A stretch of 45,524 nt of DNA from Acidobacteriota bacterium (GTDB lineage Bacteria > Acidobacteriota > Polarisedimenticolia > Gp22-AA2 > AA152): the NCBI GenBank assembly GCA_003222305.1, contig QHVQ01000009.1, forward strand, positions 1 to 45,524, in the 5' to 3' direction. The position numbers and the translations under genes were made by a program. The notes beneath the pieces were generated by a model. The model searched no databases, was not told where the DNA came from, and was given only the letters and a program-made list of their open reading frames with translations. This document shows, in pieces, positions 1 to 45,524 of this stretch. Position 1 is the stretch's first letter; every line of letters starts with the position of its first letter.

Positions 1-265
1 CTTCTTCCCCTCCCTCGCCCAGAGGCCGCATTCCGCCAGCCAGTCGGCGACGGTGCCCTGCTCCGTCGACCGGAGGCCGCATCTCGGCGAGGGAATCGGC
101 GCGCAGGGTGAGCAGATCGGCTTTCCTCCCATGCAGTCCCCGCCACCGCCACTTATCTCGGTTCGCCGGCCAAGCAGGGGGCCGGTGTCTCATGTCTCCT
201 CCCCTGAATCTATGAACAGCGCGTTTCTGCGCTCCCTGAAAACTCCCGTAGGATTCAGGCGGAGC

Positions 266-490
266 TTACGTCGGGCGCCGCGCACCCTGCGAAAACGCAT
301 GCAGAGCCCTCGTTCTTGCGATTAGCAGTTCATTCTCCATGGTCGAGGGGGACTTGTTGCGTGCGGGAAGCAGGGGCGCCACGGGTCCAAGCGCGACCAT
401 GAAAGCCCCGTGAATGGCTTGCAGTTCCGACCCGAACAAGAACGTCCCCACGATACCACGACCCGGCTCATCCACTTCCTTCGAGTTCAT
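266..490 (-). CDS. small hypothetical protein downstream of queF, start overlaps queF stop (ATGA)
   Basis: 74-aa ORF; ATG at 490-488 overlaps queF stop TGA at 489-487; no family recognised. Confidence 0.3.
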
Positions 491-930
491 CGATCCGGAT
501 AGGTAGCCGTGACTACGGTGTGGATGCCACCCCGGATCTTGAAGTCTCCCACCACGCGCATGCGAAGGGGCCGGCAGGCCTCGACGAGATCCTCGAGGAT
601 TCGGTTGGTGACGTCCTCGTGGAACGCTCCTTCATCGCGGAAGGACCAGAGGTAGAGCTTCAGGGATTTCAGCTCCAAGCACAGTTCGGACGGGGTGTAT
701 GTAATGTGGATGGTGGCGAAATCGGGCTGCCCCGTTCGTGGGCAAAGACAGGTGAACTCGGGGCACTCGAAGCTAATCTCGTACTCACGTCCCGTTCGCG
801 GGTTAGGGAACACCTCCAGGCTGCGACCGGGTAGGCTGGGCAAGTGTACCTCCTCCTGGTAAGCTGCATTATAGGATTCAATCTCCAAAGCGTCATGTAG
901 ACGAGGACAGCCCAGTCCCAGGGCAGGCAC
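487..930 (-). CDS. queF: NADPH-dependent 7-cyano-7-deazaguanine reductase QueF
   Basis: Motifs [58 protein letters not shown] typical of QueF; exact start uncertain. Confidence 0.93.
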
Positions 931-998
931 ACCGGCCTCCTCATTCCTGGTTGAGTTCCGCAGCCTGAGACAAATCAGGACCTCTGGCTAAAGTGACC

Positions 999-1015
999 TA
1001 TTGACCCAGTCAATA
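999..1015. promoter_or_regulatory. perfect inverted repeat TATTGAC-CCA-GTCAATA, candidate operator
   Basis: 7-bp arms (999-1005, 1009-1015) with 3-nt spacer in the AT-rich region upstream of hsp20. Confidence 0.45.
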
Positions 1016-1076
1016 CATGCTTAATTACTTGTATTTAAACGTATTACAAAAATATACATTTTCTAACTAATAAGAC

Positions 1077-1105
1077 TTGACAATCTCACACTAATAGCCT
1101 ATCTT
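1077..1105 (+). promoter_or_regulatory. sigma70-like promoter for hsp20
   Basis: TTGACA (1077-1082), 17-bp spacer, TATCTT (1100-1105), ~54 bp before the hsp20 start. Confidence 0.6.
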
Positions 1106-1158
1106 GTGCAGCGAACAAAGGAGGCCGGAGCGGTCTCTAACTCAAAGGGAGGTATATT

Positions 1159-1605
1159 ATGGCACTGGTCAGGTTCCAGCCCTTCGTGGATGACTTTCAG
1201 GCACTCCAGGACAGAATCAATCGGATCTTCCAGGACACCTCAGTTTCGCGCTTCGGTGGCGATGAAACCATGGGGGCCTGGACTCCCCTCTGTGACATTT
1301 ATGAGGAGGGGGACAACATCGTAGTCAAAGCGGAACTCCCGGGAGTCGACAAGAGCAACATCGATGTCCAGGTCGAGAACAACGTCCTGACGCTCAGGGG
1401 CGAAAGGAAGCGCGACAACGAAGTGAAATCCGAGAATCTCTACCGCACCGAGCGCTTCTTCGGCGCGTTCACCCGTTCCTTCACGCTTCCCGTTAGCGTG
1501 GATACGGAAAAGATCCGGGCGGAGTACAAAGACGGGGTGCTACAGGTGTTCCTCCCCAAAGTGGAGGAAGCGAGGCCTCGCAAGATTAAGGTCTTGACTT
1601 CATAA
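1159..1605 (+). CDS. Hsp20/alpha-crystallin family small heat-shock protein
   Basis: WTPLCDIYEEGDNIVVKAELPGVDKSNIDVQVENNVLTLRGERK ... YKDGVLQVFLPK, alpha-crystallin domain. Confidence 0.95.
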   Translation: MALVRFQPFVDDFQALQDRINRIFQDTSVSRFGGDETMGAWTPLCDIYEEGDNIVVKAELPGVDKSNIDVQVENNVLTLRGERKRDNEVKSENLYRTERFFGAFTRSFTLPVSVDTEKIRAEYKDGVLQVFLPKVEEARPRKIKVLTS

Positions 1606-1632
1606 GGTCTGCTTCTGCTTCGCTTGACAGGC

Positions 1633-1674
1633 GACCCCTTGCCGGTAACAGTCTTCCGGCGAGGGGTCTTTTTT
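1633..1674 (+). terminator. rho-independent terminator downstream of hsp20
   Basis: GACCCCTTGCCGG-taacagtctt-CCGGCGAGGGGTC (13-bp stem, one G.U) followed by TTTTTT. Confidence 0.85.
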
Positions 1675-1765
1675 AGGACCATTAAGGCCGCTCCTCGACA
1701 GCGTCCGGGCAGTACCTTCATTCCAAAGACAAAGGGGAGCGCCAGGCAGGCCACAAGAGCACAGG

Positions 1766-1846
1766 TAGGTCAGATCGATGTGCACAGACTCCGCGCACTG
1801 ACATGCAGGTGATACGAAAATAGGTCACGGGCCTGGTGCACAGACT
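1766..1846. repeat. composite direct repeat TAGGTCA-N7/8-GTGCACAGACT, two copies
   Basis: Copy 1 1766-1790, copy 2 1821-1846, both half-elements exactly conserved. Confidence 0.55.
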
Positions 1847-2031
1847 TGCCATGGGATGCCCCAAAAAAGCCGATCTGCTCAGGCGTGCAAGAGCAGCGAC
1901 GGAACCGACCTGTATCGACGACATCCCAGACCGCAGGTGATAAAGTCCAAGGGCGGATGCCTAGATACCCCGGGGTGGCTGAGAACGCGCAGTAGCACGA
2001 GGCGACCCCGGCTTGGTGAGGGGACCTTGAT

Positions 2032-2850
2032 TCAGGCTCCGTACAGTCGCTCGGCTCCCGCGTACACCTGCATCGTCCGTCCCCGGAGGAATCCCGCGAG
2101 CAGCATCCCGGCTTCCCTTGCCAGGTCCACCGAAAGGCTCGAGGCGCCAGAAATGCCCGCCAGGGCTGGAATCCCGGCCATGAGGGCCTTCTGGGTTATT
2201 TCGAAGGAGAGTCGCCCGCTCACAAGAAGCAGGTGAGCCTTCACCGGCACCCCCTCGTCGAGAAACGCAGAACCCACCACCTTGTCCACGGCGTTGTGTC
2301 GCCCCACATCTTCCATCAGCACCCGGAGACGGCCCTCCGGGGTGAACAGGGCCGCGGCGTGAAGGGCCCCCGTTTCGCAGAAGATTCCCTGGGAGCTCCG
2401 AAGCAGATCGGGAAGGGCATAAAGGACTTCCGGATCGAACCGAGACGGGTCGTTCAAGGAAGACGCAGCCTGCCGAACCGCATCGATGCTGGAGCGCCCG
2501 CAGATGCCACAGGAAGAGGAGACATAGAAACGTCGCTGCCACCCCTCATCGGGAGGCGGCGCCCCGGGGTCTGTGAGCACGTTCACCACGTTGCCTCGCC
2601 GATCCTCACCTTCCTCTTCACAGTGGACGATGGCACCCACTTGAAAGGCGCTCGTAAGAATCCCTTCGGTGAACAGGAAGCCAGCTGCCAGCTGGAAGTC
2701 GTGTCCTGGGGTCCGCATGGTCACGGCTACCGGCTTGCCGTTGAGCCGGATCTCGAGGGGCTCCTCTACGACGAGCGGATCTCGTCCTTTCAGGCGTTGG
2801 GTGCCATCCCAACGAACGGAGTCGACTCGACGTATGGGCTGCAGGCTCAT
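2032..2850 (-). CDS. fdhD: formate dehydrogenase accessory sulfurtransferase FdhD
   Basis: EEPLEIRLNGKPVAVTMRTPGHDFQLAAGFLFTEGI, SSCGICGRSSIDA, EDVGRHNAVDKVVG. Confidence 0.93.
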   Translation of the reverse strand: MSLQPIRRVDSVRWDGTQRLKGRDPLVVEEPLEIRLNGKPVAVTMRTPGHDFQLAAGFLFTEGILTSAFQVGAIVHCEEEGEDRRGNVVNVLTDPGAPPPDEGWQRRFYVSSSCGICGRSSIDAVRQAASSLNDPSRFDPEVLYALPDLLRSSQGIFCETGALHAAALFTPEGRLRVLMEDVGRHNAVDKVVGSAFLDEGVPVKAHLLLVSGRLSFEITQKALMAGIPALAGISGASSLSVDLAREAGMLLAGFLRGRTMQVYAGAERLYGA

Positions 2851-2929
2851 CAGGGGACCGCTAGCTTATTCCGCCGAAAGCATAGCACGCGTTTCGGAGA
2901 GTTTTGGGAGTTATCGCTTGTTCCGGATC

Positions 2930-3826
2930 TCAATGTCCCAATACAGTCCAGAAATCACCCTTGAGGTTGAAGTAGAGATAAGCAAGGGGGTGTGAGAAAT
3001 CCAGGGCCTGGAGGGTCGAGAGGATTCGCCCGTCGTAGGTGAGCTGGTCCACCACGAACGGAGCGGCCGCCAGAAGGTCGGCCACGGCATGGCTGCGCGG
3101 ACATGGCTCCACGCGATTCTCCAAGGCCTTGAAAATTCGGTAAATGCCGGCGATAGGAAAGCTCCCCCGAACGGGCCCGCCTCCCTGGAAGGTCCCCCGA
3201 AACGGAGTGCCTACGACCCGAAAGGCCCCTCCCAGCCTCCGCACCAGACTCAAGTCGTCGCTGAGTACCTCCCCCTTGCTGGATGTCGCGGCCAGTGTGG
3301 ATTTTCCACTGCCCGACGCTCCCACGAAGAGATATCCCCGACCTTCCACCGCGAGACTCGCCGCGTGGAGAAGCGCCCCCCCCTCGGCCACAGCCAGCCA
3401 TGCGGTACAGACTCGTAGGTAGTTCTCCACGCACCAGGGTGCTTTCTCGAATTCCGCGCGCGCCAGTGCCATCTCGCCGCGCCGCTGCTCAATGGAGATC
3501 CAGCCCGCAAAGCCGAAGGACTGCACCAAAAGGATTGGCCCTTCCCATCTTAGGCTCAGTGGATGCGGCGCGCCCGCAGGCACCAGGTCCGGCAAGACGA
3601 AGTGGTTCATCTCCACGCTCAGCAATCGCACTCGAAACGCTTCCTTGGCTCCACTCCCCGAGAACTGGTCATAGCGGTCCGCCAGCAGCTCGCCCAGCAC
3701 CGAATCTGCTCCCACCAAGGAGAATTCCCAGCCCCCGATGTTCACCCCTAGCGGCGGCTCGCTCCCGCGGCTCGAGAGGTTCGCGAAGAAGGATTGCGGG
3801 GGAGGCGGGAAGCGGTTCAGAGTCAA
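2930..3826 (-). CDS. HPr kinase/phosphorylase-like (HprK-like) P-loop protein
   Basis: GGALLHAASLAVEGRGYLFVGASGSGKSTLA (Walker A) and LSDDLSLV, typical of HprK-like orphan kinases. Confidence 0.72.
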   Translation of the reverse strand: MTLNRFPPPPQSFFANLSSRGSEPPLGVNIGGWEFSLVGADSVLGELLADRYDQFSGSGAKEAFRVRLLSVEMNHFVLPDLVPAGAPHPLSLRWEGPILLVQSFGFAGWISIEQRRGEMALARAEFEKAPWCVENYLRVCTAWLAVAEGGALLHAASLAVEGRGYLFVGASGSGKSTLAATSSKGEVLSDDLSLVRRLGGAFRVVGTPFRGTFQGGGPVRGSFPIAGIYRIFKALENRVEPCPRSHAVADLLAAAPFVVDQLTYDGRILSTLQALDFSHPLAYLYFNLKGDFWTVLGH

Positions 3827-3844
3827 ATTGTCACCTCGAGGACT

Positions 3845-4399
3845 TCAATGTGGCCCTCTTCCCGACATCGCCACCAGCCTCGCGACTACAACGAAACGGC
3901 GAGGAGCGGGCCCTATGTAGTGGAAAGGATAGCAAGTCACCAGCGTGAGGACAGGCTGGTCACCCGGATCCAAGACCGATGTCTTCGAAGGATCGATTAC
4001 TTGGGCGGATTCCACTTGATAAACGGCGGTTCCATTTGCCCCTTCCAGGTCCACCCTGTCGCCGGGGCGAAGGGAGCCCAGGTGACGAAAGTGGAGGTCC
4101 CGATGGCCCGCGATGATGCAATTCTCGGGCTGCCCCGGAAGCGCCGATCCGACAAGATGCCCCGGCGCTCTTAGCAGATCACGCGGCTCAGTCCCCTCGA
4201 TGACGGTGACACTCAAACCGATTTTTTGAATCCGGAGGCGGGCGAATGGAAAACCGGTAGGGGGTCCCGCACCATGAAGCCGGGTGGCCGCTGGTAGGAC
4301 CTCCTCAGCATGGCTGGCCTGCCAAGCCGGCGAATGAAGATAGCCTGTGAGCGCCACCGCGAGGACGGCGGCGCCCGCCAGGACCAGTACGGCACCCAC
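3845..4399 (-). CDS. sortase (class D/E-like)
   Basis: N-terminal TM; FARLRIQKIGLSVTVIEGT; catalytic His in IIAGHRDLHF; catalytic Cys in LTLVTCYPF; Arg in PRRFVVVAR. Confidence 0.9.
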   Translation of the reverse strand: MGAVLVLAGAAVLAVALTGYLHSPAWQASHAEEVLPAATRLHGAGPPTGFPFARLRIQKIGLSVTVIEGTEPRDLLRAPGHLVGSALPGQPENCIIAGHRDLHFRHLGSLRPGDRVDLEGANGTAVYQVESAQVIDPSKTSVLDPGDQPVLTLVTCYPFHYIGPAPRRFVVVARLVAMSGRGPH

Positions 4400-4430
4400 C
4401 AGGGCGCTAGGGCTTCTCAGGGAAAGCGCT

Positions 4431-5027
4431 CTATGCGGCGTTCTGCCTCAGCAAGAGCACACCTATTCCCGTCAAAACGAGACCCGAAAGAGCCAGCAGC
4501 GGAAGAGAGCTCCCGGTGGCTGGCATGGATCTCGATGGCTTCTCCTCGGAGGGCTCCTGCGCCGCCGGCTCGGGCGTCGCCGACTCTTGCGCCGGGACCT
4601 CCTTCACCTCCGCCGGTGCAGGGGTAGGATTCGGCACGCGAGGGGCCTCGGCCACTTCGGGCTTCGGCGTTGAAGCGGTCTCGACGGTCGAAGGCTCGCT
4701 GAGAGCCTCGCCTTCCCCTCCCCACGGATATTCAAGATGGTGGCTGGTCAGACTCTGGTAGGTCTCATCATCCAGGAGTCCCCGGTCATTCAGTGAATGA
4801 GCCGATTGGTACTGCGAGAGAGCGCGCTGGGTGTGCCCGTCGAGGATCCCAGGGGTGAAAGCTCCCTGAGACAGATACCCTTCCCTCACCAGTACTTCCT
4901 GAGCTTGCAGAGTGTCCGCGCTGTTGTTGAAGACGTGGCTGTCCTCCGCCCAGAGTGGCGCCATACCAAAGACCAGCAGCAACCCGGCGGTCATGGCGAT
5001 CATTCGGATGATTCGTGCTTTTCTCAT
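4431..5027 (-). CDS. secreted peptidoglycan-binding-domain protein with C-terminal MPATG sortase signal
   Basis: Signal peptide; LQAQEVLVREGYLSQGAFTPGILDGHTQRALSQYQSAHSL (PG_binding_1-like); Pro/Glu-rich linker; MPATG + hydrophobic segment + Arg tail. Confidence 0.82.
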   Translation of the reverse strand: MRKARIIRMIAMTAGLLLVFGMAPLWAEDSHVFNNSADTLQAQEVLVREGYLSQGAFTPGILDGHTQRALSQYQSAHSLNDRGLLDDETYQSLTSHHLEYPWGGEGEALSEPSTVETASTPKPEVAEAPRVPNPTPAPAEVKEVPAQESATPEPAAQEPSEEKPSRSMPATGSSLPLLALSGLVLTGIGVLLLRQNAA

Positions 5028-5363
5028 CTTTCCTCCTTCCCGGCGAAGTTACGCTCACGCCTCGGCCCGGTTTTCCGCACTGCGTGGGTGATCCTTTGTC
5101 CCTAGTTCGGCTTAATGTATCATGCGCCGAATCATCGCTTCAAGATCATTTCCCCTCAAGACGCGCTGAGGGATGCGCCGGGTATGCTATGATGCGCCGC
5201 GTTTGGCAGGCAATCATGGAGGCTTGTGTCATCCTTGGCACGTTCGCCCCCGATGCTGATGCGGCCATCGAATCTGTCCGGATGCGCTTGATAACCCGAT
5301 CGTTCCCATCCTCCTACGGGTCTCCCTGACCCGATGATCGGGCGATTTTCTTAGGCCCCGCTG

Positions 5364-6329
5364 ATGCAAGCACCCTCATGGGAAGACGCCCGGAAAGCCC
5401 GCGAAGTTGTCAGCCGCGCCTTGCACCGAACTCCGCTGGTGGGGTCCGAGACGCTCAGCCGACTCACAGGCCACCGGGTCCAGCTCAAGCTGGAAAATCT
5501 GCAGAAAACGGGCTCCTTCAAGCCGCGGGGCGCGCTGAATCACATGGCTGCTCTTTCTCCCGAAGCGAAGGTGCGGGGCGTGATCACCATCTCCGCTGGT
5601 AATCATGCACAGGGAGTGGCTTATGCGGCGAAGGTCCTGGGACTCAGCGCCACGGTCGTGATGCCCGAGAGCGCTTCCCCGACCAAGGCGGAGGCGGCCC
5701 GCGGCTACGGGGCCGAAGTGATCCTGCACGGTGACGTGGCGGCCGCCTTCGCGAAGGTGCGGGAGTTGGAGCGTGATCGAGGGTTGCATTTCGTCCATCC
5801 CTTTGATGACCCGAGGGTCGTGGCCGGCCAGGCGACTCTTGGGATGGAAATCGTCGAGGACTTACCCGACTTGGATGCGGTTTTGGTGGGCATCGGTGGC
5901 GGGGGACTCATCTCGGGTGTGGCCTGGGCAGTGAAGGAGCTGCGTCCCGGGGCACGGGTGATTGGGGTGGAGCCGGAGGGAGCCGACACGATGCATCGGA
6001 GCCGCCGGGAGGGAAAGCCTGCGCGGCTCGAGAAGACGACCACCATCGCAGACGGCCTTGCCGCCCCATTCGCGGGGGAACTCAATTTCTGCTTGGTGGA
6101 GCGTTACGTGGATGAGCTGGTTCGAGTCACCGACTCGGAGATAGTGATGGCCATGCGGCTCCTCTTCGAGCGGTGCAAGACCGTGGCGGAGCCGGCGGGG
6201 GCCGCTGCCCTCGGCGCATTGCTGGCGCGGAAGATCTCGCTGAACCCTGAAAGCCGCGTCTGTTGCGTGATCAGCGGCGGTAACGTCGGAGCGGACGCGC
6301 TCGCCAGCCTGTTCAGCCTCCCGGCCTGA
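5364..6329 (+). CDS. threonine/serine dehydratase (PLP-dependent, no ACT domain)
   Basis: LENLQKTGSFKPRGALNHM (PLP lysine), SAGNHAQGVAYAA, GIGGGGLISG; catabolic threonine ammonia-lyase length. Confidence 0.88.
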   Translation: MQAPSWEDARKAREVVSRALHRTPLVGSETLSRLTGHRVQLKLENLQKTGSFKPRGALNHMAALSPEAKVRGVITISAGNHAQGVAYAAKVLGLSATVVMPESASPTKAEAARGYGAEVILHGDVAAAFAKVRELERDRGLHFVHPFDDPRVVAGQATLGMEIVEDLPDLDAVLVGIGGGGLISGVAWAVKELRPGARVIGVEPEGADTMHRSRREGKPARLEKTTTIADGLAAPFAGELNFCLVERYVDELVRVTDSEIVMAMRLLFERCKTVAEPAGAAALGALLARKISLNPESRVCCVISGGNVGADALASLFSLPA

Positions 6330-6358
6330 CTCGAGCGCGACGCCGCCGACTTCGTCCG

Positions 6359-8383
6359 CTAGGGGCCCAATCTCTTTTCGATCACTTCGCGCGCCTGGCG
6401 CGCCACATTCTCCGCGGTAAAGCCGAACTGCTTCATCACGTCTTCAAGCGGCGCCGACGCTCCGAATCTAGTCATCCCTACGAACGCTCCCGCGGGTCCG
6501 ATGTAGCGCTCCCATCCCATGGAGACAGCCGCCTCGACGGCCAATCGGGGCGTGATTCTCGGTGGTAGGACACTCTCACGGTATTCGCGGGGCTGCCGCT
6601 CGAAGAGCTGCCAACTGGGAAAGCTCACCACCCGGGCTGCGACGGGGCGCTCCCCATTCTCCAGGAGTTTCTGGGCCTCGAGTGCGACGGAAACCTCGGA
6701 GCCGGAGGCCATCAGGATGAGTTGGGGCTCCGCATTGCGGGCCTCGGAGAGGATGTAGGCGCCCTTCTCCACCATGGCCGCCGGGGGGAATCGGTTCCTG
6801 TCCAGGACTGGCAGCTTTTGCCGACAAAAGACCAGCGCAACCGGACCCCCTTGGTGCCGGACGGCGATCTTCCACGCCTCCACCGTCTCGGTGGCGTCGG
6901 CCGGTCGGATTAGCACCAGGTGCGGGATGGCCCGAAGAGCCGCCAGGGATTCCACAGGCTGGTGGGTGGGGCCGTCCTCGCCCAAACCAATGCTGTCGTG
7001 CGTGAACACGTAAATCGGGCGAATCTCCATGAGCGCCGCCAGCCGGATGGAGGGACGCATGTAGTCGGAGAAAATCAGAAACGTCCCCCCGTAGGGAATC
7101 AATCCCGACAGGGCCATCCCGTTCATCATGGAGCCCATGGAGTGCTCGCGGACGCCGAACCAGATGCTCCGTCCCTGATAGTTCTCTTGCGAGAAGTCGG
7201 GAAAGCCTTTCACATAGGTCTGGGTGGAACCTCCCAGGTCCGCCGATCCACCAAGGAATTCCGGGACTTTGGCACAGAGGGATGCGATCACCTTTCCCGA
7301 GGCCTCCCGCGTGGCGAGCGGCTTGGTGTCGCCACCGAAAACTGGAAGCTCGGCGTCCCAGCCCGCCGGCAGATCTCCTCGCCAAATTCGCTCCAGTTCC
7401 CTTGCCTCGGAAGGGAAAGCTCTTTGATATCCCCTCCAGATCTCCATCCATTCCCCTTCCAGCCGGGCGCCTATCTCCAAGGACCTGCGGAAGTGGGCCA
7501 GGGCCTCCGGAGGCACCAGGAAAGTGGCCTCCTCGGGCCAGCCCAGGGCCCGCTTCGTCAGCCGGACCTCTTCGGCTCCCAGGGGCGAGCCGTGAGCCTC
7601 TGCCGAATCCTGCTTATGGGGACTCCCGTAGCCGATGTGTGTTCGGGCCAGGATCAAAGAGGGGCGGGAAACCTCCAGGCTCGCTTCGTCGAGGGCCCCC
7701 TCGACCGCCTCTAAATCGTTGCCATCGATGGCGCGGGTATGCCATCCGTAGGCCTGGAAACGCTTCTCGACGTTCTCGGTGAAGCATTTGCTAGTCGGAC
7801 CGTCCAGACATATCGAGTTCTGATCGTACAGATAGATGAGATTGCCGAGCCCGAGATGCCCCGCCAGGGAGGCGGCCTCGCTGGCAACGCCTTCCATCAA
7901 GTCCCCGTCGCTCACCAGGCCGAGGATCCGATAGTCCAGCAGCCGAAAGTCTTTCCGATTGTACCGCGCGGCGAAATACTTCTGCGCAACTGCCATCCCC
8001 ACGCCGTTACCGAATCCCTGTCCGAGGGGGCCCGTAGTGGTCTCCACTCCTGCCGTCAAGCCATGCTCGGGATGCCCGGGTGTCCGACTCCCCCATTGGC
8101 GGAAACGCTGGATTTCCTCCATGGGCAAGTCGTAACCCGTGAGGTGAAGGAGAGAATAAAGAAGCATCGACCCGTGACCCGCTGACAAAACGAAGCGGTC
8201 CCGGGCGGGCCAGAGAGGATGGGCCGGGTTGTAGCGTAGAAAACGGGTCCATAGGACATAAGCCATGGCGGCTGCTCCCATGGGAAGGCCTGGGTGTCCC
8301 GATTTCGCCTTTTCCACCGCGTCCATGCTCAACGTGCGTAGGGTATTGATGCAGAGACGATCCAAATCGTGTGAGGGCTGCAT
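6359..8383 (-). CDS. tkt: transketolase
   Basis: [58 protein letters not shown]; full length 674 aa. Confidence 0.97.
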
Positions 8384-8546
8384 GCCGACTCCTGCTGGCT
8401 CAGGTGGCTGTCGCGTTCAGCTCATGGTAACACATGCCATCCAACCATCCCGGGACTGGGGTCCTTTCCCGAGAGTCCGGTCCCGGGAACTTTCTCCCGG
8501 CTCCCGTCGTAGGATGGTGTGGAAACGCAACGCAGAGGAGAAAACC

Positions 8547-9650
8547 ATGTGCCGACACCTGATCGTCCTGCCTCTCGCCCTCGTCGCTATGGCACTGCTG
8601 GCCCCTCCCCTTGCGGCCGGCGAAGCTACCCGCACCGTGCGCCTGGAGCTCTCCGCGGATCGCAACGGCCCCTTCGCAGTGGAGAACCTGGCGGGGACCA
8701 TGCGGATCTCGGCCGGTCCAGGGAACAAGGTGGTGGCAGTCGCCACCCTACACGCGGAGAGTGAAGCGCTGGCGGAGGGAATGCGCCTCCAGCAAGTCAT
8801 CGGGGAGAAGGGTCTGCCGACTCTCCGGGTCGAGTACCCGCTGGCGGAGCACGAATCCCTCCGGTACCGGCCCAATGATTCCGAAGGAGAGCACCACGGG
8901 ATTTTGGAGAATTTCTTTGGCGGCACCTCCTCCCTCAAATATGCCGGCAGGAGCGTTAAGGTGAGCGGGAACAGCGGAGTTTTCATGTATGCCGACCTGG
9001 AGGTTCAACTCCCGGCTCGTCCGGTGCAGGGCACTTTTAGGAATCTGGTGGGGCGCATTACCGCCGCGGGAGTCCGGGGGACGCTTCTGTTCGACTCCGC
9101 CAGCGGCAACATCGACCTCGACAGGGTCAAGGGCACGATCAAGGCGGACACCGGCTCCGGAGATGTGAAAGCTACCGGCCTCGAGGGGACCTTTCGGTGC
9201 GACACCGGGAGCGGGAACTGCAACCTGACCGGCTTCCAAGGGGACGAGCTATCATGCGACGTGGGCTCCGGTAACATCCGGCTGAAATCTTTGCAGGCCC
9301 GCCTGCTTTCTGCCGACACCGGCTCGGGCAACGTCCGGGTGGAAGACGCCAACCTGGAGAATTTCAAAGCGGACACGGGAAGTGGCGACGTGTTGCTGGA
9401 GTCTGTGGGACCTCGCCTGGTTAAAATCAAGGCCGACACCGGGAGCGGCGACGTGGTGCTGCGATTGGCACCGGAGGCCTCATTCGAGGCGCTGGCCGAC
9501 CAGGGAAGCGGTGACTTGCGCGTGGGCTACAAGGATGCGCAGCCAATCCATAAGGGTCGTGAGGTGATAGGGTATCGTCGGGGCGACTCGAAGATTCGGA
9601 TCGACGTCAGCACCGGCAGCGGGAACCTGGATATTCGGCCGGCCCGCTGA
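8547..9650 (+). CDS. secreted DUF4097-type beta-strand-repeat (putative adhesin) protein
   Basis: Signal peptide from ATG 8547 with upstream GAGGAG; repeated xDTGSGDV/N units at ~19-20 aa spacing. The ORF-track start 8265 is probably too early. Confidence 0.8.
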   Translation: MCRHLIVLPLALVAMALLAPPLAAGEATRTVRLELSADRNGPFAVENLAGTMRISAGPGNKVVAVATLHAESEALAEGMRLQQVIGEKGLPTLRVEYPLAEHESLRYRPNDSEGEHHGILENFFGGTSSLKYAGRSVKVSGNSGVFMYADLEVQLPARPVQGTFRNLVGRITAAGVRGTLLFDSASGNIDLDRVKGTIKADTGSGDVKATGLEGTFRCDTGSGNCNLTGFQGDELSCDVGSGNIRLKSLQARLLSADTGSGNVRVEDANLENFKADTGSGDVLLESVGPRLVKIKADTGSGDVVLRLAPEASFEALADQGSGDLRVGYKDAQPIHKGREVIGYRRGDSKIRIDVSTGSGNLDIRPAR

Positions 9651-9678
9651 TCCCGAGGCTGGCGATCAGGAGCCTTTC

Positions 9679-10173
9679 ATGGAAACCAGGCAGGCCCAGG
9701 GCACGAACGAAATGGACTTTGCCCGGGGCCTGTTTCGGGAGTATCAAGCGGAGTTGGGCATCGACCTCTGCTTCCAGGGTTTTGAGCGGGAACTGGCCAG
9801 TCTCCCGGGCGACTACGCGCCGCCCAACGGCCGGCTCCTGCTCTCCTGGGTGGAAGGCAGCCTGGCGGGGTGCGTCGCGCTGCGAAGGATTGACCAAGCC
9901 ATCTGTGAGATGAAGCGCCTTTACTTGCGTCCGGGGTTCCGTGGACAAGGCCGCGGTCGACACTTGACCCTCTCCTTGATCCAGGAAGCTCGTAGCATCG
10001 GCTATCAAAAAATGCGGCTCGACACACTCTCCGTCATGAAGGCGGCAGTCGCACTCTATCGCTCTCTGGGCTTTGGTCCCATCCCTGCCTACCGTCAGAA
10101 TCCCATCGAAGGTACCCTCTATCTGGAGCTGGACTTGTTCCTTCCGGTGGAGCCCGCTCCTCCCTCTGGCTAG
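9679..10173 (+). CDS. GNAT family N-acetyltransferase
   Basis: EMKRLYLRPGFRGQGRGRHLTLSLIQEARSIGYQKMRLDTLSVMKAAVALYRSLGF. Confidence 0.88.
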   Translation: METRQAQGTNEMDFARGLFREYQAELGIDLCFQGFERELASLPGDYAPPNGRLLLSWVEGSLAGCVALRRIDQAICEMKRLYLRPGFRGQGRGRHLTLSLIQEARSIGYQKMRLDTLSVMKAAVALYRSLGFGPIPAYRQNPIEGTLYLELDLFLPVEPAPPSG

Positions 10174-10287
10174 CGTTTCTCCATCGTTGTGTCCGGCGAC
10201 CCCATTGAATTCTTGGGAAGGTTGTGGTCTCCTTCTCCCGCTTTCCCAGGATCCCTTTCTCGGAGTCTCTCCCTGCCGGAGGTCGCC

Positions 10288-11325
10288 ATGACCCGCCCCC
10301 ATAAGCGCTATCAGCGTCCCGGGACCTCGCCCGGAATCCTTCGGCCTCCTGACGTCTCCCGCGTCGCTCAGGTTTCCATCCGGGTGATGGATTACAACTC
10401 CGAATCGCTGGAGGAGCACGAAGTGGCGGCGCTGGAGGAATGCTTCGACTTCCGGGACCGTCCCACGGTCACCTGGATCGATGTGTGTGGCTTGCAGAAT
10501 ATGGATCTGCTTCAGAAACTCGGGAGCCACTTCGGACTTCACCCGCTCGCTTTGGAAGATGTAGTTAACGAGCACTGCTTCATCGTGATGAAAGAGTTGC
10601 GGCTGGCTGGCGGGGTGGAGGCCGACCAGATTAGCCTCTTCCTGGGGAAGGGATGGGTCATCACCCTCCAGGAATCCCCCGCCGATCCCTTCGAGCCGGT
10701 GCGAGAGAGGATCCGCCGCGGGAAGGGGCGAATCCGGAAGATGGGAGCCGACTATCTCGCCTACGCCCTCATCGACGCCCTGGTGGACGGCGTCTTCCCC
10801 ATGCTGGAGCAGCTTGGCGAGCGGCTCGAGGATCTGGAAAGGGACCTGGTGGGAAATCCCGGCCGGAAAACGCTGCAGGGAATTCACTCTCTCAGGAGGG
10901 AGCTCCTCTATCTCCGTCGCGCCGCCTGGCCCCAGCGGGAGGTGATCCACGCGCTCCAGCGGGAGGAGTCCCCCTTGGTCCAGCCCGATACGCGCATCTA
11001 CCTGAGGGACTGTTACGACCACACCATCCAGATCCTGGATCTGGTGGAGACCTACCGGGACCTGGCGGCCGGAATGCTGGAAGTGTATCTCTCGAGCATC
11101 AGCAATCGGCTCAACGAGATTATGAAGGTTCTCACCGTCATGGCAACCATCTTCATTCCGCTCACCTTCCTGACGGGTCTCTATGGCATGAACTTCAGCA
11201 CCGCCGCAAGTCCTTGGAACATGCCAGAGCTGAACTGGTACTGGGGCTACCCGGCTCTCCTACTGCTCATGCTCGGAGTGGCAGGTCTGATGCTCGCCTA
11301 TTTCCGGAAGAAGCGCTGGCTCTAG
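10288..11325 (+). CDS. corA: CorA family magnesium/cobalt transporter
   Basis: C-terminal LTFLTGLYGMNF...YFRKKRWL with two TMs; likely start ATG 10288 within the longer ORF. Confidence 0.93.
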   Translation: MTRPHKRYQRPGTSPGILRPPDVSRVAQVSIRVMDYNSESLEEHEVAALEECFDFRDRPTVTWIDVCGLQNMDLLQKLGSHFGLHPLALEDVVNEHCFIVMKELRLAGGVEADQISLFLGKGWVITLQESPADPFEPVRERIRRGKGRIRKMGADYLAYALIDALVDGVFPMLEQLGERLEDLERDLVGNPGRKTLQGIHSLRRELLYLRRAAWPQREVIHALQREESPLVQPDTRIYLRDCYDHTIQILDLVETYRDLAAGMLEVYLSSISNRLNEIMKVLTVMATIFIPLTFLTGLYGMNFSTAASPWNMPELNWYWGYPALLLLMLGVAGLMLAYFRKKRWL

Positions 11326-11349
11326 AAATCTCCCGCAGAGTCGGTCCGC

Positions 11350-12333
11350 TCAGCGCTTTCCCATCTCGAACTCTTCAGCCAGCGAAACCTCCCTGGGACT
11401 GCCGATGTACAGGGGGACTCGCTGGTGGATTTCCGTTGGCTGGACTTCCAGGATGGGAGCCAACCCCGTGGAGGCCTTTCCCCCGGCCTGCTCCACGACC
11501 ATAGCCAGAGGAGCACATTCGTAGAGTAGGCGCAGCTTGCCATGGGCCTTTTTCGGATCTCGGGTATCGGCAGGATAAAGATAGATTCCACCCTCGAGAA
11601 GAATCCGATGCACGTCGGTGACTAGGCATCCGCTGTACCGCGTCGAATAGGGCCGCCCATCCACCCTATCGGGTGTCTGCAGGAAATCCAGGAGCCTCCG
11701 GGTGGAGAGATGATAGTACGTCCGTTGACCCTCATTGGTAGCGTAGAGCTTCCCCTTCTCGGGAATCCGCAACCCCTGCGCCGAGAGAATGAAATCTTCG
11801 CTCTCGGGATCCAGGCAGAAGAGGTGGGCGCCCGAGCCAGTGGTCAGAACGAGCGTCGTGGCGGGCCCGTAATTGATATAGCAAGCTGCCGACTGGGCCG
11901 AGCCCCTCTGGAGCAGCGCTTCCCGGCGGTCCCCACCGGCGTGAGGCGCCCGCTGGATGGACACGATGGAACCCACGCTGCCACCCGTGTCCACGCTGGA
12001 GGATCCATCGAGCGGATCGAAGAGGACGCTGTAAGGAGCTCCGGAGCGGAGGGCAAGCGGCTCCTCCATCTCCTCGGAGGCCACCCACGCGACATCTCCC
12101 GCCATGCTGAAGGCCTCCACCAGGATTTGGTTGGCAATGACGTCCATCTTCTTGACCGCTTCTCCCTGCACATTGATGTCTCCCGTAGCGCCTGTCTCAC
12201 CCGAGAGCCCTGCCCGTCGCAGCTCCCGGGAGATTCGCACGCCGCCCCGTGCAGCGGTCAGAAGCACCCGGGTCAGGTCAACCTGGACACTCGCCCCTTT
12301 GAGAAACCCAGAGAGATCGGTACGCGACGTCAT
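11350..12333 (-). CDS. fbp: class I fructose-1,6-bisphosphatase
   Basis: VLFDPLDGSSSVDTGGSVGSIVSI, YSTRYSGCLVTDVHRILLEGGIYLYPAD, EQAGGKASTG. Confidence 0.94.
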   Translation of the reverse strand: MTSRTDLSGFLKGASVQVDLTRVLLTAARGGVRISRELRRAGLSGETGATGDINVQGEAVKKMDVIANQILVEAFSMAGDVAWVASEEMEEPLALRSGAPYSVLFDPLDGSSSVDTGGSVGSIVSIQRAPHAGGDRREALLQRGSAQSAACYINYGPATTLVLTTGSGAHLFCLDPESEDFILSAQGLRIPEKGKLYATNEGQRTYYHLSTRRLLDFLQTPDRVDGRPYSTRYSGCLVTDVHRILLEGGIYLYPADTRDPKKAHGKLRLLYECAPLAMVVEQAGGKASTGLAPILEVQPTEIHQRVPLYIGSPREVSLAEEFEMGKR

Positions 12334-12360
12334 CGACAGACTCCGTAGTTGGCGGTTGCT

Positions 12361-13761
12361 TCACACCAGGTTCTGCTGCGGCGGGCGCTCCAGGTGCCAC
12401 GAGGTCTTGGACTGGTAAGCCTTCGCCACGGCCAGAATCCTGTTTTCTTCGCCTGCACGCCCCACGAACTGGATGCCCAGCGGCAGCCTCCCGGCGCCGA
12501 AGCCCATGGGGACCGAGACTGCCGGGACGCCGCAGCAGTTTCCGGCGCCCCCCAGTGGATCGTCGCCCGCGAAGACCTCCTCGAGGTTGGCTTCCAGTGG
12601 GGAGGCCACTCCCGGCAGCGTCGGGGCCACGAGGGCGTCGACTCCAGCGAACACCTGGTCCAGCGCCTTCTGGAGCTTCCCTCGCAGCCGCAGAGCCCGC
12701 AGATAATCTCGAGCATAGACCATGCTGCTCGAGTAACCGCCCAGCTTCGACCCAGGATCGGCGAGCTCCGACACGCGGCCTGATTCGATGAGGTCCTCGA
12801 AGGCGCTGGCCACTTCCGCCACGATGAGGGTGCCCGCCGTAGCACCGAAGGGAAGGTCGGGAAGCGTGACATCCTTCAGCGTTGCGAACTGTCCCAGTGT
12901 TTGGAGTGCCGCGCCGAAGGCGTCAGGCACTTCCGGCTCGGTTTTCTCCCATGCCTGTTTCACGACGCCGAGCCGAAACTTCCCATGCTTCGCCGCAGGG
13001 AGGTACTTCCAGGGATGCGGGAGAGTGGCCGGGTCCGCTGGATCGGGACCCGCGATTTCCGAAAGGACTGCTCCACAGTCTTCCACGCTACGGGCCAGGA
13101 CGCCAATCTTGTCCATGGTCCACGACAGCGCCATGGCTCCGTGCCGGCTCACGCGGCCGTAGGTGGGACGGATCCCGGAGATGCCGCACATGGACGACGG
13201 GGTGGTGATGGAACCCCAAGTCTCGGTTCCCAGGGCGAATCCCACCATGCCGCCGGAGACGGCCACGCCCGACCCGCTGGAGGAGCCACCGCTCCACCGC
13301 CCCGGGTCCCAGGGGTTCTTTCCCGCACCCGTGAGCGAAGCGGCCGCGTACCGGTATCCCATCCCTCCCGCCAGCTCTACCATGGCGAGCTTTCCCAGGA
13401 GTATGGCTCCCGCTTCCTCGAGCTTCTGAATCACGGAAGCGTCGTAGGTGAATACCTGATCCTTGTAGGGAGTGGCCCCCCAGGTGGTGGGGATTCCCCG
13501 GGTGGCCAGCAGGTCCTTCGCCCCGAAAGGTACGCCATGAATCGGCGAGCGGACCCTCCCCGCGCGGATCTCCTTCTCCGCCCTGTGGGCTTGTTGCAGC
13601 GCCAGATCTCGAGTGATGGTGACTACGGCGCCGAGCTTCTTGCCGGGGCCCTCGAGCCTTTCCAGATATGCCTCGGTCAGATCCACAGGAGAGATTTTCC
13701 GAGCGCGAATCTTTTCGTGGAGCTCTTTGACCGACGCGAAAAGCAGCGCCTCGTCAAGCAT
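12361..13761 (-). CDS. amidase-signature family amidase
   Basis: GVPFGAKDLL, GRWSGGSSSGSGVAVSGG, GTETWGSITTPSSMCGISGIRPTYGRVSR; stand-alone, not clearly GatA. Confidence 0.87.
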   Translation of the reverse strand: MLDEALLFASVKELHEKIRARKISPVDLTEAYLERLEGPGKKLGAVVTITRDLALQQAHRAEKEIRAGRVRSPIHGVPFGAKDLLATRGIPTTWGATPYKDQVFTYDASVIQKLEEAGAILLGKLAMVELAGGMGYRYAAASLTGAGKNPWDPGRWSGGSSSGSGVAVSGGMVGFALGTETWGSITTPSSMCGISGIRPTYGRVSRHGAMALSWTMDKIGVLARSVEDCGAVLSEIAGPDPADPATLPHPWKYLPAAKHGKFRLGVVKQAWEKTEPEVPDAFGAALQTLGQFATLKDVTLPDLPFGATAGTLIVAEVASAFEDLIESGRVSELADPGSKLGGYSSSMVYARDYLRALRLRGKLQKALDQVFAGVDALVAPTLPGVASPLEANLEEVFAGDDPLGGAGNCCGVPAVSVPMGFGAGRLPLGIQFVGRAGEENRILAVAKAYQSKTSWHLERPPQQNLV

Positions 13762-14119
13762 GGTCCCCTCTCCAAGCCCGGAAGATGAAAGCCGGTTCCT
13801 CGGTATTATCCAGTGGCACCTTGCGCAATGCGGCGGCGGATTTCAGCCCTCCGTCGAGGGATCGCGTGATCTCTTTCATCGCCGCGTCGTCCAGGCGAGG
13901 GCCGTAGCGCAGCTTCACGATTTCGGCCAACGCCTGCGCTTCCGGCGAAGGAGCCGGCGGTGCTTGGGAGGCCGGCTTCGTCTCCTGCTCGGCTCCGCCG
14001 GACTTCTGATCCGGGGCCGCGACGAGGATCAAGCTCGGCACGAGCGACAACCCGGCCGCGGTGGCTGCCACCCTTCCGAAGTCGCGGCGCGAAAGAGGCG
14101 TTTTTCCCAAGTATCCCAT
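13754..14119 (-). CDS. small twin-arginine (Tat) signal protein, overlapping the amidase start
   Basis: N-terminal SRRDFGRVAATAAGLSLVPSLILVA; 121 aa; 3' end overlaps amidase start. Confidence 0.65.
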   Translation of the reverse strand: MGYLGKTPLSRRDFGRVAATAAGLSLVPSLILVAAPDQKSGGAEQETKPASQAPPAPSPEAQALAEIVKLRYGPRLDDAAMKEITRSLDGGLKSAAALRKVPLDNTEEPAFIFRAWRGDHA

Positions 14120-14215
14120 CGCGGGTACTCCTCAGAATGAATCGACCGACACAGATTCCCGGAGGTACGAGGGCGCCATCTTACCAGAACGACAGGACCC
14201 AATGCCTTTCCCGGC

Positions 14216-17083
14216 TTGGCGGCTTCTGGTAGCATCGGCCCGGGCAAATTCTCGAAGGGCCGCGCGCCCGAGGTCCCGGGAGCCAGCGCGTTGATCGTCT
14301 TCCTACTCTCCCACCGTACCGCCGCGATCTCGTGTCTCCTGCTCATCACCCTGCTCTCGTGCGGGTTCGTCGGATTGCTTCATGTCGATCCGGGGGTCGA
14401 GTCGCTGCTTCCAGCGGAAGGAAAGAACTTGCGTGTCCTTCGCGAATTCAACGCCACTTTCGCTTCCGACGAAATCATCGTGTTGGCGCTGCATTCCCCG
14501 CGGCTCTTCTCGACGGAGGGACTGAAGCGGCTGGACGGTCTGACCCGCGAAGCCGAGAGACTTCCCAACGTGACGAGGGTCCTCTCCCCGACCAACGCGA
14601 AGGATTTGGAGGGAGACGCTCTGGGGCCCTTTCCCCTGGTCCCCTACGAAAGAGTCGCGAAGGGAGAATGGTCTCCCGAGGAGCTGGGCCGACGACTCGC
14701 GGCCCATCCCCTCTTCGGCGGGCTGCTGGTCTCCTCCGACGCCTCGACCGCGGCGATCCTGATCGAGGTGAGGCGCCTGGAAGGGAATCCCAAGTACCGG
14801 GCTCGGCTGGTGGCGCAGATCCGACAGCTGGCTGCCGCCGGCGCCGCGGGAATGGAGGTTCATGTGGCCGGCATTCCTGTGGAAAAAGTGGACGTAGCCG
14901 ATTACGTGAAGCGCGAGCAGCGGATCTTCGCGCCCCTCATCTTCGGTCTGCTGGCCCTGGTCACCCTCCTGCTCTATCGGCATCCTGCAGGAATGTTGGT
15001 CCCCCTGGGTGTCGTGGCCGCCTCGCTGGTCTGGACGCTCGGTCTGTATGCGGCCGCGGGCCGTCCCTTGAACCCGGTCACCTCGCTCATCACGCCGGTG
15101 GTCCTGGTCGTTTCGGTGGCCGGGAGCATCCATTTCCTGAATCATTATCTCGGAGCCCGCGCCGAGGGACTCTGGCGAGAACCGGCCCTCGAACGGGCGT
15201 TCCGCGTAACCAGGGTTCCCTGCTTCAACGCCGCCTTCACGACCGCCATCGGTTTCGGCTCGCTGCTGGTGCTCCCCATCCCGGCCATTCGGGACTTCGG
15301 GATGTTCACCGCCGCGGGGGTGATGATTTCCTATTTGCTGACCATGGCCCTTACTCCTCTCCTGATTTCCTTGCTCCCGGATTTCCCTCCCCGAGTCACC
15401 CGCAAATTCAAGAGCGGGCCCATCGAGCGGGCCCTGCGTGCAACCATCCGAATCACCTGCCGGCATCCCCTCCTCGCCACCGCGGCCGCCGTGGCCGTGC
15501 TGACCGTCTCCGCGCTGGGCCTGTCCCGGATTCACACGGAAACGGATCTCATCCGGTCCCTCCGGCGCGACAGCCCACTCGCCCGGGCCACCCGGTTCAT
15601 CGACAGTCACCTGACCGGGGTGAATTCCCTAGAGATTCTCGTCCGCGGCGTTCCCCTCGACGATCCGGCGGCCCTGGCGAGGGTGGCCAGCTTCGAGGAG
15701 AAGGTCCGGAGCATGCCCGGCGTCCGCAAGGTCACCGGTCTGCCCGATCTGGTGTCACGGGTCAATCGGGCGCTCCACGAGGGTAACGACGACTTTGCAA
15801 AGTTGCCCGAGGGGCCTGAGGCCCGCGAGGATCTGGCGGACATCGGTCGCCTCTTGAAAGAGCAGGCCCCCGCCGAGCTGGCCCGCTTCGTGGCGCCGGG
15901 CCACGGGACGCTCCGGCTTGCGGCCAGGGTAACGGCCCTCGGTTCGGCGGCCTCCCAACAGCTCTTTGCGCGCATCCGGCGCGCCTCGACCCTCGCCGGG
16001 CTGCCCGGGATCGCTCTCACAGGAAACTTCGTCGTGCTTTCCGACATGTCCACCTCCCTGGTGTCCAATCAGATGCGCGGCCTCGCGCCGGCGCTGCTCC
16101 TGATCCTCGCCGCCATGGCCGTACAGTTGCGCTCCCTCCGACTGGGGCTCCTCAGCGCCATTCCCACGGGCGCGCCCGTGCTCATGACCTACGGGCTGAT
16201 GGGTTGGCTCGGCATCCCCCTTTCGGTTTCCACCGCCATGATCGCCAGCATCACCCTCGGGATGACCGATGACAACACGATCCACCTGCTGGCTCGCTTT
16301 CGGGAGGAGTTCGCACGGGATGGCGATTATGAGATCGCCCTGGCCGCGATGATGGACACGTCAGGGCGCGCCGTGCTCTTCTCGACCCTCACGGTGGCGG
16401 CGGGTTTCTGGGTCGGTGCTTTCAGCTCCTTCCTCCCCTCGGTGCATTTCGCGGTCCTTACCGGCCTCACCCTGCTCCTCGGGCTCCTCTGCGAAGCGGT
16501 GCTCCTCCCCTTGACGCTGATTCTCTTCAGGCCGCTCGGGAAGCCCGCCCTCCCAGGCGAGGCCCCAGGAAGCCGCGCCGCTCTTGCGATCCTCGCGTGG
16601 CTGCCGATGCTTTCCTTCGCCGGAACGGCAGCCTCCGCACCCCGGGCCGAGGTGCTTCTCAGGGACCAATACGGCAGGGCCGATGGGCCTGCGCGTCACG
16701 CGGGGATTCCTCTGCTCCTGCTCTATGGACAACCTCCGGATCTCCGGGGCATGAGGTCATGGGAGGTGAGGATCCTGGAGAAAGCGGGAAGCGGCTTCCA
16801 GGTCATGCGGGCTGTGGACGCCCGAGGCGTGAAGGGGAAAAGGACCGAGGCCGAGGTGAACCATCGCCTGCAGAGAAATGTCCCGCAAGAGATTGCCGTG
16901 TTGGTGGACTGGGACGGGGAGCTGGCGAGGGCCTACGCCCTTCCTGACCGGGGGCTCACCGTGACCGTTCTGGATTCCAAGGGTAAGGCCTGCGCGACCG
17001 TTTCAGGGCCCGTGCGGGACATGACGCTCACAAGGCTGCTGGACGCGCTCGCCCAGGTGCGGGCCAAAGGGGCGTGCCCATGA
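14216..17083 (+). CDS. MMPL/RND-family transporter with C-terminal redoxin-like domain
   Basis: Two RND-type repeats with TM clusters (SIHFLNHY..., ITLGMTDDNTIHLLARFREE); C-terminal ~150 aa with LLRDQYGR...LVDWDGELARAYALPDRGLTVTVLDSKG. Start uncertain. Confidence 0.85.
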   Translation: MAASGSIGPGKFSKGRAPEVPGASALIVFLLSHRTAAISCLLLITLLSCGFVGLLHVDPGVESLLPAEGKNLRVLREFNATFASDEIIVLALHSPRLFSTEGLKRLDGLTREAERLPNVTRVLSPTNAKDLEGDALGPFPLVPYERVAKGEWSPEELGRRLAAHPLFGGLLVSSDASTAAILIEVRRLEGNPKYRARLVAQIRQLAAAGAAGMEVHVAGIPVEKVDVADYVKREQRIFAPLIFGLLALVTLLLYRHPAGMLVPLGVVAASLVWTLGLYAAAGRPLNPVTSLITPVVLVVSVAGSIHFLNHYLGARAEGLWREPALERAFRVTRVPCFNAAFTTAIGFGSLLVLPIPAIRDFGMFTAAGVMISYLLTMALTPLLISLLPDFPPRVTRKFKSGPIERALRATIRITCRHPLLATAAAVAVLTVSALGLSRIHTETDLIRSLRRDSPLARATRFIDSHLTGVNSLEILVRGVPLDDPAALARVASFEEKVRSMPGVRKVTGLPDLVSRVNRALHEGNDDFAKLPEGPEAREDLADIGRLLKEQAPAELARFVAPGHGTLRLAARVTALGSAASQQLFARIRRASTLAGLPGIALTGNFVVLSDMSTSLVSNQMRGLAPALLLILAAMAVQLRSLRLGLLSAIPTGAPVLMTYGLMGWLGIPLSVSTAMIASITLGMTDDNTIHLLARFREEFARDGDYEIALAAMMDTSGRAVLFSTLTVAAGFWVGAFSSFLPSVHFAVLTGLTLLLGLLCEAVLLPLTLILFRPLGKPALPGEAPGSRAALAILAWLPMLSFAGTAASAPRAEVLLRDQYGRADGPARHAGIPLLLLYGQPPDLRGMRSWEVRILEKAGSGFQVMRAVDARGVKGKRTEAEVNHRLQRNVPQEIAVLVDWDGELARAYALPDRGLTVTVLDSKGKACATVSGPVRDMTLTRLLDALAQVRAKGACP

Positions 17084-18615
17084 AGATCCTGCTCGTCGCC
17101 ATGCCCGACTCCGCCTCCTGCTTCGACCACATCATGGAGCTCCCGAACCTGGCCCTGTGCTGCCTCGCCGGAAACCTGGAGGGCCTCCATGAAGTGCGGA
17201 TTCTGGATCTCGTGAAGCACCGCCGGGTGGCCGCCCAGGCGCTCGAGCGCCAGATGCGTGAGTTCTCCCCGGATCTCGTGGGCATCTCCGCCATGTCCTT
17301 TCAGATCGGCTCAGCGCGCAAGACGGCGGCGGTCTGCAAGGCCATCAAGCCCGACGTCCTCACCGTTCTGGGGGGCTACCACGCCACCATCATGTGGAAG
17401 GAGATCGGGGAAGGCTATGATCGGAATCTCTTCGATTATGTAGTTCGTGGCGAGGGAGAGACGATTTTCAACTCCCTGGTGAAGACGGTCCACTCGCACG
17501 GAGACCTTGATCGAATCTCCGGCCTTTCGTACCGCAGGGGCGGCGAGTACCGACATAATCCGCCGGCTCCCCTGCTGAATCTGGAGGGGGTGCGGCCGCC
17601 GCAGCGAAGCGGTCGAGTCTCGGGCAACTTTCTTTGGATGGGTCGCCCGTTCGACGTCTCCGAGACCAGCCGCGGATGTACCATGCCCTGTGGCTTCTGC
17701 AGCATCCGGCGGATGTACGGGAAGACCTTCCGACTCTATCCCGACGAACAGGTCGTGGCCGACCTTCGAGATGTCAAGGCCCGCGGCGGCAAGGGGGTGC
17801 TCTTCGTGGATGACAATATTACGCTGGACGGACCACGCCTCAAGAAGCTCTGCCAGCGATTCGAGCAGGAGAAGGTCAATGACCTATTCATCGTGATGCA
17901 GGCCAGTGTCTTCCCCATCGCCGCGGACCTGGAAATTGCGGAGGCCATGGCGCGGGGCGGTGTGAAGATGGTCTTCCTGGGAATCGAGAGCGGCGACGAG
18001 CGGAACCTAAGAGTTCTGGGAAAGACGAAACAGGCTCCGAAAACCCGCGCAGTGGTCCGGGCGCTCCGGGACGCGGGGATCATCGTCATCGGAGGCTTCA
18101 TCGTAGGAAACCCCGAGGATCGGGAAGAGGATGTCCGCGCCACTTACCGCTATGTGAAGAAGATTGGCGTCGATCACGGCATCGTCCAGTGCCTGACCCC
18201 TTACCCCAAGACGGAACTGAGGCGCCAGCTGCTGGAGCAAGGACTCGTGACCAACCCGGACGATTTGGATCGCTACAACGGCTTCATTCCAAACGTGCGG
18301 ACGAAGTATCTTTCGGAGAGAGACCTTGCCCGGATTATGACCGGCGCCGGCATCCGCCTCTACTGGGACCCCCAATACGTCCTGCAGAACGGCATCTGGA
18401 AGGCCTGCCCCGCTCAGGCTTTCTGGATGCTCTGGAACAACCTCAAGTACATCTTCACAGGCTACGCCGGCCGAATGTTTCTCTCCCGCCACCGCTTCGA
18501 GCCCAGCCTATCCCTCGACCTCCCGGACGACTTGCGCTCCCCTTCCTATTCCGAGATTCTCACCCCGGGCAAGGATCCTGTCTATGGTAGGGCGGCCGGG
18601 CCTCACCCCTTGTAG
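17080..18615 (+). CDS. B12-binding domain / radical SAM protein
   Basis: N-terminal cobalamin-binding-like fold; radical SAM motif SRGCTMPCGFCSIR (CxxxCxxC); ATG 17080 overlaps MMPL stop (ATGA). Confidence 0.9.
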   Translation: MKILLVAMPDSASCFDHIMELPNLALCCLAGNLEGLHEVRILDLVKHRRVAAQALERQMREFSPDLVGISAMSFQIGSARKTAAVCKAIKPDVLTVLGGYHATIMWKEIGEGYDRNLFDYVVRGEGETIFNSLVKTVHSHGDLDRISGLSYRRGGEYRHNPPAPLLNLEGVRPPQRSGRVSGNFLWMGRPFDVSETSRGCTMPCGFCSIRRMYGKTFRLYPDEQVVADLRDVKARGGKGVLFVDDNITLDGPRLKKLCQRFEQEKVNDLFIVMQASVFPIAADLEIAEAMARGGVKMVFLGIESGDERNLRVLGKTKQAPKTRAVVRALRDAGIIVIGGFIVGNPEDREEDVRATYRYVKKIGVDHGIVQCLTPYPKTELRRQLLEQGLVTNPDDLDRYNGFIPNVRTKYLSERDLARIMTGAGIRLYWDPQYVLQNGIWKACPAQAFWMLWNNLKYIFTGYAGRMFLSRHRFEPSLSLDLPDDLRSPSYSEILTPGKDPVYGRAAGPHPL

Positions 18616-18730
18616 CGAAGGCAGCGCCAACGCACCCGCCTCGCAACTCTCGCCCAGGGCGCCCTCATTCCTTACCCGGCTACCGACCTCGGGAGGATTC
18701 GCTGAACTCGGTCGGCAATCGATGCCCTCT

Positions 18731-19969
18731 TCAAGCGGCGGAGCGGAGGGCTTCGACGGGCTCGAGGCGCGAGGCGATGAGAGCGGGGTAGATGCCGTAG
18801 AGGATGCCCAGGGCCAGCGCGGTGCCCAGGGCGATGGCAAGCCCTCCAGGCTGAATGGGAAGTCCGGAGGGGAAGAAGGCACCGGCCCACAGGGTAATTC
18901 CGACACCTCCGGCGACCCCGAGCCCTCCGCCGATCATGGAGAGAATCACCGACTCTGCCAGGAACTGCAAGAAGATCTCGAAATCGGTGGCGCCGATGGC
19001 CTTGCGAAGCCCGATTTCGTAGAGGCGCTCACCGATGGAGATGAGCAGCACCGACATCAAGCCGATGCCCCCGACAATCAGGGATATCCCAGCGATGGCC
19101 CCCAGCACGATCTGCCAGCTGCGAATCTGATCACCGGTTTGCTGGCGCGCTCGCAGGATCTCCTCCGCAATGTTCTGGACCTTAAAGTCCTCCGCTCCCC
19201 GATGGGCGATACGAAGTGACGCCTCCACCTCCGATTTCAGGTCTCCCAACCGCTCCACCTCTCCGGTCTTGACTGCGATAACCGCCAGCGGGCCGTCTTC
19301 ACCGCTGTAGAACTTGCGCAGCGTGCTCAAGGGAATGTAGAGCCCCTCCATCTCCTGGATGAAATCGTCGTCGTTGACGAACAGGTTGCCCAGCTTCTTG
19401 CCCACGCCGACGACCGTGAAGCGCCGCGAGCCGAGGCTGACGTTCTGCCCCACCGCATCCTCGGTCCCGAAAAGGCGGCGCTTCAGGCGGTAGCCCAACA
19501 CGCAGACCCGCGCGAAGGCCCGCTCGTCCGGCTCGTTGATAAAGCGCCCCGCCTCCATGGAACGGTTGCGCACGATGGGATAGGTGGTCGTGGCGCCGGT
19601 GATGCGCGCCTTGCGCTCCACGTCGCCACGGCGCACGATTTCTTCGTAGAAATCCATGGGCGCTACCGAAGCAACCAGCTTCGCGCGTTCCAGCAGGACG
19701 GTCGAGTCTCGGGGCTGCAGCCCTTCGGAGCGGGCGAACATTGCGGAGTCCCGCAGATCCCGCGCCTGTCGGTTCATCACCAGCACGACGCCGTCATAGC
19801 CTATGTCAGCGAAGCCGGACCACACCGTCTCCACGACCCCCTGCAACAGGCAGGTCATGACCGTGATGGAGAGCGTCCCGAGGATGATGCCCAGCAAGGT
19901 GAGCACCGACCGCATCTTATGATGCCGGATCTCCCCCAGCACGGTGCGCAGGATCTCCCACGGATTCAT
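18731..19969 (-). CDS. ABC transporter permease (MacB/FtsX-like)
   Basis: ILRTVLGEIRHHKMRSVLTLLGIILGTLSI; ISLIVGGIGLMSVLLISIGERLYEIGLRKAIGA; C-terminal FtsX core. Confidence 0.93.
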   Translation of the reverse strand: MNPWEILRTVLGEIRHHKMRSVLTLLGIILGTLSITVMTCLLQGVVETVWSGFADIGYDGVVLVMNRQARDLRDSAMFARSEGLQPRDSTVLLERAKLVASVAPMDFYEEIVRRGDVERKARITGATTTYPIVRNRSMEAGRFINEPDERAFARVCVLGYRLKRRLFGTEDAVGQNVSLGSRRFTVVGVGKKLGNLFVNDDDFIQEMEGLYIPLSTLRKFYSGEDGPLAVIAVKTGEVERLGDLKSEVEASLRIAHRGAEDFKVQNIAEEILRARQQTGDQIRSWQIVLGAIAGISLIVGGIGLMSVLLISIGERLYEIGLRKAIGATDFEIFLQFLAESVILSMIGGGLGVAGGVGITLWAGAFFPSGLPIQPGGLAIALGTALALGILYGIYPALIASRLEPVEALRSAA

Positions 19970-21198
19970 TCGTACCTCAGGGCCTCCACCGGGTTAAGCC
20001 GTGAGGCCTTCACCGCCGGGTAGAGACCGAAGAAAAGCCCGACCGTGACCGACGCCGCAACTCCGATTACGGCCATTTGCAGGGTGATCACGGCCGGCTG
20101 GCCGATGAGGTTGGAGATGGCCTGGGCGAAGATGATCCCCAGCCCCAGTCCCATGGCACCCCCGAGGACCGTTACCAGGATCGACTCCACGAGGAACTGG
20201 ATGGCGATATCCAGCCCCCGTGCGCCGAGCGCCTTGCGCACGCCGACCTCGCGGATTCTCTCCCGGAACGAGGCCAGCATGATATTCATGATGACAATTC
20301 CGCCCACCAGCAGCGAAACGATTCCCGAGACCAGGAAGACGGTGTCGAAGACCTGGTTCTGCTCGGCGCGTTGCCGGAGTCGCTCCGCCCGGTTGATCAC
20401 CTCGAAATCGGTCACCCCCGAGTGCCGACGCCGGACTACCGCCTCGATGGCGGCGGCGGCCTTCGGATTGTTCTCCACCTTGTCCACGATGACGTTGATG
20501 TACTGCACCCGCTTCCGATCGTCTCCCGTGAACCGCGCGTAGAGCGCGGTGAGCGGGATAAACGTCTGCTCGTTCATCCACTCGAGGGCATTGTGTTCCC
20601 CCTTGCCGAAATAAAATTCCTTGCGCTGCATCACTCCCACGACTCTGAAGCCCACGTCTTCGAGGGTCAGGATTCTCCCAACGGGGTCCTCGTTGCCGAA
20701 GTAGCGCCGAGCCGCCGTGTCCCCCAGCACGCAGACACGGGCCTGCGACTCCATATCGTCTTGGATGAGGAACCGGCCGCGAGTCGGATAGAACTTGTAC
20801 ACCGCGGCGTAATCGGGCGTGGCCCCGGTGATTTCGTTGCGGCGCTCATAGTCGCCGTAACGAATGTTGAGCGACTCCAGGGCGATGGGGTCCACCAGAG
20901 TGGCATAGGTCACTTCGTGTTTGATGGCCAGAGCGTCGCTCCAGGTCAGTCCGTCGCTGGCAAGCTGCCGGGCAGTGACCAGCCTCTCCTTCACCGGCCG
21001 GTTCACCACCAGGATCTTGGTCAGGCCGCCGAACTCGCCGAAGAACTTCGTGGCCTGCCTTCGCCCCGAATCGACCAGCCCCTGCACCGCCACCAACGAC
21101 GCCACTCCCAGGATGACGCCCAGGGTTTGGAGGAAGGTTCTCAGCTTGTGGGCTCGGACATCCACCAGCCCGTCGATGATGGATTCACGGAGGGTCAT
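19966..21198 (-). CDS. ABC transporter permease (MacB/FtsX-like), second paralogous subunit
   Basis: DVRAHKLRTFLQTLGVILGVASLVAV; SLLVGGIVIMNIMLASFRERIREVGVRKALGARG. Confidence 0.93.
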   Translation of the reverse strand: MTLRESIIDGLVDVRAHKLRTFLQTLGVILGVASLVAVQGLVDSGRRQATKFFGEFGGLTKILVVNRPVKERLVTARQLASDGLTWSDALAIKHEVTYATLVDPIALESLNIRYGDYERRNEITGATPDYAAVYKFYPTRGRFLIQDDMESQARVCVLGDTAARRYFGNEDPVGRILTLEDVGFRVVGVMQRKEFYFGKGEHNALEWMNEQTFIPLTALYARFTGDDRKRVQYINVIVDKVENNPKAAAAIEAVVRRRHSGVTDFEVINRAERLRQRAEQNQVFDTVFLVSGIVSLLVGGIVIMNIMLASFRERIREVGVRKALGARGLDIAIQFLVESILVTVLGGAMGLGLGIIFAQAISNLIGQPAVITLQMAVIGVAASVTVGLFFGLYPAVKASRLNPVEALRYE

Positions 21199-21938
21199 GC
21201 TTCGTTCCCGTTGGCGATTCTACCGTCCACGATCTGGACGATCTTATCGGCCCGTGACGCCACGTTGGAATCGTGAGTGACAAGAATGACCGTGTGTCCC
21301 TGAGTGTGGAGCTCCCCGAACAGTGCCAGGATTTCCTGGCCGGTCTTCGAGTCCAGGTTGCCGGTGGGCTCATCCGCCAGGACGATGGAGGGATCGTTCA
21401 CCAGCGCTCGGGCAATGGCTACGCGCTGACGCTGTCCCCCCGAGAGCTGCGAGGGGAGGGACCGGGCCCGTTCCGCCAGTCCCACTTTCTGCAGAGCCTT
21501 GACGGCCCGCTCCCGCCGCTCGACCCTCCCGATGCCGGCGTACAGGAGCGGGAGTTCCACGTTGCGGGCGAGACTCGATCGAGGAAGCAGGTTGAAGCTC
21601 TGGAAGACGAAGCCCACCCGTCTGTTCCGCACCCGGGCCAGGGCGCGGGGCGACATCTGGGAAACGGAGGTGCCCGCCAGGAGATAATCTCCTTCGGTGG
21701 GCACGTCCAGACACCCCAGGATGTGCATGAGGGTCGATTTCCCGGAGCCGGACGGGCCCATGATGGCCACAAAGTCCCCGGGGTCCAGCGTCAACGAAAT
21801 CCCCTGGAGGGCACGGACCTCGTCCTCGCCGCTGCCATAAATCTTGTGAACGTTGGTCAAATGGATGATGGGCTCCGCGAGACCACGCGGGGCGCCGGCT
21901 TCCGGCACGGCGGGCACTTCTCCCTTACTGGTTCTCAT
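21195..21938 (-). CDS. ABC transporter ATP-binding protein (MacB/LolD-like)
   Basis: Walker A GPSGSGKST, signature LSGGQRQRVAIARAL, Walker B IVLADEPTGNLD; likely start ATG 21938 overlapping the adaptor gene end. Confidence 0.95.
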   Translation of the reverse strand: MRTSKGEVPAVPEAGAPRGLAEPIIHLTNVHKIYGSGEDEVRALQGISLTLDPGDFVAIMGPSGSGKSTLMHILGCLDVPTEGDYLLAGTSVSQMSPRALARVRNRRVGFVFQSFNLLPRSSLARNVELPLLYAGIGRVERRERAVKALQKVGLAERARSLPSQLSGGQRQRVAIARALVNDPSIVLADEPTGNLDSKTGQEILALFGELHTQGHTVILVTHDSNVASRADKIVQIVDGRIANGNEA

Positions 21939-23244
21939 CCACCTGCCTGGGCTTGGTCGGATCCTCAAGCGCAACCTCGACTCCGTCGGTGAGTCCCTCC
22001 ATAATCTGCGCCTTCTCCAGGCTCACCAGTCCAACCTTCACGTCCTTCTCCTCGAAGAAGCGCTGCCAGACGTCGGACACATCCAGCTTTCCCGAACGGG
22101 TATTCCGAGGCTCCTTCTCTCCCGCCTTGGGGGCGTCGAAGGCCTTCTTCAGAATGTAGGCCACCTCTCGGTCCTTTTTCTTGAAGATGGCTTCCACGGG
22201 AATGCCAAGCGCTGCGGTTACTTTGTCCCCTCTCACCTCGATGTTGGCCGTCATGCCAGCGCGAAAGTCCTTGATCTGCTCTTTCAGGGTGACTTCGACG
22301 TCGAAGACCTTGACCTTCTCCTTCAGCCGAGCGGCGGGGGAAATGTGAGTGACCGTTCCATCGAAGCGACGGTAGGGAAACGCGTCCACGGTGATCACTA
22401 CCGGCATCCCCAGACGGACACGCCCGATATCCACCTCGTTGATGGAGGCCTTGATGAGCATGGAGCCCACGTCGGCTACGGTGTAAAGCGGCGTCCCTTC
22501 GTTGAACGAGGAGACACCGGAGGTTACCGTCTGTCCTACCTCCACGTTCCTCTTTACCACGGTGCCGTCCATGGGGGAGACGATATTCACGCGTTGGGAC
22601 GTGGAGATCTGCCCCTCCAACGGGATTCCGCTCTCCACGACGATGCGGCTCTTGGTCTTGGCGGCTTCGAGATTCTCCTTGGCCGTATCGAACTTCACCC
22701 GATAGTCCTTCAGCTGCTGAACCGCCAGCAGACCTTCCTCGTACAGCCGCTGATTGGTCTCCAGATCTTTCTGGGCGTCCTGGGCACGGATTTCCGCCAG
22801 GGTCAACTCCGATCGGACCGCCGAAAGAGTTTGGGCCTGGTTCACGTCCGGCTCGACACGGGCGAGGACCTGGCCGCGCTTCACGCGATCGCCTTCCTTC
22901 ACCAGAAGCTCCGTGACCTCGCCGGATAACGGGGACTTGACGTCTACCTTCACGACCGGCTCGATGGTGCCCATCTCGTTCACGGTCACCTGAATGTCGG
23001 AGACGCCCGACTTCCCGATGCGAAGATCCAGGTCCTCGGCCTTCAATGTCTGCTTGTTATGGGCGAAACCTGACCGGCCGAGAAAGGCGGCTCCGCTCCC
23101 TAAAACAAGAACCCCGAGGATCAGGGCGATCCAGATCCAGCGGCGGGGCCCCCGCCTCAGACCTGCGGCCATGTGACTCCCTCCCTGTTCATAGGCTTCT
23201 GCGAAATTGGGTTCCTGTTTGGACCTGGCTGGCTTTCCGCCCAT
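21925..23244 (-). CDS. HlyD/MacA-like periplasmic adaptor subunit
   Basis: VKVDVKSPLSGEVTELLVKEGDRVKRGQVLARVEP; SQRVNIVSPMDGTVVKRNVEVGQTV; single N-terminal TM. Start may be internal. Confidence 0.9.
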   Translation of the reverse strand: MGGKPARSKQEPNFAEAYEQGGSHMAAGLRRGPRRWIWIALILGVLVLGSGAAFLGRSGFAHNKQTLKAEDLDLRIGKSGVSDIQVTVNEMGTIEPVVKVDVKSPLSGEVTELLVKEGDRVKRGQVLARVEPDVNQAQTLSAVRSELTLAEIRAQDAQKDLETNQRLYEEGLLAVQQLKDYRVKFDTAKENLEAAKTKSRIVVESGIPLEGQISTSQRVNIVSPMDGTVVKRNVEVGQTVTSGVSSFNEGTPLYTVADVGSMLIKASINEVDIGRVRLGMPVVITVDAFPYRRFDGTVTHISPAARLKEKVKVFDVEVTLKEQIKDFRAGMTANIEVRGDKVTAALGIPVEAIFKKKDREVAYILKKAFDAPKAGEKEPRNTRSGKLDVSDVWQRFFEEKDVKVGLVSLEKAQIMEGLTDGVEVALEDPTKPRQVDENQ

Positions 23245-23409
23245 CCTCTCCTACGGAAAACTGGGGAAAAAGTTCACCTGGGTTGGAGTTTGGATAAGTT
23301 TGGCACGGCTTCCCGCCACCCTAGGCGGTCGAGCCCTCCCCCTCGGGTTTGACTGCGCCTGTGGCATCTGCTATCAGGGCCTCCTTCGCCCTTCGGGAGT
23401 TGCCGGCCC

Positions 23410-24816
23410 ATGCCCCAGCCAACCGTGAAGGCGTCCAAGGGTCCCCCGCTCGCACAGGCCGGCCGTTTCCTGGCCGACGCCAGTGAAAGGTACTTCCCCG
23501 ACGCTTTCGTCTTCGCCCTCGCTGCGGTGCTGTTGGTATTCGTCGGGGGGCTGTGGCTCGGGGAAAAACCCAGCAGACTGATCTCCGAGTTCGGCGGGAG
23601 CTTCTGGGCCCTGGTGCCCTTCACCATGCAGATGGCTCTGGTGATCATCGGAGGCTTCGTGGTGGCCAGCTCGCCTCTTCTGGCCCGCGCGATCGGGGCA
23701 CTCGGTGCGGTCCCGAAGACCGCGCGGGGCGCCGTGGCGTTCGTGGCCTTCTTTGCCATGACCAGTTCGATGATTTCCTGGGGCCTTTCCCTGGTTTTCA
23801 CCGGGCTCCTGGTCAGAGAGGTCACCCGGAGAGTGGCGGGTGTGGATTACCGGGCGGGAGGAGCGGCTGCTTTCCTGGGGCTGGGGAGGGTCTGGGCGCT
23901 TGGTCTTTCTTCCTCCGCCGCGCTGATGCAGGCGACCCCCTCGTCCATTCCCGCGGCTCTCCTTCCGGTAACGGGCGTCATTTCGTTGTCCGAGACCATC
24001 TTCCTCTGGCAAAGTCTCCTTCTAGCGGCGGTTCTTATCGTTGTCTCGGTGGGGGTGGCTTATTACTCCTGCCCGAGACCTGAGGAGGCGCGCACCGCGC
24101 AGGAGATGGGAGTCCTTTTCGAGGCAAACCCCGAGCGGACTCGGGAGGCCGCCACTCCCGCGGGGAAGATGGAGGAGAGTCCCTTCTGGGGGGTGGCGGT
24201 GGCCCTCCTGATGCTCGCTTACCTGGGACTCGAATGGCAGGAGAAGGGCCTCATCGCCGCCCTGGATCTAAATAACTTCAATCTGGCCTTCCTGGGTCTG
24301 GGACTGATGCTGCACGGTCGGCCCCGTTCGTTCCTCTCCGCCGTGGGAAAGGCGGTCCCCGCCACGTCCGGAGTCTTAATCCAGTTCCCGTTCTACGCCG
24401 GGATCTTCGGAATCATCTCCAAGACGTCCATCGCCTCGCTGTTGGCGGGTTGGTTCGTCAAGATCTCCACTCCCGGCACGTTTCCCCTTCTGGTGGCTCT
24501 CTACTCGGCCGTGCTGGGGGTCTTCGTTCCATCGGGGGGCGGAAAATGGATCGTCGAAGCGCCCTATGTCATGGCCTCCGCCAACACGTGGCATGCGCAC
24601 CTGGGCTGGACCGTGCAGATCTACAACGCAGCCGAAGCGCTCCCGAACCTCATCAATCCCTTTTGGATGCTTCCCCTCATGGGAATTCTCAACGTGAAGG
24701 CCCGAGATCTGGCGGGATATTCCATTCTCCAGCTCCTGTTTCACGCTCCCCTGGTCTTCCTTCTCTCCTGGCTCCTCGCCCAAACGCTGACTTATCACCT
24801 TCCCGTACTCCCCTAA
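23410..24816 (+). CDS. AtoE-type short-chain fatty acid transporter
   Basis: FLADASERYFPDAFVFALAAVLLVF, FTMQMALVIIGGFVVA, GGGKWIVEAPYVM; polytopic. Confidence 0.85.
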   Translation: MPQPTVKASKGPPLAQAGRFLADASERYFPDAFVFALAAVLLVFVGGLWLGEKPSRLISEFGGSFWALVPFTMQMALVIIGGFVVASSPLLARAIGALGAVPKTARGAVAFVAFFAMTSSMISWGLSLVFTGLLVREVTRRVAGVDYRAGGAAAFLGLGRVWALGLSSSAALMQATPSSIPAALLPVTGVISLSETIFLWQSLLLAAVLIVVSVGVAYYSCPRPEEARTAQEMGVLFEANPERTREAATPAGKMEESPFWGVAVALLMLAYLGLEWQEKGLIAALDLNNFNLAFLGLGLMLHGRPRSFLSAVGKAVPATSGVLIQFPFYAGIFGIISKTSIASLLAGWFVKISTPGTFPLLVALYSAVLGVFVPSGGGKWIVEAPYVMASANTWHAHLGWTVQIYNAAEALPNLINPFWMLPLMGILNVKARDLAGYSILQLLFHAPLVFLLSWLLAQTLTYHLPVLP

Positions 24817-24824
24817 AAGGAAAA

Positions 24825-24848
24825 GGGGCGGAGAGATCGCTCCGCCCC
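24825..24848. terminator. hairpin between convergent atoE-like and yceI genes
   Basis: GGGGCGGAG-agatcg-CTCCGCCCC; on the minus strand followed by TTTTCCTTTT. Confidence 0.75.
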
Positions 24849-24874
24849 CCTAGCGAACGAGTCTGCAGGGGCTG

Positions 24875-25510
24875 TCAGTTTTTCTTGGGCGCCGTTTCGG
24901 GGGCGGCCGCCTTGGGCGCCGCGCGAACCCCCTCGACGTCGAGCAGGATTTCCACTTCGTCACCCAGCAGGGCGCCGCCTCCTTCGATGGCCTTGTTCCA
25001 GGAGACGCCGAAGTCCTGTCGATTGATCTTGGTCTTCGCCTCGAAGCCTCCGCGGTAATTCCCCCAGGGATCGGGACTGAAGCCAAGCACCTCGGCCTCC
25101 AGCGTAACGGGCTTCGTGACCCCGTGAATGGTCAAATCGCCCTTCACCGTCGCCTTGTTGGTCCCCTGGGGAGTCACCGAGGTGGCTCGAAAGGTGATTT
25201 TCGGGAACTTCTGGACATCAAAAAAATCGGGGCTCTTCAGATGCGTATCCCGATCCTTGTTTCCGGTGTCGATGCTGGCCGCGTCAATGGAGACCTCCAC
25301 CGTCGTCTTCGAAAGATCCTTGGGATCCAGAGTGATGGTGCCCTCATACGTGTCGAACTTCCCGGGCACCTTGCTGAAAAAATGCCGAATGCTGAAACCC
25401 ACGCTGGAATGGTTCGGGTCGATCTTGTAGGTCTCGGGGGCAGCCGCCGCCCGTCCCGCGAACAGCGACATCCCCAGGATGATCGCGGACCACAAGCGCA
25501 TGGTTCTCAC
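24875..25510 (-). CDS. YceI family protein
   Basis: YKIDPNHSSVGFSIRHFFSKVPGKFDTYEGTITLDPKD; secreted. Confidence 0.95.
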   Translation of the reverse strand: MRTMRLWSAIILGMSLFAGRAAAAPETYKIDPNHSSVGFSIRHFFSKVPGKFDTYEGTITLDPKDLSKTTVEVSIDAASIDTGNKDRDTHLKSPDFFDVQKFPKITFRATSVTPQGTNKATVKGDLTIHGVTKPVTLEAEVLGFSPDPWGNYRGGFEAKTKINRQDFGVSWNKAIEGGGALLGDEVEILLDVEGVRAAPKAAAPETAPKKN

Positions 25511-25648
25511 GTGCCTCTTCCTCCCTTGTGAAAGGTTTCTGTCCAGGCTCCCGTCTTGCCGGTCAGTCTGCGAACACCCGGCGGGCTCCCCGCCCGGGTG
25601 AGCGCTGCATGGGCCGAACGACGCGAGGATTCGACTCTTCTTCTGGAT

Positions 25649-26701
25649 TTACTTGCTGCCGGATTTGGCCAGCTCGCGGTCGATGACTTCGGAAAAAGCC
25701 TCCGGCCCCTGCGCACCCACCACGGCAATGCCGTTGATGAAAAACGACGGAGTGCTGTTGACGCCCGCTTTGGTGGCATCGGCGACGTCCTTGGTGACCT
25801 CGGCGGTGAATTTTCCCGACTCCACGCAGCTCTTGAACTTGTCGGCATTCAGGCCCAGCCGAGACGCCGTGGCCTCCATGTCCGGCACCGAGAGCTTTGC
25901 CTGATCGGCGTAAAGGGCGTCATGAAACTCCCAAAACTTCCCCTGCTCGTTGGCGCACTGGGCCGCCTCGGCTGCCTTTTCTGCGAAGGGATGGAAGCTC
26001 AGGGGGTAGTCCCGGTAGACGAAACGGACTTTACCTTGATACTTCTCAAGCACCTGTTTGATGGCGGCCTCGGCGCGGCTGCAGTAGGGGCACTGGAAAT
26101 CGGAGAACTCGACGATGGTGACGGGGGCGCTGGTGGGCCCTTTGACAGGATCGTCATCCACCGCCACATCCACTCGAGGAGGCTCGAGCAGAATCTGGAC
26201 CTTGTACTTGGATCGGAGGCTCTGAAGATAGCTTTGCTGGGCCTGCTGCCCCTTCTGGTCCTTGAGCCATTTCACGATGTCGGGCGTCACCTGCTCCTTG
26301 GTTTTTCCGGGCATCCGGGCTTTGTTCCCCTCCCAAACCTGGTCGATCTCCGCCGGGGCCGGATCCGCCAGCTTGGCGTTCACTTCTTTCTGGAGCAGTG
26401 CGTCCTTCGTGATCCCCTGGGCCTTGGCCTCCTTCTCCAGGAGCGTATCGGTGACGAGCTGCTCGAGCGCCTGCTGGCGTGCATCGTAGATCTGCTTCGC
26501 AACGCGCTCGTCGACCTGGGCGATGGTAATCGACTGACCATCGACCAGGGCAGCGTTTCCCGAGGAGGACGCGGCCGGTTCCTTGGTCGCGTCTTTCTTC
26601 GCGGAAGCGCCGCTCGGAGTGGCCGACGAGCAGCCTGACGTGGCCAGGAAGCACACCAGGAGCGACATGGAGAGGAGCAGGGTAGACTTACGGCAGAACA
26701 T
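25649..26701 (-). CDS. lipoprotein-like SurA-N-type / DsbA-like thioredoxin fusion
   Basis: Signal/lipobox-like LATSGC; SurA N-like segment (VDERVAKQIYDARQQALEQLVTDTLLEKEA); DsbA-like VTIVEFSDFQCPYCSRAE with CPYC. Confidence 0.87.
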   Translation of the reverse strand: MFCRKSTLLLSMSLLVCFLATSGCSSATPSGASAKKDATKEPAASSSGNAALVDGQSITIAQVDERVAKQIYDARQQALEQLVTDTLLEKEAKAQGITKDALLQKEVNAKLADPAPAEIDQVWEGNKARMPGKTKEQVTPDIVKWLKDQKGQQAQQSYLQSLRSKYKVQILLEPPRVDVAVDDDPVKGPTSAPVTIVEFSDFQCPYCSRAEAAIKQVLEKYQGKVRFVYRDYPLSFHPFAEKAAEAAQCANEQGKFWEFHDALYADQAKLSVPDMEATASRLGLNADKFKSCVESGKFTAEVTKDVADATKAGVNSTPSFFINGIAVVGAQGPEAFSEVIDRELAKSGSK

Positions 26702-26860
26702 TGGGAACCTCCAGGGTCCAAATGAAGTTACGCCACCCCGGGCCGGTCCCGGGAACTTCCGGGTGGGCCGGCTTGGTGCAGGGGATGAGTCGGTCGGCGG
26801 CCTATTCTAAGGCCTTCCTCTCATTTGTACAAACCCTCCCTGCAGGGGGTAACCGCATAT

Positions 26861-28039
26861 CTACGGAGCGGGCCCGGCCGCACGCGCCAGAATCCTCGCA
26901 ACTCCTTCTGCAAAGATCTCCTCCCGTGGCAGCAGACTTAGCACCAGATAGGCGGGAACAGGAAATTCGAAAAAGAAGCCCGGATGGGCCAGAACCCCGT
27001 CCTCCTCAAGCAGCCGGAGAACCCAATCCTCTTCGCTCATGATGGCGGGGACCTGAAGTACCGCGGTCCACCCACCTTCGCACGGCAACAGCCGACAGGG
27101 GGAAGGTTGAATCGTTGCCCCCTGAAGGTGCCGCAGGTTTCGGCCGGTTCGCCGCCGGAGTTCCTGGCGAATCCCGCGCGCCGCGGTCAAGAGCGCCCCG
27201 ACGGCGTGTTGCACGGGGGTGTTGACGGAGAGGTAGGTATCGGCCACCAGCTCCAAACGCTCCTTCGCTTCCTGTTTCTCGGGGCCCGGGCCACCCACCG
27301 CGATCCAGCCCAGTTTCATCTGGGGAAGTCCCGCCAGCTTGGACAGCCCCCCCAGGCTGAAGGTGAGCGCCCTCTCGCATTCCAGGACGCCGGCCGCCCG
27401 ATCCGAATCTTCTCCGTGAGGGTACTCGGCGAACACTTCGTCGCCGAGGAGGGCTATTCCCCGCCTCGAGCAGAGGGACTCAAGGCCTCTCAGTTCCTGG
27501 CGCTTCAGGTAGGTACCCGTGGGGTTATTGGGATTCACCGCGACGATTAGACGGGTCCGGGAGCCCACCCGTGCCTCGAGGGTAGCCAGGTCCACGGACC
27601 AGGTGCCGTCCAAGACCAAGGGGTAACCTACACTCACCACGCCCTCCAGCCGAGTGAGGAAATCGAAGAGGGGATAGCTGGGCTGGGGTACCAAAATCTC
27701 GTCACCCGGATCCGCCAGGAGCTTGAAGAGCCAGGCGTAGGCTTCGCTGGTGCTCGCGGTCAGGAATAGATCCTGGGCATCCACCAGGATTCCCCTCTCG
27801 GCGTAGACCCCCGCCACGGCCTGCCGCGCAGCCCACAGGCCCCGTGGATCCGGATGGTAGACGAGAGCGCCGGGATCGGAGAGAGGCGGGAGGAGCTCCG
27901 AACCGGGATAGTTCAACCCTACTTGGGTGGGATTGGTCTCGGTCAGGTCCAGGATCGGCTCCCCGGCGTGCCGTTTGCGTTCCACCGATTCCGCGAGACG
28001 GTTGTGCGATCGGTCCCAGGCGGTGCGTCGGGAAAACAT
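26861..28039 (-). CDS. pyridoxal-phosphate-dependent aminotransferase (class I/II)
   Basis: LDLTETNPTQVGL, NPNNPTGTYLKRQEL, SLGGLSKLAGLPQMKLGW. Confidence 0.93.
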   Translation of the reverse strand: MFSRRTAWDRSHNRLAESVERKRHAGEPILDLTETNPTQVGLNYPGSELLPPLSDPGALVYHPDPRGLWAARQAVAGVYAERGILVDAQDLFLTASTSEAYAWLFKLLADPGDEILVPQPSYPLFDFLTRLEGVVSVGYPLVLDGTWSVDLATLEARVGSRTRLIVAVNPNNPTGTYLKRQELRGLESLCSRRGIALLGDEVFAEYPHGEDSDRAAGVLECERALTFSLGGLSKLAGLPQMKLGWIAVGGPGPEKQEAKERLELVADTYLSVNTPVQHAVGALLTAARGIRQELRRRTGRNLRHLQGATIQPSPCRLLPCEGGWTAVLQVPAIMSEEDWVLRLLEEDGVLAHPGFFFEFPVPAYLVLSLLPREEIFAEGVARILARAAGPAP

Positions 28040-28070
28040 CGGGGAGGAAAACCTCGAGAGGTAAAGGGGC

Positions 28071-29441
28071 CTAGCGGTTGGAGGCCGCCAAGTACTCGAT
28101 CAGGTCGATCTTCGTGACGACGCCCTGGAGGCGGCCGGAGTCGATGATCAGGGCGACCTTCCCCTGGGCCACCACGTCGGACAGGCGAGACACCGGGGCA
28201 GAAGGTTCCACCACCTCGTAGGTGGGCTCCGCGAGGGCCCCGGCGGATTTGTGCGCCGAGGATGGGTCGCTGAGCATGGCGCCGAGGAGTCCCGACTCGG
28301 AGAGCATGCCCACGAGGCGCTCCCCTTCCATCACCGGGACCTGGGAGATTCCATGCATCTTCATCACGCCCAAAACGTCCCTCACCGAATCGGCCGCCTG
28401 AGCGACGATGACCTTTTGTGGACGCTTGTGCAGGAGATCCTCCACGCGCCCGGCCAGCTCCTCCTCCAGAAATCCGTTCTGACGCAGCCAGGCATCATCA
28501 TAGACCTTGCTCAGGTAGCGGGAGCCCGAGTCGGGCATCAGGACCACGAGGGTCCTGCACTCGGGGTGGGCCTGCGCGTATTTGATCGCCCCGGCCATGG
28601 CCCCGCCGCAGGAGCCCCCGCCGAAAATCCCTTCCTTGCGCGTCAGTTCCCGGGCGGTGGAGAAGCACTCCTTGTCGCTCACTTGGATCACCTCGTCCAC
28701 GCATGAAAGATCGATGGTATCGGGAATGAAATCCTCGCCAAACCCCTCCACCTTGTAGGTCTTCAGGATCTTTGGTGACTTCCCCGTCTTGATGTACTCG
28801 TAGAAGATGGAGCCCACGGGATCCACCAAGACGTACTTGACCGAAGGCTTCTTCGGCTTGATATAGCGGGCGATGCCGGTGAGAGTCCCCCCCGTCCCCG
28901 TCGCCACCACCACCGCGTCCAGCTCCTCGCCCATCTGCTCCCACACTTCCGGGCCTGTGGTCCGGAAGTGGGCTTCAGGGTTGCTCATGTTCTGGTACTG
29001 GTTGGCGAAGAAGGCACTGGGAGTCGTCTCAGCGACGCGACGGGCCACCTGGTAGTAGCTGCGCGGGTCTTCAGGCGGTACGGCCGTAGGGGTGGTGATC
29101 ACCTTGGCCCCGAACGCCCGAAGCGCCTTGATTTTCTCGTCGCTGACCTTGTCGGGCATGACCAGGATGGTGTGATAGCCTCGGGCGGCCCCCACCATGG
29201 CAAGTCCCATGCCGGTATTGCCGGATGTGCACTCCACTACGGTCCCCCCGGGCTTCAGCTCACCCGACCGCTCAGCGTCTTCGATAATCTGGACGGCGAT
29301 CCTGTCCTTGACGCTGCTGCCCGGATTCAGATACTCCAGCTTGGCATAAAAGGTGGCTCCCGTGTCCCGGCCCAGGCGGTTGATTCGGACCAGGGGTGTG
29401 TGCCCGATGGCGTCCACGACATTGTCGTAAACGTTTTGCAT
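28071..29441 (-). CDS. cystathionine beta-synthase (PLP domain plus C-terminal CBS domains)
   Basis: NPGSSVKDRIAVQII, ECTSGNTGMGLAM; C-terminal tandem CBS domain. Confidence 0.9.
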   Translation of the reverse strand: MQNVYDNVVDAIGHTPLVRINRLGRDTGATFYAKLEYLNPGSSVKDRIAVQIIEDAERSGELKPGGTVVECTSGNTGMGLAMVGAARGYHTILVMPDKVSDEKIKALRAFGAKVITTPTAVPPEDPRSYYQVARRVAETTPSAFFANQYQNMSNPEAHFRTTGPEVWEQMGEELDAVVVATGTGGTLTGIARYIKPKKPSVKYVLVDPVGSIFYEYIKTGKSPKILKTYKVEGFGEDFIPDTIDLSCVDEVIQVSDKECFSTARELTRKEGIFGGGSCGGAMAGAIKYAQAHPECRTLVVLMPDSGSRYLSKVYDDAWLRQNGFLEEELAGRVEDLLHKRPQKVIVAQAADSVRDVLGVMKMHGISQVPVMEGERLVGMLSESGLLGAMLSDPSSAHKSAGALAEPTYEVVEPSAPVSRLSDVVAQGKVALIIDSGRLQGVVTKIDLIEYLAASNR

Positions 29442-29685
29442 GGCTCGTCATCTTGACTTGTTCCGGGGTATCGAGTCAAGGACAGGCGTGGCGGCGAGGG
29501 GAGAAGAATACGTGCCAGGCTCGCCGGCTCGTGTCGGAGCGGAATTCCTGGGAGCAGGGACCAGGCCGGGGGTCCCGGGCTGGAGCTGCACTGAGAAAAA
29601 TGAACCCGAACCACTCTGGGAGTGCTAGAATGTCCAGACTTCTCCTGCAGCGGTGCGGCCAGGATTCTCCTTTGGGACGGTGCGT

Positions 29686-29973
29686 ATGGAAGATTCGACG
29701 AGCGACCCCAAGAGCAAGATTCAGGAGCTGATCGATTATCAGATCAATCCGGCCGTGGCGGGACACGGGGGGGTCATCGAGCTCCTGGACTACAAGGATG
29801 GCGTGGTCTACCTGCGCATGGGGGGAGGCTGCCAGGGATGCGGCATGGCCAATGTCACCCTGAAGCAGGGGATCGAGCGGATGCTCCGCGAAGAGATCCC
29901 GGAAATCCTGCAGGTGGTGGACACCACCGATCATGCCGGCGGGACCAATCCCTATTATCAGCCCTCCAAGTAA
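29686..29973 (+). CDS. NifU C-terminal (Nfu)-like Fe-S scaffold protein
   Basis: INPAVAGHGGVIELLDYKDGVVYLRMGGGCQGCGMANVTLKQGIERML with CxxC; ATG 29686 preferred. Confidence 0.9.
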   Translation: MEDSTSDPKSKIQELIDYQINPAVAGHGGVIELLDYKDGVVYLRMGGGCQGCGMANVTLKQGIERMLREEIPEILQVVDTTDHAGGTNPYYQPSK

Positions 29974-30025
29974 AGCGGACTCCGGATACCCAACCTCCGA
30001 CTCCCCGGCATCCACGGATACTTCC

Positions 30026-31477
30026 ATGCGTCAGCCAGGCGGAATTCTCCTCGTCTCCTGCTATGAGCTGGGCCACCAGCCCCTCGGGCTTGCCCTTCCC
30101 CTGGGCTTTCTGGAAGCCGCAGGATTCCGCCCGGAGGCAGTCGATGTCTCGCGCGAGCCGCTAAATCGTGCGCGGATTGCGAGCGCCCGGCTGGCCGCCC
30201 TCTCCGTGCCGATGCATACCGCCTTGCGACTCGGTGTCCGGGTCGCCGGCCTCATCCGACAAGAAAACCCTTCCTGCCACATCTGCCTCCATGGCCATTA
30301 CGCTGCTCTTAATGCCGACTATCTCCTCAGCGGCCCGGCCGATTCCATCCTCGCGGGCGAATGCGAGGCGAGCCTGGTGGACCTTGCCTGCTCGCTGGAG
30401 GCGGGACGGGATCTCTCGGAGGTCTCGGGACTGTCCTTGCCACACCGGAGAGCCGCCCCGATCCGGCGCCGCCTGCGGTTCGTTGTGCCGAGTCGAGAGC
30501 GCCTCCGGCCGCTCGCCAATTACGCTTCGCTGGAAGAGGAGAGCGGGATTCGGATTGCCGGATGCGTGCAGGCCAGCCGCGGATGTCTGCACCTCTGCCG
30601 TCACTGTCCCATCCCCCCCGTCTACCAGGGTCGATTCTTCGTGATTCCTCGCGAGGTGGTGCTCGCGGACATCCGCAGGCAGGTGGAGCTGGGTGCGACT
30701 CATATCACTTTTGGAGATCCCGATTTCCTGAACGGTCCCGGACACTCCTTGGCGCTGGTGGCGGAGATGCACCGGCTCTTTCCCTTCCTCACTTTCGATT
30801 TCACTGCCAAGATCGAGCACCTCCTCAAGCACGCCTCCCTTCTCCCGAAGCTGAAGGACGCGGGGTGTCTTTTCGTGGTGTCGGCTGTGGAATCGCTCAG
30901 CGACCGGGTGCTGAACATTCTGGACAAGGGGCACACCCGTCGAGACGTGGAAACGGTGCTCGATCTGTTTCAGAGTGCACGCCTGACCCTGCGTCCGTCC
31001 CTGGTGCCTTTCACACCCTGGTCAACACCTTCCGACTACTCCGAGCTGCTGGATTTCGTGCAGGAGCGGGACCTCGTGGATGCGGTGGAGCCGGTGCAAT
31101 TCTCGGTCCGGCGGTTGATCCCTCCAGGCTCCGGTCTGCTGGACCAGCCCGCGATGTCCCCCCACCTGGGGGCGCTGGTCCCGGAATCGTTCAGCTACAC
31201 CTGGAAGCATCCGGATGAGCGGATGGATCGACTTCATCGCCGGGTGTCATCCGAGGTCGAGCAGGCGGCCCACCGACGCGAAGCGTCGGAAGAGACCTTT
31301 CTTCGGATTCGCAGAATCTGCTCGGAGATTATCGGAAGGACCGCTCCGGCAGCTCGGAGCATGACGGAGACTGTCCTGAGGCGCCACGTGCCCCGACTGA
31401 CCGAAAGCTGGTTTTGCTGAGCGGAGCCCACCGAGGGTCAGTTGGACCCTCTTCGGCGGGTAGACCGAGTGGTCTGA
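30026..31477 (+). CDS. CUAEP-tail B12-binding/radical SAM selenoprotein, Sec at TGA 31418-31420 (predicted residue 465 of 483)
   Basis: Radical SAM motif SRGCLHLCRHCPI (CxxxCxxC); frame reads ...TESWFC-TGA-AEPTEGQLDPLRRVDRVV-TGA, giving C-U-A-E-P. The ORF track stops at the TGA (29933..31420). Start ATG 30026 preferred. Confidence 0.88.
31426..31461 (+). promoter_or_regulatory. putative bacterial SECIS element
   Basis: GAGGGUC (31433-39) / GACCCUC (31445-51), loop AGUUG; lower stem CCC/GGG and CC/GG with 3-nt bulge; loop begins 20 nt after the UGA. Confidence 0.72.
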
Positions 31478-31487
31478 GCCGACGGTT

Positions 31488-32726
31488 TCATCGAATCACG
31501 ATTTCCAGACGACGATAGGCTTCCCGCAAGGCGGTCTCCGCGGCAGCGGGGTCGGTCGCGCGGGCAAAGATGAACCCGAGGTACCTGGCCCCCTCCGGCA
31601 GTGGCACCACCGATTGACCCGTCGGAATGCTCTGGACCACCTGTTCAATCCCCGGGATCGCCCTGGCCGACTCCATCCCCCCGAATCGTTTCAGAATGCC
31701 GCCCCGGGGGATCGGGATCATCATGACTCCCGCAGCCCGCCTTTCGCGCTCCAGAGACTCCAGATCCATTCCCAGGGCGTGGCGAATGATGAGCTCCTCC
31801 AACGACATCCCCGCCCCGAATCGCAGGGCGCGCGAGCAGAGTCCTCCCACGGAGCGCGCCGCCACTTCCAAAGGCCAGATCCCTTCCTCGTTCAATCTCA
31901 GTTCCGCGTGGAGGGGCCCTTCCCGCAGTCCCACAGCGAAGGCGGTTCGGGCCGTCATCTCGATAATGTGCCGTTGCCTCTCCTCCGAGAACCGGGAAGG
32001 GGTCACATAGATTGTCTCTTCAAAGAAGGGACCCTCCAGCGGATCCGGCTTGTCGAAAATCGCCAGCACCTTCAGCTCGCCTCCGACCAGCAGCCCCTCC
32101 ACAGCGACCTCGTCGCCCTGGATGTAGGATTCGACCAGAATCCATCCGGCGGCCTCCCCACCCTTCTTCAGGATTTCTGGATCTGCCAGCAGGCGCTTCA
32201 CCCGCTCGAAGGCCAGGGCAAAGCTCTCTCCATCATTCGCCCGTATCACGCCGCGGCTGGCCGAAAGGAACAGCGGCTTGAGCACGCAAGGGTAGCCGAC
32301 GTGCCGAGCCGCGATCCTCGGATCCTCTTCGGTGGAAAACTTCCAGAATTGCGGAACCGGGATGCCCGATTTCCGGAGCAGTTCGCGCGCCCGCAGCTTG
32401 TGTCGGGTAAGACGTACTGCTTCCCCCGGGTTGTGCGGAAGGCCGAGGGCCAGGGAGGCCTCGGCGGCTGTCACCGTGGTCTCGTCCTCCACTCCCACCA
32501 CTCCGTCCAGAGGATGTTCCCGCGCGAACTCAACGATTCGCCGAACGGCGGACGAGGAGTCCTTGAAATCCAGTGCGAGGGTGCCGCCCGGCGCGGCCTC
32601 CTCCAGGGTCTGGCGCTGATCGGATCCGACCACGACTTCCACGCCGAGGCGGATCGCTGCGCTCACGAAATCGGCGGCACGATAGGTGGTGACAGGCATG
32701 AGGAGGAGAATCCGGTAAGAGCTCAT
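31488..32726 (-). CDS. ATP-grasp domain protein
   Basis: HKLRARELLRKSGIPVPQFWKF, YPCVLKPLFLSASRGVI, WILVESYIQGDEVAVEGLL, HAELRLNEEGIWPLEVAARSVGG. Confidence 0.88.
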   Translation of the reverse strand: MSSYRILLLMPVTTYRAADFVSAAIRLGVEVVVGSDQRQTLEEAAPGGTLALDFKDSSSAVRRIVEFAREHPLDGVVGVEDETTVTAAEASLALGLPHNPGEAVRLTRHKLRARELLRKSGIPVPQFWKFSTEEDPRIAARHVGYPCVLKPLFLSASRGVIRANDGESFALAFERVKRLLADPEILKKGGEAAGWILVESYIQGDEVAVEGLLVGGELKVLAIFDKPDPLEGPFFEETIYVTPSRFSEERQRHIIEMTARTAFAVGLREGPLHAELRLNEEGIWPLEVAARSVGGLCSRALRFGAGMSLEELIIRHALGMDLESLERERRAAGVMMIPIPRGGILKRFGGMESARAIPGIEQVVQSIPTGQSVVPLPEGARYLGFIFARATDPAAAETALREAYRRLEIVIR

Positions 32727-32787
32727 GGTCGAATTCTAACCTCTGCTATACTCCGGTGCGACACTTCCCTCGGCAGCGGAGGCTCTC

Positions 32788-33240
32788 ATGCCGGGTAGGT
32801 ATTTCGACGATCTACAGGTCGGCGAGCGGATCCAGCACCGTGTCGCCCGCACCGTCACCGAGACCGACAACGTCCTCTTCTGTTCGCTCACTGCCAACAC
32901 CCAGCCGCTCCATCTCGACGAGGAATTCGCGGCGAAGACCCCCTTTGGGCACCGCATCGTGAACGGCATCTTCACGCTGGGTCTCGTCGTGGGTCTCACC
33001 GTTTCCGATCTGACGGAGGGGACGATCGTGGCAAACCTGTCCTATGAAAAGGTTGCACATCCGAAGCCGGTCTTCCCTGGCGACACCCTCTCGGTTGAGA
33101 CCGAGGTCCTGGAGAAGCGCCCCTCGAAGTCACGGCCCGAGCAGGGGATCGTAAGGCTGCGACACTTCGGGAAGAACCAGCGCGGCGAAGTCGTGGTGGA
33201 CCTGGAGCGGACCGTGCTGTTTCTGCGCAGGCGGGCATGA
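32788..33240 (+). CDS. MaoC family dehydratase
   Basis: YFDDLQVGERIQHRVARTVTETDNVLFCSLTANTQPLHLDEEFA, hot-dog hydratase motif. Confidence 0.9.
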   Translation: MPGRYFDDLQVGERIQHRVARTVTETDNVLFCSLTANTQPLHLDEEFAAKTPFGHRIVNGIFTLGLVVGLTVSDLTEGTIVANLSYEKVAHPKPVFPGDTLSVETEVLEKRPSKSRPEQGIVRLRHFGKNQRGEVVVDLERTVLFLRRRA

Positions 33241-34109
33241 GCGCTCCCGGAGAGATTCGCTCGCTGCGCGCGCGGAGGTCCCTCCTGTTCGTACCCGGCG
33301 ACGACGCCCGGAAAATCGCCAAGGCCGCCGCTTCCGGGGCGGATTGCGTGGTCCTGGACCTGGAGGACGGAGTTGCGACGGACCGGAAGCTTGCGGCCCG
33401 CCAGACGGTGGCCTCGAGCCTCTCCAGTCTCCAGTTCGGCGGCAGCGAGCGGCTGGTGCGCGTGAATCCCGTCGGATCGGAGCTCCATCCAGGCGACATC
33501 GAGGCGACCCTTTCCTCTCGGCCGGATGGCTATGTCCTTCCCAAGGTGGAATCACCGGAGCAGGTCCAGCAGCTAGCCCGCCGGACCTTTCCGAGTCCCC
33601 TCCCCCTGCTGGCCCTGATCGAAAGTGCGCGGGGTGTTTTGGAACTGAAGGAGATCGCCGGCTCCGATCCTCGTCTGGTGGCCCTGCTCTTCGGCGCGGA
33701 GGATCTCACCGCCGACATGGGGGCGGTGCGCACCAGGGCAGGACAGGAAGCAGCCTGGGCGCGGGGCGCCGTGGTGGTGGCGGCCGCAGCTTTTTCCCTC
33801 CAGGCCATCGACACGGTGTTCGTAGACCTCCACGATGAAGAGGGACTCCACCGCGAATCGCTGGATGCCTGCGGGATGGGCTATGCAGGGAAGATGGCGA
33901 TCCATCCCAAGCAACTTTCCCTTATCCACCAGGCCTTCACGCCCTCCGATGAGGAGATTGCCAAGGCCTGCCGGCTGGTGGAAGTCCATGCCCGGCACCA
34001 GGACCAGGGAAAGGGGGCCTTTGCCCTGGACGGAAGGATGGTGGATTGGCCCATGGTCCGAGCCGCGGAGCACCTCCTCGCCCGGGCCCGGGCTGCAGGA
34101 AAAATCTGA
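33237..34109 (+). CDS. CitE-like CoA ester lyase (HpcH/HpaI family)
   Basis: RRSLLFVPGDDARKIAKAAASGADCVVLDLEDGV; ALIESARGVLELKEIA; GYAGKMAIHPKQL. Confidence 0.92.
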   Translation: MSAPGEIRSLRARRSLLFVPGDDARKIAKAAASGADCVVLDLEDGVATDRKLAARQTVASSLSSLQFGGSERLVRVNPVGSELHPGDIEATLSSRPDGYVLPKVESPEQVQQLARRTFPSPLPLLALIESARGVLELKEIAGSDPRLVALLFGAEDLTADMGAVRTRAGQEAAWARGAVVVAAAAFSLQAIDTVFVDLHDEEGLHRESLDACGMGYAGKMAIHPKQLSLIHQAFTPSDEEIAKACRLVEVHARHQDQGKGAFALDGRMVDWPMVRAAEHLLARARAAGKI

Positions 34110-34125
34110 AATCGCTCGCCGGAGG

Positions 34126-34641
34126 TCATCCCCCCTTCCCACCCGTTGCATCCAGATCCACCAGGACCTGACCCCGATCCACTTGATCTCCCGCGCCACA
34201 GTGCAATTTGATCACCCGGGCCTGCTCCGGCGCGGTGATCCGGATCTCCATCTTCATCGCCTCGAGGACGACCAGCGTCTGGCCCCGCCGAACCGTCTCT
34301 CCCGCTACCACCGCCACCCGCCGGACGAGTCCGGGCATGGGTGCTTCCAGCCCATGCTCGTGTTGTTGGGGCGCCCGCGGCGAGAGGGGGTCGAGCTTCT
34401 GCAGACGATAACCCTCGCCCTCACAGGCCAGGTGCAGTGACGAGCCGTCTCGCGCGCATGAGATGCGATGGCGCCTCCCGTCCACCTCCAGGTCCAGGGT
34501 TCCGTCTCTTGCCGGATGCAGTCTAAATCGGCATTCTCGTCCGTCCACCCAGGCCCGGATCCCTTCGGGGCCAGACTCGAGTGCGACGACATACTCTTTC
34601 CCCTGACTTTGAAAGCGATATTCCACGCCTTTCCCTTTCAA
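34126..34641 (-). CDS. biotin carboxyl carrier protein of an acyl-CoA carboxylase
   Basis: APMPGLVRRVAVVAGETVRRGQTLVVLEAMKMEIRI (biotinylation motif EAMKM). Confidence 0.9.
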   Translation of the reverse strand: MKGKGVEYRFQSQGKEYVVALESGPEGIRAWVDGRECRFRLHPARDGTLDLEVDGRRHRISCARDGSSLHLACEGEGYRLQKLDPLSPRAPQQHEHGLEAPMPGLVRRVAVVAGETVRRGQTLVVLEAMKMEIRITAPEQARVIKLHCGAGDQVDRGQVLVDLDATGGKGG

Positions 34642-36146
34642 CCGCTCAGTCGGAAACCGTCGGCGACCCTCCAGGGGCTGTGAAGATCCCCCGTCTCGCC
34701 GGCCGCTGTCTTCCCGGACGGCAGTGCCCCTCCCTCAGCGAGGATCGCCGCCGCGATCAGAACTTCGTCCGGCGGGTGGTGGACATTCCCCGCAGGGAAC
34801 AGATGATTCGGCAGGAAGTCGGTCGTGGCGTCTCCCCGACGGAAGACGGGATGGGCGAGCAGTCGTTTCAAGAGTCCCTGGTTTGTTGTCGGACCCAGCA
34901 CCACCGTGTCCCGAAGCACCCCTTCCATCCTACGCAACGCCGCCTCGCGATCCTCCGCGCTCACGATAATCTTGGCCAGGAGGGAGTCATAGTGGATCGA
35001 AACCTCATCCCCTTCGGCATAGCCTGAGTCCACCCGGACTCCGGGCCCCTCCGGCATCTTCCACCGGAGGATCCGGCCAGGGGAAGGGGCGAAGTCCCGA
35101 GCAGGGTCTTCGGCGTAAAGGCGGCATTCCAAGGCATGTCCCCGCGGAACGGCCGCAGCCCACGACGGAGAGATGGGCTCCCCCACCGCCAGCTGGATCT
35201 GAGCCGCGACCAGGTCCACGCCCGTCAGCACCTCGGTGACCGGGTGCTCCACTTGTAGACGCGTGTTCATCTCGAGGAAGTAGAACTCGCCGGAATCGAG
35301 ATCCAGGAGAAACTCCACCGTCCCGGCATTGGAGTACCCCGCGGCTTTCGCGACGGCGACCGCGGTGACCCCCATCCGCTCGCGCAGCTCCTCCGTGAGG
35401 GCGGGTGAAGGGCTCTCCTCCAGGATTTTCTGGTACCGCCTCTGCACGGAGCAGTCCCTCTCGAACAGAGAGATGACGCGCCCCTCCAAGTCCCCCAATA
35501 CCTGGATCTCCACATGTCGGGCAGAGGGGATGAGCTTTTCCAGGAAGACCCGCGAGTTGCCGAAGGCGCCCTCGGCCTCCCGCCGGGCGGAGTGCAGCGC
35601 CTCCTCCAACCCCGCGGGGGTGGCCGCTACCCGCATGCCGCGTCCCCCGCCTCCCCCGGCCGCCTTCACCAGCACCGGGAACCCGAGCTTCTTCGCTTCA
35701 CGCAGGAAATCGGCCTCACTCCCGCCCCCCGCATAGCCGGGCACTACGGGGATCCCCGCGGTGCGGGCGAGCTCCCTCGCCCGGGTCTTGTCCCCCAGCC
35801 GCTGAATGGTCCCGGCCTCCGGCCCGATAAAGACAAGCCCCGCCGCGCGCACCGCCCGAGCGAACGCGGCATCCTCGGAGAGAAAACCGTACCCTGGGTG
35901 AATGGCCTCACAGCCGGCGCTCCGAGCCGCCTCCAAGATCACCGAAGCATTGAGGTAAGTCTCGGCGGGACTCGCTCCTTGAAGCGGGATTGCCTCGTCC
36001 GCTTCCCGCACGTGCAGGGCCGAGGCATCGACTTCGGAGTGGAGGGCTACGGAGACGATCCCCGACTCGCGGCAGGCCCGCGCGATCCGGACGGCGATCT
36101 CTCCGCGATTGGCGATTAGGAGGCGATGGAACAAGAGTGGCCCCAC
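34638..36146 (-). CDS. acyl-CoA carboxylase biotin carboxylase subunit
   Basis: FHRLLIANRGEIAVRIARACRESGI, KAAGGGGGRGMRV, FYFLEMNTRLQVEHPVTE. Confidence 0.95.
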   Translation of the reverse strand: MGPLLFHRLLIANRGEIAVRIARACRESGIVSVALHSEVDASALHVREADEAIPLQGASPAETYLNASVILEAARSAGCEAIHPGYGFLSEDAAFARAVRAAGLVFIGPEAGTIQRLGDKTRARELARTAGIPVVPGYAGGGSEADFLREAKKLGFPVLVKAAGGGGGRGMRVAATPAGLEEALHSARREAEGAFGNSRVFLEKLIPSARHVEIQVLGDLEGRVISLFERDCSVQRRYQKILEESPSPALTEELRERMGVTAVAVAKAAGYSNAGTVEFLLDLDSGEFYFLEMNTRLQVEHPVTEVLTGVDLVAAQIQLAVGEPISPSWAAAVPRGHALECRLYAEDPARDFAPSPGRILRWKMPEGPGVRVDSGYAEGDEVSIHYDSLLAKIIVSAEDREAALRRMEGVLRDTVVLGPTTNQGLLKRLLAHPVFRRGDATTDFLPNHLFPAGNVHHPPDEVLIAAAILAEGGALPSGKTAAGETGDLHSPWRVADGFRLSG

Positions 36147-36151
36147 GGTCC

Positions 36152-37780
36152 TTACATGCGAAAAACGCCATAACGGGTGTCCCGCGGCGGCGCGTTCAGC
36201 GTGGCAGCGAGGGCCAGCCCCAGAACGCGGCGGGTCTGGGGAGGATCCAGGATCCCGTCGTCCCAGAGGCGGGCCGTGGAGTAATAGGGACTCCCTTCAG
36301 TTTCATACTTCTCCAAGATGGGACGCATGAACTCTTCGCGCTGGGCGGTGGCCATGGCAGGCTTCCCGCTCCGAAGGTTCTGCTCATCCTTCACGGTGGC
36401 CAGAACGTTGGCCGCCTGCTCGCCTCCCATGACGCTGATCCGCGCATTGGGCCACATCCAGAGGAACCGTGGAGAATAGGCGCGGCCGCACATCCCATAG
36501 TTGCCCGCCCCGAAGCTGCCGCCAATGATTACCGTGAGCTTGGGCACCGCAGCGTTGGCCACGGCGTGGACCATTTTGGCCCCGTCCTTGGCGATGCCTC
36601 CCGCCTCGTACTGCTTGCCCACCATGAAGCCAGTGATGTTCTGCAGGAAGATCAGCGGAATGCCCCGGGACGTGCACAGCTCCACGAAGTGGGTCCCCTT
36701 CAAAGCCGATTCGCTGAACAGCACTCCGTTGTTGGCCAGGATCCCTGCAAGGCACCCTTCGACGCGGGCAAAGCCGCAGATCAGCGTGGCGCCGTAGCGC
36801 GCCTTGAACTCCCGGAAGCGGCTGCCGTCCACGAGCCGCGCGATGATCTCTCGCACGTCGTAGACCTCGCGAAAGCTGCGCGGGAGCACGCCGTAGATCT
36901 CCACGGGGTCGAAGCGCGGCGCCTCAGGCGACGCCACCTCCACACCCACAGTCCTGCGCCGATTAAGCGTGGCGACAATTTCTCTCACCAGCGCCAGCGC
37001 GTGCTGGTCGTCCTCGGCGAGATGATCGGCCACGCCGGAACGGCGGGTGTGCACCTCGGCCCCTCCCAGTTCCTCGGCGCTGACCTCTTCGCCGGTGGCC
37101 GCCTTCACCAGGGGCGGTCCCCCCAAGAAGATGGTGCCTTTCCCCTTCACGATGACGGTCTCGTCGCTCATGGAAGGAACGTAGGCTCCCCCCGCCGTGC
37201 AGCTTCCCATCACAGCCGCAATCTGCGGTATCCCTAGGGCGCTGAGCCGGGCCTGGTTATAGAAAATGCGGCCGAAATGATCCCGGTCCGGGAAAACCTC
37301 GGCCTGGAGCGGCAGGAATGCCCCTCCCGAATCCACCAGGTAGATGCAGGGGAGGTTGTTCTCGGCGGCGATTTCCTGGGCCCGAAGGTGCTTCTTGACG
37401 GTGACGGGATAGTAGGTTCCGCCCTTCACGGTGGCGTCGTTGGCCACGATGAGGCACTCGACACCACTGACCCGGCCGATCCCCGTGACCAGCCCGGCAC
37501 AGGGGGCCTCGCCATCGTACATCTCCCAGGCGGCGAGCGGACTCAGCTCGAGGAAGGGGGAGCCCTGGTCCAGCAGGCGATCGATGCGATCGCGCACCAA
37601 CAGCTTTCCCTGCTGGACGTGACGCTCGCGGTACTTTTCCCCGCCTCCCATGCGCGCCAGGGCAAGGCGCTCCTTGAGCTCCCCGGCCAGCCGGCGGTGA
37701 TGAGCATCGTTTTGTTTGAAGCGATCGGCGCGAGTGTCCAGAGCGGAGGCCAGGATCTCCATGGGCCGTGAGTGTAGCAT
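36152..37780 (-). CDS. acyl-CoA carboxylase carboxyltransferase subunit
   Basis: [64 protein letters not shown], methylcrotonyl/propionyl-CoA carboxylase beta type. Confidence 0.94.
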
Positions 37781-37831
37781 TCGACCTTCCCCCCCGCAAC
37801 GGCTCGCGGGCGGGGCGGCGGGTGAACGGAT

Positions 37832-38599
37832 TCAGAATGCTACGAGGCTTGCGAGACGAAGCGGCCCTGTCCCCTCCGCCCCGGATTGCCGCAGGGGGTC
37901 GGAGCCTGGCGGAGTTGGGATCCGGAACCAGATCTTCTTGTGGAAAAGGCTGTTCTCGTGACTCACGATGAAAGGAGCCTCGGGAATGTCTTCCGAGATG
38001 AGAAGTCGCGGGCTTTCCTTGCCTTCAGGAAGATCGAATACCAGGTCGGTTGTGTACGACTCTCCGGGGCGAAGCGGGCGATGGAGGAGAGCTTCCGGGC
38101 CGAACTCGGGAGCGAGGGCCTTCTCGCCTTCCGGCGACACGGAATAGGCCCGGCCAGTGCCGTCCTCCACTCGAATGATCCGGGGGTTGGGGGACAGCGT
38201 TCCATTGCCGCGGCGCGGGGAAACGGTCCGCGGGTCGAACCAGGTCTTCACGGAGACGATGACGAAATGTCCTCGGGCAGTCGCCGCGGTCTCGCCGCTC
38301 CCCAAAGTCTTCGCGGTGCGGACAGCCGCGACGGAATAGGCCAAGTGACAGTCGATCTCGCAGAAGTATTTAAGCTGGCCGGGCTCCAGGATCCGGTCTC
38401 GACTGGTGAAGGAGTGGGCCAGAAGCGCCCCACCGTAAATCAGGGCCACGACCACCAAGCCCTCTGCGATCCGCCTGGCTGGGCGGCGCTTCCCCCGCCA
38501 GGCGAGCACCCCCGCGGCGACGAGCCCGGTGAAAAACAGCAGCGTTGTGAACAAGAATAGGAGGAGGACGGCCGGAGCGTTGGGGGGAGTGAATTCCAT
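37832..38599 (-). CDS. membrane-anchored hypothetical protein
   Basis: Two N-terminal TMs then a soluble domain with YFCEIDCHLAYSV; no confident family. Confidence 0.6.
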   Translation of the reverse strand: MEFTPPNAPAVLLLFLFTTLLFFTGLVAAGVLAWRGKRRPARRIAEGLVVVALIYGGALLAHSFTSRDRILEPGQLKYFCEIDCHLAYSVAAVRTAKTLGSGETAATARGHFVIVSVKTWFDPRTVSPRRGNGTLSPNPRIIRVEDGTGRAYSVSPEGEKALAPEFGPEALLHRPLRPGESYTTDLVFDLPEGKESPRLLISEDIPEAPFIVSHENSLFHKKIWFRIPTPPGSDPLRQSGAEGTGPLRLASLVAF

Positions 38600-38623
38600 T
38601 CAGCCACGAGCCCCACGAGAATC

Positions 38624-38698
38624 TGGTAGCGCTACGGGGATTCGAACCCCGGTTTGATGGCTGAGAACCACCCGTCCTAACCCCTAGACGATAGCGCC
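38624..38698 (-). tRNA. tRNA-Glu (CTC)
   Basis: Acceptor GGCGCTA/TAGCGCT, T-arm CGGGGTTCGAATCCCCG, loop TTCTCAG, encoded CCA. Confidence 0.95.
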
Positions 38699-38704
38699 AC
38701 AGTC

Positions 38705-38778
38705 TGGATCCGGGACAGGGATTCGAACCCCGATACCATGGTCCAGAGCCATGTGTCCTACCGTTGGACGATCCCGGA
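38705..38778 (-). tRNA. tRNA-Gln (CTG)
   Basis: Acceptor TCCGGGA/TCCCGGA, loop CTCTGGA, T-arm with GTTCGAAT, encoded CCA. Confidence 0.95.
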
Positions 38779-38914
38779 TCGGAAGGCGGATTCTAGCCAA
38801 ACCCTTGGGAGACTGTCAACAAACTGGGATCGACGGCGATGGGCTAGGGGATTCATCTCGGCGGGATCAGGACTTCACCTGCTGGCTGCACCGTCGCCGA
38901 AACCGTAACTTGCC

Positions 38915-39532
38915 TTGAGGATTATGACGATGCTCCCTCCCCATGGTACCGAGGTTCGACCCGGGCTGATCCTGCTCGTCCTGCTGCCGCTTCTCTTCGG
39001 CGCCGCAGCGCCCAAGGGGGCGAAAGGAACCCCGCAATCGGACGCGGGGGTCGATTACCGGATCGGGGTCGGGGACGTCTTGGAGATTCAGGTATGGAAG
39101 GACACGACGCTGAGCCACAGCGTTCCGGTGCGCCCGGATGGAAAGATCTCCTTCCCTCTCCTGGATGACATCCAGGCCGCCGGCATCACCTGCCTGGAGC
39201 TCAAGGCGATCCTGACGCAAAAGCTCAACCATTTCTTGACCGATCCCCAGGTCACCGTCATGGTCAAAGAAGTGAACAGCCGCAAGGTCTATGTGATGGG
39301 GGAAGTGACGAAACCCGGGGAGCTCCCGCTGAGAAGCGAGACGACCCTCCTGCAGGCCATCGCCCTCGCCGGTGGATTCACGCCCTACGCGAACCGCGAC
39401 AAGATCGTCGTCATCCGCAAGAGTCCGGAGGGGGATCGCCGCCTGCGCATCGATTACAAGAAGATCATCGCGGGAAAGGGCCCGTCGGAAAACTTGCTCC
39501 TGGAAGCCGGCGACACGATCGTGGTTCCCTGA
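38915..39532 (+). CDS. polysaccharide export protein (Wza-like, poly_export + SLBB)
   Basis: DYRIGVGDVLEIQVWKDTTLSHSVPVRPDGKISFPLLDDIQAAGITCLEL; VYVMGEVTKPGELPL; start may be ATG 38924. Confidence 0.92.
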   Translation: MRIMTMLPPHGTEVRPGLILLVLLPLLFGAAAPKGAKGTPQSDAGVDYRIGVGDVLEIQVWKDTTLSHSVPVRPDGKISFPLLDDIQAAGITCLELKAILTQKLNHFLTDPQVTVMVKEVNSRKVYVMGEVTKPGELPLRSETTLLQAIALAGGFTPYANRDKIVVIRKSPEGDRRLRIDYKKIIAGKGPSENLLLEAGDTIVVP

Positions 39533-39569
39533 GCCGGGCGCTGCTTTTCGGGATCCGCTACGCCGGCTC

Positions 39570-41009
39570 TTATCGGCCCAGCTCCTGGGATCGGATGAGG
39601 CGGTCGATGCGCCGTAAAGCCCCTTCGCGGCCCACCAGGGTAAGGACCGTGAAGATCCCCGGAGACACCGCCTGTCCGGTGAGCGCGATTCTCAAGGGGT
39701 GGATCAGCTTCGCAGCGGCGATTCCCATTCCGGCAGCCGCCTTCCGGAGAGCTGCCTCGGTGGCCGCCTCATCGAAGGGCTCCACCCTCTCCAGTGCGTC
39801 ACGGAGTGCCACCATGCGCCGGGCGGTCTCGGGATCTCCTAGGTGTTTTGCCGCCGCCCCCGGGTCATAGGCGAAGTCGTCGCTCAAGAAGATCGCGCTG
39901 TCACGCGCCAGGTCTGAGAGCTTCCGCGAGCGAGGCTTCAGGGTTTCCAGGACCTTTTCGAACCATTCGCGTCGCTCCCCCTCCAACGAGGCATCCCATA
40001 ATCCCCGCGCTTTCAGCTCCCCCCGGATGGCCTCGCGGATGGCCGCCGCCGGCATGGCATTGATGTATTGACTGTTGAGCCATTCCAGCTTTTGTTCGTC
40101 GAACACCGCCCCCTTCTTTCCTACCCCTTCGAAGGAGAACCGGCGGATCAATTCCTCCCGCGGCAGGAATTCTCGGCCGTCGCCGGAGGACCAGCCCAGC
40201 AACGCCAGGAAGTTGAAGAGCGCCTCCGGCAAGTAGCCGGCCTCCCGATACTCGGTGACTGCCACCGCTCCGTGGCGTTTGCTGAGCCGCTTCTTGTCGG
40301 GCCCCAGGATCAGGGGAAGGTGGGCGAAGGTTGGAATCGGCTCCCCCAGGGCGCGGTAAAGCAGGATCTGCTTCGGCGTGTTGCTCAGGTGATCGTCTCC
40401 GCGGATCACGTCCGTGATCTTCATGTCCACGTCGTCGGAGACTACCGACAGGTGATAGGTGGGCGTTCCGTCTGAGCGCAGCAGGATGAAATCTTCGAGG
40501 GTCTCGTTGGCAAAGGTGGTGCGACCGTGCACTCGGTCGCTCCACGAAGTGACCCCTTCGGGGACCCTGAAGCGGAAAGCATGGGGCTGTCCCACTGCCA
40601 CCCGCCGCTGCACCTCCTCCGGCAGAAGGGCGAGGCAGGTCCTTTCGTACTTCCAGGTCACTCCTAGCCGCTCGGCCTCCTGGCGCCTTCGCTGGAGCTC
40701 GGCGGGCTCGCAGAAGCAGGGATAGGCGCTGCGGGACGCCTGCAGCTTCAATCCGGTGGCTCGGTGCAGATCCCGGCGCTGGGACTGGTAGTAGGGCCCC
40801 TCGTCCCAGTCCAGGCCCAGCCACCGCAATCCCTCGAGGATGGCGGCAGTCATCTCTTCTTTGGAGCGCTCCAAATCGGTGTCCTCGATGCGGAGGATGA
40901 AGACTCCCCGGCTGGTTCGGGCGAAGAGCCAGTTGAAAAGCGCCGTCCTCGCCCCTCCGACGTGCAGATAGCCGGTGGGAGATGGCGCGAAGCGTACCCG
41001 TACGCTCAT
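39570..41009 (-). CDS. gltX: glutamate--tRNA ligase
   Basis: RFAPSPTGYLHVGGARTALFNWLFAR, KKRLSKRHGAVAV. Confidence 0.97.
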   Translation of the reverse strand: MSVRVRFAPSPTGYLHVGGARTALFNWLFARTSRGVFILRIEDTDLERSKEEMTAAILEGLRWLGLDWDEGPYYQSQRRDLHRATGLKLQASRSAYPCFCEPAELQRRRQEAERLGVTWKYERTCLALLPEEVQRRVAVGQPHAFRFRVPEGVTSWSDRVHGRTTFANETLEDFILLRSDGTPTYHLSVVSDDVDMKITDVIRGDDHLSNTPKQILLYRALGEPIPTFAHLPLILGPDKKRLSKRHGAVAVTEYREAGYLPEALFNFLALLGWSSGDGREFLPREELIRRFSFEGVGKKGAVFDEQKLEWLNSQYINAMPAAAIREAIRGELKARGLWDASLEGERREWFEKVLETLKPRSRKLSDLARDSAIFLSDDFAYDPGAAAKHLGDPETARRMVALRDALERVEPFDEAATEAALRKAAAGMGIAAAKLIHPLRIALTGQAVSPGIFTVLTLVGREGALRRIDRLIRSQELGR

Positions 41010-41056
41010 AGTCCTTGTCCGAGTCGATGGTTCGTTCGGGAGGGGTGCAGGAGGGC

Positions 41057-41148
41057 TGGCGGAGAGGGAGGGATTCGAACCCTCGACCCGGTTTTACCCA
41101 GGTAACGCATTAGCAGTGCGCCCTGTTCGGCCACTCCAGCACCTCTCC
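41057..41148 (-). tRNA. tRNA-Ser (GCT)
   Basis: Acceptor GGAGAGG/CCTCTCC, loop CTGCTAA, long variable arm, T-arm GAGGGTTCGAATCCCTC, encoded CCA. Confidence 0.95.
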
Positions 41149-41299
41149 GCACCGGATCCGCGCTGGCCGGGAGGCGTTAGTCTAGCGTGAGACGGCTTTT
41201 CTTGTCCACGGAGCCATTTTGTTGACTCATCCCGAAACCACCTCTAAGATCTCGCCACCCGGTGCCACGACGCAACGAGCCATCTGAGGAGAGGACACG

Positions 41300-41875
41300 A
41301 TGAAGATCAAGGCCCTGCTTCTCCTGTCTCTGCTGCCCTTGCTCCTGTCGGCAACTTCCATGGCGCGCGCCCAGAACCGGGCCGAGTCATGGGAGCTCGG
41401 TCCTTATGTGGTCGGCACCGACTTCGACTCCCAAGCTGAGATCGAGGACGCTGCTGGGATCGGCTTCCGGTTCGGATACAACTTCACCCGCCTGCACGAG
41501 GTCGAAATCCTCTTCGATGCCGTGCACACCCAAGATTCGGTCATCAACCAAATCGACATCGACGAAGGCAAATTCGAAGCGAATTACGTCTTCAACTTCA
41601 ACGTCCAGCGGCATCAGCCGGTGGTCCCCTACCTGACCGCGGGGTTGGGGTTCGTCCACTTCAAGGTGGATGATCCGATCTTCGGGACCGACGACGAAAC
41701 AGATTCCCTCTTCAACTTCGGGGGTGGCGTGCGCTTCTTCTTCACGAAGACCTTCAACCTGCGCCTCGACTTCCGCTCGGTCTTCTTCCAGGGGGACAAC
41801 GTCGTCCTACGAGACCTGGACTACCAGGACAACGAGTTTTCCGCTGGAGTCGGTTGGATTCTGGGGAGCCGCTAG
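41300..41875 (+). CDS. outer-membrane beta-barrel protein
   Basis: Signal peptide; alternating aromatic beta strands, VVPYLTAGLGFVHFK, NFGGGVRFFFTKTFNLRLDFRSVFF. Confidence 0.85.
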   Translation: MKIKALLLLSLLPLLLSATSMARAQNRAESWELGPYVVGTDFDSQAEIEDAAGIGFRFGYNFTRLHEVEILFDAVHTQDSVINQIDIDEGKFEANYVFNFNVQRHQPVVPYLTAGLGFVHFKVDDPIFGTDDETDSLFNFGGGVRFFFTKTFNLRLDFRSVFFQGDNVVLRDLDYQDNEFSAGVGWILGSR

Positions 41876-42069
41876 GCTCCCCTCCCTTTGCCCCTAACCC
41901 ACTGCCTCATCGGGGGATAACTCCTTCAGCCCCGTTCAGCCGCCGGCCAACGACTGGGGTTGCGCGCGGACGGACGAATCCTTACATTTCACTCACGGCC
42001 TGGCCTGTCTCGAAGCAGGCCCGTGATTCCAGGGTGCCCAGGCCTGCCGGCCGAGAGGAGGGGGGATCC

Positions 42070-42546
42070 ATGAGCGGCGAGGAGATCTGCCGAAAGTTGG
42101 AAGAGATTTCCAGGTGTGGCGCGAGTCTTGAGGAGATTCTTGCCCAGGCCGTGGACCTGCTGCATCAATCCAATCCCCGGTTCCACTGGACCGGAATCTA
42201 CGAGCTCTATCCCGATAACGTGCTGCGGCTCGGTCCCTTCCTGGGCGCCCCCACCGACCATGTCTTCATCGCCGTGGGTCGCGGGGTCTGCGGCACCGCC
42301 GTGGCGGAGAATCGGAACATCAACGTCCCCGATGTTTCCCGGGCCCCCAATTACCTGGCCTGCTCCAGCGAGACCCGCTCCGAGCTGGTCATCCTCATTC
42401 GTGAAGGTAGCAAGATCTTCGCCCAGATCGACATCGACAGCCACGATCTGGACGCTTTTGACCGCGAGGCCATGACGCAGGTCGAGAAGGTGGCCGACTA
42501 TCTCGCCGCCGCTTATGCTCAAGCCACCGGCGGTGGCGCTCTGTGA
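42070..42546 (+). CDS. GAF-domain protein, free-methionine-R-sulfoxide-reductase (fRMsr/MsrC)-like
   Basis: VGRGVCGTAVAENRNINVPDVSRAPNYLACSSETRSELVILI...QIDIDSHDLDAFD; start ATG 42070. Confidence 0.8.
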   Translation: MSGEEICRKLEEISRCGASLEEILAQAVDLLHQSNPRFHWTGIYELYPDNVLRLGPFLGAPTDHVFIAVGRGVCGTAVAENRNINVPDVSRAPNYLACSSETRSELVILIREGSKIFAQIDIDSHDLDAFDREAMTQVEKVADYLAAAYAQATGGGAL

Positions 42547-45013
42547 GTCCCGAAACTTCGCCATTGCACCCTCACGGTGGGGGCACCATCACTTGAAAAC
42601 CCGGCCCGGGGTCCGAGACGCGCCGCCGGAAGTCTCCGCACCGAGCCCGGAAGGCTCGGAGCGTCGTTTCCGACTACTGGACGAGCAGATCCGGGTCCTG
42701 GAGCGGGAGCGCCAAAAGCTCTCGGCCGTGGTCCATCATACCGACGCTGGTTTCCTGGTCCTGGATGCCTCGCTCGCGGTGGCCTGGGCCAACTCGGTGT
42801 TTGCCCGGCGCTTTTCCCGGGGCGCCCACCCCGTGGCCCTGGTGGGGGCTGCCTGCAACAAAGTCCTCTGCGGAGAGGACAAGATCTGCGAACAATGCCC
42901 GGCTGCCCGGCCGTTCGTCACCGGCTCCGTCGCCCACCACGAAATGCGCCTGGAGACTCCCGGGGAAATCCGCGACCTCTACGTGACCGCCGTGCCCATC
43001 AAGTCCCTCGCCGGGGAGACGGACCAATGCATCGTCATGGTCCAGGACGTGTCGGACCTGCAGGTTCTGCGCCGATCCCAGGAAAGCCTGAAGGCCAGCG
43101 AAGAGCGGTTCCGCTCTATTTTTGAAAATGCCGCCACGGGCATGGCCACGGTGAACACCGAGGGAGAGTTCATGCAGGTCAACGCGGCGTTCTGCAAATT
43201 CCTGGGCTACACGCCGGAAGAGCTGGTGGGAAAAAGAGTGGATCAGATCACCCATCCCGACGATCGGGCGACCACCGGGCAAGTGCTTCAGCAGGGACGT
43301 TCGGGATCTCTGCGGGTCGTGGAGATTGAGAAGCGTTACCTGCGAAAGGACGGCTCGGTCGCCTGGGGGCACACCAGTGCCACCTGGATCCAGGATGCCC
43401 GGGGAAGACCTCTTTATTCCGTGGCGCTCGTGCAGGACGTCGGAGAGCGCAAGACGGCAGAGGAGGCGCTTCGGAGGAGCGAGGCGCGCAAGGGCGCCAT
43501 CCTGGACACGGCCCTGGACGCCGTCATCAGCATCGACCACCGGGGAACGATCACGGAGTTCAACCCGGCGGCAGAGCAGATGTTCGGGTTCCGCCGTGAC
43601 GCCGCGGTGGGACGGAACATGGCCGAGCTCCTCGTCCCCCCTCGCCTCCTCGAGGGTCATCAGAGAGGGCTGGAGCGCTACCTGGAGCTCGGCACGGGGG
43701 CCGTCCTCGGCCGGCGCATTCAGATTCAGGCGCTCCGCCGCGACGGGACCGAGTTTCCCGTCGAGCTTGCCATCGCCAGAATTCCCCTCGACGGCCCCCC
43801 GACGTTCACGGGCTTTGTCCGCGATCTCACCGACATCAAGCAGGCCGAGAGCGCCCTGCGGCAACGGGAAGAGCAGCTCCAGCACGCCCAGAAGATGGAA
43901 GCCATCGGCACCCTGGCCGGGGGAGTAGCCCACGACTTCAATAACCTCCTCACGGGAATTCTGGGATATGCCGAGCTCCTCAAGATGGGATCGAAGCCAG
44001 GAGAGAAGGTCCATCAGGCGGCGGAGGTCATCGAACGAGCCGCTTCCCGGGCTGCCTCCCTGACCCAGCAGCTCCTGGGCTTCGCCCGGCGCGGGAAGCA
44101 TCAGAATGTCCCCGTGGACTTGAACGCCACCATCCAGGAAGTGATGGGGCTTCTGGTTCGCACCTTCGACAAGAACATCAGCCTCCGGCAGGAATTCACC
44201 CCACACTCAGCAGCCATCCTGGGCGATCCCGGGCAGGTGGGCCAGATCATCCTCAATCTGGCGGTGAATGCCGCCGACTCCATGGTCGAAGGGGGCGAAC
44301 TGGCATTCCGCACCGAGGTGGTGGAGCTCACCGAGGATCAGCGCCGCCGTCAAGACGGGACCCGGTCCGGCCCCTTCGTGCTCCTCTCCGTCTCCGACAC
44401 CGGCAGCGGGATCCCCCCGGAAGTCCTGCCGCGAATCTTCGAGCCCTTCTTCACCACCAAGGAGTGCGGCAAGGGAACGGGGATGGGACTGGCCATGGTG
44501 TACGGCATCGTGCAGAACCACGGAGGCTTCATCGAGATCGATACGACGGTGGGTCGCGGCACCGTTTTCCGGCTCTACTTCCCCTTGCAGCGCTCGGAGG
44601 ATCGACCCGAGGGGGCCTGGTCCGCGGAGGGTGACGTGATGCCCGGGAACGGCACGATTCTCGTGGTGGACGACGAAGAGGCGGTGCGCTGCGTCGCCAC
44701 AGCCTTCCTGGAGGAGATGGGCTACCGGGTGCTGACCGCCCGCGACGGAGCGGAAGCGGTGGAGATCTACCGGAGTTCCCTGAAATCCATCGACTTGGTG
44801 ATCATCGACATGGTGATGCCGAAGCTAGGGGGTCGCGAGTGCTTCCGGGCCCTGAAGGAAATCAACCCTCGCCTGCGCGCCATCCTCTCGACCGGCTATG
44901 ATTTCAACACCGTAGCCCAGGAGATTCTGGACGAGGGGATGCGCGGCTTCATCCAGAAGCCCTACCAGCTGCGCCAGCTCTCGGAGGTGGTGGCCGCCGC
45001 GCTGGCCGCCTGA
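42515..45013 (+). CDS. multi-PAS hybrid histidine kinase with C-terminal receiver domain
   Basis: Several PAS domains, H-box GGVAHDFNNLLTGILGYAELL, HATPase SDTGSGIPPEVLPRIFEPFFTTK, receiver ILVVDDEEAVR...VIIDMVMPKLGG. Start uncertain. Confidence 0.92.
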   Translation: MLKPPAVALCESRNFAIAPSRWGHHHLKTRPGVRDAPPEVSAPSPEGSERRFRLLDEQIRVLERERQKLSAVVHHTDAGFLVLDASLAVAWANSVFARRFSRGAHPVALVGAACNKVLCGEDKICEQCPAARPFVTGSVAHHEMRLETPGEIRDLYVTAVPIKSLAGETDQCIVMVQDVSDLQVLRRSQESLKASEERFRSIFENAATGMATVNTEGEFMQVNAAFCKFLGYTPEELVGKRVDQITHPDDRATTGQVLQQGRSGSLRVVEIEKRYLRKDGSVAWGHTSATWIQDARGRPLYSVALVQDVGERKTAEEALRRSEARKGAILDTALDAVISIDHRGTITEFNPAAEQMFGFRRDAAVGRNMAELLVPPRLLEGHQRGLERYLELGTGAVLGRRIQIQALRRDGTEFPVELAIARIPLDGPPTFTGFVRDLTDIKQAESALRQREEQLQHAQKMEAIGTLAGGVAHDFNNLLTGILGYAELLKMGSKPGEKVHQAAEVIERAASRAASLTQQLLGFARRGKHQNVPVDLNATIQEVMGLLVRTFDKNISLRQEFTPHSAAILGDPGQVGQIILNLAVNAADSMVEGGELAFRTEVVELTEDQRRRQDGTRSGPFVLLSVSDTGSGIPPEVLPRIFEPFFTTKECGKGTGMGLAMVYGIVQNHGGFIEIDTTVGRGTVFRLYFPLQRSEDRPEGAWSAEGDVMPGNGTILVVDDEEAVRCVATAFLEEMGYRVLTARDGAEAVEIYRSSLKSIDLVIIDMVMPKLGGRECFRALKEINPRLRAILSTGYDFNTVAQEILDEGMRGFIQKPYQLRQLSEVVAAALAA

Positions 45014-45017
45014 TCCC

Positions 45018-45329
45018 TCACTCCATCCGAAACTCGATCCGATAGACGAGCTCGTGCGCGTTGCGCACGATCCACCCGAGAAATGCCCCCGTCAGCATGC
45101 CGTTGGAGCGATCCCGAATCTGTCCCCAGAACGTCCCACCGCTCTGCTGGAGCTTCACGTCGCCGCGGTGCGTGATCTGCTGCTTGTGGCGCCATACCGC
45201 CCACCCCTCCCTGCCGCGCTTGCGCTCATGGATCTGGAAGACGTACCGGGGATTCCCCCTGAGCAGATCGTTCAGGTCGTCGAGCCCTTTACCCTGCACG
45301 AAGACCAGATCGCAGTTCACCACGCGCAT
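45018..45329 (-). CDS. small conserved-looking hypothetical protein
   Basis: ORF from ATG 45329 with AGGGAGG upstream on the minus strand. Confidence 0.5.
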   Translation of the reverse strand: MRVVNCDLVFVQGKGLDDLNDLLRGNPRYVFQIHERKRGREGWAVWRHKQQITHRGDVKLQQSGGTFWGQIRDRSNGMLTGAFLGWIVRNAHELVYRIEFRME

Positions 45330-45434
45330 GACAACCTCCCTGTTCTCACCGGCCTTCGCAACAAGCGGGGACCCGGACACATCGTCTCTCGATACTCTGT
45401 CTCTGGGGCTGGTTCATGGAAATCCCGCAGGGGT

Positions 45435-45488
45435 TGGCGGAGGGAGCAGGATTCGAACCTGCGGATCTTTCGCTCAGTGGTTTTCAAG
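45435..45488 (-). other. 3' tRNA-Ser(TGA)-like fragment
   Basis: T-arm GCAGGTTCGAATCCTGC, TCCCTCC-G-CCA, loop CTTGAAA; no matching 5' acceptor (GGAGGGA), D-arm or anticodon 5' stem upstream. Confidence 0.55.
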
Positions 45489-45524
45489 CCCCTTCCAGCC
45501 TCCGTATGGGGCCTACTCTAGCCA

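What the first reader, a model, noticed from the sequence alone, without database searches (positions are those of the whole stretch)
30026..31477. Hidden selenoprotein: B12/radical SAM protein with C-terminal C-Sec-A-E-P tail
The ORF track ends this protein at ...RLTESWFC with TGA at 31418-31420. The same frame continues GCG GAG CCC ACC GAG GGT CAG TTG GAC CCT CTT CGG CGG GTA GAC CGA GTG GTC TGA. Reading TGA as selenocysteine gives WFC-U-AEPTEGQLDPLRRVDRVV. The CUAEP pentapeptide matches the defining tail of the CUAEP/CCAEP-tail radical SAM family as I recall it, in which Cys replaces Sec in some members. The protein has a CxxxCxxC radical SAM motif and an N-terminal B12-binding-like region. 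Standard gene callers would cut the last 19 residues including the putative redox motif. I know of no established biochemical function for this family.
Basis: partly seen in the sequence, partly recalled or inferred. Interest (0 to 1): 0.93.

Follow-up and report, generated by a model that had tools for sequence, protein, structure and literature searches.

The report
Truncation-prone radical SAM selenoprotein, CUAEP tail
The gene really does encode a radical-chemistry enzyme that reads one UGA "stop" as selenocysteine near its end; it belongs to a family already named in a public database, and here it turns out to travel almost always with an amino-acid-joining enzyme, which hints at a still unknown small-molecule pathway.

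Summary
Confirmed. The ORF at 30026-31477 continues in frame through TGA 31418-31420 as WFC-U-AEPTEGQLDPLRRVDRVV. It scores 655 bits (cut-off 500) on NCBIfam NF040546, "CUAEP/CCAEP-tail radical SAM (seleno)protein", tail included. Of 80 relatives from many phyla, 53 have TGA and 24 TGT/TGC at the same column before AEP; three more carry CUSEP/CCSEP. A bSECIS-type hairpin follows the TGA here and in nearly all TGA relatives, above synonymous-codon expectation, and is absent from Cys relatives. The genome holds tRNA-Sec, SelA (split between contigs), SelB and SelD. The family and its selenoprotein status were already recorded; no paper I could read describes it. Beyond the finding: it is homologous to ArsL (arsinothricin synthesis; aminocarboxypropyl transfer to As(III) proposed), which also ends in a vicinal Cys pair; and an L-amino-acid-ligase-type ATP-grasp without a specific family name lies next to it (31488-32726) and occurs in 49 of 50 genomes with the enzyme, against 4 of 247 without. 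Best mechanism, inferred only: the Cys-Sec tail holds a soft substrate atom (perhaps As(III)) for radical C-X bond formation, and the ligase couples the amino-acid product. Cobalamin use is not supported.

The parts
30026..31477 (+). rSAM_CUAEP selenoprotein gene (483 aa with Sec465; ends at 31420 if TGA is read as stop)
   Evidence: NF040546 654.8 bits, cut-off 500; C187xxxC191xxC194 and C464-U465-AEP invariant or nearly so in 78 aligned relatives
31418..31420 (+). Sec codon TGA
   Evidence: same column is TGA in 53 and TGY in 24 of 80 relatives; SelA, SelB, SelD and tRNA-Sec in the genome
31433..31451 (+). putative bSECIS hairpin: 7-bp stem GAGGGUC/GACCCUC, loop AGUUG, 19 nt between UGA and loop
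   Evidence: 7 pairs versus 2.2 expected under synonymous codon shuffling, p about 0.015; mean 6.2 versus 3.1 in TGA relatives, 2.2 versus 2.1 in Cys relatives; two-sided changes in the stem; -11.4 kcal/mol
31421..31474 (+). coding tail AEPTEGQLDPLRRVDRVV lost in standard annotation
   Evidence: AEP and following T..Q conserved in relatives
31488..32726 (-). ATP-grasp enzyme of the L-amino-acid-ligase type, conserved partner of the radical SAM gene
   Evidence: ATP-grasp_4, LAL_C2, ATPgrasp_N; no NCBIfam model over its cut-off; best PDB relative 3vot L-amino acid ligase BL00235 E 9e-64; co-occurrence 49/50
29653..29973 (+). Nfu/NifU-type Fe-S carrier upstream, frequent neighbour
   Evidence: PF01106 E 1e-25; a NifU-domain gene within 4.5 kb in 39 of 80 loci

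Best explanation
The gene encodes a genuine selenoprotein of the rSAM_CUAEP family: UGA 31418-31420 is read as selenocysteine with the help of a bSECIS hairpin directly downstream. Mechanism (inferred): the N-terminal Rossmann domain and radical SAM barrel, with one [4Fe-4S] cluster on C187/C191/C194 (possibly supplied by the neighbouring Nfu protein), cleave SAM; the mobile C-terminal Cys-Sec pair holds a soft, electrophilic atom of the substrate (As(III) is the likeliest, by analogy with ArsL and its CC tail) or an activated selenium, sulfur or metal species in the active site, so that a SAM-derived radical (in ArsL's proposed reaction the 3-amino-3-carboxypropyl group) is joined to it. The product would be an amino acid, which the adjacent L-amino-acid-ligase-type ATP-grasp enzyme couples to a second amino acid. 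Shown by sequence: family identity, Sec evidence, two-gene module (about 0.95 for the selenoprotein identity). Inferred: chemistry, substrate, product (about 0.4). The confidence given is for the statement as a whole.
For: NF040546 full-length match with tail. Sec/Cys exchange at one column, with at least four changes on a tree of 78 (two forced by well-supported branches). Hairpin meets the published bSECIS constraints (loop 3-9 nt, stem 4-16 bp, G in first two loop positions, spacing 16-37 nt, MFE <= -7.5; here) and is specific to TGA members. Sec machinery present. 36 of 39 TGA-bearing genomes in the phylum sample have SelB at the threshold used, and the other three have a tRNA-Sec hit over the Rfam cut-off. 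Second-best NCBIfam family is ArsL, 279.7 bits, residues 7-418; three ArsL proteins share 31-33% identity, the cluster motif and end in RCCLKC; aminocarboxypropyl transfer by ArsL is proposed in PMC8552651. ATP-grasp partner: 49 of 50 rSAM genomes versus 4 of 247 others, Fisher p 4e-50, 32 of 36 checked pairs within 3 kb; adjacent in 41 of 80 loci over several phyla. ArsL clusters of Alicyclobacillus and Priestia also hold an ATP-grasp gene, distantly similar.
Against: No biochemistry exists for the family in the papers I could read. The protein is below the ArsL cut-off (279.7 versus 450) and lacks the RCCLKC ending. arsM, arsQ, arsN1 and arsR homologues are not conserved neighbours: isolated hits only in 80 loci. 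The ATP-grasp of Gram-positive ArsL clusters is only 24-25% identical, as any two members of this superfamily might be. AlphaFold coordinates could not be read, and the tail after residue 467 is of low confidence, so its closeness to the cluster was not measured. Sec insertion itself is not shown.
Confidence: 0.45

Rival explanations
1. The Cys-Sec pair is a redox or hydrogen-atom-donor tail: the enzyme does classical 5'-deoxyadenosyl-radical chemistry on a small organic molecule, and the selenol quenches the product radical or re-reduces the active site, as the C-terminal Gly-Cys-Sec-Gly does in thioredoxin reductase.
For: Vicinal Cys-Sec is a classic redox pair (own knowledge); Cys can replace Sec; closest solved fold is the 1,2-diol dehydratase AprD4, TM 0.66-0.67.
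Against: The nearest characterised sequence relative, ArsL, with a CC tail, is proposed to make a C-As bond, not to do redox chemistry; the tail has a nearly invariant AEP after the pair, unlike a free redox tail.
Confidence: 0.3
2. A cobalamin-dependent radical SAM methyltransferase whose tail binds the substrate or the corrin.
For: N-terminal domain resembles the B12-binding fold (Pfam 23.1 bits; Foldseek hits to TsrM, OxsB, MgmA); many NCBIfam side-hits are B12 radical SAM families.
Against: Below the Pfam cut-off; no DxHxxG motif seen in the N-terminal domain; ArsL, the closest relative, and AprD4, the closest fold, are not known to use cobalamin (own knowledge).
Confidence: 0.15
3. TGA is an ordinary stop and the conserved tail is a coincidence or is made only by low-level readthrough.
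For: Public annotation ends there, for example the Thermomicrobium roseum protein annotated to WFC.
Against: Cys codons at the same column in 24 relatives, conserved tail, SECIS hairpin restricted to TGA members, Sec machinery in the genome.
Confidence: 0.02

Closest known systems
NCBIfam NF040546 rSAM_CUAEP, CUAEP/CCAEP-tail radical SAM (seleno)protein
   Same: Full-length profile match above cut-off, tail motif, Sec/Cys exchange
   Different: Nothing found that sets this member apart; the ATP-grasp partner and the TGA-specific hairpin are described here, not in the family name
ArsL (NCBIfam NF040542, RCCLKC-tail radical SAM; arsinothricin biosynthesis)
   Same: Homologous over residues 7-418, CxxxCxxC, many shared invariant positions, vicinal Cys pair near the C-terminus; some ArsL clusters also hold an ATP-grasp gene
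   Different: Score under the ArsL cut-off; about 45 extra residues before the tail; CUAEP in place of RCCLKC; no conserved ars genes nearby
AprD4 radical SAM diol dehydratase (PDB 6fd2)
   Same: Closest solved fold, E 3e-20, TM 0.66-0.67
   Different: 18-19% identity; different chemistry; no Cys-Sec tail known to me
L-amino acid ligases BL00235 (3vot) and BacD (3vmm), for the partner gene
   Same: ATP-grasp with LAL_C2 domain, E 9e-64 to BL00235
   Different: Under every NCBIfam cut-off; tied to a radical SAM selenoprotein

Membership tests
NF040546 rSAM_CUAEP | Profile score at or above 500 bits over full length | tested here: met
   654.8 bits, 1-467 of 468
NF040546 rSAM_CUAEP | C-terminal C[U/C]AEP tail | tested here: met
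   CUAEP at 464-468
NF040546 rSAM_CUAEP | CxxxCxxC radical SAM motif | tested here: met
   C187, C191, C194 invariant
Bacterial selenoproteins | Sec machinery in the genome | tested here: met
   tRNA-Sec 75.1 bits; SelB 339; SelD 364; SelA 404 + 116 on two contigs
Bacterial selenoproteins | bSECIS hairpin after UGA: loop 3-9 nt, stem 4-16 bp, G in first two loop positions, spacing 16-37 nt, MFE <= -7.5 | tested here: met
   loop 5, stem 7, loop AGUUG, spacing 19 nt, -11.4 to -13 kcal/mol
Bacterial selenoproteins | Cys homologues at the Sec column | tested here: met
   24 of 80 relatives
Bacterial selenoproteins | Sec shown in the protein | not testable with these tools
   needs 75Se labelling or mass spectrometry
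ArsL (NF040542) | Profile score at or above 450 bits | tested here: not met
   279.7 bits
ArsL (NF040542) | RCCLKC C-terminus | tested here: not met
   CUAEP tail instead
ArsL (NF040542) | arsM/arsQ/arsN1 neighbours | tested here: not met
   not conserved in 80 loci
ArsL (NF040542) | 3-amino-3-carboxypropyl transfer from SAM to As(III) | not testable with these tools
   needs enzyme assay
Cobalamin-binding radical SAM enzymes | B12-binding domain above Pfam cut-off | tested here: not met
   23.1 versus 32.1 bits
Cobalamin-binding radical SAM enzymes | Rossmann-type N-terminal fold followed by radical SAM barrel | tested here: met
   AlphaFold pLDDT 91; Foldseek hits to TsrM, OxsB, MgmA

The most novel reading that the evidence does not exclude
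The CUAEP radical SAM enzyme and its dedicated ATP-grasp ligase form a widespread, undescribed pathway (Acidobacteriota, Rokubacteria, Nitrospirota, Chloroflexota, Planctomycetota and others) that makes an aminocarboxypropyl-heteroatom amino acid (organoarsenic or similar) and turns it into a dipeptide, with selenocysteine serving as substrate ligand in C-heteroatom bond formation rather than as a redox residue.
Probability: 0.25. Interest if true: 0.8.

Novelty: new member of a known kind. Interest (0 to 1): 0.5.

Why it matters
The gene is annotated truncated by default, and the lost piece holds the most conserved part of the family's C-terminus; the same truncation is visible in the annotated type-strain record of Thermomicrobium roseum. 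The near-perfect pairing with an L-amino-acid-ligase-type ATP-grasp enzyme gives a concrete, testable handle on a radical SAM selenoprotein family for which I found no published function. If selenium here binds a substrate atom for radical bond formation, that would be an unusual role for selenocysteine.

Tried and rejected
Papers by Haft and colleagues on new selenoprotein families (PMC12013261, PMC9879109) are not in the library, so I cannot exclude that the family or its neighbours are discussed there; the 2026 review of 119 selenoprotein families does not contain the strings CUAEP or NF040546 in its main text, and two library searches for these found nothing. Arsenic genes as conserved neighbours: rejected. 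First pass of neighbour clusters mixed in antisense ORFs of high-GC genes, so counts were redone with tblastn. Single-sequence folding of the window hairpin alone is not striking (z -1.5); the comparative tests carry the SECIS claim. Tail position relative to the Fe-S cluster: not measured, no coordinates are given out. PDB profile search finds only distant radical SAM enzymes. Three TGA genomes without a SelB hit at the strict threshold have a tRNA-Sec hit over the Rfam cut-off, one of them (G110, 49.2 bits against 47) only just, so no clear counterexample.

Full report
OBSERVATION. The sequence at 31415-31477 reads TGC TGA GCG GAG CCC ... GTC TGA exactly as reported. Translated with TGA as U, 30026-31474 gives a 483-residue protein with ...RLTESWFC-U-AEPTEGQLDPLRRVDRVV.

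FAMILY. NCBIfam NF040546 (CUAEP/CCAEP-tail radical SAM (seleno)protein) matches residues 7-474 at 654.8 bits, cut-off 500. Pfam finds Radical_SAM above and B12-binding below its cut-off. A scan of 85,000 species genomes returned 80 relatives at 47-67% identity (more exist). Read through TGA, 77 carry C[U/C]AEP in frame: 53 CUAEP and 24 CCAEP; the other three carry CUSEP or CCSEP. Across 78 aligned proteins, E460, W462, F463, C464, the Sec/Cys column, E467 and P468 are invariant, as are the three cluster cysteines. On a tree the Sec/Cys state changes at least four times, at least two of these forced by well-supported branches.

SELENOCYSTEINE. The window's genome (2.8 Mb, 87% complete) has tRNA-Sec over the Rfam cut-off, called tRNA-SeC(tca) by ARAGORN as well, SelB, SelD, itself with an in-frame TGA, and SelA in two pieces on two contigs, one of them starting at a contig end. 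The published bSECIS model (PMC13188914) asks for a 3-9 nt loop, a 4-16 bp stem, a G in the first two loop positions, 16-37 nt from UGA to loop and an energy of -7.5 kcal/mol or less. Here: loop AGUUG, 7 bp, G second, 19 nt, -11.4 to -13. Under synonymous codon shuffling the window's hairpin keeps 2.2 pairs on average against 7 observed (p about 0.015). In 53 TGA members the mean is 6.2 observed against 3.1 expected; in 24 Cys members 2.2 against 2.1. The stem changes on both sides: pair 20-28 is U-A in 16 and C-G in 15 sequences, pair 17-31 G-C in 26 and A-U in 6 (33 sequences with the 5-nt loop; 18 others have a 4-nt loop AGUU). Of 39 phylum genomes whose copy holds the TGA, 36 have SelB at E 1e-60 and the other three have a tRNA-Sec hit over the Rfam cut-off, one of them only barely. 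SelB is common in this phylum (196 of 297), so this last point is consistent rather than strong.

PARTNER GENES. The gene that ends 10 bp downstream on the other strand (31488-32726) is an ATP-grasp enzyme with an L-amino-acid-ligase C-terminal domain, above no NCBIfam cut-off, closest in the PDB to L-amino acid ligase BL00235. It is a neighbour in 41 of 80 loci and a NifU-domain gene in 39, although many contigs are short. In 297 genomes of the phylum, 50 have the radical SAM gene (47 over the cut-off, 3 split or partial) and 53 the ATP-grasp gene; 49 have both (Fisher p 4e-50; relatedness of genomes not corrected for) and 32 of 36 checked pairs lie within 3 kb, in convergent or co-directional order. 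That varied order with kept adjacency argues for a functional link. In Nitrospirota a DUF169-like gene and a small conserved gene join the set (the DUF169 name is my own reading of the sequence, not a profile hit).

WHAT IT RESEMBLES. The second-best family is ArsL, 279.7 bits against a cut-off of 450. ArsL proteins from Alicyclobacillus, Pseudomonas and Priestia plasmids align end to end at 31-33% and finish in RCCLKC. ArsL is proposed to transfer 3-amino-3-carboxypropyl from SAM to As(III) (PMC8552651). Two of these three ArsL clusters also hold an ATP-grasp gene, 24-25% identical to the one here, which is no more than the superfamily as a whole might show. Conserved ars genes are not found near CUAEP genes, so arsenic is a guess from homology, not from context. 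The predicted structure (mean pLDDT 91) is closest to AprD4, then to cobalamin enzymes TsrM, MgmA and OxsB; the tail is of low confidence from residue 468 on and its place could not be measured.

MECHANISM AND STATUS. Shown by sequence: family, Sec codon with SECIS and machinery, two-gene module. Inferred: one [4Fe-4S] cluster, tail as ligand or redox partner, C-heteroatom bond formation, ligation of the product. I give about 0.95 that the protein is a selenoprotein of this family and about 0.4 to the tail-as-ligand plus ligase mechanism.

NOVELTY. NCBIfam already names both family and selenoprotein status, so this is a new member of a known kind. The ATP-grasp pairing and the TGA-specific hairpin were not found in any text I could read, but the two most relevant papers were not available.

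Noticed in passing
L141:7953-9389 (Thermomicrobium roseum DSM 5159 megaplasmid, NC_011961.1): The annotated CUAEP/CCAEP-tail protein WP_012643191 stops at WFC, but the DNA goes on TGA GCG GAG CCG ... with a strong hairpin (GGACCC GTC GGGTCC), so this cultured type strain's protein is probably truncated in the annotation too.
   Followed up: partly
G000:C21:16782-17708 (window's own genome): SelD of this genome is itself a likely selenoprotein: one in-frame TGA inside the profile match.
   Followed up: no
L017, L020, L026, L037, L042, L067, L075 (Nitrospirota loci): In Nitrospirota with the Cys form, a DUF169-like gene, the ATP-grasp gene and a small conserved protein (MGEV...) regularly accompany the radical SAM gene.
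   Followed up: partly
L033, L058, L073, L076, L085, L087 (Chloroflexota loci): A formyltransferase-like gene (by eye, no profile run) sits upstream of the radical SAM gene in Chloroflexota, where no NifU gene is found nearby.
   Followed up: no
G017, G278 (phylum genomes): Two fairly complete genomes hold the ATP-grasp partner without a radical SAM hit of this family; the reason is open.
   Followed up: no
window 17074-18615 (+): Second B12-binding-domain radical SAM gene, BchE/HpnR-like but under every NCBIfam cut-off, with a clear B12-binding domain.
   Followed up: no
window 2032-2850 (-): FdhD, formate dehydrogenase accessory sulfurtransferase; formate dehydrogenase is a common selenoprotein, not looked for here.
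   Followed up: no
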